Shown: positions 1 to 61,036 of the stretch, piece after piece
Numbering within the stretch: position 1 is the stretch's first letter
Layout of the letters: the number at the start of each line of letters is the position of its first letter
Virus record (IMG/VR): IMGVR_UViG_3300050343_000189
Span: 1-61,036 of that record
DNA from: a virus
Reading direction: 5' to 3' (one strand)
DNA length: 61,036 bases
The notes under the pieces: generated by a model
The model's database searches: none
Told to the model about the DNA's origin: nothing
Seen by the model: only the letters and a program-made list of their open reading frames with translations
Position numbers and translations under genes: made by a program

Positions 1-1107
1 GGTAAACCTCTGGGTGTCCAGAGGTATGATTCTTACAAGTATCCTGTATTTGATAAACTTACCACACAACAATTGGGATATTTCTGGAGACCTGAAGAGG
101 TTTCTTTGCAGAAGGATCGTGGTGACTATCAATTGCTCCGTCCAGAACAAAAGCACATCTATACTTCTAATCTGAAGTATCAGATCATGCTTGACTCTAT
201 TCAGGGTCGTGGTCCTGGTATGGCATTCATTCCTTACTGTTCTTTACCTGAACTAGAAGCATGTATGGAAGTATGGGGATTCATGGAGATGATCCATAGT
301 CGTTCCTACACATATATCATCAAGAACGTCTATGCAGACCCTTCAGAAGTCTTTGATAAGATTGTCACTGACCCACGTATTTTAGAGCGTGCCAGCAGTG
401 TCACAGAAGCATATGACGACTTTCATTGGTAGTGCTCACCAATATGACAACTCTAATGATTGGCAACATGCATTGGAGCAAGTTCCTACAGCACTAGAAG
501 GAAAGTATGAACTCAAAAGAAAACTCTACAGAGCAGTGGCAAACGTCAACATTCTGGAAGGTATACGATTCTATGTCTCCTTTGCTTGCTCGTTTGCATT
601 TGGTGAACTCAAGCTTATGGAAGGATCCGCTAAAATCATCTCTCTTATCGCACGAGATGAAAATCAGCATCTTGCAATTACTCAAAATATCCTGAACAAG
701 TGGAAGCAGGGGATGACCCTGAAATGAAGCAGATCATGAAGGAAGAGGAAGAGTGGACCTACAAGGCATTTGATCGTGCTGTGAATGAAGAGAAGCGTTG
801 GGCAGACTATCTGTTTAAGGATGGTTCTATGATTGGTCTAAATGACAAACTCCTTCAGCAGTATGTTGAGTGGATTGCTAATCGTCGTCTCAAAGCAATT
901 GGTCTGAGACCTCAGTATGACATTGCAGCAAGCAACAACCCACTGCCCTGGACACAGCACTGGATCTCTTCTAAGGGTCTTCAGGTGGCACCACAGGAGA
1001 CTGAGGTTGAGTCCTATGTTGTTGGTGGAATCAAGCAAGATGTGAAAAAGGACACATTCAGTGGATTTCAAACTCCCCAACCTTATCTTGAATTTGTGCT
1101 TAAATAG
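1..1107 (+). CDS. nrdB: Ribonucleotide reductase beta subunit (class Ia), partial, frameshifted
   Basis: Small, diiron-carrying subunit of ribonucleotide reductase, which reduces ribonucleotides to deoxynucleotides for phage DNA synthesis. The reading is open from base 1, so only the first few residues lie outside the window. Two Glu-x-x-His iron-ligand motifs are visible (EMIH and ENQH) with a nearby SYTY stretch in the position of the radical tyrosine. The protein switches frame near 425 and back near 705, with continuous family-like sequence on both sides, so these are probably single-base sequence errors. The C-terminus ([11 protein letters not shown]) matches the tail that docks on the NrdA subunit. 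About 370 residues in total, the usual length. Confidence 0.95.
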
Positions 1108-1132
1108 GGGGACATGAGCTTAAATTCCTCCT

Positions 1133-1295
1133 ATGCCTAAGAATGAATTGAAGAAAGAAGAGTTAAAAAATCGTGTACTCAAATTAAAAAATGATGTATA
1201 CGAAGAACCTGAGACCAGTATGGCAGGGGGATCGAGATATGGCACATAAATATCTCGATAAGGTATTAAACATTATTGATGAGTATCGATATTGA
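1133..1295 (+). CDS. Small conserved cyanophage protein downstream of nrdB, frameshifted
   Basis: Starts MPKNELKKEELKNRVLKLK, lysine- and glutamate-rich and probably helical. It stops early at 1249 in its first frame. Removing one G from the GGGGG run near 1228 restores a reading ending DMAHKYLDKVLNIIDEYRY at 1295. The restored protein has about 53 residues and overlaps the next start codon. Function is unknown; its place between nrdB and the nuclease gene is the only context. Confidence 0.6.
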
Positions 1296-1719
1296 TTATG
1301 AAAATCCATGGATCTATTTGGAGAGACCTTTTACTAGTGACGATGTTCACGACTACTATGGTTTTGTTTATAACATTACCAATCTCACAAACCAACGACA
1401 ATACATTGGGCGAAAGTATTTTTGGAGTCATCGGAAACCTCCAGGAAAGAAACGCCGAGTAAAAAAAGAATCTGATTGGAAAAAGTATTATGGGTCTTGT
1501 CCGGAACTTAAAGAAGACATTGAACGATTGGGTAGACAAAATTTTAGTAGAACTATCCTGTCATTACATAAAACACCTGGCAAAACAAACTTCGAAGAAA
1601 CAAAACAACTCTTCCTCAACGGAGTCCTCACCGAATCCCTTGACACAGGAGGACCTGCATACTACAATGGCAACATCCTCAGCAGGTACTTCCGAAAAGA
1701 TTATTATGGTGGAGACTGA
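1279..1719 (+). CDS. GIY-YIG-like endonuclease
   Basis: 146 residues from the ATG at 1279. Residues 28-45 contain YGFVYNITNL and QRQYIGRKYF, which fit the GIY-(10-11 residues)-YIG pattern of the GIY-YIG nuclease fold. A following Arg and a later acidic residue (FEETKQLF) are in plausible catalytic order. T4-like phages carry many such enzymes as free-standing homing endonucleases; this one sits directly after nrdB, a favoured neighbourhood for them. The basic stretch GKKRRVKKE would suit DNA binding. Fold assignment is by motif only. Confidence 0.65.
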   Translation: MSIDIDYENPWIYLERPFTSDDVHDYYGFVYNITNLTNQRQYIGRKYFWSHRKPPGKKRRVKKESDWKKYYGSCPELKEDIERLGRQNFSRTILSLHKTPGKTNFEETKQLFLNGVLTESLDTGGPAYYNGNILSRYFRKDYYGGD

Positions 1720-1936
1720 AGAAATTGTATCAGAAGTTCGTGAATGGGCAATTGGTAAAGTCCAAGAGTACAATGACAAAGGTGTAGAACGAATCTACGA
1801 TCAAATGGCAATCATGGCAGAGTTTGATGAGTGGTTCGATCCCAAAGAAGATTTAGAAGTCGTATCACTTGACGAAATCACAGAAAAGCAGTATGATGAT
1901 TTTGTCGAAAACAACGACGGTATTGAAAGGGGTTAA
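1706..1936 (+). CDS. Hypothetical acidic small protein
   Basis: 76 residues starting MVETEEIVSEVREWAIGKVQ, overlapping the nuclease gene by a few bases in another frame. Very acidic towards the C-terminus (EFDEWFDPKEDLE), with predicted helices. No family is recognised. The coupling to the upstream gene suggests they are co-translated. Confidence 0.5.
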   Translation: MVETEEIVSEVREWAIGKVQEYNDKGVERIYDQMAIMAEFDEWFDPKEDLEVVSLDEITEKQYDDFVENNDGIERG

Positions 1937-1948
1937 TCCCCTACCTAT

Positions 1949-2022
1949 GACTCAATAGCTCAGCAGGATAGAGCAACTGCCTTCTAAGCAGTCGGTCGTA
2001 GGTTCGAATCCTACTTGAGTCG
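1949..2022 (+). tRNA. tRNA-Arg (anticodon TCT)
   Basis: Acceptor gactcaa pairs with ttgagtc. The D arm, an anticodon stem with loop cttctaa (anticodon TCT, reads AGA) and a TTCGAAT T-loop are all present. First of a tRNA cluster interleaved with small genes. Confidence 0.95.
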
Positions 2023-2023
2023 T

Positions 2024-2071
2024 TGGGCATCAAGAGAGACCACCACCACCTCCTCTCTTGTGTAAGGCCCA
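2024..2071 (+). other. Two-part inverted repeat between tRNA-Arg and tRNA-Gly
   Basis: TGGGC (2024-2028) pairs with GCCCA (2067-2071), and inside it CAAGAGAG (2031-2038) pairs perfectly with CTCTCTTG (2053-2060) around an ACC-repeat loop. No poly-T run follows, so it is not a classic terminator. It could be a processing signal between the tRNAs or the relic of a lost tRNA. Confidence 0.4.
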
Positions 2072-2078
2072 TTCATAT

Positions 2079-2149
2079 GCGGAATTAGTTTAGAGGCAAA
2101 ACTAAAGGTTTCCAACCTTTCGTCACCAGTTCGATTCTGGTATTCCGCT
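2079..2149 (+). tRNA. tRNA-Gly (anticodon TCC)
   Basis: Acceptor gcggaat pairs with attccgc. Anticodon stem aaagg/ccttt holds loop tttccaa (anticodon TCC, reads GGA). The T-loop is TTCGATT. 71 bases. Confidence 0.95.
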
Positions 2150-2166
2150 TTCTCCAAACTATTATT

Positions 2167-2361
2167 ATGTCTCAGTATGATTTTGGAGGACTTGAAAGAC
2201 ATCCTGTCAATATACTAAGATTGATTAGTGAATTGGAAGGGTCATCCCAAATGTGTAAATACATGGGATTTCAAGATGATATGGATACTCTCAATGAAAT
2301 GAAGAAGAGATATTATAAACTCTACTTCAAAACAAAGAAAGAGTATAACAATCCTCTGTAG
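2167..2361 (+). CDS. Hypothetical protein ending inside tRNA-Asn
   Basis: 64 residues, MSQYDFGGLERHPVNILRLI at the start and a lysine/tyrosine-rich C-terminus. Its TAG stop (2359-2361) is supplied by the start of the following tRNA gene, so the last ten bases overlap that gene. No family recognised. Confidence 0.55.
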   Translation: MSQYDFGGLERHPVNILRLISELEGSSQMCKYMGFQDDMDTLNEMKKRYYKLYFKTKKEYNNPL

Positions 2362-2423
2362 CTCAGCGGTAGAGCCGACGACTGTTAATCGTCTGGTCGC
2401 AGGTTCGAATCCTGCCGGGGGAG
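2352..2423 (+). tRNA. tRNA-Asn (anticodon GTT)
   Basis: Acceptor tcctctg pairs with cggggga (two G-U pairs). Anticodon loop ctgttaa gives GTT. T-loop TTCGAAT with stem gcagg/cctgc. Overlaps the end of the upstream ORF. Confidence 0.93.
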
Positions 2424-2425
2424 TT

Positions 2426-2497
2426 GGGCGAATAGCTCAGCGGTAGAGCACCTCCTTTACACGGAGATTGTCGGGGGTTCGATCCCCTCTTCGCCCA
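2426..2497 (+). tRNA. tRNA-Val (anticodon TAC)
   Basis: Acceptor gggcgaa pairs with ttcgccc. Anticodon stem ctcc/ggag with loop tttacac (TAC). T-loop TTCGATC. Two bases separate it from tRNA-Asn. Confidence 0.95.
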
Positions 2498-2519
2498 TGT
2501 AGAATTCAAAGTATTACTA

Positions 2520-2768
2520 ATGATTACTATCAGATGCAAAGAATGTAGAAAAGAACTGACAAGCACTAGCAAAATTCAGTTCTGTGGTTGTCCCAATCAG
2601 ATGAGTGTTGTGGATATAAAGATCGGTGCCAAAGACTTGGATAAAGTTGTGATGGTATCTAATAACGTAGAGAGAAAGATTGATAGTCACTTCTCTAGTC
2701 AGGAACTAATCTATCAAGAAGAAAGACGTAGACGCAAAGTTCGTAGATTGGACTTTGATGTTCGTTAA
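2520..2768 (+). CDS. Hypothetical protein with zinc-ribbon-like cysteines
   Basis: 82 residues. The N-terminus holds CKEC at residues 6-9 and CGC at about 22-24, a spacing that could bind zinc. The C-terminus is very basic (EERRRRKVRRLDFDVR), which suggests nucleic-acid contact. Function unknown; it follows the tRNA genes directly. Confidence 0.6.
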   Translation: MITIRCKECRKELTSTSKIQFCGCPNQMSVVDIKIGAKDLDKVVMVSNNVERKIDSHFSSQELIYQEERRRRKVRRLDFDVR

Positions 2769-2840
2769 GATATCCACATAGTTGGCATTAGTGTAGCATC
2801 TTGCTACATTAAATAGCATTGTAGACACTTTCTTTCTACC

Positions 2841-2996
2841 ATGCATCCAGACGAATTCGCCAATTGGGCAAAAATCAAAGAAACCTTTGAGGAAAACGGC
2901 ACAACAGACAACTACTATTATAAGCGAGCTTGTGCTATAGTAGGGGGACAACCAGACCCAATGAAGAATCTTCCAAATGTCTCACAGGATGAATGA
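2841..2996 (+). CDS. Hypothetical small protein
   Basis: 51 residues (MHPDEFANWAKIKETFEENG at the start), soluble, with no recognised domain. The stop overlaps the next start (ATGAATGA), so translation of the two genes is probably coupled. Confidence 0.55.
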   Translation: MHPDEFANWAKIKETFEENGTTDNYYYKRACAIVGGQPDPMKNLPNVSQDE

Positions 2997-3156
2997 AATC
3001 ATACCTGACCACCTTGTATCTAAAAAGGAGTGTCAGGAAATGATTGATAAAGCAATTGACAAACACAATAAAACTGCTACAATTATAAGTGCCATCCTTG
3101 GTGGTATCCTCCTTGCGTTTTACAAGCAGTTAAATCTGATGGTAAGAATTTACTAG
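2989..3156 (+). CDS. Small single-pass membrane protein
   Basis: 55 residues. A charged N-terminal half (SKKECQEMIDKAIDKHNK) is followed by one hydrophobic segment, TATIISAILGGILLAFY. Similar short proteins recur in cyanophages; the role is unknown. Its last residues run into a dehydrogenase remnant, so the natural C-terminus may have been altered by recombination. Confidence 0.5.
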   Translation: MNEIIPDHLVSKKECQEMIDKAIDKHNKTATIISAILGGILLAFYKQLNLMVRIY

Positions 3157-3418
3157 TGCAGGAAGAATTCCTGGTATCTTTCAGATTACACTTCCAGAGC
3201 AAAAGGCAGAAGATACACTTGATGAATTGCTACCTTTACTTGAGGAGGGTGATATCATTATTGATCATAGTACCAGTGACATAACAAAATGTCAGGAACT
3301 GGAACTGTATTGTTCTAAGTTAGGTATCTCATATATCTTCTCTGGGGTATATGGAGCATCTGGTGCTATTGATGTTTGCTCAAAAATTTTCCAATCTCTT
3401 TCACCAGGTAATGTTTAA
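3157..3418 (+). pseudogene. Fragment of a 6-phosphogluconate / 3-hydroxyisobutyrate dehydrogenase-like protein
   Basis: Open reading from about 3155 to a stop at 3416-3418. The stretch LDELLPLLEEGDIIIDHSTSD resembles the second half of the NAD-binding domain of the 6PGDH superfamily (gnd of cyanophages, or beta-hydroxyacid dehydrogenases). The Rossmann GxGxxG start and the whole C-terminal catalytic domain are missing, so it cannot be an active enzyme. Many cyanophages carry gnd, which favours a decayed gnd. Its stop overlaps the next start (TAATG). Confidence 0.5.
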
Positions 3419-3891
3419 TGATTTTATGTATTGGACCAAGCACTATTGTCGGAACACTAACAACTGCAATACTTGGAGTTATGAGTCCAGATAGTGTTAA
3501 AACCTATGTTGGAGTCAATATAGAACCATATGATACTGAGCAATTTGATTTAAATGAACCTTCTGGTTCCTTTGGTATTGAATATGACATGTACACACAT
3601 ATAAGATTGTTTGCTGAACATCTTTCATCACCAATGCAGTGTGATGATCATCCTGGTATCAATCATGCAGGTGTAAAATTTTTAGCACCACTATCACAAG
3701 ATCTTACGGTGTATAGTGGTATATCTGTGAATAACTCAAAGTTTGATAGTAAAGATAACTTTGAAGGTCCTCTAGGATCTATTGGTATTGAGTATGGTAA
3801 TGATTTAAAATTATTTGCTGAATACTTAAGCAGCATAAAAGAATTTGAAGGTGGTAGAACATCTTTAGGATTAAAATATTTTTTCCATTAG
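3418..3891 (+). CDS. Putative outer-membrane beta-barrel-like protein
   Basis: 157 residues. Two similar units can be seen: SFGIEYDMYTHIRLFAEHLSS and SIGIEYGNDLKLFAEYLSS, each with alternating polar and hydrophobic residues as in beta-strands. The chain ends SLGLKYFFH, close to the aromatic C-terminal strand of outer-membrane proteins. A hydrophobic N-terminus (TIVGTLTTAILGV) could be a weak signal peptide. Start chosen by the TAATG overlap with the upstream fragment. It may be half of a porin or a phage-modified surface protein. Confidence 0.45.
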   Translation: MILCIGPSTIVGTLTTAILGVMSPDSVKTYVGVNIEPYDTEQFDLNEPSGSFGIEYDMYTHIRLFAEHLSSPMQCDDHPGINHAGVKFLAPLSQDLTVYSGISVNNSKFDSKDNFEGPLGSIGIEYGNDLKLFAEYLSSIKEFEGGRTSLGLKYFFH

Positions 3892-3933
3892 GAACCCCTG
3901 ACATAAGTATAACAACTTATCGATATTTTTATA

Positions 3934-3979
3934 GATAGAGATGACTGCACTATTTTTCTGCAGTTGTCTCTATCTTTTT
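3934..3979 (+). terminator. Rho-independent terminator
   Basis: A 16-base stem (3934-3949 with 3959-3974, two G-U pairs) is followed by TTTTT. It closes the transcript of the barrel-like gene. Confidence 0.85.
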
Positions 3980-3993
3980 GTGCGGTAAACAAA

Positions 3994-4134
3994 ATGTTAG
4001 CAGTAGTTAGAACTCTTATGGAGAACGATGCGTTTCTCTTTATCTTGTGCTATGCTTTAATAGTAGTTCCAGTTATAGGAATTGCAAAAATTCATAATAC
4101 GGAAATACATTTGGATAATGGAAAAGAAGTATAA
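3994..4134 (+). CDS. Small membrane protein
   Basis: 46 residues with one strong hydrophobic helix, FLFILCYALIVVPVIGIA, and a short polar tail. Overlaps the next gene by 17 bases in another frame. Unknown function; one of many phage micro-proteins here. Confidence 0.5.
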   Translation: MLAVVRTLMENDAFLFILCYALIVVPVIGIAKIHNTEIHLDNGKEV

Positions 4135-4306
4135 AAGTAGATTCAATTTTGCAATGTCATCATTTGCAAGAATGTATGGTCCAAGAGGTATCACGGAAAA
4201 GATGTGTAATCTTTGTAAGACTTGGGCGAGTAATGATATTGAACCACCAACCGGAAGTTTGACTCAGGTTGATTTTTACTTCAGAGATATCATGCAAGGT
4301 AATTGA
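4118..4306 (+). CDS. Hypothetical protein
   Basis: 62 residues from the ATG at 4118 (MEKKYKSRFNFAMSSFARMY). It contains CNLC, a possible metal or disulfide pair, and a PPTGS turn. No family recognised. The -35 box of the next promoter overlaps its final codons. Confidence 0.5.
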   Translation: MEKKYKSRFNFAMSSFARMYGPRGITEKMCNLCKTWASNDIEPPTGSLTQVDFYFRDIMQGN

Positions 4307-4331
4307 CAGAGTAAATTTTGAGTAGTATAAT
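4303..4331 (+). promoter_or_regulatory. Consensus sigma70-type promoter
   Basis: TTGACA (4303-4308), a 17-base spacer, TATAAT (4326-4331): a perfect match to the bacterial consensus. Transcription would begin near 4338, exactly where a structured leader starts. Confidence 0.85.
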
Positions 4332-4336
4332 TTAAA

Positions 4337-4403
4337 AGTTGAGAGATCAACTGCGGTGCTCCCCTTTGGCAGGTTCAGGAGTAGCGGCGATAGGAACTTG
4401 CCA
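4337..4403 (+). ncRNA. Structured 5' leader with possible pseudoknot
   Basis: Two stems are visible. AGTTGA (4337-4342) pairs with TCAACT (4347-4352) around GAGA. TGGCAGGTTC (4367-4376) pairs with GAACTTGCCA (4394-4403) around a 17-base loop. The loop holds GGAG (4378-4381), complementary to CTCC (4359-4362) upstream, which would make an H-type pseudoknot. The leader lies between a perfect promoter and the start of an antitoxin-like gene, so it may be a cis-regulatory RNA. It matches no riboswitch I can name with confidence. Confidence 0.55.
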
Positions 4404-4430
4404 CATAATTTCATTATACATAATGCAACT

Positions 4431-4603
4431 ATGGAATTTTATTCAGTGGAATACTGGCAAAAGAACTGGGAAAATTGATGGAAAGAGTGGAGAATGGAGA
4501 GACGATAGGAGTGGAAAATAAAAGGGGTGAGAGGGCAGTAATGGTGCCTGCTGATGATGAACTCATACGAATATACACAGAGCAAAACAACGAAGGATCC
4601 TGA
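4431..4603 (+). CDS. Phd/YefM-like antitoxin-domain protein, frameshifted
   Basis: Starts MEFYSVEYWQKNWE. One base missing in the AAAA run near 4477 breaks the frame; repaired, it continues MERVENGETIGVENK and AVMVPADDELIRIYTEQNN to a stop at 4601-4603. The core RVENGE...V...G..AVMVP is the pattern of the Phd/YefM antitoxin fold (RVENGE...I.R.GKPVAVLVP). About 57 residues. No toxin gene is next to it: the stop is followed at once by a tRNA. It may act as an orphan repressor or neutralise a host toxin; both are inferences. Confidence 0.6.
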
Positions 4604-4675
4604 GGGACTGTCGCATATTGGTTAATGCTCTCTGCTTATAACGGGGTAAACTGGGTTCAATTCCCAGCAGTCCTA
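4604..4675 (+). tRNA. tRNA-Ile (anticodon TAT)
   Basis: Acceptor gggactg pairs with cagtcct. Anticodon stem ctctg/cgggg with loop cttataa gives TAT, reading AUA. T-loop TTCAATT. The 5' end has an extra G that may be a sequence error (aggactg would pair perfectly). It begins at the base after the upstream stop codon. Confidence 0.8.
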
Positions 4676-4678
4676 TTT

Positions 4679-4751
4679 GCTTCCTTAGCAATCTGGTGAA
4701 TGCAGCAAACTCATAATTTGCCTAAGGTGAGTTCGATCCTCACAGGAAGCA
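4679..4751 (+). tRNA. tRNA-Met (anticodon CAT)
   Basis: Acceptor gcttcct pairs with aggaagc. Anticodon stem gcaaa/tttgc with loop ctcataa (CAT). T-loop TTCGATC. It could also be a tRNA-Ile with a modified C34; the sequence does not settle this. Confidence 0.85.
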
Positions 4752-4752
4752 C

Positions 4753-4782
4753 TTGACAGAAACCCTGTCAAACCCTTATAAT
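4753..4782 (+). promoter_or_regulatory. Consensus-like promoter
   Basis: TTGACA (4753-4758), an 18-base spacer, TATAAT (4777-4782), just after tRNA-Met and 23 bases before the next start codon. Confidence 0.8.
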
Positions 4783-4804
4783 ACTAAGGTCAACAAACGG
4801 AACA

Positions 4805-5017
4805 ATGACACTGACTACTAAGTTCAAGAAAGATATCCAAACTCTTAGGGGTGCGGTAAATGGAGAGTTCTTCCTGGATGTGAAGAATCCGAAACTTCTC
4901 AAAAAGGTCCGTCGTTATTATGAAAACACTGGTGTTGTCTTTTCAGGCGATGCTCTTGATGATTATGATATTTTGATGGAACAAATCTCTGTCGATCTTG
5001 AAGCAGTCGAAGCATGA
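4805..5017 (+). CDS. Conserved cyanophage hypothetical protein
   Basis: 70 residues, intact, MTLTTKFKKDIQTLRGAVNG at the start and an acidic end (LDDYDILMEQISVDLEAVEA). Recognised as a type that recurs in T4-like cyanophages, function unknown. Driven by the promoter directly upstream; its TGA overlaps the next ATG. Confidence 0.65.
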   Translation: MTLTTKFKKDIQTLRGAVNGEFFLDVKNPKLLKKVRRYYENTGVVFSGDALDDYDILMEQISVDLEAVEA

Positions 5018-5247
5018 AAGTTCTATTAGAACGTGGACCTTATAGGTTTGTTGAAAGTGTGGTACATTGAACTCAATGGTATGCCAGACTATCGTATTCA
5101 AAAAGCAAACTACCTGGTCAAAGAGATATAGTGATATGTACCTCCTTGACAACCAAGCACAATGCAACTTCTGACTGCGAAGATGACTTTGAGTACACCA
5201 AATGGTTAGATCCAGATGGTGTACCTTGTTATATAAAGACTCGGTAA
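5014..5247 (+). CDS. Hypothetical protein, several frameshifts
   Basis: Starts MKVLLERGPYRFVES at the ATGA overlap. The reading then continues in other frames as WYIELNGMPDYRIQKANYLV, DMYLLDNQAQ and EYTKWLDPDGVPCYIKTR. At least three single-base shifts (near 5060, 5130 and 5170) are needed. About 77 residues when repaired; no known domain. Confidence 0.45.
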
Positions 5248-5335
5248 GTCGTGAAAACTAGCCCTGGTCGGGATGATCCCAAAGTCACGGATTGACTCTA
5301 ACAGAACTGGTGGAGTCATTAGACCCTTCTAAAAA

Positions 5336-5342
5336 CTAAATA
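5336..5342 (+). promoter_or_regulatory. Candidate late promoter CTAAATA
   Basis: CTAAATAAT lies 26 bases before the start at 5368 in a gene-free gap. It resembles the cyanophage/T4 late motif (TATAAATA in T4). Motif match only. Confidence 0.4.
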
Positions 5343-5367
5343 ATCCAAGAGTTAATTTTATAGTTCT

Positions 5368-5565
5368 ATGTCAACTAAAGGAACAGCAGCAAAGTCTGCA
5401 AGTGGAGCAGCAATGTCTAAGTATGATGTTGAAGTCGAATCAAGACTAGAAAGCATTAGAAGCAAAAGCAAATGCTCCAGTTTCAACTGGTGGGGAATCT
5501 AGTGAATTGGAAGCAAAAGTGGATGGTTATTGAGCTCTAAAATCAAAAATGCCTGGTCAGTTTAA
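5368..5565 (+). CDS. Hypothetical coiled-coil protein, frameshifted
   Basis: MSTKGTAAKSASGAAMSKYD leads into EVESRLE; one shift near 5448 gives ALEAKANAPVSTGG and then SELEAKVDG, heptad-like as in short coiled coils. A second shift near 5530 leads to a stop at 5563-5565. About 65 residues. Unknown role; similar N-termini occur in cyanophages. Confidence 0.45.
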
Positions 5566-5581
5566 AGACCTTTAATGGTTT

Positions 5582-5647
5582 CTTACTTTACCTAAGAGTA
5601 AGTGGTGCGGATGGGGTACTCCCGCCCTGTTTCTTGCTTCAGGTAAA
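5582..5647 (+). other. Gene-free stretch with competing stem-loops
   Basis: No gene is seen from 5566 to 5738. TTTACCT (5587-5593) pairs with AGGTAAA (5641-5647), while CTTACT (5582-5587) can instead pair with AGTAAG (5597-5602). The two pairings exclude each other. The interior is GC-rich for this genome. Confidence 0.35.
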
Positions 5648-5678
5648 AGAGCAAGTGGCGTGCATGACAAGACCTTCA

Positions 5679-5714
5679 AAGACCCTTGACAACAAGGGTC
5701 TTTTTTTGTATGAT
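5679..5714 (+). promoter_or_regulatory. Terminator overlapping the promoter of the glycan cluster
   Basis: AAGACCCTT (5679-5687) pairs with AAGGGTCTT (5694-5702), followed by a T run: an intrinsic terminator. TTGACA (5686-5691) begins in the stem and fills the loop; 17 bases on is TATGAT (5709-5714). One element can thus end the upstream transcript and start the cluster beginning at 5739. Confidence 0.8.
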
Positions 5715-5738
5715 ATATAAGAAGAAACTTTTTTATTA

Positions 5739-6809
5739 ATGTCTGAATATAAGAAGACTGCACTGGTTCTTGGTGCTGGTGGATTTATTGGAAGTCATAT
5801 GGTTAAACGACTACGTTCAGAAGGATACTGGGTGCGTGGTGTTGATCTTAAGTATCCTGAGTTCTCTGACACAGAAGCAAATGAATTTGTTCAAGGAGAC
5901 TTGCGTGATGTAACTTTTGTTCCGTGTCATTCAGTTTAAAGGTACAAGGTAATTTCTATAACTCTGTTCCTTATCGTTTGTATCCGTCCTTTTGATGAGA
6001 TCTATCAGTTTGCTGCTGATATGGGTGGAGCAGGATTTGTATTCACTGGTGAGAATGATGCAGACATCATGCACAACTCTGTCACTATCAACTTGAATGT
6101 TCTTGAAGAAGTTCGTAAACTGAATGAAACCTTTGATGGTGTAGAGAAGGAACTGGATGAATGTAATCGTCCTGCTTTGGAACAACCTACTAAAATCTTT
6201 CTACTCTGGTTCAGCATGTATGTATCCAGAGCACAATCAACTAGACCCTGATAATCCAGACTGTCGTGAAGAATCAGCATACCCAGCAAACCCAGACTCA
6301 GAATATGGATGGGAGAAACTCTTTCAGTGAGCGTCTCTACTTTGCTTACAATCGCAACCATGGCATCCCTGTTCGGATTGCTAGGTATCACAACATTTTT
6401 GGACCTGAAGGAACCTGGGACGGTGGAAGAGAGAAGGCACCAGCTGCAATCTGCCGTAAAGTTGCTTACCTCCCGGAGTCAGGTGGAGCAATCGAGGTGT
6501 GGGGAGATGGCTTACAAACTCGTTCCTTCCTGTTCATTGACGAATGCATTGAAGCAACTACAGAATGATGAATCAGTGACTTCATGGGACCAGTTAATAT
6601 TGGTTCTGAAGAGATGGTTACTATTAATCAACTTGTAGATACTGCTGCTAAGTTGCTGGTAAAGAAGTCTCTAAGATTCATATTGATGGACCTCTTGGAG
6701 TTCGTGGACGTAACTCTAATAATGATTTGATTCGTGAGAACTTGGTTGGGATTATTCTCAAACTCTTGAAGAGGGTATTCGTAAAACTTATAATTGGATT
6801 GTTTTGTAA
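5739..6809 (+). CDS. GDP-mannose 3,5-epimerase-like NAD-dependent sugar epimerase, frameshifted
   Basis: First gene of the glycan cluster. The N-terminus TALVLGAGGFIGSHMVKRL is a Rossmann GxxGxxG motif. ADMGGAGFVFTGENDADIMH, the region around YGWEK (catalytic Tyr-x-x-x-Lys) and RYHNIFGPEGTWDGGREKAP fit GDP-mannose 3,5-epimerases, which convert GDP-mannose to GDP-galactose or gulose forms. At least five shifts (near 5930, 5985, 6195, 6320, 6565 and later) are needed. The repaired length, about 350 residues, is normal for the family. The end is NIGSEEMVTINQLVDTAAK ... YNWIVL. Confidence 0.85.
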
Positions 6810-6858
6810 GAAATGATAGAGAACTAGATCCATTTAATAGAGAAAAGTATTTACTAAA

Positions 6859-7700
6859 ATGAAAAATTTTAAACTATTAAATGATACTTTTGTTCACCTT
6901 ACTAATGGGAATAAAGGATATTCAACTCATGGAAAAGAATCTAAGTATATTAAGTGGATTCATGAAGGTGAAGGTAAACAACAACTTACCTTTAATAATC
7001 TAACTCCTGATGATGAAACATTCTATGTTGATAGGTTTATCCCATAGGACTACAAGATAATGTGCAAGTAAGAAGAAATATGCTATTATCTTAGAATGTT
7101 GTTGGATTAGTTAATCCACTTATTGAAGAGATTAAGAATAATCTTGATGCATATGAATGCATATGATAAAATTTTTACTTGGAGTGAAGAACTGTGTGAA
7201 CTTCATGAAGAATTCTGTTGGATTCCTGGCAATGGATCTTGGATTCGTGAACCACAGATCTATCCAAAGGACAAATTAGTTTCTATAATTGCATCTAATA
7301 AGTCTCATCTTCCTGGTCACCAACAGAGAATGCATATGCTAGAACAATTAAAGGACTATGCTCCTTTGTTTGGTCGTGGATTCAATGAAGTAGAATACAA
7401 AGAAGATGCACTAGCAGACTACATGTTCTCAGTTGCTATTGAGAATGCTAATGATTGGTTTACAGTGAAAAAATTCTTGATTGTTTCTTGACTGGAACTA
7501 TTCCAATCTATTATGGTACTCCTAGTATTACCAAGTGGTTTAATACTGATGGTATGATTTTCCTTGAGGATGGATTTGATATTGAAGAACTAGATAAAGA
7601 TCTTTATAAATCTATGGAATCTGCAATCAAAGATAACTTTGAACGTGCAATGAAGATGGAAATGTTAGAGGATTTTATCTGGGAGACTTACTTTGAATAA
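6859..7700 (+). CDS. GT10-like (alpha-1,3-fucosyltransferase type) glycosyltransferase, frameshifted
   Basis: The C-terminal half has SEKILDCFLTGTIPIYYGTP followed by a Phe-Asn pair and an acidic stretch, the acceptor/donor motif of family GT10 fucosyltransferases (EK..D.F..GTVPIYWG). The N-terminal half begins MKNFKLLNDTFVHLT. Frames change near 7045, 7155 and 7465. About 280 residues, a compact form like other phage and bacterial members. The real donor sugar cannot be told. Confidence 0.7.
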
Positions 7701-8400
7701 GATTTGTCTAATACATCATTGGGCTGGTATTGGAGATATCTTTTATCTCCAATCAGTTGCAAAGAAATACATCTCTATGGGGTATGAAATTATCTGGCCT
7801 CTTAGGGATGATATTTTATGGTTAGGTGATTATATTAAAGGTATTACTTTCTGCTCTAAAGAAGATAACTTTCCTGGTAAAGAATACTATGGGCAAGACG
7901 CAGTTATCATTACTCCTAACTTTGTATATCTTGGTATCATGAGACCTCATTTATGGGGTATTGGTGATGATAAGATTATGTCTTCTAAGTATAGTATCTT
8001 GAATATGGATCACACTGACTGGAAGAGTGGGTTTACTTTTGATAGGAAGTTTGATAAAGAGAACGATCTGTATTATAATGTCCTTGGTCTCAAAGATGAT
8101 TCTGAGTTCGTGTTCATCAATAATCTCTACAATGAGAATAGAAATTGTGAACTGATGCGTTCAGAAAACTATGACTTACCTGTCGTAGAACTTCAATACA
8201 TTGATGGATTTACACTGCTTGATTGGTGTAAAGTCTTTGAGAAAGCAAAGAGTGTGTTTACAATCAACACTTCTTTGAATTATATTATTGATACTCTGGA
8301 CACCTCTTATGAGAGATACGTAGTTGTTGCACATAATGAGCAGAATGAGAAAGAGATTGATTACCTTTTCAGCACACCACATGAGATGATATGCAAGTAG
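7693..8400 (+). CDS. Glycosyltransferase, GT9/heptosyltransferase-like
   Basis: 235 residues, intact. TTG start at 7693 overlaps the previous stop (TTGAATAA). The N-terminus KICLIHHWAGIGDIFYLQSV recalls the GxGD loop of GT9 enzymes, and the C-terminal half (AKSVFTINTSLNYIIDTL) the donor-binding region. Family assignment is tentative; it is certainly part of the glycan operon. Confidence 0.5.
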   Translation: MNKICLIHHWAGIGDIFYLQSVAKKYISMGYEIIWPLRDDILWLGDYIKGITFCSKEDNFPGKEYYGQDAVIITPNFVYLGIMRPHLWGIGDDKIMSSKYSILNMDHTDWKSGFTFDRKFDKENDLYYNVLGLKDDSEFVFINNLYNENRNCELMRSENYDLPVVELQYIDGFTLLDWCKVFEKAKSVFTINTSLNYIIDTLDTSYERYVVVAHNEQNEKEIDYLFSTPHEMICK

Positions 8401-8880
8401 TAGAGTATAAAGGAGATACATATCCACACTTTCAAACAATTGGCAATGCATCGCAGTTTGCTATTCCATTTGCTAAACATGTTTGTAGTGGGTATGGATA
8501 TGATATTGGATGTATGAAGAAGGAATGGTCTTTCCCAGATTCTGTTCCTATTGACCTATCATTTGATAATGGATGGGAAGCAGATAATCTTCCACCTGTT
8601 GAACCTGACTACATTTTTTCTAGTCATTGTCTAGAACATGTTCCTGATTGGGTTGCTACAATGGATTATTGGTATGCAAGACTCAAACTGGGAGGTGTTT
8701 TGTTCCTCTATCTTCCTGATTATAGTCAGAAGTATTGGAGACCTTGGAACAATAGAAGACATAAGCACTGCTTGAAACCTGAATTCATTCTATGATTACA
8801 TGATTGATAAGGGATATAAGAATGTCTTTGTATCGGGTATTGATTTAAATAACGCATTTATGATTATGGGGGAAAAATGA
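8391..8880 (+). CDS. Class I SAM-dependent methyltransferase, frameshifted near the end
   Basis: GYDIGC (motif I), PIDLS, then DYIFSSHCLEHVPDW and LKLGGVLFLYLPD, the order of a methyltransferase-11-type fold. The frame shifts near 8785 and continues YDYMIDKGYKNVFVSG to a TGA at 8878-8880 that overlaps the next ATG. About 163 residues. It probably methylates a sugar or a glycan end. Confidence 0.75.
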
Positions 8881-9734
8881 AAAAGATTTTAGTTTCTACT
8901 TGGTGTACTGATGATTATGCAGAACTTTTGGGTGTAGAAAAACTAGCTAACTCAATTAAATATTTTCATCCAGAGGTGGATCATGTTATCTTTGATACTA
9001 AGATGACTGAACAGATACATTCTGAAATGCCATGGATGAAACCTATTTGGATGATGGCAGCCACTTGTCTTCCTTTTGTTGAGGAATACGATATGGTTGT
9101 TCATTTGGATGCTGATGCTGTCGTTACTGGACCAATGACCGAGTTCTTTGAGAGTGAAGAAGACATTATTGGGGTTCGAAATAATAACTCTTTAGACAAA
9201 GCATCTGGACATGACTTTGGTATAACAATTACTCATCTTCCACCGTTTGGAAATGGTCAGCAGATTCCAATCCAAAACTTTATCAATGCTGGCATGATTG
9301 GTGCTAACAACAAAGAGTTCTGGGTAGACTGGCACGATGTAAACAAGCAGTCGGCTAAGATTAAAACAGAAGTTAATCCTTATGCTCATGGTATTGGTGA
9401 TGAACAAGATACTCTGAATCAAATATTTCATTCAGGAGAATATACTACTAAGATTGTAGATGCCATGGGATCAAATGTTTCCTATGGTATTTCTAATCAT
9501 TGGGGTAAGAACGATAACCATTGGGAAAGTTGGTCGCAAATTTACGTAAAAGGTGATAGACTATACCTTGATGATCCTAAGACAGGGGAACCGATGTGTA
9601 TTAAAGTCATGCACCAAGCTGGTGGACATGCTGCAGCACAATTAAATAGAGGAGCAGGTGGATTTAGAAATTGGTTGTCCTCTGTTGTATCTGACGAAGT
9701 TAATGACTACTTGAATGAGGTTCAAAATGGTTGA
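8877..9734 (+). CDS. GT-A type glycosyltransferase (GT8-like, DxD motif)
   Basis: 285 residues, intact. MVVHLDADAVVTGP carries the DxD metal site used by GT-A nucleotide-sugar transferases, with the strand-then-DADA arrangement of GT8-like enzymes. A later FINAGMIGANN and GDEQDTLNQIF are typical acceptor-side motifs. The ATGA overlap with the methyltransferase shows tight coupling. Confidence 0.75.
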   Translation: MKKILVSTWCTDDYAELLGVEKLANSIKYFHPEVDHVIFDTKMTEQIHSEMPWMKPIWMMAATCLPFVEEYDMVVHLDADAVVTGPMTEFFESEEDIIGVRNNNSLDKASGHDFGITITHLPPFGNGQQIPIQNFINAGMIGANNKEFWVDWHDVNKQSAKIKTEVNPYAHGIGDEQDTLNQIFHSGEYTTKIVDAMGSNVSYGISNHWGKNDNHWESWSQIYVKGDRLYLDDPKTGEPMCIKVMHQAGGHAAAQLNRGAGGFRNWLSSVVSDEVNDYLNEVQNG

Positions 9735-10999
9735 TATTGAAGCACTTCTTGAGGGTGTAAATCCACCCTACTTTGCTAATAGTAAGTGGGAACCAGGCAA
9801 TCCTGTATATTATTCTGGTCCTTACTGGGATAATCAAGAGTTGGGAGCAGCTGTCAATGGACTTCTGAATGGTAAGTGGTTACCATCTGGTGAGAAGGTA
9901 TATGAGTTTGAGAAGAAGTTCTCTAAACAATTTAACAAGGGACACTCTTTGATGGTGAACTCTGGTAGTTCTGCCAACCTGGTTATGATTGCTGCTCTGA
10001 AGAAAAGATTTGGTTGGCAGGATGGTGACGAGATCATTGTGTCATGTGTTGGTTTTCCTACCACCATTGCTCCGATCGTTCAGAATGGTTTGAAACCAGT
10101 CTTTGTTGACATCGACTTCTCTGATCTAAATTGGAGTATTGATGAGATTGAGGAAAAGGTTTCTACTAAGACCCGTGCCCTGTTCTCTTCTCCTGTTCTT
10201 GGTAATTCTTATAACTTAGGTGATGTTCTAGATATCTGTGATCGTAACAAAATCATGTTGATCTCAGATAATTGTGACAGTCTGGGTAGTAAGTGGAATG
10301 GTTCCTTTCTTACTGATCACTCTATTGCTGCTTCTTGTTCTTTTTATCCTGCTCATCATATCTGCACAGGTGAGGGTGGTATGATCTCTTCTGATGATGA
10401 GGAACTGATCAATATTGCCCGTAGTCTGGCATGGTGGGGTCGTGATTGCTATTGTGTAGGTCAGCAGAACCTGCTTGCTTGTGGCACTTGTGGTAAGAGA
10501 TTTGATAAGTGGATTGAGCATTATGATGGTATCATTGATCACAAGTATGTGTATTCTCAGATGGGATACAATCTCAAACCTATGGACTTCCAAGGTGCTA
10601 TTGGCACTGTGCAACTGACTAAACAAGATGAGATTCATCGGTTGCGTCGTAAGAATAAGATTCTGATGCAGGAAATCTTTGAACGTATTCCTGGTGTTCG
10701 TAGTGTGGATGAACTTCCTGAAGCAGAGACCAGTTGGTTTGGTGTCCCTATTATCTGTGATAGTGCGGATACTAAGGTTAGACTGACAAAACATTTGGAG
10801 GATAATAAAGTTCAGACTCGTAACTACTTTGCAGGTAATATTCTGATGCATCCTGGATATAGGCATCTTGATTACTATCGAAACTATCCGAATGCTTGTA
10901 AGGTGCTTGACCTTAGTATTCTTTGTTGGTTGTTCTCCTACAATTACTGAGGATATGATTGAATATGTTGGAACTGTAGTTGATTCTTTTGAGAAATGA
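9727..10999 (+). CDS. rfbH: RfbH-type sugar 3-dehydrase (DegT/DnrJ aminotransferase family), frameshifted at the end
   Basis: PLP/PMP-dependent enzyme that removes the 3-hydroxyl of a 4-keto-6-deoxy nucleotide sugar, giving 3,6-dideoxy sugars. The fold is DegT-like (NSGSSANLVMIAAL; SDNCDSLG). The usual Schiff-base lysine is replaced by histidine in SFYPAHHICTGEGG, the mark of the E1/ColD dehydrases. CYC...CGTCGKRF supplies cysteines for the [2Fe-2S] cluster of E1. Start MVDIEALLEG at 9727. A shift near 10912 moves the end to FVGCSPTITEDMIEY and a TGA at 10997-10999. About 424 residues. Confidence 0.88.
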
Positions 11000-12682
11000 G
11001 AGTAGCAGATTATGTGATCGACCAGATTTACAAGGCAGGTTGTGAACATATCTTCCTTGTAACTGGTGGTGGGAGCGATGTTTTTAAATGATGCAATTGC
11101 TGCTCATGAAAAAATTGAACCAGTTTGTAATCATCATGAACAAGCATGTGCAATGGGTGCAGTCGCATATGCAAAATATAAAAATAGTCTAGGTGCCGTT
11201 TGTGTTACCACAGGATGTGGTGGAACTAATGCAATTACTGGTCTTCTGGATGCATGGCAGGATAGTGTTCCTGTTATTTTTGTGTCTGGCAATGTAAATA
11301 GACCACATATGGCTCCTGCAGGTGTAAGAAATCTTGGAGTTCAGGAAGCAAACATTATTGATATTGTAAAACCAATCACTAAGTATGCAACTGTGGTTGA
11401 AGATCCTGAGATGATTGATGAGGTAATGAAAGATGCGATTCGTATTGCTACTCATGGTCGTCCTGGTCCTGTATGGATCGATATTCCTATGGATGTACAG
11501 GGTGTTGAATGTTTTAGTATTGAGGATGCCGTAAAGAGGGCAAAGAGACCTTTGATTCTTGCTGGTAATGGTATCAACTGTGCTCAAGCAAGAGAAGAGT
11601 TTAAGTTCTTTGTTGACCAGACAAACATTCCAGTTGTTACTTCATACAATGGTGTTGATCTTATTTCCTCTGATGATAGAAACTATGTTGGTAGAGTTGG
11701 AGTAAAGGGAACTCGTTCTGGCAACTTTGCAATGCAAAATTGTGATCTACTTCTTGTGATTGGTTGCCGTCTTCCTGTTCCTGTGACTGGATATAACTAT
11801 AAAACTTTTGCTAGAGAAGCAGAAGTTATTGTTGTTGATATTGATAAGGATGAACACTCAAAGGATACAGTAAAGATTGATAGATTTATTAATCGTGATG
11901 CAAAAAACTTTCTTGATCTTTACTGGTTTGATCGTAGTAAGAGTGATTGGAATTATCTTTGCGAAGAGTGGAAAGAAAAATGGCCAGTGTGTCCTACAGA
12001 AAATTCATCTGAAAAAGTAGATCTCTATTACTTCATGCAATGTCTGAATACTTTAAAGAGAGATGACGATGTTTTAATTTCTGATGCAGGTTCTGCATTC
12101 TATGTTTGTTCTCAAGCAACTACAATTAAAAATCAACAGAGATATATCACATCTAGTTCTCAAGCAGAGATGGGATTTACAATTCCTGCTTGCATTGGTG
12201 CTGCATTTGCCAAGTATGGAGATGTAATTGGTGTAACTGGAGATGGTTCTTTTATGATGAACCTACAAGAACTTCAGACTATCAAACACTACAACCTTCC
12301 TATCAAGTTGTTTGTATGGAATAATGACGGATACCTCTCTATTCGCACAACTCAAAAGAAATTTTTTGAGGGTAGGGAAATCGGAACAGATGCTGAAAGT
12401 GGTGTCTCTATCCCAAGCATCCGTGATGTGGTAAAGAGTTTTGGTATTGAACACATTTATGCTGATGCAAAAGGTCTAGAACATGCAGTTCAAACTACTC
12501 TTGATTGTAGTGGTCCTATTGTATGTGAGGTCCTTTGTGAGAAGTGGCAGGAAGTTGTTCCTACAATGCAAGGTAGAAAAAATGCAGATGGTACGATTAG
12601 CGCACCACCTTTAGAAGATATGTATCCTTTCTTGTCAAGAAAGGAATTTTATGATAACATGATTATTAAGCCCTTAGACTAA
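10996..12682 (+). CDS. ThDP-dependent enzyme of the acetolactate synthase family
   Basis: Start at the ATGA overlap: MRVADYVIDQIYKAGCEHIF then GGG and, after one shift near 11078, MFLNDAIAAHEK. NHHEQACAMGA contains the Glu that activates the thiamine ring. GDGSFMMNLQELQTIKHYN followed by WNNDGY is the ThDP/Mg2+ motif (GDG ... NN). About 560 residues, full length. In sugar clusters, related enzymes (YerE type) attach a two-carbon unit to a keto sugar; sitting next to an RfbH-type dehydrase supports such a role, but this is inference. Confidence 0.85.
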
Positions 12683-12683
12683 T

Positions 12684-13550
12684 ATGCCTGCTGATAATAA
12701 AGATAAGGTAACTATTCTAAAGTTACGCAAACAAAAAAAGAACAAGGTAAAGACTGTTGGTGTTACCGCATATGATTATCCACAAGCATTGATGGCAGAC
12801 AATGCTGGTGTTGATTGGATTCTTGTTGGTGATTCTCTTGGTATGACCACTCTAGGTTACAAGAGCACCATTCCAGTGACTATGGATGATATGCTTCGTT
12901 CTGCTGGAGCAGTGTCCCGTGGTTCTAACCGTGCATTCACTGTAGGGGATATGCCCTATATGTCCTATCAAATTTCTAATGAAGAAGCAGTAAGAAATGC
13001 TGGAGACTTCATCAAGGCAGGTATGGATGCTGTAAAGGTTGAAGGTTGTATGGTAGAACGTATCAAAGCAATCTGTGATTCTGGTATCATGGTGATGAGT
13101 CATCTAGGATTGACCCCGCATACTCGCGCAAAACTGGGTGGATATCGTGTTCAGGGTAAGACTGCTGATCAGGCAAAAGTTATTCTTGATCAGGCACTAC
13201 GCCTTCAAGATGCTGGATGCACTTTCTTACTTCTTGAGGGTATGCCTAGAGAGTCTGCTGAAATGATTGCAACTAACTTAGATATTCCTGTATATGGAAT
13301 TGGTGCTGGAGACAGAGTTGACGGTCAGTTGGTTATTATGCATGACTTGGTTGGACTTTTCTGGGAGTTTAAATCTAAGTTTGTTAAACGTTATTGTGAA
13401 GCAGGTCAAATGATTCAGTCTGCTCTCACTGATTATGTTAATGAAGTTCGAGATCTTCAGTTCCCTGCACAAGAGAACTTCTATGAGATCAAAGATGAAG
13501 AACTTGAAAAACTTTTAGGACAAGGAGCAGGTTGGAAACATGACAAGTAA
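12684..13550 (+). CDS. panB: PanB: 3-methyl-2-oxobutanoate hydroxymethyltransferase homologue
   Basis: 288 residues, intact. WILVGDSLGMTTLGY, MPYMSYQ, VKVEGC, MSHLGLTP, GGYRVQGKT, LLEGMP and IGAGDRVDGQ appear in the order of PanB, the TIM-barrel enzyme that adds a hydroxymethyl group from methylene-tetrahydrofolate to ketoisovalerate on the way to pantothenate. It sits inside a glycan operon, one base after the ThDP enzyme and overlapping the next epimerase, so its substrate may be different here. No other pantothenate gene is near. Confidence 0.88.
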   Translation: MPADNKDKVTILKLRKQKKNKVKTVGVTAYDYPQALMADNAGVDWILVGDSLGMTTLGYKSTIPVTMDDMLRSAGAVSRGSNRAFTVGDMPYMSYQISNEEAVRNAGDFIKAGMDAVKVEGCMVERIKAICDSGIMVMSHLGLTPHTRAKLGGYRVQGKTADQAKVILDQALRLQDAGCTFLLLEGMPRESAEMIATNLDIPVYGIGAGDRVDGQLVIMHDLVGLFWEFKSKFVKRYCEAGQMIQSALTDYVNEVRDLQFPAQENFYEIKDEELEKLLGQGAGWKHDK

Positions 13551-14385
13551 AAAGATTCTTTTCACTGGTGGTAATGGTTTTATTGGTCGTCAGATTATTC
13601 CCTTCATTCAGGAAGCAGGATATGAGATAGTTAGACCCAGATCAACTCAGGTTCGACTTCAGGTTGATGAAGAAGTTGCTACCCTATTTGATGATGGTCA
13701 ACACTATGATGCAATCATTCATGCTGCCATTGTCGGTGGTAGAAGAGATCTTGATGATGATTATAGAGTTCTGTATACTAATCTCAATATGTTTGAGACT
13801 CTGTATAAGTATGTTGATCAGACTGACATGTTCATCAATCTGGATAGTGGTGCATCATATGGTCGTCCTGCTCCCGTTGATGAACCCTCACCAGAAGACT
13901 TTGGTAAAGTTATTCCAAGTGATCCATATGGATTCTCAAAATATGTTATTGCCAAACGTGTATTAGATAATCCAAAGGGTGTGAATCTTCGCATCTTTGG
14001 ATGCTTTGGTGAGCATGAAGAGAGCACACGATTCTTTAACACTAACATCAATCAATATATTGACAAGAAACCTATTCAACTTGTCAAAGATCGGAAGATG
14101 GATTTTATCTTTGCTGATGACCTCTACAAGATTGTTAAGTATTATCTTGATGGTAATTATGGACCCAAAGATGTGAATTGTGTTTATGATCGTAAGTATA
14201 TGCTCAGTGATATTGCTGAGATTATCAATCACTTAGGACCTTACAAGGTTGATATTCAATCTGAAGGACAGCATCCTATATTTCCGTATGTTGGAAAAGC
14301 AAATAACTTGCCTATTGAATATAGTGGTTTAGTAAATGGAATTCGCAAAGTCTATGAAACATATCTTTGTCAACGGAACGTTTGA
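13540..14385 (+). CDS. NAD-dependent epimerase/dehydratase (extended SDR)
   Basis: 281 residues. KILFTGGNGFIGRQII is the Rossmann motif; INLDSGASYG and PYGFSKY give the Ser and Tyr-x-x-x-Lys catalytic residues. A DFIFADDLYKIV stretch is typical of nucleotide-sugar epimerases or reductases. It overlaps PanB by 11 bases and the next gene by 32. The exact sugar is unknown. Confidence 0.82.
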   Translation: MTSKKILFTGGNGFIGRQIIPFIQEAGYEIVRPRSTQVRLQVDEEVATLFDDGQHYDAIIHAAIVGGRRDLDDDYRVLYTNLNMFETLYKYVDQTDMFINLDSGASYGRPAPVDEPSPEDFGKVIPSDPYGFSKYVIAKRVLDNPKGVNLRIFGCFGEHEESTRFFNTNINQYIDKKPIQLVKDRKMDFIFADDLYKIVKYYLDGNYGPKDVNCVYDRKYMLSDIAEIINHLGPYKVDIQSEGQHPIFPYVGKANNLPIEYSGLVNGIRKVYETYLCQRNV

Positions 14386-14755
14386 TATTCTACATCGAGG
14401 CCATATTGAACTCCTAAACTATGCAAAAAGTTTAGGAGACTTTTTATTAGTTGGAATTGATACTGATGATAGAGTAAAAGAAAAGAAAGGTCCTACCAGA
14501 CCCATACATAGTCAAGAAGAAAGAAAGTTTTTTCTTGAAAACTTAAAAGCAGTAGATGGTGTCGATACTTTTTCGTGTGACGAAGAGTTAGAATGTATGA
14601 TTAAATCATATAAACCTGATATAATGATTGTAGGATCAGACTGGAAAGGAAAGTCTGTAATTGGATCTTATTATGCTGCTGAACTTAGATTCTTTGATCG
14701 AATAGGTGATTATGCCACAACAAAAACAATTCAAAGTATTATTGATCGGAGATAG
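14354..14755 (+). CDS. Cytidylyltransferase-type nucleotidyltransferase (HldE C-terminal-like)
   Basis: 133 residues from the ATG at 14354. FVNGTFDILHRGHIELLNYA holds the HxGH nucleotide-binding motif; GIDTDDRVKEKKGPTRPI and PDIMIVGSDWKGKSVIGS follow as in sugar-phosphate adenylyl/cytidylyltransferases such as the C-terminal domain of HldE. Here the domain is a separate gene, overlapping the matching kinase. Confidence 0.82.
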   Translation: MKHIFVNGTFDILHRGHIELLNYAKSLGDFLLVGIDTDDRVKEKKGPTRPIHSQEERKFFLENLKAVDGVDTFSCDEELECMIKSYKPDIMIVGSDWKGKSVIGSYYAAELRFFDRIGDYATTKTIQSIIDRR

Positions 14756-15462
14756 TTGTATCGATGAATATGTTTATGGGATATGTGAAAGACTTAATCC
14801 AGAAGCACCAGTACCTATTCTTAAGAAAACTAGAGTAAAAACTCAGAAAGGAATGGCATGGAATGTGAGAGAGAATCTCATGTCATTTGGAGTTGAAGTT
14901 TACATTCTTACTCAGGAAGAACAGGATTATAAAACGTAGATTCATTGATGAAAGATATAACCAACAACTTCTTAGAGTTGATGTAGAGGATCCTACTAAA
15001 CCTCTTGATTATGATCTACCAGAAGATAACTTTGATGCCCTTGTCATATCGGATTATGATAAGGGATTTATTACAACTGAAAGAATGTTTCAGTTGGTAG
15101 AATGGTTTGATGGTCCTGTGTTTATCGACAGTAAGAAAAAAGTATTACCTACAGATAATGCATATGTTAAAATAAATGCTGATGAATATTCTAAATTAGA
15201 AACTAAATCTAATAATTTAATTGTGACCAAAGGTTCTGGTGGTGCAGATTACCAAGGTGTAAATTATCCTGGTATTGGAGTGGGAGTATTTGATGTTTGT
15301 GGTGCCGGGGACACTTTCTTATCTGCACTTGTTTACTTTTATCTCCTGTATGCTAAAATAGAGAAAGCAATACCATATGCAAATAAAGCAGCTGCGATTG
15401 CTGTAACACATTTTGGAACCTATGTATTATCTGAGAGGGATGTAAATGAGATATGTGATTGA
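14712..15462 (+). CDS. PfkB-family sugar kinase (HldE N-terminal-like), frameshifted
   Basis: Starts MPQQKQFKVLLIGDSCIDEY, followed by NPEAPVPI, as in heptose-7-phosphate kinases. The second PfkB signature is clear: VFDVCGAGDTFLSALVYF. A shift near 14930 joins the halves (RFIDERYNQQLLRVD resembles the HldE RxxxxxQQ.LR.D segment). Repaired length is about 250 residues, shorter than the 320 of HldE's kinase domain. Confidence 0.8.
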
Positions 15463-15775
15463 TATTGACGGTACTATATGCACTCCAGGTTCCACAGAGG
15501 AGATGAGATATGAACAGGCGATGCCAATTCAGGATCGTATTGATAAAATAAATAAACTATACGAAGAGGGTCATACCATCGTATATCTAACTGCCAGAGG
15601 GATGGGTAGGTATAAAAATAATGCAGACCTGGCAAAAAAAGAATTCTATGAATTTACTGAGATACAATTAAGTTTGTGGGGATGTAAGTATCATCAATTA
15701 TTCCTTGGTAAACCTTCAGCAGACTACTACATAGATGATAAAGGAATCCACTCTGATGACTTCTTCGGAAATTAA
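15446..15775 (+). CDS. HAD-like sugar phosphatase
   Basis: 109 residues, intact, starting MRYVIDIDGTICTPGS: the DxDGT nucleophile motif of the HAD superfamily. VYLTARG (motif II) and KPSADYYIDDKG (Lys and acidic motifs) follow. Short capless members of this type occur in capsule and LPS clusters. With the adjacent kinase and nucleotidyltransferase it could complete a kinase-phosphatase-nucleotidyltransferase pathway. Confidence 0.8.
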   Translation: MRYVIDIDGTICTPGSTEEMRYEQAMPIQDRIDKINKLYEEGHTIVYLTARGMGRYKNNADLAKKEFYEFTEIQLSLWGCKYHQLFLGKPSADYYIDDKGIHSDDFFGN

Positions 15776-16112
15776 GCATGTCCCTAAAGGTTGGGGATAT
15801 GAAAAATGGATTGTAAATACTGATGAGTATTGCGGAAAACTTCTTTTCTTTGATGAAGGGAAAAGATGCTCTTGGCACTATCATAACTTAAAGGATGAAA
15901 CATTTTACCTGCAGTCTGGTAGAATACTTTTGTACTATGGTGATAGTGATGACCTGGCAAAAGCAAATGATTGTATCCTAGAACCAGGAGATAAATTTCA
16001 CATCTATCGTGGACTGAGACATCAGATGATTGCAGTCGAACCATCTGAACTTTTTGAATTTTCCACAGAACATTTTGATGAAGACAGTTATAGAGTAATT
16101 AAAGGAGATTAA
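15756..16112 (+). CDS. Cupin-domain protein (sugar isomerase-like)
   Basis: 118 residues from the ATG at 15756. VPKGWGYEKWIVNTDEYCGK, then CSWHYHNLKDETFYLQSGR is the first cupin motif with its metal-binding His and Glu; EPGDKFHIYRGLRHQMIAVE is the second. Resembles the cupin domain of mannose-6-phosphate isomerase-like proteins. Overlaps the phosphatase gene. Confidence 0.78.
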   Translation: MTSSEIKHVPKGWGYEKWIVNTDEYCGKLLFFDEGKRCSWHYHNLKDETFYLQSGRILLYYGDSDDLAKANDCILEPGDKFHIYRGLRHQMIAVEPSELFEFSTEHFDEDSYRVIKGD

Positions 16113-16113
16113 T

Positions 16114-16899
16114 ATGAAAGTTGTTATTCCCATGTCTGGTATGAGCCGTAGGTTCATGGATGCTGGATATACAGTGCCGAAATATCTTTTAGAGATTGAT
16201 GGCAAAACTGTCATCGAACATATCATCGACTTGTATCCTAAAGATACTGAGTTTGTCTGTATTCTGAATAGGAAGCATCATGATGAAACAGATGTTGCAG
16301 GTCTCTTACTTCACAAACTCCCTGAAGGATCTTCGATTAGAGTTATTGATCCTCATAAGTTAGGTCCAGTCCATAGTGTTCTTCAGGCATTGAAGGACAT
16401 TGATGATGAAGAACAAGTCATTGTAAATTACTGTGACTTTTCAATGAAGTGGGATTATGATGATTTTGTTTCACATGTTACTGATACGGATTGTGATGGA
16501 TCTGTAATTTCATATACCGGATTCCATCCTCACATGTTGGGTAGTGATAATTATGCTTTCTGTAGACTGAAAGAAGGTTCATTTCAAATTGAAGAGATAC
16601 GTGAGAAGCGACCATTTACTGACGATAAGATGTCAGAGTATGCTTCTACTGGCACTTACTATTTCAAGAAAGGTAAGTATGTTAAGCATTACTTTCAACA
16701 ACTGATTGATGAAGATGTTAATATTAATGGAGAATATTATGTTAGTTTGGTTCACAATCTGATGATCAAGGATGGATTATACAACACTGTATATGAAGTT
16801 CCAAACATGCTTCAGTGGGGAACACCACTAGATGTGAAGATGTATCAGCAGTGGTCTGACTATTATCGAACAGTGATTGTAATGTCAAGAGCAAGTTGA
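16114..16899 (+). CDS. Sugar-phosphate nucleotidyltransferase
   Basis: 261 residues. IPMSGMSRRFMDAGYTVPKYLLEIDGKTVIEHII is the signature region of NTP-transferase proteins (GxGxRF...PKyll), with VNYCDFSMKWDYD as the metal-binding acidic motif and MLQWGTPLDVKMYQQW near the end. It activates a sugar phosphate as a nucleotide sugar. The last residues may be slightly out of frame. Confidence 0.78.
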   Translation: MKVVIPMSGMSRRFMDAGYTVPKYLLEIDGKTVIEHIIDLYPKDTEFVCILNRKHHDETDVAGLLLHKLPEGSSIRVIDPHKLGPVHSVLQALKDIDDEEQVIVNYCDFSMKWDYDDFVSHVTDTDCDGSVISYTGFHPHMLGSDNYAFCRLKEGSFQIEEIREKRPFTDDKMSEYASTGTYYFKKGKYVKHYFQQLIDEDVNINGEYYVSLVHNLMIKDGLYNTVYEVPNMLQWGTPLDVKMYQQWSDYYRTVIVMSRAS

Positions 16900-17700
16900 A
16901 ATTGAAGGGATGTGTCACTGCACTTCCTATGGCAGGTGCAGGTAGTAGATTTCCAAGGAGGGATATGGTGTGCCGAAACCATTTCTTATGGTTAATGGTG
17001 AGTACATGGTTGATCAAGCACTTAGATGTCTTCCGGAGACGGATAAAACTATCTTGCATGCTCTTAGAATCTCATATGAGTATGCTGCCACTTGAAGAGT
17101 ATCCAGTAATGTTGTATGGATTGATGACTGTTCTTGAAGGTCAAGCTTGCACAACATCGATGATTGTAGAAAGAGTTGAAGATGACACTCAATTTTACTT
17201 GTCTGCATGTGACAATGGAGCACTTGTATGACTCTGATAAGTTTGCTGATTTGATTGAAGATCAGGATAATGATATCGTTGTCTGGAGTTATAGAAATAA
17301 CTACACAGCACATCACAATCCTAACATGTATTCATGGTTGGATGTTGATGATGAATGAGACTATGTAAGGGTAAAGTAAATGTTAAAAAATTTAGATGGA
17401 GAGAACCCTATAGATGAATATGCTATAGTGGGAACTATGTTCTTTAGCAACAAGAAGGTATATAATAAATCTCTTACAAAATTATTATGAAAAGAATGAG
17501 AAGTAATGGTGAATTTTATGTTGATAGTCTTGTTAAATGTTGCAATTGAGTCAGGATATACTGTAAAGAATTTTGAGATCGATCATTATATTTGTTGGGG
17601 AACACCTAACGATCTCAAGACATATAGATACTGGCAAGAATTTTTTCATAAAGTTGATTGGCATCCTTATGACTATATAAAAGATTACTTTACCAATTAG
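16896..17700 (+). CDS. Second sugar-phosphate nucleotidyltransferase, many frameshifts
   Basis: The signature VTALPMAGAGSRF starts the gene; the pieces EEYPVMLYGLMTVLEGQACT, YLSACDNGALYDSDKFADL, IVVWSYRNNYTAHHNPNMYSW, GEFYVDSLV and IDHYICWGTPNDLKTYRYWQ follow in several frames (shifts near 16960, 17085, 17215, 17360, 17490, 17545). It is a paralogue of the gene before it. So many shifts make it unclear whether it is decayed or only badly read. Confidence 0.65.
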
Positions 17701-17742
17701 ATATTGGGACCAAGTCCTACGAGAAAAATATCTAGCTACAGG

Positions 17743-18789
17743 ATGAAAAGTGGTAGAACTATTGAAGTTGCATATTTTTCTTGTCCAATTTACTGGACTA
17801 TCAAAACATTATCCATTACCTCTTGTATATTCTTATACAAATAAAAGACTTATATCTTCCCTCAGAGAAAAATTTATGTCTCTTGATAGAGGAACTGTAT
17901 ATGAAACTGGTGACATGAATTATGAGATGAACATGTTCTCTTAGGGAAAACATGTGATGTTCCAATGTTTTACTTTGTGTATAATATGGCAAACTATTAT
18001 CACTTCATATATGATACTTTGCCATATCTCTATTCTTACTTCAATGAAAAATATATTCATCCTGACATGAAATTGCTTGTCAGTCCTCCAGAGGGACAAG
18101 ATGATCTTTATCCTTTTGTGTGGGATAGTCTTGCAATGTTGGGTATCACTAAGAGATGATGTGGTATTTCTTGACACGGATGTGATGTATAATCGTGTAT
18201 GTATTTCATCTTCATTGACACATAACGGTCTATCTAACTGTCCACCTCATAAAGGAGTGTTTGAATATCGTCAATCAGATGGAAGAGTGACTATGTGGGA
18301 CCTGAGAAGATCTATATCTCTCGTCGAACCTGGTTGCATAATACACATCATAACATTGGAACGAACTACACGGAACGCCGTAGATGTGCATCAATGAAGA
18401 TCAAGTTGCACAGATGTTTATTGATCAGGGTTTCAAAGAAGTATTCTGTGAAAACTTGACAATGAAGAAAAGATTGGTATGTTTAGGAATGCAAAGTATG
18501 TTGCAGGTCCAATTGGTGGTGGAATGTGTAATGTCATTATTCTCTCCTCCAGATACTAAAGTTTTCTCAATTAATAGTCCAACTTTCTTTGATGTGAATT
18601 TTAGATTTGGGTATTCTATGGAACATACAGACCTTACTCATTTTGAACATACTGAATTTACTGATCAAGAAAGAAGAGTCTATTGAGAGTGACGGATCAC
18701 TTTCAATCTCTGGAGGACTTAATTCTCCTTGGCAAGTAGATCTAAATAAACTATCCAAATTTTTATGCAAATGGATACCTCAATTTTAG
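17743..18789 (+). CDS. GT61-like glycosyltransferase (DUF563), frameshifted
   Basis: Starts MKSGRTIEVAYF. NMANYYHFIYDTLPYLYSYF is the HF..D.LP.L motif of GT61; IYISRR and later KYVAGPIGGGMCNVI followed by SSPDTKVFSI correspond to the conserved donor-site end, though the usual HGA is changed. About six shifts between 17770 and 18690. Repaired length about 345 residues. It overlaps the next gene. Confidence 0.65.
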
Positions 18790-19438
18790 AACTTGCATGG
18801 GCATTGGGTCCTTACGCCATTTGTGGTGAAGGGTAATGTCTCTGTGAGAGATGATGACAGTTTTTGGATGAAGGCAAGTGGTGCTTCGTTAACCAATCTT
18901 GGAAAATCTGAGATGGTTGCCTGTAAGATGACAGGTGTGCCCTTTGATTCATTGGGACCAAAACCAAGTATTGAAACTGGTTTTCATGCATGGATTTTAA
19001 GAGAGTTTGAAGATATTAATTTTGTAGCTCATACTCATCCAGCAAAGACCATGCAGGTGTTGTGCTCTGAGCAGATCTATTCATTTGCAGATCATAGACT
19101 ATTTCCTGATCAGGTAGTGAGGAATGGTGCTAAGTCTTGTGTAGTTCCTTATGCAATGCCAGGTAAACCTTTACTTGAACAAATTAAAAAGTATGTAACC
19201 TATATTTGTTGAAGAGTATCAATACTTTCCTAAATTGATATTACTTGAAAATCATGGTATAATTGTAGCATCTTCTTCTCATAAAGAATGTATTGCTTCT
19301 ACAATGATGTGTGAAAAATCTGCAGAGATTTTTATTGGATCTAAGGTTCTTGGGCAAACTAATTTCCTTACGAGTGAACAGGTCAGTGAGATAGACAAAT
19401 GTCCCAGTGAAAAACATAGGAGAAAAATGTATCAATGA
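18765..19438 (+). CDS. Class II aldolase/adducin-family protein, frameshifted
   Basis: MDTSILELAWALGPYAICGE then GNVSVRDDDSFWMKASGASL is the phosphate- and Zn-site N-terminal motif; VAHTHPAKTMQVLCSE gives the HTHP zinc ligands; LLENHGIIVASSSHKE the last His. Related enzymes cleave or epimerise sugar phosphates (fuculose-1-phosphate aldolase, ribulose-5-phosphate epimerase). Shifts near 18830 and 19203. About 222 residues. Confidence 0.78.
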
Positions 19439-19749
19439 AAGTGTAATTTATGTTGATATTGATGAAACGATTTGTAATCGAGAATCATCTACAGATTTTG
19501 GAACAACTCATGATTACACCAAAGCAAAACCAATTCAAAATAACATTGATAAGATTAACCAATTGTATGATCAAGGAAATACGATTGTGTATTGGACAGC
19601 AAGAGGAAGTAGAAAGCAGATTGATTGGACTAATCTTGACACAGCAACAACTGTCAGACTGGGGATGTAAGTATCATGAACTTCGTGTTGACAAACCATT
19701 TTACGATCTCTTCATTGAAGATAAATCATTACGCATTGAGGAAGTATGA
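19435..19749 (+). CDS. Second HAD-like phosphatase, frameshifted
   Basis: VIYVDIDETICNRES is a DxDxT nucleophile motif and IVYWTARGSR motif II. The rest, LSDWGCKYHELRVDKPFYDL and LFIEDKSLRIEEV, is aligned with the phosphatase at 15446 (LSLWGCKYHQLFLGKPSADY). Shifts near 19440 and 19650. Paralogue of the earlier phosphatase with a small insert after motif I. Confidence 0.72.
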
Positions 19750-20196
19750 GAATTATATCTCACAGAGGTAATGTTCGGGGACGAGTTCCTGGTAGAGAGA
19801 ATGCTCCCAGTTACATTGATTGTGCTCTTGGTAATGGTTATGATGTAGAGATTGATGTATGGGATATTGATGGTGAGTTTTGGTTGGGTCATGATGAACC
19901 ACAATATAAAGTAACTTGGAATTGGTTCTTTAAGAGGCAAGATAATCTCTGGTTGCACTGTAAGAATGTAGAGGCAGCAAAGACTTGTGAAATATTCCAA
20001 TCCTTTTGTCACACTGGTGATCCATATTCATACACATCAAATAAAAAAATTTGGTTACATGATATAGAACAAACTTTTGATGACAAAACTATCATTCCAC
20101 TTGCTTGATTGGGAGATGGTAGATAGTTTTAAAACACATATTAAAGATGAAGTGCCATACGGCATCTGTACAGATTATCCCTACATGTTATCATGA
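19746..20196 (+). CDS. Glycerophosphodiester phosphodiesterase-like protein, frameshifted near the end
   Basis: MRIISHRGN begins the GDPD-like TIM barrel (HRG motif); ENAPSYIDCALGNGYDVEIDVW and FWLGHDEPQY supply the acidic metal ligands and second His. LWLHCKNVEAAK follows. A shift near 20097 leads to LLDWEMVDSFKTHIKDE and PYGICTDYPYML. About 150 residues, shorter than true GDPDs, as in other glycan clusters. It might remove phosphodiester side groups; this is a guess. Confidence 0.65.
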
Positions 20197-20291
20197 CAAG
20201 AATTGCACTTTGTTATTCAGGAAGACCAAGAAGTTATCAAGAGTGCCATCAAAATCATAAAGAACACTTTCGTCTAGGTCAAAATGATTAG
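20193..20291 (+). pseudogene. N-terminal remnant of a glycan-cluster protein
   Basis: 32 residues, MTRIALCYSGRPRSYQECHQ and on, starting at an ATGA overlap and ending in a stop where an unrelated epimerase begins. The CYSGRPRSY start resembles a class of glycan-cluster proteins whose first strand reads LCFSGQPR. The rest of that gene is missing, so this looks like a recombination remnant. Confidence 0.5.
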
Positions 20292-21102
20292 GATCTGCTG
20301 GACAGATCGGTGCTTATCTATCTGAGTACTTAAAAGATAAAGGACATCATGTAAGCAATGTTGATATTGTAAATGGTGTTCAATATGATCTTGAGAGTAA
20401 CACCTAACACTGTAGTAGAGAATGCAATTCAGTATGCTGACTTTGTATTCTTTCTTGCCTTTGATGTGGGTGGTTCTACGTTACTTGAAAAAGTATCAAC
20501 ATACTTTGAGTTTGTTAATAACAATACTCGTATGATGGCAAATACTTTTCGTTTACTTGGAGAAGTATAAGAAGAGATTTGTCTTTGCATCATCTCAGAT
20601 GAGTAACATGTCTTACTCTCCCTATGGTGTGATGAAGCGTGTTGGTGAACTTCATACCACAGCACTGAAAGGACTGACTGTTAAGTTCTGGAATGTCTAT
20701 GGTATTGAAAAAGATATGGAGAAGGCTCATGTGATCACTGACTTCATCCGTAAGGGATTTGAAGAGGGTCAATTTGAGATGATGACTGATGGTACAGAAG
20801 AACGTCAGTTCTCTATGCTGAGGACTGCTGTGAAGCATTAGAGACGGTTATGGAAAACTATACTGACTTTAAACCAGAAGATCCACTTCACATTACATCA
20901 TTCCATTCTAATACTATTAGAGAAATTGCTAATATTATCAGGGTTGTTTTGGATTGATTGATAAACATGATGTAAAGATCAACTCTGGACTTGCTAAAGA
21001 TAGTGTTCAGATGGATAAAAGAAATGAGGCAGACTGGTGGGTTCCCAAGACTACTATTGATGAGGTATCAGAAAAGTATTCAATGAAATGAAGAAGGAGT
21101 AA
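20284..21102 (+). CDS. NAD-dependent sugar epimerase/dehydratase (SDR), frameshifted, N-terminus damaged
   Basis: The Rossmann motif GSAGQIGAYLSEYLKDKGH is present but the residues before it are lost at the junction with the upstream remnant. FVFASSQMSNM and SPYGVMKRVGE give the catalytic Ser and Tyr-x-x-x-Lys. WNVYGIEKD, then an ITDFIRKGFEEGQFEM stretch follow. Shifts near 20393, 20570, 20810, 20940 and 21065. The end is ADWWVPKTTIDEG...FNEMKKE. Confidence 0.7.
21035..21056 (+). repeat. Direct repeat, first copy (end of epimerase)
   Basis: A 22-base sequence starting TGGTGGGTTCCCAAG recurs exactly at 21116-21137, 81 bases on. The following bases (TTGATG, AGGTATC, AGAAAAGTATT, GAAATGAAG) also recur in order with small insertions. 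Confidence 0.9.
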
Positions 21103-21115
21103 TTATATTTTAAAT

Positions 21116-21137
21116 TGGTGGGTTCCCAAGACTACTA
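21116..21137 (+). repeat. Direct repeat, second copy (joined to a GT11 fragment)
   Basis: Exact copy of 21035-21056. It marks a partial duplication of the epimerase 3' end, directly followed by the C-terminal part of a fucosyltransferase. Confidence 0.9.
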
Positions 21138-21138
21138 A

Positions 21139-21438
21139 TTGATGTCCAGGTATCTGGAGTGGATGAGTAGAAAAGTATTTGAACGAAATGAAGCAAGGAT
21201 TTCTGATAATGGGCTATCTGGAAAACTGGATGATGGGCAGAGAGTGCCCTGGACTGATCTGTGTCTGATGTCTCTCTGTACTGATGCTATCATCGCCAAC
21301 AGTTCATTTTCTTGGTGGGGTGCATGGTTAATTGATAATCCTGAGAAGAAAGTAATTGCACCTAAGAAGTGGTTTGGTCCACAATATGACCACTATCATA
21401 TGGATGATTTGATTCCCAAAACCTGGACTGTTCTGTAA
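21139..21438 (+). pseudogene. C-terminal fragment of a GT11 (alpha-1,2-fucosyltransferase-like) enzyme
   Basis: About 70 residues at the end, DLCLMSLCTDAIIANSSFSW and WGAWLI...KVIAPKKWFGP, are the C-terminal donor-site region of GT11. The donor-binding HxRRxD motif and N-terminus are absent. The same region is present in the full-length gene at 22241, so this is a truncated paralogue left by recombination. Confidence 0.8.
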
Positions 21439-22244
21439 TGGATCTTACCTTCCTGATTCCTACGAGAATTGAGACTGAAGACCGATTGAGAAACATCATC
21501 TCATCGGTCTCTTATCTTTTAAGACATGTATCTGCAAAAGTTATAGTTAAGGAAGTATCTGGTCGTAATACTTTTCTGCATAGGGCTTTGCCTGAGATTA
21601 GGAAGTACGCAGATACAGATAAATTAACGCATATATTTGAAGAGAATAATGATCCATTATTCTGTAAAAGTAAAGTATTAAATGATCTTATAGTTGCTTC
21701 TGATACAACTGTAGTTGCAAACTACGATGCTGACTGTATTCTTCCAAAAGAATCATATCGTCAAGCATATGAAATGATTTACAATCAAGAGGCAGACGTA
21801 GTTTATCCATATGGTTGTGGGATATATCAGTGGAGAGCCGACTATAATATGCAAATTTATGATGAGTTTGTGAATTCGTGGGATGGAACATCTGTCCTTG
21901 ATAAAAATAAAACTCTATCTAACTCTACTATTGGATGGACACAATTCATTAGACGAGAGAACTATATCAATTCTTATATGATGAATGAAAACTTTGTGTC
22001 CTGGGGATGTGAGGATGATGAGTTCTACTTTCGTATGAGCACATTGGGCAATCGTATTGCAAGACTTGATAATTATGTCTACCATCTTGAGCATGGTAGG
22101 ACACATAACTCCTGGTTCAGTAATCCAAACTTCAATAATAACTATCAACTCTGGAATACAATCAAAACATTTGACAGAGATCGGTTGGTGAAGTATTATG
22201 AGAACCAGGACTATCTGAAAACACGTAAAGCACAACTGAAATGA
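21438..22244 (+). CDS. GT2-like glycosyltransferase
   Basis: 268 residues, intact. LTFLIPTRIETEDRLRNI opens the GT-A fold, VVANYDADCILP has the DxD metal site, and NFVSWGCEDDEFYFRM is the ED base-region motif of GT2 enzymes of the chondroitin-polymerase/galactosyltransferase type. Its ATG overlaps the previous stop and its stop overlaps the next start (ATGATAG). Confidence 0.8.
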   Translation: MDLTFLIPTRIETEDRLRNIISSVSYLLRHVSAKVIVKEVSGRNTFLHRALPEIRKYADTDKLTHIFEENNDPLFCKSKVLNDLIVASDTTVVANYDADCILPKESYRQAYEMIYNQEADVVYPYGCGIYQWRADYNMQIYDEFVNSWDGTSVLDKNKTLSNSTIGWTQFIRRENYINSYMMNENFVSWGCEDDEFYFRMSTLGNRIARLDNYVYHLEHGRTHNSWFSNPNFNNNYQLWNTIKTFDRDRLVKYYENQDYLKTRKAQLK

Positions 22245-23041
22245 TAGGATTTAATGCACTAGGACGAATGGGTCGTCTTGGTAATCAGATGTTTCAGTAT
22301 GCAGCTCTTAAAGGGATTGCAAAAAATAATGGGGCAGACATTACCATCCCATATTATCAGGATGCTGTTGATGATGGCATTGGCAATATGCTTCGGACTG
22401 AATTGTTTGACTCTTTTGATCTGAATGTTAATATTGGTCTATTAAATAATGGACATGCACCAGTTGTCATGAGAGACATTTTCATTTTGATGAGGAATTG
22501 TTTCGTATGTGTCCTGATAATGTAGTATTCGTGGATATTTTCAGACAGAAAAATACTTTAAGCATATTGAAGATGAGATCCGTGATGACTTTACTTTCAA
22601 GGATGAGATTCTGAATCCTTGTAAGGAGATGATGGAAGATGTAGAAATCCTATTGCACTTCATGTTCGTCGCACTGATTATGTGACTAATAGTGCTAATC
22701 ATCCTCCATGTACTCTTGAATATTACAAGAAAGCACTGAAGCACTTTGATGATGATCGCAATGTGATTGTGTTTTCAGATGATCCTGCATGGTGTAATGA
22801 ACAGGAGTTATTCTCTGGAGATCGTTTCATGATCTCTGAGAACGAAGACAATAGAATAGACCTTTGCTTAATGACACTCTGTTCTGATTTTATTATTGCT
22901 AACTCTTCATTCTCTTGGTGGGGTGCATGGCTTGCTAACAGGGGTAAGGTCGTTGCTCCTCAACAGTGGTTTGGCACTGATGGTTATACTAAAGATCACA
23001 ATACAAAGGATGTAGTACCTGATGGATGGACACGAATTTAG
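22241..23041 (+). CDS. GT11 alpha-1,2-fucosyltransferase-like enzyme, frameshifted
   Basis: LGRMGRLGNQMFQYAALKGIA is the GT11 N-terminal motif; ALHVRRTDYV is the donor-binding HxRRxDY; LCSDFIIANSSFSWWGAWLA the C-terminal motif. Shifts near 22475, 22535, 22640. Repaired length about 265 residues. The donor is probably GDP-fucose or a related GDP sugar, fitting the GDP-mannose epimerase at the head of the cluster. Confidence 0.85.
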
Positions 23042-23045
23042 TAAA

Positions 23046-23725
23046 ATGGACAAGAATAAGTCTGCACATAAACTAAAAGGACTTCCTGCAATTTATTGGT
23101 TAAACTTAGATGCTGATACTGATAGACGGTTCTATATGGAAGAGCAGTTTAAGTATTGGAATGTTAATAATCATACTCGTATTTCAGGATATGATGCAAG
23201 AGAAGATGATGCTTCTGAACATTTGAAGGGAAGAATACCTGATAATGTAAGTCAGACAGAACTTGGATGTTGTATGTCTCATCTGAAAGCAATCAAGCAT
23301 TTCTATGAAGAGACTGATGATGACTACTGTATGATTCTTGAAGATGATGTAGATTTTTCTACTGTCAAGTATTGGAATTTTACTTGGCAAGAATTTTCTG
23401 GTCTTCTTCCTTATGATTGGGATTGTATTCAAATGACTGCAATTACTACAGGTGACATTCATGTCAAACTACATCTTAAGTATATTAATGATTTTTCTGC
23501 TGCAGCTTATTTGATTTCTCGTCACCATGCTGCAAAAATAGTAAAGCATCATATCCGTGGTGATAAATCAAATTAGATAATGGTGTAAAACCTAGAGCAG
23601 TTTCTGAAGATACGATCTTAGAAACTGGTAAAACATATACTATTCCAATATTTCTCTATAATATTGCATTAGGATCAACCATTCATGCAGAGCATATTGG
23701 AGTCTTTCATAAGGGTCCACAATGA
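23046..23725 (+). CDS. GT25 (LPS biosynthesis) glycosyltransferase, frameshifted
   Basis: MDKNKSAHKLKGLPAIYWLN, then LDADTDRRFYMEEQF is the GT25 start; SQTELGCCMSHLKAIKHF and CMILEDDVDF are the family's central motifs. The frame shifts near 23570 and continues LDNGVKPRAVSED to a TGA at 23723-23725. About 226 residues. Last enzyme of the glycan cluster. Confidence 0.83.
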
Positions 23726-23802
23726 ACTATGATCCTTACTTGGGTCGGATTACTGAAAACTCTGCTGCACAACAGCAAAGGACGGATAACCCACCCTCTT
23801 GA
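23722..23802 (+). CDS. Short ORF after the glycan cluster
   Basis: 26 residues, MNYDPYLGRITENSAAQQQR and on, starting at an AATGA overlap with the GT25 gene. Its stop falls in the -35 box of the next promoter. No family; it could be a fragment. Confidence 0.3.
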   Translation: MNYDPYLGRITENSAAQQQRTDNPPS

Positions 23803-23833
23803 CATACTACGAAGACTTCGAGTAGTATAAATA
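23799..23833 (+). promoter_or_regulatory. Promoter region with TTGACA and a late-type TATAAATA box
   Basis: TTGACA (23799-23804) and TATAAATA (23826-23833), the T4 late consensus. Between them the near-palindrome ACTACGAA gac TTCGAGTAGT may be an operator or a hairpin. It drives the porin-like gene. Confidence 0.65.
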
Positions 23834-23884
23834 CTTAACCTTTTGTCTTTCAGTAATTAAAGTAACAAAGGGTATACTTAACAC

Positions 23885-23926
23885 GGGACAGTCGAGTCCC
23901 TATCCATCTGCGGGTATCCATTCCGC
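23885..23926 (+). other. Two hairpins in the porin leader
   Basis: GGGAC (23885-23889) pairs with GTCCC (23896-23900), and TGCGG (23909-23913) with CCGCA (23922-23926). The untranslated leader is about 110 bases long, unusual in this compact genome, and may stabilise or control the porin mRNA. Confidence 0.5.
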
Positions 23927-23947
23927 AAGTAACTAAAGGTAAAACAA

Positions 23948-24312
23948 ATGTTTAAATCTGTATTCGCAGCCTCCGCTGCTCTGTTCGCTTCTGCTGGCGC
24001 TGCCCTTGCAGGTCCCTACGTTAACGTAGAAACCAATGCCGGTTGGGTTGGCGATGACTACACTGCTGCCACGACAGACCTTCACGTAGGTTTTGAAGGA
24101 GAAGCAGGTGCTGCTTCCTACTACGTCCAGGCTGGTCCTGCAATCGTCGCTGTTGACGGCGAAGAGACTGACACCCAGTTCTCTGGTAAAGCAGGATTGG
24201 ACGTCCCCGTCTCCGATGCCTTGGCGTATACGGTGAGCTCTCCTTCCTGACTGCTGAAGACGAAGATGACTTCGGTCTTGGTGGTAAGTTGGGCGTCAAG
24301 TACAACTTCTGA
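23948..24312 (+). CDS. Porin-like outer-membrane protein with signal peptide, frameshifted
   Basis: The signal peptide MFKSVFAASAALFASAGAAL is followed by the cleavage site ALA-GP. Alternating beta-strand sequence follows (YVNVETNAGWVGDDY, YYVQAGPAIVAVD). A shift near 24228 leads to GELSFLTAEDED and the C-terminal strand GGKLGVKYNF, ending in Phe as outer-membrane proteins do. About 120 residues, roughly an 8-strand barrel. Codons are richer in C and G than in neighbouring genes. It would sit in the cyanobacterial outer membrane. Confidence 0.75.
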
Positions 24313-24349
24313 TTATTCATATAGACAAGTAAACATCTAGATGTTATAC

Positions 24350-24378
24350 TGGGGGTGCGACGGCATCCCCATTTTTTT
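24350..24378 (+). terminator. Rho-independent terminator after the porin gene
   Basis: GGGGTGC pairs with GCATCCCC around a short loop and is followed by seven T. Confidence 0.85.
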
Positions 24379-24623
24379 GTGAAAAAATTACCTTATAAAC
24401 TTCATAACAAATCCAGGAACACTAACCTCCCTTCTGTACTTTGGAATGATAGCACTGATAGGGATGCACTGCATAACCATGCTCACTATGAAATGACTAT
24501 GGATGCAGATTCTTACGTGAGGCAAGTGGTGTAGAGCATCAGCAGAAAACAAAAAGACCTGCATCCGTTATGGTGGAGACATGGAGTATTGACAAAACTT
24601 TATGTTTCCTATATAATATGTAA
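24379..24623 (+). CDS. Possible small ORF, frameshifted
   Basis: GTG start at 24379 gives MKKLPYKLHNKSRNTNLPSV and HNHAHYEMTMDADSYVR; one shift near 24518 leads to EASGVEHQQKTKRPASVM and a stop at 24621-24623. About 80 residues. The far end overlaps a promoter, so the true end may be earlier. No family recognised. Confidence 0.35.
24589..24617 (+). promoter_or_regulatory. Consensus promoter of the hli operon
   Basis: TTGACA (24589-24594), 17 bases, TATAAT (24612-24617). It is 28 bases before the hli start. Confidence 0.85.
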
Positions 24624-24644
24624 AGAAACATTACGGAGTGTATC

Positions 24645-24860
24645 GTGACTGTAACAACGAATGATCGTGGACGCACAAATCTGTTCGCCAGAGAACCCCA
24701 AATGTATATCTCACAAACTGATGCAGAACGTTACGGTTATGAGTCATATGCAGAAAAGGCAGAGAAATTGAATGGACGCACTGCTATGCTTGGATTTGTT
24801 GCTGCTGTTATCTCTTATACTAGTGGTAGTGTATTTTTCTTTGGTGTCTTCGGATTCTGA
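24645..24860 (+). CDS. hli: High-light-inducible protein
   Basis: 71 residues with GTG start at 24645. AEKLNGRTAMLGFVAAVISY is the chlorophyll-binding ExxNGRxAMxGF motif of Hli proteins, in a single membrane helix; a second hydrophobic stretch SGSVFFFGVFGF ends it. Hli proteins protect photosystem II in infected cells. First gene of a chain of overlapping micro-genes. Confidence 0.92.
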   Translation: MTVTTNDRGRTNLFAREPQMYISQTDAERYGYESYAEKAEKLNGRTAMLGFVAAVISYTSGSVFFFGVFGF

Positions 24861-24946
24861 TGACTGAGATTATTTTCACCGTGACGACAGTTGCTTTTTT
24901 CTGTCTACTCGGTTATACTGTGGAACAACTTTCAGAAACCTACTGA
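24860..24946 (+). CDS. 28-residue membrane micro-protein
   Basis: MTEIIFTVTTVAFFCLLGYT plus a short polar tail (VEQLSETY): one membrane helix. Its ATG shares a base with the hli stop (TGATG) and its own stop shares a base with the next start. Confidence 0.5.
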   Translation: MTEIIFTVTTVAFFCLLGYTVEQLSETY

Positions 24947-25172
24947 TGGAACCCTCTTTACTTGAAATTCTGACTTATTATGTAATTGGAGGAGCTCTTT
25001 TATTGGTGCTCCAGGAGTATTCTTTTTCGTAGTCTTCATGTCAGCTCTTCAAAATACGAAGGGTCGTATGGTAGGTTACAAAGACCACAAACAGTATGGT
25101 GACATTTCATCTTATGAGAATGCACCAGTAGACCAAAGCAAATTCTATTTCGTATTGAGTGAAGGCGAATAG
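24946..25172 (+). CDS. Small membrane protein, frameshifted
   Basis: MEPSLLEILTYYVIGGALF; after a shift near 25003, IGAPGVFFFVVFMSALQNTK. One long or two short hydrophobic helices, then a soluble tail ending FYFVLSEGE. About 75 residues. A recurring cyanophage hypothetical in hli neighbourhoods. Confidence 0.55.
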
Positions 25173-25194
25173 ATAGAAAACATTTCTAATTATT

Positions 25195-25344
25195 ATGCCT
25201 GATCCCAATGCTCTCTATGATGACATGGAGAAACTCAATGCTTTATACGAAGAACTTTGCTGGGATCATGATGACGAACTGATGTTTAGTCATGATGGAA
25301 GCAAAATTATCATTTACAACAAAACACAGGAACTAGAACAATGA
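25195..25344 (+). CDS. Small acidic protein
   Basis: 49 residues (MPDPNALYDDMEKLNALYEE), soluble and acidic, with no domain recognised. The stop overlaps the start of the second hli gene (ATGA). Confidence 0.55.
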   Translation: MPDPNALYDDMEKLNALYEELCWDHDDELMFSHDGSKIIIYNKTQELEQ

Positions 25345-25448
25345 ACGAAAACGCAGAACGCATCAATGGTTGGGCAGCAATGATCGGAGTCATTGCCGCA
25401 ATGGGTAGTTATGCAACCACAGGACAAATCATTCCAGGTATCTGGTGA
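25341..25448 (+). CDS. hli: Short high-light-inducible protein
   Basis: 35 residues, MNENAERINGWAAMIGVIAA then GSYATTGQIIPGIW. The ERINGxxAMIG helix is the Hli motif, with Trp in place of the usual Arg after NG; ATTGQIIPG is the typical Hli tail. Only the helix and tail remain, the smallest form seen in cyanophages. Confidence 0.85.
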   Translation: MNENAERINGWAAMIGVIAAMGSYATTGQIIPGIW

Positions 25449-25513
25449 TGGGATTTGTAGTAGCAGCACTGCTGTTTCTTATTCCAATTGGTGCAGCAGT
25501 TAGAAACTCATGA
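25448..25513 (+). CDS. 21-residue membrane peptide
   Basis: MGFVVAALLFLIPIGAAVRN plus Ser: almost entirely one membrane helix. It sits between genes with four-base overlaps (ATGA), which supports its being translated. Confidence 0.45.
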   Translation: MGFVVAALLFLIPIGAAVRNS

Positions 25514-25656
25514 GTATAGAATGGGCACAGACAACTATTTTTTTATTGGCACCCCTATTCTTTATGCTCCTCTTCATAGAAACTAATGAAGATGATGATG
25601 GACCACCAGACGGAGGGATGATGACACCAGTTTATGCACCGTCCCCTTCTGCTTGA
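25510..25656 (+). CDS. Small single-pass membrane protein
   Basis: 48 residues: helix TTIFLLAPLFFMLLFIE, then an acidic and proline-rich tail (NEDDDGPPDGG). Last of the hli micro-gene chain; the next promoter overlaps its stop. Confidence 0.5.
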   Translation: MSIEWAQTTIFLLAPLFFMLLFIETNEDDDGPPDGGMMTPVYAPSPSA

Positions 25657-25710
25657 CAAACTAAATATTTTGAGATATATTACAGGAGCACTAAAAATGC
25701 TCCTTTTTTA
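25653..25710 (+). promoter_or_regulatory. Promoter followed by an overlapping terminator
   Basis: TTGACA (25653-25658), 17 bases, TATATT (25676-25681). The hairpin AGGAGCA (25684-25690) with TGCTCCT (25698-25704) and a T run follows. The terminator would end the hli transcript; RNA starting near 25688 would lack the left arm and escape it. CTAAATA lies in the spacer. Confidence 0.7.
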
Positions 25711-25715
25711 ATGGT

Positions 25716-26111
25716 ATGATTTTAGAAACGATCCTAGGACTAACTGCTCTTGATTATGATCACTTGGCGAGAGTCATTCAGGTGGAGGCAGCTGTGAATA
25801 CTTTTGATGAGTATTGCGTTGCTGCATCAGTTCTTAATAGAGTTAGATCCCCCCTTTATCCAAATACAGTTGCAGACGTTGTGTATGCTCCTGGTCAGTA
25901 TCAAGGATTTGATTACAAGAGACCTGTTGCCAATATGAACTTGGTTAATGAACTTAAATCTGAAAAAGGAAAAGAGAACCTTCTAAAAGCATATAGTATT
26001 ATTGGAGACCGAACAAGTTTCAAAGGTCAGAGTATGCTCAGATATAGGGTTGCATCTGAAGACCCAATGTGTCATAATAGAGGAAACTTCTACCACTATC
26101 ACTGGCAATGA
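25716..26111 (+). CDS. Cell wall hydrolase (SleB/Hydrolase_2 type)
   Basis: 131 residues, intact. LARVIQVEAAVNTFDEYCVA ASVLNRV, then SPLYPNTVADVVYAPGQYQG is the core of the SleB-type peptidoglycan hydrolase domain, with the catalytic Glu in QVEA. No signal peptide, so it needs a holin or another release route; small membrane proteins nearby could serve. Confidence 0.8.
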   Translation: MILETILGLTALDYDHLARVIQVEAAVNTFDEYCVAASVLNRVRSPLYPNTVADVVYAPGQYQGFDYKRPVANMNLVNELKSEKGKENLLKAYSIIGDRTSFKGQSMLRYRVASEDPMCHNRGNFYHYHWQ

Positions 26112-26313
26112 TACTCAAAGCAATTAAAAAATTACTCAAACCTAAACTTACTGAAAAAGAAATTACTAGGATTGAGGCACCAGTTGCTGAGTGTGGTCCA
26201 GGACATTTACTCAAGGTTATGGTTTTATAGGAATTCCTGCACCTGTAGTTTGCCCTGATGATCCTTGGTTTGGTCCTTCTCCAATTAAAAGTGAAAAAGC
26301 AAATGACTCATGA
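26108..26313 (+). CDS. Hypothetical protein, frameshifted
   Basis: MILKAIKKLLKPKLTEKEIT at an ATGA overlap with the hydrolase. A shift near 26218 gives GYGFIGIPAPVVCPDDPWFG. About 68 residues. The basic start could lie against a membrane. Unknown role. Confidence 0.5.
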
Positions 26314-26496
26314 AGAAATGCTTGAAGAAGCATCACGAAGAGAAGAAGAAAACCGAAAGAAGAATGTAAAGAACCTGACAACATCCATGAAGTGATGTAT
26401 GATATGGCAACCAAGTGTGGTAAAACTACAACTCAGTTAGACCCAGTTGGTGGATCAGAAAACTTCCAAGGAGGATCGGAGAACATTCATGGTTGA
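26303..26496 (+). CDS. Hypothetical protein, frameshifted
   Basis: MTHEEMLEEASRREEENRKK, a charged helix, then after a shift near 26375 EPDNIHEVMYDMATKCGKTT and a glycine-rich end. About 64 residues. Overlaps both neighbours by a few bases. Confidence 0.45.
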
Positions 26497-26710
26497 TGAT
26501 TGGAGATACAGTAAAGAGAAACTCAAACTCAGAGAACAAGCTCTTCTCATTTTGTTAAGTAGGTATGGCACCGAACTTGACAAAACAAGAAAATCAAAGT
26601 ATGCTAATCAATCTATATACGAGTGTGCCCATGACTGGGTATCTCAAGGTAATGTAAATTGTAATGGCATTACCAAATACTACGAGGCTTATTATGCAAA
26701 AAGTAATTAA
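26489..26710 (+). CDS. Hypothetical protein
   Basis: 73 residues from the ATG at 26489: MVDDWRYSKEKLKLREQALL, helical and lysine-rich, with a C-terminal CAHDWV...CNG segment. Not recognised; overlaps the genes on each side. Confidence 0.55.
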   Translation: MVDDWRYSKEKLKLREQALLILLSRYGTELDKTRKSKYANQSIYECAHDWVSQGNVNCNGITKYYEAYYAKSN

Positions 26711-26949
26711 TGTTTTAGCAGTCCTATCATTTGTAGGAACTGCAGGTATCGTCGGTGGCGGTACTGCACTATATCTCAATAAAGATTCTATTGTTGAGAA
26801 CATCAAATCTCAAGTTGCATCTGCAGCAGCAGAAGCAATTGCTGGTGCAACTTCCTGGAATGATGGATTCTGCAATGCCAGAACTTCCTGATGCTACTGG
26901 TGGTGCTCTACCACTTCCCACAACTACTGGACCTGCTCTACCTTTCTGA
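26694..26949 (+). CDS. Small protein with N-terminal membrane anchor, frameshifted
   Basis: MQKVINVLAVLSFVGTAGIV and GGGTALYLN form a membrane helix, followed by SIVENIKSQVASAAAEAIAG and, after a shift near 26850, MPELPDATGGALPLP and a proline-rich end. About 84 residues. A recurring cyanophage hypothetical. Confidence 0.55.
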
Positions 26950-26950
26950 T

Positions 26951-27625
26951 ATGAAAAAAATTATTATGGCCTTGATGGCAGCATGTCTTGCTGCTCCTGT
27001 AATGGCAGATCCTCTTGGAAAGGATGATTATTATACTATCATTCTATGGGATGTATGCTTCTTCAAGAATGTACTGATGATGTACAAGAAGTGAATTCTC
27101 TGTTAGATGTTTCTTCAAAGTATGATAATACTGAAGCATTTACTTCAGTGGCAAAGAGTTTAATCATATGCTTGTTCACTGAACCAAGTTGGTGTTAAAG
27201 TGTATATCTTGCTGATGAGAAGTATTTTCCAGTAGGACATCGTGGTGTCTATCATACTGTAAGTAATAACTTCTTTCTAAACAAAACATTTATGGGTCGT
27301 CCTCATGTATTGATGAGTGTGATGCGTCATGAAGGATGGCACGCTGCACAGGATTGTATGGCAGGAACTATTGATAATAGTTTGATTGCTATTATCAAAC
27401 CAGAGGAGAAGTTCCTGATGATGTGGCAAGAGATGGTACGAACGGACATATGCATTGCAACCCGGAGCAATTCCGTGGGAGAAGAAGCAATGTGGGCAGG
27501 TAAGACTGAACACATGACTATGAATGCACTTGAATGCTTGTGCTGCTGGTCAGATGTGGAATGAATATTCTCCTACTCCATTGACTCGTAAATACCTGGT
27601 TGAAAACGGTTACATTAATAAATAA
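26951..27625 (+). CDS. Exported protein with HExxH metallopeptidase-like motif, frameshifted
   Basis: The signal peptide MKKIIMALMAACLAAPVMAD has an AxA-type cleavage site. After shifts near 27035 and 27165 the chain continues DEKYFPVGHRGVYHTVSNNF and VMRHEGWHAAQDCMAG: HEGWH is an HExxH zinc-binding motif, with ALE residues further on that could supply the third ligand. Shifts near 27415, 27480 and 27545. About 220 residues. It would act in the periplasm. Peptidase activity is inferred from the motif alone. Confidence 0.55.
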
Positions 27626-27723
27626 TAAGACCTAAGACAATCCAGGTACTCACCCAAGACAAATTTTTGATAATCCTTAGACTTGTAATGTAAAATTTGT
27701 TGTTGGAAAACAAGCAATTACAT

Positions 27724-27918
27724 ATGACACATTTAACAAGAGATGTGTTAATCAAAGCCATTGTTGCCGAAGAAATGAAAGATTTCAATGGTGAAGATTA
27801 CTTCAAGTCTCTCAAAGATGCGTATCACAAATGGGAACATCAATCAAGTGATGTTCTCTGTAATCAATACAACTCTATAAACAAAACAAAACTAACTGTT
27901 GACGCACTCAAACCATAA
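27724..27918 (+). CDS. Hypothetical protein
   Basis: 64 residues from the ATG at 27724: MTHLTRDVLIKAIVAEEMKD, with a tryptophan-containing middle (AYHKWEHQ). No domain recognised. About 100 bases before it hold no gene. Confidence 0.5.
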   Translation: MTHLTRDVLIKAIVAEEMKDFNGEDYFKSLKDAYHKWEHQSSDVLCNQYNSINKTKLTVDALKP

Positions 27919-27943
27919 ATAAAACTGCCTCGGCTTTCTATCC

Positions 27944-28391
27944 ATGCCCGAAGAAGTTAAGAAGGAAGATCCCAAGAAGAAAGGTATTCTTGGAAAAATG
28001 AAGGAGGCAGCAAGTGACAAAGAAGAACAACTTGATATTCTGTCTACTTTTGTTAGGCTTGGCATCCTTGTTTGGAGCGGCGGAATACTCACGCTGGCGT
28101 ACATCCAGTTACCACCCGTACTCGGTATTCCAGAGCAAAAACTAGATCCAACTTTTATCGCCAGTGTCTTTACTGGAGTGCTTAGCGACTTTTGGTGTTC
28201 AGGCAGCAAAGAAAGGTGGCAATGGAAATGGTAATGGATCTTCTACTGGTGGTGGTATCAGTAAAGCAGATATGGAAAGATTGATTGCTGCTGCAGCACA
28301 AACTGCACCTGCACAAACTATTCGTGTGGAGCAAGCACCAATCAAGTTCATCACTAATGATGATGAACCACCCGTAAAACCTACCGTATAA
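27944..28391 (+). CDS. Small membrane protein, frameshifted
   Basis: Charged N-terminus (KKEDPKKKGILGKMKE), then hydrophobic segments LGILVWSGGILTLAYI and TFIASVFTGVLATFGVQ, a glycine/asparagine linker and a C-terminal PPVKPTV. A shift near 28183 joins the two parts. About 148 residues with two likely membrane helices, in a lysis-gene neighbourhood, so a holin-like role is possible but unproven. A CATAAATA late-type box lies just upstream (27912). Confidence 0.5.
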
Positions 28392-28395
28392 TCTT

Positions 28396-28962
28396 ATGAA
28401 CTTCTTTAAATGGACTGCATTAGGAGTTGGTGGTGTTGTTGCCGTAGCACACATTGGTGTTCTGGGTCACATCATTACAGCAACCAAAGTGCCAGAAGCA
28501 CCAGTTATTAATTTCCCGAGGGGAGATTATTCCTCATATAAGGTAGAGGCAGGTAAAGAAGGTTATAGTATAGAATACAAAGCAAACGATCCTGCTGTTC
28601 TTGAGTCACAAAAATCTCTATCATTAGATAAAGAATAAGAGAGGATTCTTTGGTGGTGGTAATGAAAGTCGCCGTGAGTGGCGCAAAGATCAATACACTA
28701 TGGATGGCACTAGAAATCTAGGAGGTGCACATTAGACGGCGAGGGAAAGTCTGCAAAAGACATAGAGTGTATCGTGGCGGACGCTGGAGCACGGTCACAA
28801 GGTGCGATGGCAGGAAGTAGTATTGCTGCTGGAGTTGGTGTTCCTGCTGTGATTGGCATTCCATATGTTGGATGGTTAGCAGCTGGTTGGGTATCACTTT
28901 TGGGTGGTAGACTGGGATCTGAAGCAGGATCTACTGTTGGTTCAGTCTTTAATGATTGCTAA
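28396..28962 (+). CDS. Membrane protein with glycine-zipper-like C-terminus, frameshifted
   Basis: N-terminal anchor WTALGVGGVVAVAHIGVLGH. After shifts near 28632 and 28730 the chain runs GFFGGGNESRREWRKDQYTM and ADAGARSQGAMAG to a glycine-rich hydrophobic end, AAGVGVPAVIGIPYVGWLAA and GWVSLLGGRLGSEAG. About 188 residues. Such zippers insert into or pack within membranes. Confidence 0.5.
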
Positions 28963-28992
28963 TGTTGGTATACAATTATTTAATGATTGTTA

Positions 28993-29209
28993 ATGAATTT
29001 AATTGAATTTGTTATTACATCCTTTGGATAATCCAAATGATCCTGTATGGTCAGTGATTTTTATGGTATTCCTTTCTGTGGCTATGGCAGTTTATGTCAT
29101 CATATACATATTAGGAATAGATGAGAGAGAAGAACATGGGAGCCATGACACCACCAAGCAGGAAGAGTTGTTACAACTTCCGAGTGACGGAGATCAATCG
29201 TGTTCTTGA
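28993..29209 (+). CDS. Small membrane protein, frameshifted
   Basis: MNLIEFVITSFG; after a shift near 29028 LDNPNDPVWSVIFMVFLSVA and MAVYVIIYILGIDERE, one membrane helix followed by a charged tail. The tail overlaps the nuclease start. Confidence 0.45.
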
Positions 29210-29685
29210 TGGTGATACTATTGATGTCACCATTGATCTTGGGTTTGATCTATACAAGAAAGAAAGAGTTAGAGTTGCAGGAGTTGATACGCCAGAGAAG
29301 AGGACCAGAAACTTAGAGGAGAAGGCACTTGGAATCGAAGCAACCAACTGGCTCAAAGAAAAACTCGAAGGTACGTTGGCTGGTGATGATGAGTTGTCTG
29401 TTAGGACTGAACTTGTTGGTGGCACTGGGAAATATGGGCGTCTTCTGGGTTGGCTTTACATTGGGGACGACAGTGTGTCCCTTAACGAGCAAATGATCGA
29501 GGAGGGTTATGCTCATGCATATGACGGAGGAACAAAAAACATGGACCTTGAAGCACTCAGAGAAATCAGAAGGGCACACGGTACGTTGGTGTAGAAGTGC
29601 TGTCTGTGGATCTGCCCCCTTTATCCCAGACTCTGAATTTGGAGGGGAAAACTGCGAATTAACTTGTAACATTACAAAGGATTAA
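29121..29685 (+). CDS. Staphylococcal-nuclease-like (SNase/thermonuclease) protein, frameshifted at the end
   Basis: RVTEINRVLDGDTIDVTIDL, then RVRVAGVDTPEKR is the SNase core with its catalytic Asp, Arg and Asp-Thr-Pro motif; GKYGRLLGWLYI and LNEQMIEEGYAHAY complete the OB fold. A shift near 29592 gives a cysteine-rich end (CRSAVCGSAPFIP ... CELTC) stopping at 29683-29685. About 187 residues. Start could also be the ATG at 29136. Confidence 0.8.
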
Positions 29686-29686
29686 A

Positions 29687-29891
29687 ATGAGAAGAGAAAT
29701 GATTGATGCACTCAAAGCAAGTGCTATTGGAAATATTAAAAGAGCCAAGATGAATTGAGGTTTACTTTAGAAGTCCTGTTGGTATTGGTGAGCACCCAGA
29801 TATTATGAGTGCCATTCAAGATCAAATTGATATGATCGCAAAGGAACAAGAACGTCTTGACGTTTTAGAAAAATACTTTGATGAAGACTGA
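29687..29891 (+). CDS. Conserved cyanophage hypothetical, frameshifted
   Basis: MRREMIDALKASAIGNIKRA KMN, then after a shift near 29753 VYFRSPVGIGEHPDIMSAI and a helical end (QERLDVLEKYFDED). About 68 residues. A type common in T4-like cyanophages, function unknown. Confidence 0.6.
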
Positions 29892-30701
29892 TGGAGATAG
29901 TTCCAATATCACTATTCCGAATAATGATATTCGTATTGGTAATATTCGTGATTTAAATATTAATGTAATGCCTGATTGGATGGTTAATCCTCCACAGGCA
30001 CTACCAATTTACCCACCCGTGTCTACACAGGTGGGTGTTCCTATTGTTAATATACCTGGATGTGTTGAGTCTCATAGAGATAGTAGTGAGAATCAAACAC
30101 TAAAGAAGAAGATAAGGATGGTGTCCAGACATTCTGTGATGCAGGAACACCTAGTTATAGTCCATTAGATTATGACCCACGTAGATTAGAAGTAACTACA
30201 ACATCTCCACCTCCACCACCATATAAAGCACCAGAAGCAAAACCACCACCAACTCCTGATGCACCATCAACTCCTAAAACTGATGCTGCAAAAGCAGAGT
30301 GTCCTACAGTAGAGCACAACAATTAAAAAACCCTGTAGGAAAAGTATCCTAGAGGGTAATAAAAAGATTACTAGGTATGAGACAGTAGGAAAAGAATGTC
30401 TCCCTGTATTTGAAAATTTAAATATACCAGATCAGATTGTCCAGAACATACCATCAGCAGGTATGTAACTGTTACTGCATCTATCGCTGTGGTGGCAACG
30501 ACCTCGGCACTGCTTGCAAAACCTCTTGCTGATCTTTTGTTAAAAGTGGTGAAACCTGTGACGAAGAAGGTTGTGAAGAAGATTGCTGCCTTACGGGGTA
30601 AGAAACCCCCGGTACTGTCTGCGTCTGAGAGGAAGGCGGAGCAACGCGACCGGAACCGGGCGATAAAGATCTTACGTTCGGCACTGAAACCGAAGGGATA
30701 G
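29881..30701 (+). CDS. Putative virion structural protein with Pro-rich linker, frameshifted
   Basis: N-terminal beta-rich part (NITIPNNDIRIGNIRDLNI; QALPIYPPVSTQVGVPIV), a proline/alanine linker near residues 105-140 (SPPPPPYKAPEAKPPPTP), then a hydrophobic segment AVVATTSALLAKPLADLLL and a very basic end. Shifts near 30105, 30315, 30345 and 30465. About 270 residues. It belongs to a cyanophage-specific block of virion genes. Confidence 0.5.
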
Positions 30702-30737
30702 AGTGACGATGTTGCTTGACGGTGTTAACATTTTGAA

Positions 30738-31471
30738 CTACAACATCTGCACATATTTTAAAGTAAGGACTTCTGGGTGGAAACTGATTCCTCTCTGCAT
30801 TAATTCACCACAATTTTTAAGTCTCGCAATCTCAAAGTCTAATCTTTTATTGGCAATCAATTGTTGCTGCATTTGGATTTGAGTATCTGCTGCTTGTTTA
30901 CAACGTTCTTGTAGTCCACCATCAAGTGGGAAAGAGATTGTTGCAGATAAACCAAGACTGGTACTGTAGTTTTTAGTATCACCAGTTCTTACTGGTTTCT
31001 GCCAGAGTTCTGCTCCTGGATTATCGGGCACACCATCACCCATCATTTCCATGTTCAGTGATGGTCATATCTTGACCATCTTCATATGCACGAACAGTTT
31101 CACCATCTGAATTAGTATATGTTCTATCATCATACCATGTGATTCCCACGGCCAGTTCTTTACTACCTTTTGAGTTTCTACTAATTGACCTTCAAAATCT
31201 CTGTTATCATACTGAGGTTCCATGTAGTGTGTCTCAAATGGATCCTTCTCATTACGAGCATGAGTAATGAATGGTGTGATATTAGCAGTCGGTCCTTGAC
31301 ATGCAATACCACCACCATATTGGTTAGTGATATATGGTCCTTGTAAAACCTGAATAGCTTGGTTGGTAACTGAGCCTGAACTATTTGCGATTGGGTTTGC
31401 TGTTGCAGAAACACCCCCTACATCAGCTGCACTGCAGGGGCAGTTACAACCACAGTCATGCAGATAGACAT
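30738..31471 (-). CDS. Virion structural protein, frameshifted
   Basis: Reads leftward from the ATG at 31471 (MSICMTVVVTA), shifts near 31420 to GGVSATANPIANSSGSVTNQ and YGGGIACQGP, then near 31180 and 31090 towards MEMMGDGVPDNPGAELW and a helical end (QERCKQAADTQIQMQQQLI). About 245 residues. This three-gene minus-strand group recurs in cyanophages as virion proteins. Confidence 0.55.
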
Positions 31472-31478
31472 AATACTT

Positions 31479-31949
31479 TTACTGGGTAAAGATACTTGTT
31501 GTATCGGTGATGCTTGTAACCTCTGTGGTTCTTTGAATCACAGTTTGATTTGTTACACCCGGTCCCATGTAGGTCTGAGTGAACTGGAATGCTGCTCCTG
31601 GTTCTGCGATTGTGAAACTCTGTCCATTTAAATCGAGACCAGAGTTGGCGCTTGTTACTTGCCCCTCTGTTCCTCCTAATGGATTCACTATCACTGAGTT
31701 TGTCGTTGGGTTGGGACTGAGGGATTGCCCCCCGTTGGTCACGTTTGAACCCGATACTGAATATTGCCATCCTGTTGCATAGTCTATAGAGTTAATCGTT
31801 TCAGTCACCTTCGATGTTGTTTCCGTGTGACTTGTCATTGACCCCTGTGTGAAGTTTGGGACCACGGGGACCGCCAGGGCAGTGGCAGGAATAAGACTTG
31901 CTGCCACTGCAGACATCACAATATATATGATTGTCTTTCCAGAAGTCAT
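31479..31949 (-). CDS. Virion protein with signal-peptide-like start
   Basis: 156 residues, intact. SGKTIIYIVMSAVAASLIPA TALAVP is a signal-peptide-like start with an ALA site. The rest is Ser/Thr/Gly-rich, beta-type sequence (QYSVSGSNVTNGGQSLSPNP). Close relatives sit in cyanophage structural clusters; an export signal on a virion protein is odd. Confidence 0.6.
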   Translation of the reverse strand: MTSGKTIIYIVMSAVAASLIPATALAVPVVPNFTQGSMTSHTETTSKVTETINSIDYATGWQYSVSGSNVTNGGQSLSPNPTTNSVIVNPLGGTEGQVTSANSGLDLNGQSFTIAEPGAAFQFTQTYMGPGVTNQTVIQRTTEVTSITDTTSIFTQ

Positions 31950-31970
31950 GTTTTCTGACCTCCATTTTAT

Positions 31971-32465
31971 TTAGTGTAGAATCGTGAGCTCACTGACAAA
32001 TTGTCCAGTAGCATTTGTACCAGCACCACCAGCCGTCAAAGTAATAGCACCAGCAGTACTAAGAGTACCAGCTAGAGAACCAGCAGATCCTGCAGTTGTA
32101 GATGTAATATTGCCAAAGTTTGCTACATCACCAACAGTGACTGCACTGGTTGGGATTGCATCTGCCTGTGTATAAGACTGAGAGAAACTAAAAGAACTAC
32201 CAGGATTATCCTGAGTGGCAGCAATTGTACCTGGGGCATAAATTCCACTGGTAATTGCACCAGTAGAAATTGTATTAACTGTTGTTCCGTCAGTAGTATC
32301 TACACCGCTGCCTGAAATTGAGAAGTTACTACCAAGTCTTGTGACATTAGTAGCAGCAGCATCAACGGTTAATTGAACACTAGAAGATAACTTATGAGTA
32401 AGAGCACCTGCATTTGCTGCTGGTGCGGTCATCAATAACATTATGAAAGGTAGAAACCGTTTCAT
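31971..32465 (-). CDS. Virion protein with signal-peptide-like start
   Basis: 164 residues, intact. The start MKRFLPFIMLLMTAPAANAG ends in an ANA-G cleavage site. The mature part is low-complexity beta-type sequence rich in Ser, Thr, Ala and Gly. Paralogue-like in layout to the next gene downstream. A CTAAATAC box reading leftward lies near 32489, a possible late promoter. Confidence 0.6.
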   Translation of the reverse strand: MKRFLPFIMLLMTAPAANAGALTHKLSSSVQLTVDAAATNVTRLGSNFSISGSGVDTTDGTTVNTISTGAITSGIYAPGTIAATQDNPGSSFSFSQSYTQADAIPTSAVTVGDVANFGNITSTTAGSAGSLAGTLSTAGAITLTAGGAGTNATGQFVSELTILH

Positions 32466-32577
32466 AGTAAACCGAGAAGGGTATGTATATGTATTTAGAG
32501 AGATGTATTTTCAAGAGCAAGTAAATGTTCTTAGTGATACTTTTTCAATAAAATAAATAATTAAAAAATATGCTGAA

Positions 32578-33108
32578 ATGTCTATTAGGACTGCTGCAAT
32601 AGTTATAGATAATTTTTTATCTGAAGATCAATGGAATTGGATTCAGAGTAATTTGAATGATTATATGAATACTGATGAGTTTGTTGAAAATGTTCATGAA
32701 CCATATGTAACTTCTATTGGGTGGATTAAAGATAAACTTTCTTCTTTTGATTTTTTCAATGAACACTGGAATACTAATTTAGATTCTTGGTCTTTTATTA
32801 ATACACTACCACCAAATATTGATAGGGAATCTTCAGGAACTGGATATCATATTGACTTTGGTGGATTTGTATATTATATTCATCCTACATGGGATGAGTC
32901 CTGGGGAGGAAATCTTCTATTTCAAAATTGTGATGTAGATAAGATTACCCCAGTTCCAAATAGATTTGTTTGGATTAACCCTAAAGTTCCTCATGGAATT
33001 GAAGTTGTAAATGATACTGCAACTCATAATAGAATTACTATCGTTGGTTGGCCTGAAGGATGTATAGAATATCCTGACGCAACTCAACAAATAAATATTA
33101 CATATTAA
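32578..33108 (+). CDS. 2-oxoglutarate/Fe(II)-dependent oxygenase
   Basis: 176 residues, intact. YHIDFGG gives the H-x-D iron ligands, VPHGIEVV the distal His, and HNRITIVGW the Arg that binds 2-oxoglutarate, all on a jelly-roll pattern (prolyl-4-hydroxylase-like). Cyanophages carry many such oxygenases. Substrate unknown; it lies between two blocks of virion genes. Confidence 0.82.
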   Translation: MSIRTAAIVIDNFLSEDQWNWIQSNLNDYMNTDEFVENVHEPYVTSIGWIKDKLSSFDFFNEHWNTNLDSWSFINTLPPNIDRESSGTGYHIDFGGFVYYIHPTWDESWGGNLLFQNCDVDKITPVPNRFVWINPKVPHGIEVVNDTATHNRITIVGWPEGCIEYPDATQQINITY

Positions 33109-33117
33109 GTGCAATCG

Positions 33118-34537
33118 ATGGCAAATAAGTATAGCAAAGCATTAAAGCACCTAAAGAATAAAAATATTGATGAGAAGTTGAAGTTGCTTGAGCAAATTCC
33201 AACAAATAATACTGGAGGATTGTATGTTGATGTCCTGGAGAATTTGAGACAGAGGAAATTGGACCTGTAGAATTATTGCCGAAGGTCAGCAGATCTTGCG
33301 GAAGATGGAGACGGTGCTGAAGGATATACTGGAAATGATACAACTGGATTATTTCTTGCCGATGGAACAATGTTAATAGTAGAACCACCTGGTGATACTT
33401 CATATATTTTAGGACCCATGATTTCCATGTGGTATGCATGGGCAAACTATACTCAGATTGGATATGTTCGTCAGTCTGATAGAAAGATGGTGAACCTTGG
33501 TAGAATTGCTGGTGAAATGTCTGCCTGGGATGGTGAAACTGGATTTACTGGTTATGGTCAATTGAGTATTGAGCAGGCAGTATGGTATAAAGATCAAAAA
33601 GAGCAGACTATCGTGCATTCTATCCAGGTCCACCATCAAACCCCCTGATCAGTATGGTAGATATATTGGTTCGATAGTTGATGTTTTTAAACCAACAGAG
33701 AGACAAGACCCTAGGTTCTGGGATCCAGGAACTCAGAGGGGATTTAATCCTACTGATGATCATTCTCTTGCTATGGATAATATGGGTGGTTGGTTAGCAG
33801 CTGCTGCAATATTAGGATTTGTAGGGAAAACGGTTTATGATTTTTATCAATGGTGGAATAGGCAAAATGAAGAGATGAGACAGAAACTTCGTGATCTTGT
33901 TAATCCTCCAAAATATTCAAGAGAAACTCAATATAGAGACTTGGCAGGATTGAGACCTGATGGAACTCAAGGTATGAATAGACTTGGTGATACGAATAGG
34001 GGACATGATGGAACACTTTATAGATTGCAGAAGAGAACTCTACCAGATGGAACTCCTGCTGGTTACAATATATGGTCGCCTGTTCGACAGGCAGGTGGGG
34101 GTGGTAATAATATGGTTGCTCATCATGAACCAAAAGGATTGGTTCTTACTGAAAGTCGTAAGAAAATTATTCGTGATATTAAGAAACCAGTACAGGTTAA
34201 AGAGATTCCAACTAAAGTTAAAGTATCCCCTAAGTTGAGAAAAAATAAATCTGTTGGTGTTGATATGATGAAGATACCTGATGTTCCAAAACAATATAAA
34301 CCACAAACAAGCATTTGGGGTAAAGCAGATTACAATGCAAATGTTAGAGCATCACAAGAGAAAAAGAATGAAGTTCTTGAATTAGTTGGTGCAGCAGAAC
34401 ATCATTGGACTTACTTGACTGAGGATAGAAGGAAGAAACAGCAGGAGAAAGTCAATGAAATGATGTCTGCAGAATATGATAAGCAGATGGAACTTTTATA
34501 TGAGAAGCACAGAATAAAGGAAGGCAAACTTGAATAA
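33118..34537 (+). CDS. Virion structural protein, frameshifted
   Basis: MANKYSKALKHLKNKNIDEK LK, then shifts near 33235, 33275 and 33600 join AEGYTGNDTTGLFLADGTML, SAWDGETGFTGYGQLSIEQA, a segment with one hydrophobic helix (MGGWLAAAAILGFVGKTVY) and a basic C-terminal half (VKEIPTKVKVSPKLRKNK). About 470 residues. Known as a structural protein type of cyanomyoviruses; exact position in the virion unknown. Confidence 0.6.
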
Positions 34538-34808
34538 AGCAATATCTGCTTTTAGAAAACCTACTGATATTGCTCCAGAGTATCCCAAAGAACCGCCACC
34601 ACAATTAGATCCACAAACTGGTATGCATCCAAAATTTGGAAAAAATTATAAGCATGATAAATTAGATCCACAAAGTGCAGAAGCTATGCCGCCAACTGGA
34701 AATCCAGAAATTGATGCAAACATGTCAAGAAGGCAACCAACGCAAAAGAGAAGTCAAGAAAACTCAAAGTTCTTCTTGGGAACAGGAAAAAAATTAGTGA
34801 AAGTATGA
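34530..34808 (+). CDS. Small virion-associated protein
   Basis: 92 residues starting from a TTG that overlaps the previous stop. Proline-rich and polar (PEYPKEPPPQLDPQTGMHPK), probably unstructured. Its end overlaps the next ATG. Confidence 0.5.
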   Translation: MNKAISAFRKPTDIAPEYPKEPPPQLDPQTGMHPKFGKNYKHDKLDPQSAEAMPPTGNPEIDANMSRRQPTQKRSQENSKFFLGTGKKLVKV

Positions 34809-36682
34809 CCACTGCTTCTTTGATGAGCACAACTCTTCCTGCTGAGGGTGATGTTGATTTAGTTAATGTTGATGTGAGTAATGCAGATACTTGGATAGGG
34901 TCAGGTAATGATGCAGGAACAGTTTCTGCATCTGGACTATCTTTTGATCAATTGCCTAGTGGTGGAGGTTCTGCTGTAAACTGGTCACTTGGAAATGCGA
35001 CTAGTGCATTTGATGCCACAACAGTTAATAATTTAAAAGTAACTGTTACTACTGGTACTGGAATTGATGCTCCAAAATCAAGTAATCCTTTAAAAGTTCA
35101 GTGGGTTTCATCTTCAGATTTTGGACTTTTAGGAACTTTTTCTGCGGTTGGTGGAACACAAGTTTTTGAATTACCTAAAGAAGCAAATGTAAAAGATTTG
35201 CGTATTTTTTACAGTGTATCTAGTGATGGGAATAGTTCTTATCAACAAGAGTATACAAATGAATATCTTGTAGGCAAAAGTATTTTTAGTGGGACTATGA
35301 ACTCAACTGATTCTTTAGGTGCTATGGGTATGTTGAGATTAGGAAATCCTCCATCTCCATTTCCACCAAATTATCCAACTTCCGAAAGTGTAAAACTTTT
35401 ATCTGGAGGAGTTTGGTGGATAAATGCTTTATCGGATGGAAACCCTAGAGGATATCAAGCCCCCTCAGGAAATCCAATCGTTGATCAAGACCGACTTGCT
35501 ATATGGAATCAAGTATTCAGTTTATATGGATCATTCGCTAACAGAGGGTCTAATTTATATACAATTACTAGTACAAATTTTCAAAGAAGAACTCCAATGA
35601 ATGTCTTTGTTAGTCTGGATAGTCCAGAGGCAACTGCATTTATTAGAACTGATCCATCAATGCAAGGTCTTTCTGCAGAAGAAAGGAGAAAGAAATTGAT
35701 TGATATGTTGGATGCGGGCGATGAATACTTACTGAAGTATCTTGGTTTGATTGGTAGTAAGGCTAGACCTTCTGAAGTTATTATGCCAGATAGTTGGGAA
35801 CAGGCTGCACAGAATAGTTCTATGGACATTCAGGTTGGTGATGAGAGAATTACTAAAGTAGATGGAAAAACGAAAACTGACACCACTAGAGGAATTAAAG
35901 ATGGTAAAATAGACGGTAAAGATTTTAATACACAACCAAAATCGCAACCACAATTCCAACCACAATCGCAACCAGATTCTGAAAAAGAAACATCAATTTC
36001 TAAAGAAAAAGCTGTAAAAAACATTTTTGAACCAATTTCAAATGTGAATAATTCTGACAAAGCAGAACTTGAAAAAAATATTGAAGCATCTTGAAACAAC
36101 TTGAAATTGATAATGAGCAATTAAAAGGTGATTCTCTTAAGAGAAATATTACAACAGCTGTTGAATTGGGACTTGATGTTCTCACTGTAGCTTCTATACC
36201 TAGCCACTGGGGATGGATCAGGTGCATTGGCTCTTGCAGCATCAAAAGCAGGTGTTAAAGCAGGTGTGAAAAAAGGAGTGACAACTGGTGTGAAAACTGC
36301 AGTTCAAACTAGTACTAAAACTGCAGCACAAAGAACAACTATTGATGCGTTTCAAAAACAAGTGACTAGTCCTAAAACTCTGGATGCTGCAAGTCAAGCA
36401 ATTAAAAGAGCAGGACCAAAATATGCTAAAGATGTAGCAATTCCAATCAAAGTACAAGGAAAAACTATTAATATAAAAGCAAATGAAATTTTAAGGAATA
36501 AAGGAATTCAAGCAAATTCATATAAACCAAAAGGAGAAACAATCATGGAAAAGAATGGATTCCATCCTGACTTGGTTGATGGTAAGAAGATTGCAAATAG
36601 ATTTAATCCTAGACCCTCCAAGGCAATGGGCAACCCCCATATTGATAAGAAAGTCAGAGCAGCAGCAAAGAAACCAAAATAG
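34805..36682 (+). CDS. Large virion structural protein, frameshifted
   Basis: The N-terminal 280 residues are beta-rich (VDLVNVDVSNADTWIGSGND; SLGNATSAFDATTVNNL). A charged helical part (GLSAEERRKKLIDMLDAGDE) and a Gln/Pro/Ser-rich linker near residue 380 (KSQPQFQPQSQPDSEKE) follow. Shifts near 36092 and 36200 lead to an Ala/Lys/Thr-rich C-terminus (AASKAGVKAGVKKGVTTG). About 625 residues. Confidence 0.55.
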
Positions 36683-36686
36683 GGGC

Positions 36687-36720
36687 TTGACAGGTCCGGG
36701 AAACCGTAGTATTATAAATA
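36687..36720 (+). promoter_or_regulatory. Overlapping early-type and late-type promoters of psbA
   Basis: TTGACA (36687-36692), 17 bases, TATTAT (36710-36715), overlapped by a perfect T4 late box TATAAATA (36713-36720). psbA could thus be transcribed throughout infection. Confidence 0.8.
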
Positions 36721-36763
36721 AGTCGAGAGGTTAAGGAACCAACACATTTCTTAACTGTTCGTT

Positions 36764-36834
36764 ACACCCCGCAAACCAAGACCTATAGGGTGTCTAAAAA
36801 CGTCTTTAATACCTGCCTCTGAGGGTGATACAGG
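36764..36834 (+). other. Structured psbA leader
   Basis: ACACCC (36764-36769) pairs with GGGTGT (36788-36793). CCTG (36812-36815) pairs with CAGG (36831-36834), enclosing CCTC/GAGG. A conserved RNA (PhotoRC-II) has been described in the leaders of cyanophage psbA genes; whether this is it needs a covariance search. Confidence 0.5.
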
Positions 36835-36880
36835 AATAGTAAAACCATCATTTCCCTGATGATCTTACTTTTTTTCAACA

Positions 36881-37961
<1,081 letters not shown>

Positions 37962-37984
37962 TTAATCTGCTATAATTAATAGGA

Positions 37985-38013
37985 AGGAGGGGTCTTCGGT
38001 CCCCTTTTTTTTA
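37985..38013 (+). terminator. Rho-independent terminator after psbA
   Basis: AGGGG and CCCCT flank TCTTCGGT and are followed by nine T. Confidence 0.88.
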
Positions 38014-38045
38014 TTCTCAAATGTTAAGTTTAATTACTTATTCTT

Positions 38046-38225
38046 ATGATTGGAAAATTAGATCCAGAAGAAAGAATTTTGAATGATGTCCTACCAGAAT
38101 TACCAAAATGGTTTGCTCAAACTTCTGACGAACCATATGATAGGCATCAATACCGATTGGTATATTCAAATAAACAATCTACAATATTTGATTCATGGGA
38201 AGAACTGAGATATGAATGGTTTTAA
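38046..38225 (+). CDS. Hypothetical protein between psbA and psbD
   Basis: 59 residues, MIGKLDPEERILNDVLPELP at the start, ending SWEELRYEWF. Soluble; no domain recognised. It lies after the psbA terminator, and no clear promoter is seen for it. Confidence 0.55.
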   Translation: MIGKLDPEERILNDVLPELPKWFAQTSDEPYDRHQYRLVYSNKQSTIFDSWEELRYEWF

Positions 38226-38307
38226 TACCATCACAGTTCAAATCTCATGATAGAAGTGTTAGATAAAAACACAAAAAGAAAAAAACTAAGGAGGTTTTAA
38301 ATAGAAA

Positions 38308-39363
38308 ATGGTTGCATCAACTTTACAACAACAAAGGAGGGGATGGTTTGACGTACTCGACGACTGGCTTAAGCGGGATCGTTTCGTTTTTATTGGCTGG
38401 TCTGGACTTCTTCTTCTACCCACTGCTTATCTTGCTATTGGCGGTTGGCTTACTGGTACGACTTTCGCTACGAGCTGGTATACCCACGGTCTCGCTAGTT
38501 CCTATCTTGAGGGTGCAAATTTTCTTACAGCGGCAGTTAGCACTCCAGCTGACGCTATGGGTCATTCTCTTCTTCTTCTCTGGGGTCCTGAGGCTCAGGG
38601 GGATTTCGTCCGCTGGGTCCAACTTGGGGGACTCTGGAATTTTGTGGCGCTCCACGGAGCATTTGCCCTCATTGGTTTCATGCTTCGTCAATTCGAGTTG
38701 GCTAGGTTAATTGGAATCCGTCCGTATAATGCTATTGCGTTCTCTGGGCCTATCGCTGTTTTTGTCAGTGTGTTTCTCATCTATCCTCTCGGACAGTCCA
38801 GTTGGTTCTTTGCACCGTCGTTTGGTGTGTCTGCGATATTCCGCTTTCTACTCTTCCTACAGGGTTTCCATAACTGGACGCTCAACCCTTTCCATATGAT
38901 GGGAGTTGCTGGTATACTTGGAGGAGCATTGTTATCTGCTATTCATGGCGTAACTGTAGAGAATACTCTCTATGAAGATGGGGATCAAGCAAACACTTTC
39001 AAGGCTTTTGACTCTACGCAAGAGGAGGAGACTTACTCGATGGTTACTGCGAACCGTTTCTGGTCACAGATCTTCGGTATTGCTTTTAGTAATAAGCGTT
39101 GGTTGCATTTCTTTATGCTCTTCGTTCCCGTCATGGGTCTCTGGACAAGTTCTATCGGTATTATTGGACTCGCTCTTAATCTACGTGCTTACGACTTTGT
39201 ATCTCAAGAGATTCGTGCAGCAGAAGATCCAGAGTTTGAGACTTTCTATACCAAGAACATCCTATTGAATGAAGGACTACGTGCATGGTTAGCACCAGTT
39301 GATCAACCACATGAGTCATTCGTATTCCCAGAAGAAGTTCTACCAAGAGGTAACGCATTGTGA
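38308..39363 (+). CDS. psbD: Photosystem II D2 protein
   Basis: 351 residues, intact. Opens [20 protein letters not shown] and keeps all five helices, with [30 protein letters not shown] and the end [13 protein letters not shown]. Partners D1 in the photosystem II core. A strong Shine-Dalgarno (AAGGAGG) lies 19 bases before the start. The N-terminus carries a phage-type [11 protein letters not shown]. Confidence 0.98.
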
Positions 39364-39758
39364 TTCAATCTCTAGGATTCTTATTACTTCGTATAGCGAT
39401 AGGCACTATGCTTATCCATCATGGATATGAGAAACTAGAGAACATTGAAAACTTTGCGGATGCATTTGTAAGACCATTGCATCTTCCATTCCCAATCGTC
39501 TCCTCATACTTCGCAGCATTTGCTGAGATTGTGGGGAGTTGGATGGTTATCTGTGGACTCGGCACTCGTCTGGGTGCCTTAGCAATCTTAGGTACAATAT
39601 CATTCGCAATTTATCATGCCCTAGTTACATCTGGATTTAACATCTACTTGTTAGAACTCTTAGTTCTTTACTGGGGAGGTGCAGCATGTATCGTTCTCAG
39701 TGGTCCTGGTAATTTCTCAATAGACCATCTCATAAAACGGAGACTCACAAATGATTAA
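39360..39758 (+). CDS. DoxX-family membrane protein
   Basis: 132 residues from a GTG that overlaps the psbD stop. [20 protein letters not shown] is the DoxX start, with four hydrophobic helices in all ([52 protein letters not shown]). Found next to photosynthesis genes in other cyanophages; likely a quinone-linked or redox membrane protein, function unsettled. Confidence 0.78.
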
Positions 39759-39996
39759 AGCACTATACAGTATTATGTTTGCTGCTCTAATGTGGGTACA
39801 AGTCCCACAGTGGAGTGACGATTGGTCTAAGTGTGCAGTAGATGTACCAGACACAGCATGTCATTGGTATATCACAGCACCCGATAGCACAATGGGTGAA
39901 GGATTTAGTTGGGCAAATGCCCCTTGGTTCAGTGCTGAAGGTCTCCGTGATATTGGAGAACTTCACAACACAGTTCAATCTCTACAGGAAGCATGA
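39751..39996 (+). CDS. Hypothetical protein, possibly exported
   Basis: 81 residues. Short hydrophobic start (ALYSIMFAALMWVQV), then two cysteines (SKCAVDVPDTACHW) that could form a disulfide. Overlaps the DoxX gene by eight bases and the next gene by four. Confidence 0.5.
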   Translation: MIKALYSIMFAALMWVQVPQWSDDWSKCAVDVPDTACHWYITAPDSTMGEGFSWANAPWFSAEGLRDIGELHNTVQSLQEA

Positions 39997-40151
39997 ATAA
40001 CTTTGAAGTCTTTCTTTATTTTGTATGCTTTGCTGCCATTGGTGGTGCTGCATTTGCAATGATGTGGAGTAACATTCAATCTATTAATATAGAGATGAGT
40101 AAACCTCCTAAACCAAAGCATCCTGAAGCACCTGAAGCAGGTGAAGAGTAA
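39993..40151 (+). CDS. Small single-pass membrane protein
   Basis: 52 residues: helix VFLYFVCFAAIGGAAFAMMW, then a proline- and glutamate-rich tail (KPPKPKHPEAPEAGEE). ATGA overlap with the gene before. Confidence 0.5.
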   Translation: MNNFEVFLYFVCFAAIGGAAFAMMWSNIQSINIEMSKPPKPKHPEAPEAGEE

Positions 40152-40157
40152 TGATGT

Positions 40158-40363
40158 ATGTCCAGATGCCCATTATCTTTTTTTAAGTCAGAGAAAAACT
40201 TTCTCATAGATACTGTAGTTGAACAAATTTAGATGAAATTAGAGAAGTAGACATTCAAATGGGATCAAATGGAAACTTGATTTTTGATCCTTCTGATGTT
40301 ACAATCAATGCAGGAGATACCATACACTTTGATGGTACCTTTACAAACAAGATAAATGATTGA
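40158..40363 (+). pseudogene. petE: Plastocyanin-like N-terminal fragment
   Basis: After a short start (MSRCPLSFFKSEKNFL) and a shift near 40231, EVDIQMGSNGNLIFDPSDVT and INAGDTIHF match the first strands of plastocyanin (MGSDSG.L.F.P..VTI.AGD). The copper ligands and C-terminal half are absent before the stop at 40363. Plastocyanin genes are known next to talC-type genes in cyanophages, so this is probably a truncated petE. Confidence 0.45.
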
Positions 40364-40370
40364 TATACTA

Positions 40371-40395
40371 GGGGTCTATCGGACCTCGTTTTTTT
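40371..40395 (+). terminator. Rho-independent terminator
   Basis: GGGGTC (40371-40376) pairs with GACCTC (40382-40387, one G-U pair), followed by a T run that reaches the talC start codon. Confidence 0.7.
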
Positions 40396-41037
40396 ATGAG
40401 AATTTTTCTTAGATACAGCAGACACAGAAGTTATTCGTAAATATTTTAGTACTGGACTAGTTGATGGTGTCACAACTAACCCTTCACTTATCTTAAAGAG
40501 TGGTCGTAATCCTGAAGATGTATATCAAGAGATTAAAGATATTGGTGTTCAAGATATTAGTATGGAGGTGATGGGTACTGACCTTGAGATGTATTGATGA
40601 AGGTATTCGTCTGTATGAAAAGTTTGGAGTGTTGCTACCGTAAAGTTCCATGCACACGAGAAGGTCTTGCATTGTATGCAAGTCTCTATCTGATCAAGAA
40701 CATCAAGGTTAACGTTACACTTATCTTCTGTGCCTCTCAGGCAGTCTAGCAGCAAAGGCGGGGGCAACATATGTTTCTCCCTTTGTAGGACGCTTAGACG
40801 ACCAGTCAGTAGCAGGTCTGGAGGTTGTTAGATCTATCTCTGAACTGTATCGTATTCATGGATGTCAACTCAGGTTCTTTCTGCATCTATCCGTAGTGTG
40901 CAACGTGCTATCAGGTCATGGTATAATGGAGCACAGATTTGTACGATGCCACCTAAGGTATTTGATCAAATGTATGATCACATTCTTACAGACAAAGGTA
41001 TGGAAATTTTTGAAAACGATTGGAAAGGAGTATGTGA
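40396..41037 (+). CDS. talC: Transaldolase TalC, frameshifted
   Basis: MRIFL then [27 protein letters not shown] is the TalC N-terminus. [18 protein letters not shown] carries the Schiff-base lysine. [14 protein letters not shown] and [13 protein letters not shown] follow, to a TGA near 41035. Shifts near 40413, 40595, 40640, 40700, 40745, 40870 and 41030. Phage TalC feeds the pentose phosphate pathway for nucleotide synthesis. About 215 residues, normal for the short TalC class. Confidence 0.9.
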
Positions 41038-41038
41038 A

Positions 41039-41272
41039 ATGACTTTTACAGTATATTCAAAGGATGGTTGTCCTTATTGTGATAAAGTTCAACAGTATTA
41101 CAACTTGCAGAAATTAAGCATGTGATATATAAACTTAACAGGGACTTCACCCGCGAAGAATTCTATGATAAGTTTGGAGAAGGTTCTACCTTTCCAAGAG
41201 TAGTCAAAGATGATACTTATTGGTGGATGTATGGAAACTGTTAAGTATCTAAGGGAACAAAATTTAGTCTAA
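41039..41272 (+). CDS. grx: Glutaredoxin, frameshifted
   Basis: [19 protein letters not shown] carries the CPYC redox centre. After shifts near 41098 and 41220 the chain reads [27 protein letters not shown] (cis-Pro) and [16 protein letters not shown]. About 78 residues. It could supply electrons to ribonucleotide reductase. Its stop shares a base with the next ATG (TAATG). Confidence 0.85.
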
Positions 41273-41631
41273 TGGAACAAAACCTCATCGACATTTATGA
41301 TCTTATTGAACATGCTATTGATAATGCCTTTGAGGGGAGAATGAATCTAAAATTTTATGATTATCTAAAAGATAATAAAACTAAGAAACATGAAATAGAT
41401 CATTTTATTGAAAGTTCTACAGCAGCTGAACTGAGTGAACTTACTATGGATCTTGATGAGTATCTTGTTGGTGGTTCTGATAATGAACATAAACAACTTC
41501 GTGAAGGTTATGGTCACATTCCCAAACCACAAGCAAGAAAAATAAAAACATATTTGTATAGTATCTTAGAAGATGCTTGGAGGTATAGTCGTGACAGACG
41601 ACCTGGACGAAGAAAAAAGCAATCTAAATAA
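41272..41631 (+). CDS. Conserved cyanophage hypothetical
   Basis: 119 residues, intact: [20 protein letters not shown] at the start and a basic end (YSRDRRPGRRKKQSK). Predicted helical with a DNA-binding-like tail. Regularly follows grx in cyanophages; function unknown. The 182 bases after it hold only a small CCCAC/GTGGG hairpin near 41640 and a possible 19-codon ORF at 41728. Confidence 0.65.
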   Translation: MEQNLIDIYDLIEHAIDNAFEGRMNLKFYDYLKDNKTKKHEIDHFIESSTAAELSELTMDLDEYLVGGSDNEHKQLREGYGHIPKPQARKIKTYLYSILEDAWRYSRDRRPGRRKKQSK

Positions 41632-41813
41632 TCAGAAACCCACATTAATCGTGGGGTAGAGTTATTACTAAGAAATAGGAGGGTAAACCAGATCCGCCAA
41701 AAACTTTTCAGATAAAGTTTGGTAATATGGTCTCCCTTTTTCGAAGAGAGATTGTCTTTCACCTTAAACTTCTATCTGGACATTAGAAAGAAATAAATCT
41801 CTGGAGTAGAAAC

Positions 41814-42035
41814 ATGTTAGCAGTAACACTTACAATTGGAACACTTGTTTCAATTATGTTCTTTTTTGTAGGAGGTGTGGTAGGATGGTTAGCAAGAGAA
41901 AACACCTGGGTAAATCAACCAATTTATACGCATCCAGAGATGTTTGACGAAAACGGGAATGTATTACCCGACGAAATTTTAGCAGTACGATTTGAAAATG
42001 GCTATGACGAACTCGACGAAGAAGACGACAACTAG
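41814..42035 (+). CDS. Membrane-anchored acidic protein
   Basis: 73 residues: N-terminal helix LTIGTLVSIMFFFVGGVVGW, then a cytoplasmic-type tail with PEMFDENGNVLPDEILAVRF and a DELDEEDDN end. A common small cyanophage protein. Overlaps the next gene. Confidence 0.6.
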   Translation: MLAVTLTIGTLVSIMFFFVGGVVGWLARENTWVNQPIYTHPEMFDENGNVLPDEILAVRFENGYDELDEEDDN

Positions 42036-42630
42036 AAAACCAACAACTAAACCAACCTGCCACTAAAGGTAAGTTTGCAAAGAAAGCAGCACCAGAAACT
42101 CTACCGGAACAACAATCCTTTTGTATTATGAGATTTTTGAACTTGTTAGTAAGCAAAGATCTAAAGCAAAGAAAGTTGAAGTTCTTAAAGAAGTATGAAC
42201 ATAATTCAATTAAAGTGTATTTTCATTTGGAACTTTGATGATCTGTGTTATCTCTATCTTCCTGAAGGTGAAGTTCCTTATGGAGATCCAGATGATCAAT
42301 CTGCATTATGCTGGTTCTCTCTCTGATAATATTTCTAGAGAGAAGCAAAAGGTGGAGAATCTGCAACTGGACAAGATCTTGATGGTAGAAACAAAACATC
42401 TCTCCGCAAAGAATGAGTTAATCTTTATCATTTTGTGAAGGGTGGTAATGATTCTCTAACAAAACCCGTAGAGAGATGATGTTTATTAATATTCTTAGAG
42501 GACTTCATCCTAAAGAAGCAGAATTCTTATTCTTAGTTAAAGACAAACTTCTTACTGACAAAGTATAAAATTGACAAAAGATATTGTAAAAGAAGCATAT
42601 CCAGAAATTAATTGGGGAGGTCGTTCCTGA
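42004..42630 (+). CDS. Conserved T4-like cyanophage protein, frameshifted
   Basis: Basic start (MTNSTKKTTTRKPTTKP), then after shifts near 42057 and 42118 FELVSKQRSKAKKVEVLKKY EHNSIKVLFIWNFDD, PEGEVPYGDPDDQS and, after more shifts near 42190, 42255, 42300, 42345 and 42455, REMMFINILRGLHPKEAEFL and AYPEINWGGRS. About 205 residues. Highly conserved in cyanophages next to replication genes; function unknown. Confidence 0.6.
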
Positions 42631-42987
42631 TGACAAATCAATTAGGTGAAATGCCTAGTAAAACAGAGGAGAAAGAAATGGCCAATTATGGGTCAGAGGA
42701 AAGTAAAATTAATCCATCTGATTATGATTGTCAAATTCTTCTTGAGAAAACAACACATGAAGCATTGCAAATGATAAGTCTTTTCCTACAGATGCAAGAC
42801 TTATCTGGTACATTGTTGATGGTGTAGAGTGTATGGATCTTACTCGATGTAATAAAGTATCAAAGATGTTTGATATGTATTATGATCGATATGGAAAGGG
42901 ATCAGTTCAAAGAATTGACTTTGGATATGGTTCTATCAATCCAAAACTCTGGGGTATTAAACCAAAAGAACAGAAGAAAAGAAAATG
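42630..42987 (+). CDS. Conserved cyanophage hypothetical, frameshifted
   Basis: MTNQLGEMPSKTEEKEMANY GSE, CQILLEKTTHEALQ, and after a shift near 42768 ARLIWYIVDGVECMDLTRCN and DMYYDRYGKGSVQRIDFGYG, with a basic end. About 118 residues; overlaps both neighbours with ATGA junctions. Confidence 0.55.
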
Positions 42988-43217
42988 AAACCTAGTGACG
43001 AAGATCTTAAAAAGGCGGTTGATATGTTAATTCGCCAAGAAATTCAAGAAAATATAAATGATTATGTTGATACAAAAGATACCACTAAAAAAGTGGACTT
43101 GGATTTGTTGAAGAAGATGAGTTGATGGTAAGTGTCTCTCAAAAAGAGATTGAAAAAATTATCAAACAATATAAAAAACTCAAAAAAAGTGAGAAATCAA
43201 ATCTATCTCAAGATTAA
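42984..43217 (+). CDS. Hypothetical protein, frameshifted
   Basis: MKPSDEDLKKAVDMLIRQEI, shift near 43090, then FVEEDELMVSVSQKEIEKII and KKLKKSEKSNLSQD. About 77 residues, helical. The first residues overlap the previous gene. Confidence 0.5.
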
Positions 43218-43258
43218 AAAATTAGGCACAGAATAAATATACCAGCAGGTAAATACGT

Positions 43259-43576
43259 ATGCTTTCTACCCAATATAGGTTGCGACTTGAAGCAATCTGC
43301 GAAAAGATAATTCTTAACGAAGAAGTATCTTTATCTGATATGATCTGGGCAAACAAATTAGCAAAGTCAAATCAAAGTGCATCATCAATACTAAGGAAAG
43401 CACGTAGACAATCAAGAAACCCTGACATGAAGGAGGGTGGTCTTGATGATTTTATGAACCAGATGGACCTTGGGGACCCTGATCCATCTAATCATTCATC
43501 AGGGTTCGGTAGTGCTGATGACATTGCAGACTGGTTTTCTCATGAAAAAACTGATGACTGGAGACAACGTGATTAA
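43259..43576 (+). CDS. Conserved cyanophage hypothetical
   Basis: 105 residues, intact. MLSTQYRLRLEAICEKIILN, a helical N-terminal half with RKARRQSRN, then an acidic, Gly/Ser-rich C-terminus. An AATAAATA late-type box lies at 43234-43241, 18 bases before the start. Confidence 0.6.
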   Translation: MLSTQYRLRLEAICEKIILNEEVSLSDMIWANKLAKSNQSASSILRKARRQSRNPDMKEGGLDDFMNQMDLGDPDPSNHSSGFGSADDIADWFSHEKTDDWRQRD

Positions 43577-43727
43577 AGATTATGTTACAATCACAACATG
43601 GGATAGACAATTCCAGTGTGTGCGTTATCATTATGTTCATAAGTCTTCTCCTAATCCAGTAAGAGAAGTAAAAAATTTATTCCCATTCGAGGAAGTATAC
43701 GAAGATGCAAGCAGTAATTTACAGTAA
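43554..43727 (+). CDS. Hypothetical protein
   Basis: 57 residues starting MTGDNVIKDYVTITTWDRQF, beta-rich. Overlaps the genes on both sides. No family recognised. Confidence 0.45.
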   Translation: MTGDNVIKDYVTITTWDRQFQCVRYHYVHKSSPNPVREVKNLFPFEEVYEDASSNLQ

Positions 43728-43947
43728 CGGTAGTCAAGAATGTGAACGAGCTGGTATGCTCTTGAAAAGTATTCACGAAGATTTCCATGAATACTTTTTG
43801 GATGAAGACTTTACAGATAAACAGTTTCATGCAGAGTTTGGTGGAAATGCAGAGTATCCACAAATTTCTATTGGACTCAAGCATCGTGGTGGTCTCAAGG
43901 AGACCTTGCATTATTTGAATAACCATAATTATAAATGTTCGTGTTGA
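43705..43947 (+). CDS. Glutaredoxin-like protein without the CPYC centre
   Basis: 80 residues. MQAVIYSNGSQECERAGMLL follows the glutaredoxin first strand-helix, but the CPYC site is NGSQEC with only one cysteine. YPQISIG gives the cis-Pro motif and HRGGLKETLHYLN the C-terminal GG-helix. It may bind glutathione or a partner instead of acting as a reductase. Confidence 0.6.
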   Translation: MQAVIYSNGSQECERAGMLLKSIHEDFHEYFLDEDFTDKQFHAEFGGNAEYPQISIGLKHRGGLKETLHYLNNHNYKCSC

Positions 43948-43958
43948 TACGAAGACAC

Positions 43959-43987
43959 TTGACTAAATAATGTATGAGGTCTATAAT
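43959..43987 (+). promoter_or_regulatory. Promoter of the riboswitch-like leader
   Basis: TTGACT (43959-43964), a 17-base spacer, TATAAT (43982-43987). RNA would start near 43994, three bases before the first aptamer. A CTAAATA late-type box (43963-43969) overlaps the -35. Confidence 0.8.
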
Positions 43988-43996
43988 AAGACCTGA

Positions 43997-44040
43997 CGTT
44001 CATCCCACTCTTGGGTGGGACGCAAGTAAGTCGCGGAACG
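43997..44040 (+). ncRNA. Glutamine-riboswitch-like aptamer 1 (glnA / Downstream-peptide type)
   Basis: P1: CGTTC (43997-44001) with GAACG (44036-44040). P2: TCCCAC (44003-44008) with GTGGGA (44015-44020). Between P2 and P1 lies CGCAAGTAAGTCGCG. This order (CGTTCA, P2, CGxAAGTA, GGAACG) is what I recall of the glnA/Downstream-peptide RNAs of cyanobacteria and cyanophages, which bind glutamine. A YRG-type micro-protein downstream fits the known context. Confidence 0.7.
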
Positions 44041-44044
44041 GAGC

Positions 44045-44222
44045 CGTTCATCCCATGATTGATTTTTCTTATATTCAACACTCAGTTGTTCTGATGCCGA
44101 TGCAATTATGCTACGGATGAAGAATAATGAAAATCTTAACAATCAAGTTAGGATTGAATTGATTGAGGTTATGAAGGAGTCATCTCCTGATTGCTATTGG
44201 GACGCAAACGACTAAAGGAACG
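44045..44222 (+). ncRNA. Aptamer 2, split by an ORF in its P2 loop
   Basis: CGTTCATCCCA (44045-44055) is identical to the 5' half of aptamer 1. Its partner TGGGACGCAA (44198-44207) and GGAACGG (44217-44223) repeat the 3' half. P1 would be CGTTC/GAACG and P2 TCCCA/TGGGA, closing over 142 bases that contain a small gene. It may be a working aptamer with a long loop, or a relic. Confidence 0.6.
44055..44215 (+). CDS. Small protein encoded inside aptamer 2, frameshifted
   Basis: The ATG shares its A with the last base of the P2 5' strand; the TAA (44213-44215) lies between the CGCAA segment and P1. MIDFSYIQHSVV, then after a shift near 44090 SDADAIMLRMKNNENLNNQV RIELIEVMKE and the end CYWDAND. 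About 52 residues, helical, conserved-looking. No usual Shine-Dalgarno is seen before the start. Confidence 0.6.
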
Positions 44223-44257
44223 GACCTAAAAATCCAACTACTTTAGGAGTACCTACA

Positions 44258-44425
44258 ATGAACACACTAAACATGATCAAGAAGCAGATCAACAAAGCAT
44301 CTGCTGTTCACGACGCACAGATTACTCACACCTCATATCGTGGTGTTGAGTATTCTACTCGTTGTGTAGAAAGCAAAGAGTCTCACGGGACTTTCTGCTA
44401 TCGTGGACGCACTTACACTAAGTGA
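44258..44425 (+). CDS. YRG-motif micro-protein (DUF4278-like) under riboswitch-like leader
   Basis: 55 residues: MNTLNMIKKQINKASAVHDA, HTSYRGVEYST and GTFCYRGRTYTK. The twice-repeated YRG.xY motif is that of the cyanobacterial DUF4278 micro-proteins. Its Shine-Dalgarno AGGAG (44245-44249) lies in a hairpin, CCTAAA (44225-44230) with TTTAGG (44242-44247); CTAAAG of aptamer 2 (44212-44217) can compete for CTTTAG. Translation is probably controlled by these pairings. Confidence 0.7.
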   Translation: MNTLNMIKKQINKASAVHDAQITHTSYRGVEYSTRCVESKESHGTFCYRGRTYTK

Positions 44426-44477
44426 TTGTCAAACCGATTAAATAGTGTTATGATGGGAGGGAAACCTCCCATTTTTT
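44426..44477 (+). promoter_or_regulatory. Promoter and intrinsic terminator, overlapping
   Basis: TTGTCA (44426-44431), 17 bases, TATGAT (44449-44454). The terminator stem ATGGGAGG (44453-44460) with CCTCCCAT (44465-44472) and a T run begins inside the -10 box. It ends the micro-protein transcript and may start the next one. Confidence 0.75.
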
Positions 44478-44654
44478 ATGGAAAGAGATAAACTAAAACT
44501 GATAGTAAAGAATCTAAAACTGCTGGTTGATGCTCTTGAGTCTGAGGTATACTCTGATGTAGATGTATACACGACCAAGCAAGAAAATTTTGATGATCCT
44601 GCTTCCAACTACATATTAGATTATGACGAAGTTTTTGAGGACGACGATGGATAA
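44478..44654 (+). CDS. Hypothetical acidic protein
   Basis: 58 residues: MERDKLKLIVKNLKLLVDAL ES helix, then a Tyr/Asp-rich end (ILDYDEVFEDDDG). Regular member of this neighbourhood in cyanophages; function unknown. Overlaps the next gene. Confidence 0.55.
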   Translation: MERDKLKLIVKNLKLLVDALESEVYSDVDVYTTKQENFDDPASNYILDYDEVFEDDDG

Positions 44655-44838
44655 GATAGATACACAAGGGATGAGTTTTCCTAGTAGTGGTAAATCAAAA
44701 TCAAAGAAATCATATCCACCACTGGTAATACCAAAACGAAATGTCTTTACTGATTTAGAAAGACAAGAACTAAAAGACATTATTAACGAGACACTTGATG
44801 AACGAGAACAACGTAAAACTAATCAGCGCAACTCCTGA
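44647..44838 (+). CDS. Hypothetical protein
   Basis: 63 residues from the ATG at 44647: MDKIDTQGMSFPSSGKSKSK, then FTDLERQELKDIINETLDER and a basic end. The C-terminal helix could pair with a partner. It overlaps thyX by about 40 bases. Confidence 0.5.
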   Translation: MDKIDTQGMSFPSSGKSKSKKSYPPLVIPKRNVFTDLERQELKDIINETLDEREQRKTNQRNS

Positions 44839-45445
44839 TGCAGAGAAGCACATGGCATACTGTGCCCGTGTGTCGAACCCTAACAACCAGGAGAATGAAA
44901 AGTTCTCTGGACTCCTCAAGTATTGTGTGAAGCATCAGCACTGGAGTATTTTTGAGCAAGCATATATGACTCTGGAGTTGAATACTACTAGAGGAATCGC
45001 AGCTCAAGTGCTTCGACATCGTTCATTTACATACCAGGAATTTTCACAACGATATGCTGATAGTTCCCTACTCGCGGAGGAGATCCCTCTACCTGAACTA
45101 CGCAGACAAGACACCAAGAATCGTCAGAATTCTATTGATGATATTGATGCGTTTGTTCGACAAGAGTTCCAAATCAAAATGCAAAAACACTTTGAAGAGG
45201 GAATGAAACTATACAAAGAGATGCTTGATGCATCGATTGCAAAGGAGTGTGCTCGCTTTGTGCTCCCTTTGGCATGTCCCACCAAAATTTACATGACAGG
45301 ATCAGTTCGGTCGTGGATCCATTATATCGATTTGCGTTCTGCAAATGGTACACAGAAGGAACATATGGATCTTGCATTAGGTGCAAAAGAAATCTTCTGT
45401 GAACAATTCCCTGCTGTTGCTGAAGCAATGGAATGGGTTTCATAA
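44798..45445 (+). CDS. thyX: Flavin-dependent thymidylate synthase
   Basis: 215 residues, intact. VLRHRSFTYQEFSQRYAD contains the ThyX signature RHRxxSxxxxSxR (here RHRSFTYQEFSQR). WSIFEQAYMTLELNTTRG and SVRSWIHYIDLRSANGTQKE flank the FAD and dUMP sites. Makes dTMP from dUMP using FAD and folate. Confidence 0.93.
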   Translation: MNENNVKLISATPDAEKHMAYCARVSNPNNQENEKFSGLLKYCVKHQHWSIFEQAYMTLELNTTRGIAAQVLRHRSFTYQEFSQRYADSSLLAEEIPLPELRRQDTKNRQNSIDDIDAFVRQEFQIKMQKHFEEGMKLYKEMLDASIAKECARFVLPLACPTKIYMTGSVRSWIHYIDLRSANGTQKEHMDLALGAKEIFCEQFPAVAEAMEWVS

Positions 45446-45468
45446 ATATTTACACCAACAATTGAGCT

Positions 45469-45718
45469 ATGCCAACATACCCCGTTATTAATTTAGAAAC
45501 AAAAGAGAAGAAGACACTCAGTATGACTATGAAAGCATACTCGGAGTGGAAAGAAGAGAACCCAGGATGGGATAAAGATTGGTCAGAAGGATGTGCAGGA
45601 CAGTCTACTGAGTTTAAGTGGACTGGTGAATCCTAAATCCAGTGGATGGAATGAAGTTTTGGATCGTGCATCTAAACAACCAGGTGCAAATGTCCGCAAA
45701 AACCGTTACTACGGTTAA
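45469..45718 (+). CDS. Conserved cyanophage hypothetical, frameshifted
   Basis: MPTYPVINLETKEKKTLSMT MKAYSEWKEENPGWDKDWSEG then, after shifts near 45600-45625, LVNPKSSGWNEVLDRASKQP and NVRKNRYYG. The repeated WxxxxPGW pattern suggests a small folded domain like FmdB-type proteins, without its cysteines. About 82 residues. Confidence 0.6.
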
Positions 45719-45740
45719 TTCTTCTAATCTTTTATAGTGT

Positions 45741-46492
45741 ATGCCAGCAAAAAGAAAGACTCAAACTCCAGTCCCATTTGGGATGTCCAATAGACAAATG
45801 AAAAGAAAAAAACCAATCAACTCAGACTTAATGAGGAAGATTGAACCCCTGACAGAAAATCAGGAGGAACTCTTCCGTTGCTATAAGAATGATCAGAACC
45901 TTGTAGCATATGGTGCAGCAGGAACAGGTAAGACCTTTATTACCCTCTACAATGCTCTTAAGGATGTTCTTGATGAAAGGACACCTTATGATAAGATCTA
46001 CCTTGTCAGGTCTCTTGTAGCAACCAGAGAGATTGGTTTTTTACCTGGAGATCATGAAGACAAGTCTTCACTTTATCAAATTCCATATAAGAATATGGTA
46101 AAGTATATGTTTGAGATGCCTACTGATACAGACTTTGAAATGCTGTATGGCAATCTTAAAGCACAAGGAACAATTAGTTTCTGGTCTACTTCTTTTATCC
46201 GTGGTACTACACTTGATAATGCAATTATTATTGTTGATGAATTTCAAAACTTGAATTTTCATGAACTTGATAGTATAATTACAAGGATTGGACAAGAATC
46301 TAAAATCATGTTCTGTGGTGATGCCACTCAATCTGATCTTATTAAATCTGCAGAGAAGAATGGTATTGCAGACTTCATGAGAATTCTTAGAACAATGCCA
46401 TCATGGATATTATTGAGTTTGGTGTTGAAGATATTGTTCGTTCAGGACTCTGTAAAGAATACTTAATTGCAAAAATGGATCTTAATCTATGA
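45741..46492 (+). CDS. phoH: PhoH-like P-loop ATPase, frameshifted at the end
   Basis: LTENQEELFRCYKNDQNLVA followed by YGAAGTGKTFI (Walker A) and AIIIVDEFQN (Walker B), then CGDATQSDL, as in PhoH/RNase-helicase-type ATPases common in marine phages. A shift near 46405 restores DIIEFGVEDIVRSGLCKEYL and a stop overlapping the next ATG. About 250 residues. Confidence 0.9.
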
Positions 46493-47173
46493 CATTTATT
46501 CATCATAATTTTCTAGGTGACCTTGAATTAAATAAGAAAGAAACAACTGGCATCCGTCTCTATAACTTACCTAATGGAGACTGGGTGCCTTCTATTACGT
46601 CTGTAACTTCTTTTTATAACCGACAGATTTTTGTTAAGTGGCGTAAACGAGTTGGTGTTGAAGAAGCAAATCGTATTACAAAAAAAGCAACTACCCGTGG
46701 TACTGATTTCCACGAAGCAGTTGAAGTATACATGAGGAACAATGAAATAAATTGGGATGACTTTCGTCCACTCACCCAGTTTATGTTTCATCATGCCAAA
46801 CCATATCTAGATAAGATAAATAACATACACGCTATTGAAAGAACTCTGTACTCTGAGTATCTTGGATTAGCTGGTAGAGTTGACTGTATTCGGCGAATAC
46901 GAAGGAGAACTTGCAGTCATTGACTTTAAGACTTCTGAAAAGATTAAACCAGAAGCATGGTTAGAAAATTATTTCGTTCAAGAAACTTTTTATGCTGCTG
47001 CCTACTATGAACTGACTGGTATCCCCGTTAAAAAACTCATCACTATCATGGTTACACCTGGTGGAGAGGTTAAAGTATTTGACAAAAGAAACAAAGGGGA
47101 TTATATTAAGTTATTAGTTAGATACATTAAAGAGTTTGTACATCACAATACTAGGTCAGAGAATGGGGAATGA
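46489..47173 (+). CDS. PD-(D/E)XK exonuclease-like protein, frameshifted
   Basis: WVPSITSVTSFY...FVKWRK then TTRGTDFHEAVEVYM (helix with the first Glu), GLAGRVDCI and AVIDFKTSEKI (the D...DxK catalytic site), and a late QETFYAAAYYELTGIPV (Q-Y motif). This is the RecB/Cas4-like nuclease fold. One shift near 46890. About 228 residues. Likely in DNA recombination or host DNA breakdown. Confidence 0.82.
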
Positions 47174-47420
47174 ACTAGAAAAAGCACTAGAGAATAAGTT
47201 TTTCTGCCCCTCTCGTTTTGCACAAGAGATTGAATCTCTTGTTCTCAGTGCTGAAAAAATGAGTTATATTGATGCTATTATTCACTTCTGTGAAAAGAAT
47301 AGTCTTGATCTAGAGTCAGTTCCTAAACTGATATCTAAACCTCTAAAAGAAAAAATTAAATGCGAAGCTCAGGAACTTAATTTCCTGAAGAGAAGTTCCC
47401 GTGCCAAATTACCCCTTTAA
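47163..47420 (+). CDS. 33: Late transcription coactivator gp33-like
   Basis: 85 residues from the ATG at 47163. FCPSRFAQEIESLVLSAEKM SYIDAIIHFCEKNSLDLESV PKLISKPLKEKIK matches the pattern of T4-type gp33 coactivators, which bridge the late sigma factor gp55, RNA polymerase and the sliding clamp at TATAAATA promoters. The C-terminus AKLPL is a typical clamp-binding tail. Confidence 0.7.
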   Translation: MGNELEKALENKFFCPSRFAQEIESLVLSAEKMSYIDAIIHFCEKNSLDLESVPKLISKPLKEKIKCEAQELNFLKRSSRAKLPL

Positions 47421-47474
47421 ATCCATTTGGGGGGGAAAAAATTTCCGGCAAAAATTTGACTCTATTACTTTTTC

Positions 47475-48068
47475 ATGATGCCGTTTGATGCCTACAAGCA
47501 ATACCTTTCGTTGAAGAATCACTTCACGAAAGAAAAGTATGACTACCACAAGTATTGTGGTAAAAGTCGTGCTACAGTTCAATCTTTTTATAAAAGAAAA
47601 GATAGATTTTGGTTTGAAAAGTTATCAAGAAATAAAGATGATAAGGAAGTAATTGAGTTCTTCATATCTAATTTTATTACTTGCACTGATCCAAGTAAAC
47701 TTTGGATAGGAGAAATGATACGAGAGGGTGAAGGTAGATATACTTCATGGAAGAAAAGAACACAATCACTTTCGTATGTTTTTAAAGAAGAAGTAGAAAA
47801 AATATTTTCTGATAGTAATTTTGATTCAATATTCTCTTTAGATGAATCTACACATCCTCAGATACTTAAAGAATATCTGAAGGATAATATTTCAATTGAA
47901 ACTTTTGTTATTCTTGATAGAATACTTGGTTTCAGAAAAGACTGGGATGAAAAATTATCTGATCCAGTTTGGGAGACAGTCAGTATGAGAATGAAAAAGT
48001 ATTCTCCATTCCTAAATATTGATGTATCTCGTTATAAAAAAATTCTTAAAAAGGTTGTGATAGGGTAA
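47475..48068 (+). CDS. 59: DNA helicase loader gp59
   Basis: 197 residues, intact. MPFDAYKQYLSLKNHFTKEK YDYHKYCGKSRATVQSFYKR KDRFWFEKLS is the well-kept gp59 start, followed by WIGEMIREGEGRYTSWKKRT QSLSYVF. gp59 places the gp41 helicase on gp32-coated forks; gp32 is two genes downstream. Its stop shares a base with the next start. Confidence 0.9.
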   Translation: MMPFDAYKQYLSLKNHFTKEKYDYHKYCGKSRATVQSFYKRKDRFWFEKLSRNKDDKEVIEFFISNFITCTDPSKLWIGEMIREGEGRYTSWKKRTQSLSYVFKEEVEKIFSDSNFDSIFSLDESTHPQILKEYLKDNISIETFVILDRILGFRKDWDEKLSDPVWETVSMRMKKYSPFLNIDVSRYKKILKKVVIG

Positions 48069-48413
48069 TGAGTTTTTTCGATTCTGATGTAGTCCGTGCA
48101 GAAATGACGGAAATAGGTGAGTTGCAAGATGATGTTTATCGTAACGTCTTCAAGTTTCCTAATATGTCAAAAGAAGAGCAGAAATTTCATGTTGCTCTTC
48201 TTGAAAAACTTGATTGATAAACAAAGAGTTTTATATACTCGTTTAAGTTTATCTGATGATCCTGAAGCAAAGATGATGAAGGATCGCATTATTGAATCTG
48301 CAACCATGATGGGACTTCCTCCCAACACAGGCATGAATACTGTCTTTAGTAACATGTCTAAAATGCTTGAAGTGATGAAGAAACAGATTGACAAAACTGA
48401 TTCTGACCTATAG
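48068..48413 (+). CDS. DUF1825 family protein, frameshifted
   Basis: MSFFDSDVVRAEMTEIGELQ DDVYRNVFKFPNMSKEEQ, then after a shift near 48215 LIDKQRVLYTRLSLSDDPEA KMMKDRI and MGLPPN. This is the pattern of DUF1825, a cyanobacterial family also kept in cyanophages. About 115 residues; function unknown. A possible 21-codon basic ORF (48415) fills the gap to gp32. Confidence 0.78.
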
Positions 48414-48460
48414 AATGAAGAGGTACACAAAAGCCAAATCCAAAAAATCTAAAGAATCCT

Positions 48461-49386
48461 ATGTCTTTCGCAAATCTTAAAAAGCAATCCTCTCTTGGTT
48501 CCCTTACCTCTAAACTGGTAAAGGAAGTTGAGAAGATGAACAATACCAGTAGCGGTGGAGATGACCGTCTCTGGAAACCTGAAATGGATAAGACCGGCAA
48601 TGGTTATGCCGTCATTCGTTTCCTCCCTGCTCCTGAAGGAGAAGATCTCCCTTGGGCAAAGATGTACTCCCATGCCTTCCAAGGTCCTGGTGGATGGTAC
48701 ATTGAAAACTCTTTGACTACAACTGGTGGTAAAGACCCTGTATCCGAGTACAATCGTGAACTCTGGAACAGTGGTAATGAATCAGATAAAGATACTGTTC
48801 GTAAGCAGAAACGCAAACTCTCTTACTATGCCAACATCTATGTTGTGCAGGACAAGGCTAACCCTCAGAATGAAGGTCGTGTCTTCCTGTATAAGTTTGG
48901 TAAGAAGATCTTTGATAAGGTCATGGAAGCAATGCAACCTGAGTATGAAGATGAAACAGCAATCAATCCGTTTGACTTCTGGCAGGGTGCTAACTTCAAA
49001 CTGAAACTGAAGAAGGTTGCAGGTTACTGGAACTATGATTCTTCTGAGTTTGATCACCTTCACCTCTTCTGGATGATGACGATGCACTGGAAGCACTGTG
49101 GAAGAAGCAGTATTCATTGACTGCTCTCACTGCTGCAGATCAATTCAAGTCCTATGAACAACTACAAACACGTTTGAAGATGGTTCTGGGTCAGAAGTCT
49201 GCACCTGCTCGTTATGATGAAGAGACTGACAACGAAGACAACTCTCGCGGTAGTTTTGCTCCTGACTGGGCAGCAAAGAGTGCTCCTGCTGCAGACTTCA
49301 ATGCACCTGACATCACTCCAACAAAGTCTGCTGACTCTGATGAAGATGATGCTCTGTCCTACTTCCAGAAACTTGCTGAAGAATAA
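48461..49386 (+). CDS. 32: Single-stranded DNA-binding protein gp32, frameshifted
   Basis: N-terminal LKKQSSLGSLTSKLVKEVEK is the cooperative-binding domain; DRLWKPEMDKTGNGYAVIRF LPAP, FQGPGGWYIENSLTT, YYANIYVVQDKANPQNEGRV and GKKIFDKVMEAM form the OB-fold core. A shift near 49058 joins LKLKKVAGYWNYDSSEFD to DDDALEALWKKQYSL. The acidic tail ends SDEDDALSYFQKLAEE, the site that binds partners such as gp59. About 308 residues. Confidence 0.95.
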
Positions 49387-49502
49387 TGGATAGTGCAGTT
49401 CATGCATGGAACACCATGAGTTACGGAGAAGGATTTCTCTTCTCCGTCTGGTTGTTAGGAATGTATTACATCAAACTTAGGATGGACAAATACTTCCAAT
49501 AA
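49386..49502 (+). CDS. Small membrane protein after gp32
   Basis: 38 residues: MDSAVHAWNTMSYGEGFLFS VWLLGMYYIKLRMDKYFQ, one short helix. TAATG overlap with the gp32 stop. Its own stop meets the end of the opposing gp53 gene. Confidence 0.5.
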   Translation: MDSAVHAWNTMSYGEGFLFSVWLLGMYYIKLRMDKYFQ

Positions 49503-50159
49503 TCAACTATAAATCCTAATATTATCTCCCGTTTTTAAGGTTCTAGTCTTATACTGACTAGAACCTTTTTTATATGTCATAAGAAGTTCAAGATCATCTA
49601 AAACAATCTGTAGGTATCTTGGTTTTAATAAGAATATATTTCTTCTATTTGTTTGTAGTTCCTCTTCATATTGATAATTTGTTATTTCTTTAGTTGGATA
49701 TGATGTAGTATATCCACCATTATCAAAGTATGTGATACTGTAATCAGAAGGAACTCTAAGACCTGGAGTTACCATTACAACACCGTCACTATTTTTAGTT
49801 TCTACAGTTTCGTAATGATGAGTTGAGTATAGATTATCATAAGTATCATACTTCTCTAGGAGGAAGGAATCAAATCCTCTTTGAGTTAATGGCCATTCTG
49901 TTTGAATATTTTGAATATTATTACAAACTAAAACCAACCAATCTAAATTTTGATCACCATAAAATTCAGATGCAACATTATCTGGTCGATCGTCTCCTCT
50001 AATCTGATACTTTGAGAACACAGAAAGATCTTGAAAAATATCTTCTCTGAGTTTGCCTCTTTTAAATAGATTTTTTACAGGAATGTAGTCTGATATATTA
50101 GCATCTGGAAGCCTACTAACATATTCAAAATTTGGAACTCTGCTAAAGTAGTTTGACAT
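49503..50159 (-). CDS. 53: Baseplate wedge protein gp53
   Basis: 218 residues, intact: MSNYFSRVPNFEYVSRLPDA and YIPVKNLFKRGKLREDIFQD then FYGDQNLDWLVLVCNNI, the typical gp53 LysM-like N-terminal region. Transcribed leftward, converging on gp32. The final 15 codons also form a perfect terminator hairpin. Confidence 0.88.
   Translation of the reverse strand: MSNYFSRVPNFEYVSRLPDANISDYIPVKNLFKRGKLREDIFQDLSVFSKYQIRGDDRPDNVASEFYGDQNLDWLVLVCNNIQNIQTEWPLTQRGFDSFLLEKYDTYDNLYSTHHYETVETKNSDGVVMVTPGLRVPSDYSITYFDNGGYTTSYPTKEITNYQYEEELQTNRRNIFLLKPRYLQIVLDDLELLMTYKKGSSQYKTRTLKTGDNIRIYS
49537..49571. terminator. Bidirectional terminator inside the 3' end of gp53
   Basis: AAGGTTCTAGTC (49537-49548) pairs perfectly with GACTAGAACCTT (49556-49567) around TTATACT, with T runs on one side and A-rich sequence on the other. 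It lies in gp53 coding sequence and can stop both converging transcripts. Confidence 0.88.
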
Positions 50160-50160
50160 T

Positions 50161-51249
50161 TTAGAATCCTATTGCGTCATGTGGGAATATCGTCAAATCA
50201 TCATAATCTTCGAAGAATACAGGCTCAAGTTCTTTAAATGACATTGATATTGTATATGATGTCATAACTCCATCTTCATATGTAGAGTAGTTTCCATCTG
50301 GAGTATAATCAACCTCAAATGATGTCATTGCACATTCTTTCATTCTTCCTATAAATTTATGTTCATCTGATCCACCGTTTCCTCTATGAAGATAGTGTAC
50401 CTGAAAAGTATTTGGTGCTTTTAAGAATAGGTTTGCAGATTCTCCACCACTTCCACCACCTTTTTGTGGTGCCATATTTTGTTTGAAGAATCTAATAATT
50501 TTAATAATTTGTTTTGCTTCGTTTGCGTTCCTTGCAGACATTCTAAACTGAAAAGAGAATGGTCTCAGTGTTGGTTTTTGGAAAAGAAGTTCAAGGTTAG
50601 GATTTTGATCTTTCCTTGGTTCTTGATAAAAGTCCTTTTACTTGAGCAGCATTTTCTGCAAATTTAGTTGCTAAAGCTTCTTGAAACGTCTGCTGTGTCA
50701 GTTTGTATTTGACCTTTGCTTCGTCTATAGCTTTTCCCATACCAGCACCTCCTCCAGTGATAGTTTTCAGTGCTATCCCTGCCAGTGCTATTTGACCAGG
50801 ATCCATTGTTTCTTCACCCCAACCAGCAGCATTCTGATCTTTGATACCAGACTGAATAGGAAGAGTTACTGTTCCCTTGCTTCTACCACCTGTAGTTCCA
50901 GTTGGAACTCTGGGTCTACCTCCAAAAGTGAATCCAGTTAATTGTTTTACTGCATATGAGAGTGCAGTAAATTGTATAACATCCTGTCCATCTGCTATAG
51001 TTTTGAGGATACTGCATGTTTTCCAAAGTCTCTAGTAGTAGTTGATGGGGGTGCACCTTGCGAATCTCCAGATTCTGGTTGTGTGGAGGTATTTTTTGCA
51101 CTAGAAATAATATTACCTTTCTCTTCAGGTGATATAGTTGGTTCTTTATCTATTTTTTTCTGAATATTAGCATCAATATTTTTTTGAATATCACTTCTTT
51201 TACTTGAACCTAGATCCTTAACTAAATCAGCACCTGCTACTCCATCCAT
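50161..51249 (-). CDS. 48: Baseplate tail tube cap gp48, frameshifted
   Basis: Leftward from about 51249: MDGVAGADLVKDLGSSKRSD, then after shifts near 50995 and 50610 VIQFTALSYAVKQLTGFTFG GRP, PGQIALAGIALKTITGGGAG MG and SARNANEAKQIIKIIRFFKQ NMAPQK, ending FKELEPVFFEDYDDL. This is the gp48 pattern, the cap between baseplate and tail tube. The start is uncertain; a leftward CTAAATAC late box is at 51294-51301. Confidence 0.75.
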
Positions 51250-51313
51250 TAAAGGATACTTTGGATCAGAAAATTGATATGTTTTTATCCTTTGTATTTA
51301 GCACACACTTTTC

Positions 51314-51688
51314 TTATAGTTTAGTGACATAAGAACTGTCATCAAGTTCTTCTTGATTGAACAATCCATATGGAGGGGTTCCTGCACCTTGACTTCCTAG
51401 TTCTGACATAAGGTCCAAGTTCTTCTTGTTGTATATTGTTCTGCCCTATAATCTCTGAGATGAAAGTTAATTCCACGAAATCCCCATGGGAATATATCAC
51501 TTACTGCAACTAATGGGTGTTGATCATATGTAATTTTGGTGTTTTGCATAATACTTGAAGGTGCATATAGTTCCTGCTTCAGGTATTGGTGTCACAGTAT
51601 CATTCAATGCATATAGTATCAAATCCATCCTATCTTCAAGATCTTTTTCAGATTTAAACTCTTGAATATTAGGTTCTATGCGGTTCAT
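51314..51688 (-). CDS. Conserved protein between gp4 and gp48, frameshifted
   Basis: Leftward MNRIEPNIQEFKSEKDLEDR MDLILYALNDTVTPIPEAGT, then after shifts near 51565 and 51450 ITYDQHPLVAVSDIFPWGFR GINFHLRDYR, ending GAGTPPYGLFNQEELDDSS. About 125 residues. The setting suggests a baseplate or head-completion role; no family recognised. Confidence 0.55.
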
Positions 51689-52129
51689 TTGATACCTAGT
51701 TCGTCTTCTGTGATTATTTTAAAATTTATTCTTCTGTCTTCACAAAATTCAGTTGCTGCTTTCCACTTTGCTTGATTGACAGCATATGTTTTGCATTCAT
51801 AAATGTATGATTTAGTTACTCTTGATTTTTTCTTTGGGGGTTGAGTCTGTCTTTTAGGTTTCACCTCAATCACATAAGTTTTTATTTGCCCCGTACTTTC
51901 TTTTACTTTGATAATAAAGTCTGGGTAAGTACTTATGAATTCTTCTATCAACTGGTGAGATATATGGGATATGAAATTCTTCACTACCCCACTGGAGAAT
52001 GTTTTCATTTAAGTCACAGTATCTACAGAACTTACGTTCCCAACTACTTCTACATATAATATTTGATGAATCACCTTGATATTTGTTTGGAAATGATGGT
52101 TTGTATTTACTCTTAATACTTTCTGCCAT
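51685..52129 (-). CDS. 4: Head completion protein gp4 (TnsA-like nuclease fold), frameshifted
   Basis: MAESIKSKYKPSFPNKYQGD and CRSSWERKFCRYCDLNENIL QWGSEEFHIPYISPVD, then after a shift near 51925 YFPDFIIKVKESTG and VIEVKPKRQTQPPKK. The E...D...ExK order is the TnsA-type nuclease core of T4 gp4, needed to finish DNA-filled heads. About 148 residues. A late promoter lies 22 bases upstream. Confidence 0.85.
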
Positions 52130-52150
52130 ACATAATATACAAGGTAAAAC

Positions 52151-52158
52151 TATTTATA
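52151..52158 (-). promoter_or_regulatory. Late promoter for the gp4-gp48-gp53 group
   Basis: TATAAATA read leftward (TATTTATA on the top strand), a perfect T4 late box, 22 bases before the gp4 start and right against the opposing gp54 start. Confidence 0.7.
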
Positions 52159-52159
52159 A

Positions 52160-53029
52160 ATGCCATCCTCAAAGACGATAGCTGATTTAAAAACTAAATT
52201 TCTTAAACCAGCATTAACTTCTCATTATGAAGTTACGATTCCTTTAGGTTCTTTACCAGAGGGTATAAAAAGTATTGGAAAAGGATTAAGTGCTTTAGAT
52301 CAAGCAGATTTAAATTTAAGTTGTATGGAGACATCATTACCTGGTTCTTCATTAGCAACCTTTGAAGTAAAGAATGATTATACTGGTGTAACTGAGAGAC
52401 TTGCTCATAGGAGAATGTATGATGATAGAATTGATTTTACATTCTTAGTTGATGCAGAAAAATATTTTGCAATAAGAATTTTTGAAAAATGGATGAGATA
52501 TATTGCCGGAGAAGATGCTGATCGTGAGGATGGAGAAACACTAACAACAAGAGGTGTAAATTATCATTACAGAGTTAGATATCCAGGAACTGGAGCTGAT
52601 ACAACTGGATATAGATGTACAGATGGTTTAACGATAACAAAATTTGAAAAAGATATGAGAAATAGTTTAACTTATGAGTTTATTGGAGCATATCCAATAT
52701 CAATATCTTCGATGCCAGTGTCTTATGAATCATCAAGTCTTTTAAAATGTACAGTTTCTATGTCATATCTAAGATATGTCATGACTGAGTTGTAAAACCA
52801 GATCCTACTCCTACTATTAAACCACAAGCAGCTAAAGCAGATAAAGAAAATACTCAAGAACTACCAGTTGCTCAAAAAAATGAATCTAAATCCAGGCAAC
52901 ACTGCTGGAGAAGGCACTGCATTTGTTGAGACCGATAGTGCTACTGGAGATAGACCAGGCGCAGATGATGGACCATTATTAAAAGCTGATGGAACACTTG
53001 CGTATGATTCATCAGGTAACGTACAATAA
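52160..53029 (+). CDS. 54: Baseplate tail tube initiator gp54, frameshifted near the end
   Basis: LKPALTSHYEVTIPLGSLPE, ETSLPGSSLATFEVKNDYTG VTERLAHRRMYDDRIDFTFL and ITKFEKDMRNSLTYEFIGAY PISISSMPVSYESSSLLKCT VSMSYLRYV form the tube-like fold shared with gp19. After shifts near 52795 and 52880 a linker (PDPTPTIKPQAAKADKE) and GDRPGADDGPLLKADGTLAY follow. About 290 residues. gp54 starts tail tube growth on the baseplate. Confidence 0.82.
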
Positions 53030-53082
53030 GTTCTTAAAAAACCTCTCTAAATAATCACACTGAAACATATCTATAGGTTATT

Positions 53083-53804
53083 ATGCCATTACCAAAGATT
53101 GCTACACCCAAGTATGATCTTGAGTTGCCATCAACAGGACAAACAATTCAGTATAGACCTTTTCTAGTCAAGGAAGAAAAACTTCTTGTCCTTGCAATGG
53201 AGAGTGAAGATACAAAACAGATTACGACTGCAATCAAATCTGTTCTTAAGAATTGTATTCAGACTAAAGGAGTTAAAGTAGAGAACCTACCTACATTTGA
53301 TATTGAGTATCTCTTCCTTAATATTCGTGGAAAATCTGTTGGTGAAGAGGTTGAAGTTAATTTAATCTCACCTGATGATGGGGAGACTGAAGTAAAAGTT
53401 ACTATTGGACCTTAGATGAAATCCAAGTGAAGAAAATGATAGATCATACAAAACAATTAAGATTGATGATACCTTGATGATGGAGATGAAGTATCCATCT
53501 CTTGAGCAGTTTATTTCTAACAACTTTGATTTTAATGAAAAGAATCAAATGGAACAATCCTTTGATTTGATTGCATCTTGTGTTGATAAAATTTATAGTG
53601 AAGAAGAAGTATGGGCTGCTGCTGATTGCACTAAGAAAGAAATCAAAGACTTTCTTGAGCAAATGAACTCCACTCAATTTAAAGAAATTGAAACTTTCTT
53701 TGAGACTATGCCTAAACTTTCACATACAGTGAAGTTTGAAAACCCAAATACAAAAGAAAGAAAATGAAGTTCTCCTTGAGGGGTTAGCAAGTTTTTTCGC
53801 CTAG
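53083..53804 (+). CDS. 26: Baseplate hub protein gp26-like (T4 baseplate family), frameshifted
   Basis: LPKIATPKYDLELPSTGQTI QYRPFLVKEEKLLVLAMESE and NCIQTKGVKVENLPTFDIEY LFLNIRGKSVGEEVEV are the family core. Shifts near 53412 and 53762 join DTLMMEMKYPSLEQFISNNF and KLSHTVKFENPNTKER to VLLEGLASFFA. About 240 residues. CTAAATAAT (53047) is a possible late promoter. Confidence 0.82.
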
Positions 53805-53806
53805 GC

Positions 53807-56800
53807 ATGATCCATATGGATCTTGAGGCTTACTTTAGACTCAATTTTGCCTTGATACAGTATCATAAATACTCATTAACTGAGATTGAAAACATGATGC
53901 CTTGGGAACGAGACATCTATGTTGAACTTCTAAAGCAACATCTTAAGGAAGAAAAAGAAAAGCTTCGGTCTAATATTAAATATAATGCACCGCAGGCAAA
54001 GAAGACAAAGATATCTACAGATAGTTTCAAGAAAGGGACTGCAACAGAAACTGCTCCTCAATCTATAGGTCAAAAAGCACTACCACCTGCCATAAAACCA
54101 AAGACTTCAATCATTCCTTATGTAAAACCTGATGAGGTTGATGATGAAGAGGAAGGTGGTAAAAAGAAAAAAGCAAGAACAAGAAAGAAAAAAGATAAAG
54201 ATCAAAATTTATTAGAAGGAATTGCAAAGAGTGTCAGTAACATTGCTGATATTCTGAAGAAACAATATGGATTGAAGAAAAAGAAATCATCAAATGATGC
54301 AAAAAAAGCAGAGGCAGAGCAAAGAAAACTTAAAGAAAGTGGATTAGAAAAAAGATTTAAAGGATTATCAAAAGTAGCAGAGAAAGTTATTGCTCCTGTT
54401 AAGGGTGTTATTGATAGAATTCTTGACTTCTTTCTTAATATAATTGTCGGAAGATTCCTTGTTAAATTTATTGGGTGGTTTGGTGATCCTAAAAATAAAA
54501 AGAAAGTTGATTCTGTTGTAAGGTTCCTTACTGATCATGGACCTAAACTTTTAGCTGCATTTTTATTATTTGGTACGGGCATTGGTAGATTTACTGTTAG
54601 ATTATCTGCCCTTTTAATAAAAGGTGCTCTGAGATTAGGTGCTGCTGCTGCTAAGTTTGCACTTGGATTTGCAAGAAGACATCCTGCTGCTGCAGCCATA
54701 ACTGCGATTGTAGGTGGTGCCGCCCTTGTTGGCGCCATGAATAAGAAAGATGATGCTGGTTCTGTAGATGTTAGTAGTCAAAATGAAAATCCAAATTTAA
54801 ATATAGACAAAGATTCTGCTCCAGCAATGAGAGCAGGTGGATTAGTTCCACAGTATGAAGATGGTGGTGAGATAGATTTTAAAATCAAACAAAGCAAAGA
54901 AGAGAAAGAAAGTTTAATATCAAACCTCTTTGGGATGACTCCCACAGGAATGGCAATTAAAGGTGCTAAATCTGCTGGATCATCTGTCAAAAAGAAGGGT
55001 CTTGGTAATGCAGCAATGGATTTTGCTGGTGGTGCATTTGGTAATCTGAAAGGATTTATGGATGAAAAAGGCATCACTGATGTCTTAATGCAACACCCTC
55101 TTGCTAAGATGGGTGCTTTCGGATTAGGAAAAGGTAAAGAAGCATTTGGTAATCTGAAAGGCTTCATGGATGAAAAGGGTATCACTGATGCCATGATGGC
55201 ACATCCTTTTGCTAAGATGGGTGCCTTTGGTATTGATAAGTTCATGAACTTTGGCAAAGACCCTGCCAGAGATATTACAGGACAAAGTGGTCAGGATGTT
55301 AAAGGTGCTGGTGTTGATACTCAATTAATCTCTGCACGACCAGGAGACTTTGTTGTTAATAAAAAGACTGCATCAGCGATGGGTCCTGATTATTTTGATT
55401 CTATTAGTGCTAATACTGGAGAAAAAGTATCTGGAGCAGGTCCAGATACTCAAATGATTGCCGTTAGACCAGGTGAAATTGTTGTTAATAGAGAGACTGT
55501 TGGTGCTCTTGGAGCAGACCATTTCTTAGATCTTAATAGGACATTTGGTGGTTCTGGGCTAACAAACCAAAAATGGCAGAGGTTCAAGCTGCTTCTGGTG
55601 GTGGGTTTGTTCTTCCTACCTTTAGTACTGGTGGTTATGTTAGTGGCACCGATACTGGAAAAAGAGGAACACCTAATCCAAAGAAAGAAGAGAGTTCTGG
55701 TGGGGGAAATCCATCTACAGGAGATAGATCTAAGACTGAAGGAATGTCAGTTGTTTCAGTTTCTCATCCCAACACTGGCAGTGGATTTGGTATAGATGGA
55801 GTAACTGATTATAAAGGTAGACCAGGAGTATTCTCAAAAGGAGCTGCAGAAGCATTTGCTAAGATGATAACTGACTCTAGTGGTCAGGTCAAAGGTAGTG
55901 ACATTGCTAGTAGTCAGAGAAGTAAGTCATATAACGCGCATGTAGGAGGTGTTTCTAATTCTAATCACCTATATGGTAATGCTCTTGATATTCATGGAAC
56001 TTCTCAAACATGGATGAGAGCAAATGGTCAAAAGTATGGATGGATTGTAAACGATTATCCTGGGTCACACGGAGGACACTTTAACTATAAGGGTGCTGGC
56101 GCATCCCAGATGAACACACCTGATGAGGGAAGTCCAGTTGCGACTGGTCAAGGTGGTAGAGCATTAGGAAGTACAACTAGAAGAGGTGGTTCTAGTGGAG
56201 GGTCTGGTGGACCTGGTAAATCTTCTATTGTCCTTTCACTTAAAAATGGAGTACAAGGTAAGTTAAATACTGCAACTGGTAAGTTTATCTCCAGCAGAGT
56301 TTTCACCTGCTGAGAGAGCAAGATATACTCAGTTTGGGGGGGCAATTTCAGAGAAAAAACAAAAGCAAACCACAGAATAAACTTCTTGGTGCGTTGAAAG
56401 GTGCTGTAACAGGTGCTGCACTTGGTGGTGTGTTTGGAGGACCATTAGGTGCTCTCATCGGTGGTGTTTCTGGTGGTGTTTTAGGATCTGGCATACTTAG
56501 TGGACAGTCAGAGAAAAAGCACAAAGCAAAATCTTCATCGACCACAGGTCCTTCTTCAGAGGCAACGAAGAGACATGCTGAGTTGATGAATTCCAAGGAT
56601 CCTTCATCACAAAAGAGGATTGCTGATTATGATGCCAAGCATGGAGAGGGTGCATACTCTAAAGAGTTGCAGAAAAAACTAAACAAGATATATCCTGCTG
56701 CTGCAAAAGATCCTAAGTCTGGATCACCAGTAACACCAACAGGAAAGGTTGTTGGTAGAGATAAGTTATCACCTAGAGCACAGAAAGCATTATCACGAAT

Positions 56801-57296
56801 GGATGCACAAAAAGCAGGTGGACTGCAACCCGATATGAAAACAAGTGGACCAGCATTGGGTAGACTGGCAATGGGTGCATTAGGAGGATCTCTGCTAGGA
56901 CCCATGGGTATGATGGGAAGTGCTTTCTTGGGTGGTGGTGTAGAAAATATAATGGGAAATATTAGTAATGCAATGACTCAATATGGTGGGAATGTGAAAG
57001 ATGGAAATGTAGGAACACCAACAGCACAAGAACAAAAAGATTTTGACAAGCTTGCTGCTAGTAAAGAGAAACTTCGTGTAACTGAAGCTAAGTTAGGAAC
57101 TACGAATAAAGATCTAGTCACACCAGCACCACCTCCTGGTGGAGGTAATAATGTGAAAGTTGTCAGAGCACCATCTCCTGGTGGTGGAAATAATCCAAAT
57201 GATAATCAGACTGGTGGATCTGATGTAGATGCTTCATCACCTGGTAATGGTAACAAGGCAAAATGGAGTATCTTAGGTATTCCTATGCCGTTCTAA
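53807..57296 (+). CDS. Giant tail protein: gp51-like start, membrane-like middle, M15 peptidase domain; frameshifted
   Basis: The first 55 residues (FRLNFALIQYHKYSLTEIEN MMPWERDIYV) resemble baseplate hub catalyst gp51. Basic coiled parts, hydrophobic helices near 200-310 (LLAAFLLFGTGIGRF; AAITAIVGGAALVGAMN) and two 36-residue repeats follow. At 55790-56100 SQRSKSYNAHVGG, NHLYGNALDIHG and a late GGHFNYKG are the zinc ligands of an M15-type peptidoglycan peptidase. Shifts near 55570, 56290 and 56375 lead to a glycine-rich end. About 1,160 residues. Possibly tape-measure-like and used in cell wall entry. Confidence 0.65.
55033..55122 (+). repeat. Protein-coding direct repeat, copy 1
   Basis: Encodes FGNLKGFMDEKGITDVLMQH and PLAKMGAFG. 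A near copy begins 108 bases later. Confidence 0.85.
55141..55230 (+). repeat. Protein-coding direct repeat, copy 2
   Basis: Encodes FGNLKGFMDEKGITDAMMAH and PFAKMGAFG. About 85% identical to copy 1 in bases; the protein is better kept than third codon positions. Confidence 0.85.
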
Positions 57297-57309
57297 GGAG
57301 ATATAAGAT

Positions 57310-60300
57310 ATGGCATTACCCGCATTACTAGGAGCAGGAGCAAAAGCAATTGGTGGATCCATGGTTAAGGCTGGTGGCAGAGCAGCTGCTGGCAAAGTTT
57401 TAGGTCGTGGAAGAAGGAAGCAACCAGGAAGAATCGTTCCTGGAAGAGAAGGAGTAGATGGTGGTAAAGGTGGTGCGATTATAAAACCAAAAGTTAAAAT
57501 GGTCTCTGCAAAGGAGATAAAGTCTTTGCAGACTGGTGATGCAGTATCTCCTGGAAAAGATCCTTTAAAATCTATCTATAGTAATGTAATTATAATTGAA
57601 AAAATTCTTAAAGGAACTCTCGCTGCAGAAAAAGACCAACAAAAGCAACAGAAAAAAGATGATAAGAAAGGTGATAGAGAAGCACAAGAAAAAAAATTAG
57701 AAACAAAAACTCCAAATCCGGAAAAGAAAAAATTGAAGATGCCAAAGGTTCCTGGTATGGGAATTTTTGGATTCATTAAAAATTTTATTGGCAATGTTAT
57801 CTTAGGATACTTTGCCGTAAGATTGGTAAAGTTTCTTCCCCAGATGTTGGGGTTACTTAAAGGTCTTGGTAAAGTTGTTGATTTTGTAACAGATGTTGGG
57901 ATGTTCTTGGTTGATGGTGTAGCATCATTTATTAATTTTGCTTATAATGTTTATGATGGCACCCGAAATTTGATGAAGAATATTGGTGGTGATGCATTAA
58001 TGGGTGCCTTTGATGGCATTATGAAAGCAGTTGAAGTTGCCATCACAGTATTAACATTTGCATTAGGTGCAAAGTCATTAGGTGGATTTGGTGATAGTAG
58101 AGGTGGTGGTAAAGGTAAAGGCAAACCACAGACTAGAGTTTCAGGACCAAAAGGCAATCTTTTAGGTAGTCAAGATAGAGTAACATCATCTAGTGCTGCA
58201 AGAAGATATGCCAACAGATTTGGCAGAGACGCAGCAGAAAAGAGATTTGGTAAAGATGCTGTCAGTGGTCTTGGTGGTAAGTTTGGTAGATCTAAAGCTA
58301 CTAACTTTGCTAGAGGTGCTGCTACTGGAGTTGCTAAGAAACTTGGTGGTAGAGGTGGTGTCAAGATGCTGGCATCTCTTGGAAAGATAGGTAAGTTTCT
58401 TAAAGTTCCTGTTATAGGATCTATTATCAGTGTTGTCCTTTCGTTGATGGCTGGTGATCCCATTCAGAAAGCATTATTCAAGGGAGTGGGATCTGCAGTT
58501 GGTGGTGCTCTCGGTGGTCTTCTCTCTACTGCTATCGGTGTTCCCCCATTAGGACTATTTCTTGGTGGTATTATTGGTGATTATGTTGGGGACTTACTCT
58601 ATACATTATTCTTTGGTGGAGGACTTAAGGCTGCTGGTTCTAAACTTGTTAATGATCATTAAGGGAATGTTTACTGGGATTGGTGATGGTGCCAAAGCAA
58701 TCTTTAGTTGGGTATTTGGAGGAGGTCTGCTTGATTTACTGAAGAATGTTGGTGGTGGTCTGCAAAGTTTGCACTTTATACCTTGAATCCTGGCGGACTC
58801 CTTTGGGATATTATAAAAACAACTGGTGCTGCTTATAAGGCTGTATTTGACTTTATATTTGGTGGAGGATTAATAGATCTGATTAAGAATGTTGGTGGTG
58901 GTGTTCTGAAGTTCATAGGTTATATTTTGAATCCTGGTGGATTACTATTTGATGCACTGAAAGCAGGTGGTGCTGCTGCTAAGATGATTCTTGATTTTGC
59001 TAAGAGTATTGTAGGTAATATTGTTGGTGGTGCTGTTGAAGGAACAAAAAGAGCTACTGGTGGATTCTTTGATGCACTAACATTTAATCTGTTTGACTTT
59101 GATAAAAAGAATGAGGTTGAGATCTAAGAAGAGCAGGTGGTGTAAGTTGGTAGAGGATTCCAAAAAGATACTATAGATGCTCAGAAAAAAGCAATCAGGA
59201 AAAAACCATCTTATCAAAAGATTAAAGTCCCAGAGGGTGGAAAAATAAAAACTGGGAAGAAGACTGAGAGAGCGTATTGGGATTTCCTAGGATGGGCAGG
59301 AACTGGTGGTGAAGATGAGACCGTACAACTTGGTAGTGGTGGTATGATGCTCGCTAATAAGGTTGCCAATGTTGGTAATTCTTTTGGTGACCATCCTTAT
59401 TTTGGACCTATCTTATCTCTTGCTGCTAAAGTAATTCTTGGACAAACTCCTGACGAACGAGAATATAAAAACGTTGGTTATGGTCTTAATATGTTAGTTG
59501 GTGATGGAATTAATAAAGGAAAAATTAACGAAGGTGTCAAAGGATATGAGGATGGTGGTCTTGTTAAAGAGGCTATGGCAGGAGTTGATATTAGTAGGTG
59601 GGCAACTGATACATTTAGAAAAGAATTATCTGAAACTCTTTATAAAAACTTTGATAAAAAATCTAGTGATGGATCTACTTCAGGTCCTGGTAGTGAAGGT
59701 GGAAATAGAGACTCTGCGACAGGAGAACTTCAAGATAGATCTGCAGGTGGTAGTATTACCATGGGCAGTGACTTTGAATCCACTCTTGCAAAACTTTTAA
59801 AGAATTACGAGGGACTTAGAACACAGGCATATTTGGATTCTGTGGGTATTCCGACTATTGGAATGGGAGCAACTTATTATCCAAAAGGATTCCGTCTCTC
59901 AGGTAATGTTCAAATGGGACAAACTATTACAGAGGAAGAAGCACTCTTTATTAAACAACAACATATAAAGGAACACAGAGATAGACTTTTAAGAGAACTT
60001 CCATCTTCGACTTATAATAAAGTTCCTGATAATGTAAAAGCAGCACTTGAATCTAAAGTTTTTAATTACGGAAGTCTTGGTTCAACTTTGACTAATTTAG
60101 TTACCACAGCAACTGAAAATGATAATTATAAACCAGTTTCTGACTATTTTAGAAATAGTCTTGCGGGACATGATGGTGGCATTAATAGTTGGAGAAGAAA
60201 TGATGAGGCAGGTCTCATAGACACTGGAACAAGTTCTAGAGCAGGATTATCTTTCCCTAAACAATCTGGTTCTAAAGCTGCTGAAGTATACAAAACTGCT

Positions 60301-61036
60301 AAAGTAAATGTTCCATCTCTACCAGATGAACCTGGTAACACTGATACATCTGGCAGTGGAAATATTAGTGCTAGTGGTTCTGGTGTTGTTGCTATTGGAA
60401 AAGATCTTATTAGTAAAGGGTTCTCTGTTGCAGAGCATCCAGACTTTACCAAAACTCCTACCTCTTCTGGTGGAGCATATACTCCAGGAAAAGGATCCGT
60501 ATCTAATGTACATAAAGGGGCAGGGCACTATGACGGTAGAGCAATTGATGTTACTGATTGGAGAGGATCTCTTGCAGATTCTAAGGCAAGATATCGTTCT
60601 GTCTTGACATCTCTTCAAGACAATCCTGCTATCAATATGTTAATTCATGATAGTTGGGGTGGTATGTATGCTCCTGGTCAAAAGCAAGGACCTGGTGCTC
60701 ATGGACACCCAACACACATGCACATTGAGACTAAGAGATCTCATGCAGGAACTAAACTCTCTAATAGAGAGCAGATGCTCAAGATCCTTCCAGGTCAGTC
60801 TCTGCTTGATGAGAATACTTCAAAGGCATTAGGTGCAACTAATCTTGCAAGATTTAATGCTGCTTCCACACCTGAAGAGATGAAAAATATTGCTGGACAG
60901 ATTGCAGGAGTGTCTGACTATGCATCATATGAACAAGGTGCAGAACAGACAGTCATGGTTCAAGATCCACCGCAACAACAGATGCCAGAATCCCCCAGTT
61001 CATCTGGTGGAGGACTGATGGTAATGGGTGGAGGTT
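57310..61036 (+). CDS. Giant tail protein with GH24 lysozyme and LAS-type peptidase domains, partial, frameshifted
   Basis: N-terminal basic part, then hydrophobic helices (FIKNFIGNVILGYFAVRLVK; FLKVPVIGSIISVVLSLMAG) and repeats of GGGLIDLIKNVGGG plus LNPGGLL. At 59790-60130 YEGLRTQAYLDSVGIPTIGM G fits the GH24 lysozyme triad E-(8)-D-(5)-T exactly. At 60505-60730 HYDGRAIDVTD and HPTHMHIE fit the zinc site of LAS-type (M15-like) peptidases. Shifts near 58655, 58765 and 59125. Over 1,240 residues; the gene runs out of the window. Confidence 0.75.

Follow-up and report, generated by a model that had tools for sequence, protein, structure and literature searches.

A T4-like cyanophage gene unit that probably encodes a branched-deoxysugar pathway with a PanB-family enzyme as side-chain donor synthase

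In this study we describe a gene unit that probably encodes a phage-borne pathway for a branched deoxysugar, in which a PanB-family enzyme makes the side-chain donor. The unit was found in a 61-kb IMG/VR record, analysed over its whole length and called here the window, from a T4-like cyanophage with psbA, psbD, thyX and phoH as well as genes for an ssDNA-binding protein, baseplate and tail-tube. A glycan cluster spans about 5 to 24 kb of the window and holds, in this order, the genes of an RfbH-type sugar 3-dehydrase, a ThDP enzyme and PanB.

The gene of the RfbH-type 3-dehydrase (PLP/Fe-S; 9715..10999, + strand, start at 9715 or 9727) is overlapped by that of a GT8-like glycosyltransferase belonging to the surrounding glycan cluster (8877..9734, +; PF01501 at 22.1 bits, just under the cut-off). 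It is followed by the genes of a predicted YerE/JanthE-like ThDP carboligase (10996..12682, +), of the PanB-family enzyme, the proposed 4-hydroxy-2-oxo-acid donor synthase (12684..13550, +), and of an NAD-dependent epimerase/SDR (PF01370; 13540..14385, +), the proposed reductase of the branch ketone. An earlier note on this DNA had assigned the first three genes to these families at this place, which profile and solved-structure matches confirm, and the junctions it listed were all recovered in the window: an ATGA overlap between RfbH and ThDP (10996-10999), a single base between ThDP and PanB (12683), and an 11-base overlap between PanB and the SDR (13540-13550). The three-gene reading has to be corrected, however, as the unit comprises at least four genes, including the SDR, which is homologous to the SDRs of other ThDP cassettes (34% for L123 and 26% for L204).

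One extra base is present in each of two window genes, near 10920 in RfbH and near 11075 in ThDP, where the frames are broken. A second contig, L004, is 99.1% identical to the window across 7.2 kb and has the same junctions. Because its RfbH (427 aa), ThDP (561 aa) and PanB (288 aa) genes are unbroken, the window frameshifts can be attributed to sequencing or assembly errors. The description of the genes as mostly intact thus holds, with two single-base breaks only, absent from L004.

The window RfbH matches PF01041 with 231 bits, and its best solved match is CDP-4-keto-6-deoxyglucose-3-dehydrase (3bcx/3bb8; 4.9e-70 for 3bcx). It keeps the histidine in place of the PLP-lysine and the four Fe-S cysteines. 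These features and the solved match support the proposed RfbH-type 3-dehydrase family, with a score that lies under the curated RfbH cut-off (PRK15407, 341 bits for the window and 363 for the intact L004 copy, cut-off 423). A DegT-family enzyme is present in 71 of the 80 viral PanB loci analysed, most of the other nine being short or cut. The position of the PLP-lysine is occupied by histidine in all 75 DegT ORFs of these loci, and by lysine in none; the ORFs comprise RfbH types with the Fe-S cysteines, ColD-like types, and one lacking the cysteines. Histidine replacing the PLP-lysine is the mark of sugar 3-dehydrases (E1, ColD). An aminosugar-making role of the DegT enzymes was ruled out, because this position is His and not Lys.

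The ThDP product is a three-domain enzyme. The best solved match of the intact L004 copy is 8rph (371 bits, 9.5e-110), which is JanthE, a YerE-like enzyme (PMC12188165), and the second is acetolactate synthase II (231 bits, 3.4e-67). Against acetolactate synthase models the same copy reaches 330.6 bits (TIGR00118, cut-off 538) and 346.9 bits (PRK08978, cut-off 738). In the ThDP tree, the phage enzyme groups with JanthE and the ThDP enzymes of Lachnospirales cassettes, apart from host acetolactate synthases. Judged from its sequence, the phage enzyme is YerE-like and not an acetolactate synthase, and both the JanthE match and the tree placement agree with the YerE type first proposed. JanthE takes 4-hydroxy-2-oxovalerate together with benzaldehyde (PMC12188165); it has a CDG motif, whereas the phage enzyme has GDG.

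Used as a query against viral contigs, the window PanB retrieved 99 relatives. The 80 loci analysed (71-100% identity) correspond to 42 clusters at 95% identity and 24 at 90%, counts here being per contig and not per independent event, with many contigs being fragments. In 79 of these 80 contigs a ThDP ORF lies on the PanB strand and within 104 nt of PanB, the one exception being truncated at its edge; this adjacency is far more than chance would give and bears out the reading of the genes as one unit. The search for the trio elsewhere, suggested in the earlier note, showed the unit to be retained across the 80 viral contigs and, more rarely, in cellular genomes. MAG contigs assigned to cyanobacteria and Pelagibacter that bear a clade PanB (L238, L239) have T4-like phage genes and were excluded from the cellular count. 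Among phage isolates no close PanB was found; the nearest, at 46%, is that of Microcystis phage MaAM05, which has panC and suf genes as neighbours and a bacterial look, and was set aside.

Such linkage could also arise if the genes were mere passengers, held together through the descent of one mobile glycan block with no joint reaction. The compactness of the PanB clade, within the identity range given above, and the swapping of phage glycan clusters as blocks are in line with this, but the gene order varies, with ThDP upstream of PanB in some viral loci and downstream in others, and RfbH near or far. Moreover, the ThDP partners of this one PanB clade fall into three or more distant lineages of the tree, so that common descent of a single block does not by itself explain the bond between PanB and ThDP, and Lachnospiraceae recruited their PanB separately. 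We therefore regard passenger linkage as extremely unlikely.

The gene beside ThDP also bears on a joint reaction. Among 60 viral loci retrieved with ThDP, the neighbour is PanB in 39, NeuB-like in 16 and HpcH-like in two, and three are cut off beside ThDP; two of these genes never occur at once, and each uncut locus has exactly one 2-oxo-acid-forming neighbour. The HpcH/HpaI-like neighbours are weak model matches. NeuB matches at 25-35% inside PanB loci were discounted, as they arose from the cupin portion of the fused query. In 20 Lachnospirales ThDP loci, a DRE-TIM aldolase is found in five, one of them exceeding the 4-hydroxy-2-oxovalerate aldolase cut-off, a NeuB-like gene in two, and no recognised donor-making neighbour in 13; beyond these 20, the Lachnospiraceae locus L204 has the order PanB-ThDP-rfbF. 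The 13 loci and the weakness of the HpcH/HpaI-like matches weigh against a donor-making neighbour as a general feature. The products of NeuB, HpcH/HpaI aldolases, 4-hydroxy-2-oxo-acid aldolases and PanB are all 2-oxo acids hydroxylated at C4. The YerE-like enzyme ErwE does not accept pyruvate, its preferred donors being 4-hydroxy-2-oxo acids (PMC12247030), and wild-type PanB with formaldehyde converts many 2-oxo acids into 3-substituted 4-hydroxy-2-oxoacids (PMC7611260). Because the mutually exclusive neighbours share a product type, and in view of the ErwE preference and of PanB chemistry, PanB appears to fill a donor-synthase slot. By analogy with these enzymes, the donor used by the ThDP enzyme is most likely a PanB product.

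A different use of the same genes is conceivable, which we consider unlikely: the hydroxy acid made by PanB would be attached as an acyl group, or the keto sugar hydroxymethylated directly, while the ThDP enzyme would use pyruvate like YerE. Such sugars often carry acyl decorations, but PanB requires a 2-oxo acid to bind its metal. Pyruvate is indeed used by YerE (PMC12247030); however, neither acyltransferase nor ligase genes recur as constant neighbours across the loci examined, and the exclusive replacement of PanB by NeuB-like or HpcH-like genes suggests a single shared product type. Modification of the glycan itself by PanB, as first envisaged, is thus less likely, and synthesis of a 4-hydroxy-2-oxo-acid donor for the ThDP enzyme more likely. 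As for the two-carbon branch then proposed, a YerE-type branched 3-deoxy sugar is retained, whose branch probably exceeds two carbons and bears a hydroxyl, as in the ErwE case.

The window PanB matches PF02548 with 323 bits and TIGR00222 with 277.7 bits, above the 207.6 cut-off, and the catalytic residues D50, S51, D89, K118, E120, H140 and E185 are all retained (check across 88 sequences). Since the curated pantothenate-enzyme cut-off is passed and every catalytic residue is kept, a new substrate is not shown by sequence alone; the specificity positions (E. coli numbering) gave no clear signal, I202 being kept and I212 being Leu in all. In a PanB tree, the viral PanBs form a well-supported clade, separate from the canonical Prochlorococcus and Pelagibacter PanBs. 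The phylogeny called for earlier hence reveals no grouping with host PanB and supports a role outside pantothenate synthesis. Together with the retention of the unit elsewhere, this goes against the refuting condition set in the earlier note.

On a Marinimicrobia chromosome, a PanB nested in the viral clade sits within a polysaccharide locus; L144 also has PanB in a glycan locus, and a YerE-like ThDP gene was not found in its incomplete genome, a case that weighs against the donor role. Six genomes have a clade or cassette PanB, and all of them except G002, a single-cell genome, also have a second PanB (G001, G003, G004, G005 and G305). In G004 and G005, panC adjoins that second copy, and panC next to a clade PanB was not found among the loci examined. 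Two of the clade copies call for caution: that of G003 belongs to a phage contig, and no ThDP gene adjoins that of G005 (L147). In 300 genomes of the Prochlorococcus family, a PanB match at E 1e-60 or better was obtained in two only, one of them on a phage contig. The Lachnospiraceae cassette PanB clusters with Bacillota PanBs, and a single clade of all cassette PanBs is rejected in a tree computed leaving out the longest branches (p-AU 9e-7), indicating that PanB was recruited at least twice.

These data weigh on the interpretation of the unit as vitamin B5/CoA auxiliary metabolism, in which the ThDP enzyme would be an acetolactate synthase, PanB would yield ketopantoate, and host pantothenate would be raised in infection. 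KEGG-type annotation indeed places the acetolactate synthase and PanB families within one pathway, and PanB exceeds its equivalog cut-off. Pantoate transferase ranked first in abundance among the vitamin genes of oxygen-minimum-zone viruses in one survey, which interpreted it in this way and proposed a pantothenate/CoA boost (PMC8940887). However, the ThDP enzyme is YerE-like and far under every acetolactate synthase cut-off, a 3-dehydrase is kept in place of panC, hosts retain their own PanB outside the viral clade, and NeuB-like genes replace PanB beside related ThDP genes, which would be senseless for CoA. A role in acetolactate, valine or pantothenate synthesis was ruled out on the ThDP match, gene context and phylogeny, and we hold the vitamin B5/CoA interpretation of the unit to be very unlikely. 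For the PanB clade, which does not join the host pantothenate enzymes, the vitamin-B5 role published for viral panB is therefore probably incorrect.

The origin of the sugar nucleotide was also considered. Of the 80 viral loci, 37 have an RmlB-like (dTDP-glucose-4,6-dehydratase-like) gene nearby, that of L004 passing the dTDP-glucose 4,6-dehydratase cut-off, and no rfbG match above 150 bits was found in the 80 loci; the viral sugar nucleotide may therefore be dTDP, so that the substrate named in the earlier note, CDP-4-keto-6-deoxyglucose, may differ in viruses in its nucleotide. As no gene for a 4,6-dehydratase, for rfbF/rfbG or for the RfbH reductase (E3) was found in the window, the sugar would come from the host or from the unsequenced part.

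In the branched-deoxysugar pathway we propose, RfbH would remove the C3 hydroxyl of an NDP-4-keto-6-deoxyhexose to give a 4-keto-3-deoxy sugar, as its residues and family suggest. PanB, by the known chemistry of its family, would form a 4-hydroxy-2-oxo acid from a 2-oxo acid and the one-carbon unit of methylene-tetrahydrofolate. The YerE-like ThDP enzyme would decarboxylate this acid and put the hydroxyacyl unit on the C4 ketone, forming a branched tertiary alcohol; JanthE homology and the ErwE precedent point to this coupling step. The SDR could then reduce the newly formed ketone, and glycosyltransferases of the cluster may place the branched sugar on a host or virion glycan. On balance, we favour the view that PanB was recruited at least two times from vitamin synthesis to supply 4-hydroxy-2-oxo-acid donors, leading to an undescribed hydroxyalkyl-branched 3-deoxy sugar in marine bacterial or phage surface glycans. 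In a full-text search of freely readable papers, no account of a PanB next to YerE-like enzymes was found. Our work thus proposes, for a gene of marine viruses so far taken for an auxiliary gene of vitamin-B5 synthesis, a function that can be tested, and connects the glycan clusters of phages with the chemistry of branched sugars. The pairing of a viral YerE-like ThDP gene with one 2-oxo-acid-forming enzyme further gives a rule for predicting the donors of structurally undescribed branched sugars, and the unit indicates new enzymes for tertiary alcohol synthesis.

Compared with PanB proper (KPHMT; 1m3u, 1o66), the phage PanB has the same fold family and all catalytic residues, but belongs to a separate clade, in a glycan context and without panC; in cells owning a canonical PanB, the clade PanB is a paralogue. 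The window contains the 3-dehydrase, YerE-like ThDP enzyme and SDR of YerE/ErwE-type cassettes, the SDR adjoining in loci of the window type, whereas the CDP-glucose genes rfbF and rfbG of such cassettes are not both present in the viral loci. The yersiniose A pathway (YerE; PMC12247030) likewise proceeds through a 4-keto-3,6-dideoxy sugar, made by a 3-dehydrase and given a carbon branch by a ThDP enzyme from the same subclass, and has an SDR nearby; unlike the phage unit, this pathway is cellular, uses a CDP-sugar and pyruvate as donor, needs no donor-making gene and has no PanB. The erwiniose pathway (ErwE) belongs to a plant-associated bacterium, with no PanB reported and the donor's source left unstated in the review (PMC12247030), but resembles the phage unit in the use of a hydroxylated 2-oxo acid as branch donor onto a 4-keto-3,6-dideoxy sugar. 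Finally, the Lachnospirales rfbF-rfbG-rfbH-ThDP-SDR cassettes (L292-L311, L204) differ in being cellular, in their CDP-glucose genes and in having PanB in only one of those examined, L204, but they share with the phage unit the ThDP family, the 3-dehydrase and the SDR, and some of them carry a DRE-TIM or NeuB-like gene beside ThDP.

The window and the viral contig L004 are near-identical phages that show a mosaic difference: an RmlB-like (dTDP-glucose-4,6-dehydratase-like) gene, found at L004:141-1082, is absent from the corresponding place in the window (window 5594-6799 compared with L004:2-2179). Single-base frameshifts split many genes across the whole window, as in an uncorrected long-read assembly.

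PanB was also found in cellular genomes. In a Marinimicrobia single-cell genome, the gene (L144:9983-10927) lies within a chromosomal polysaccharide locus and branches inside the viral PanB clade, and exchange between phage and cell is likely because this chromosomal PanB nests there. A Prochlorococcus single-cell genome carries PanB-ThDP followed by a split transketolase, with heptose-type genes close by (L143:258-4633); this stretch may be host or phage DNA. In the record of Microcystis phage MaAM05 (L002), panB, panC and sufBCDS are contained in one stretch (255417-272160), which looks like bacterial DNA inside a phage-named record.

Additional genes accompany the ThDP gene at some loci. 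At one locus (L141:9917-11922) it is interrupted by an ORF at 10429-10962, which looks like an HNH homing endonuclease, possibly located in an intron. Moreover, a Chloroflexi genome (L146:6014-7528) and a phage contig (L238:10531-12018) carry mutually similar B12-binding radical-SAM-like genes close to PanB and ThDP; these genes perhaps perform a further C-methylation.

A second viral pairing, in which a divergent NeuB-family gene adjoins the YerE-like ThDP gene (L122-L135, L138 and L140), looks like a sister branched-sugar cassette; an SDR is present at these loci and a His-type DegT enzyme is frequent. The RfbH of Synechococcus phage RN05-S (L003:8941-10236) is 66% identical to that of the window. 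Isolated Synechococcus phages harbour an RfbH-bearing glycan cluster without ThDP or PanB, and RfbH is therefore separable from the ThDP-PanB pair.
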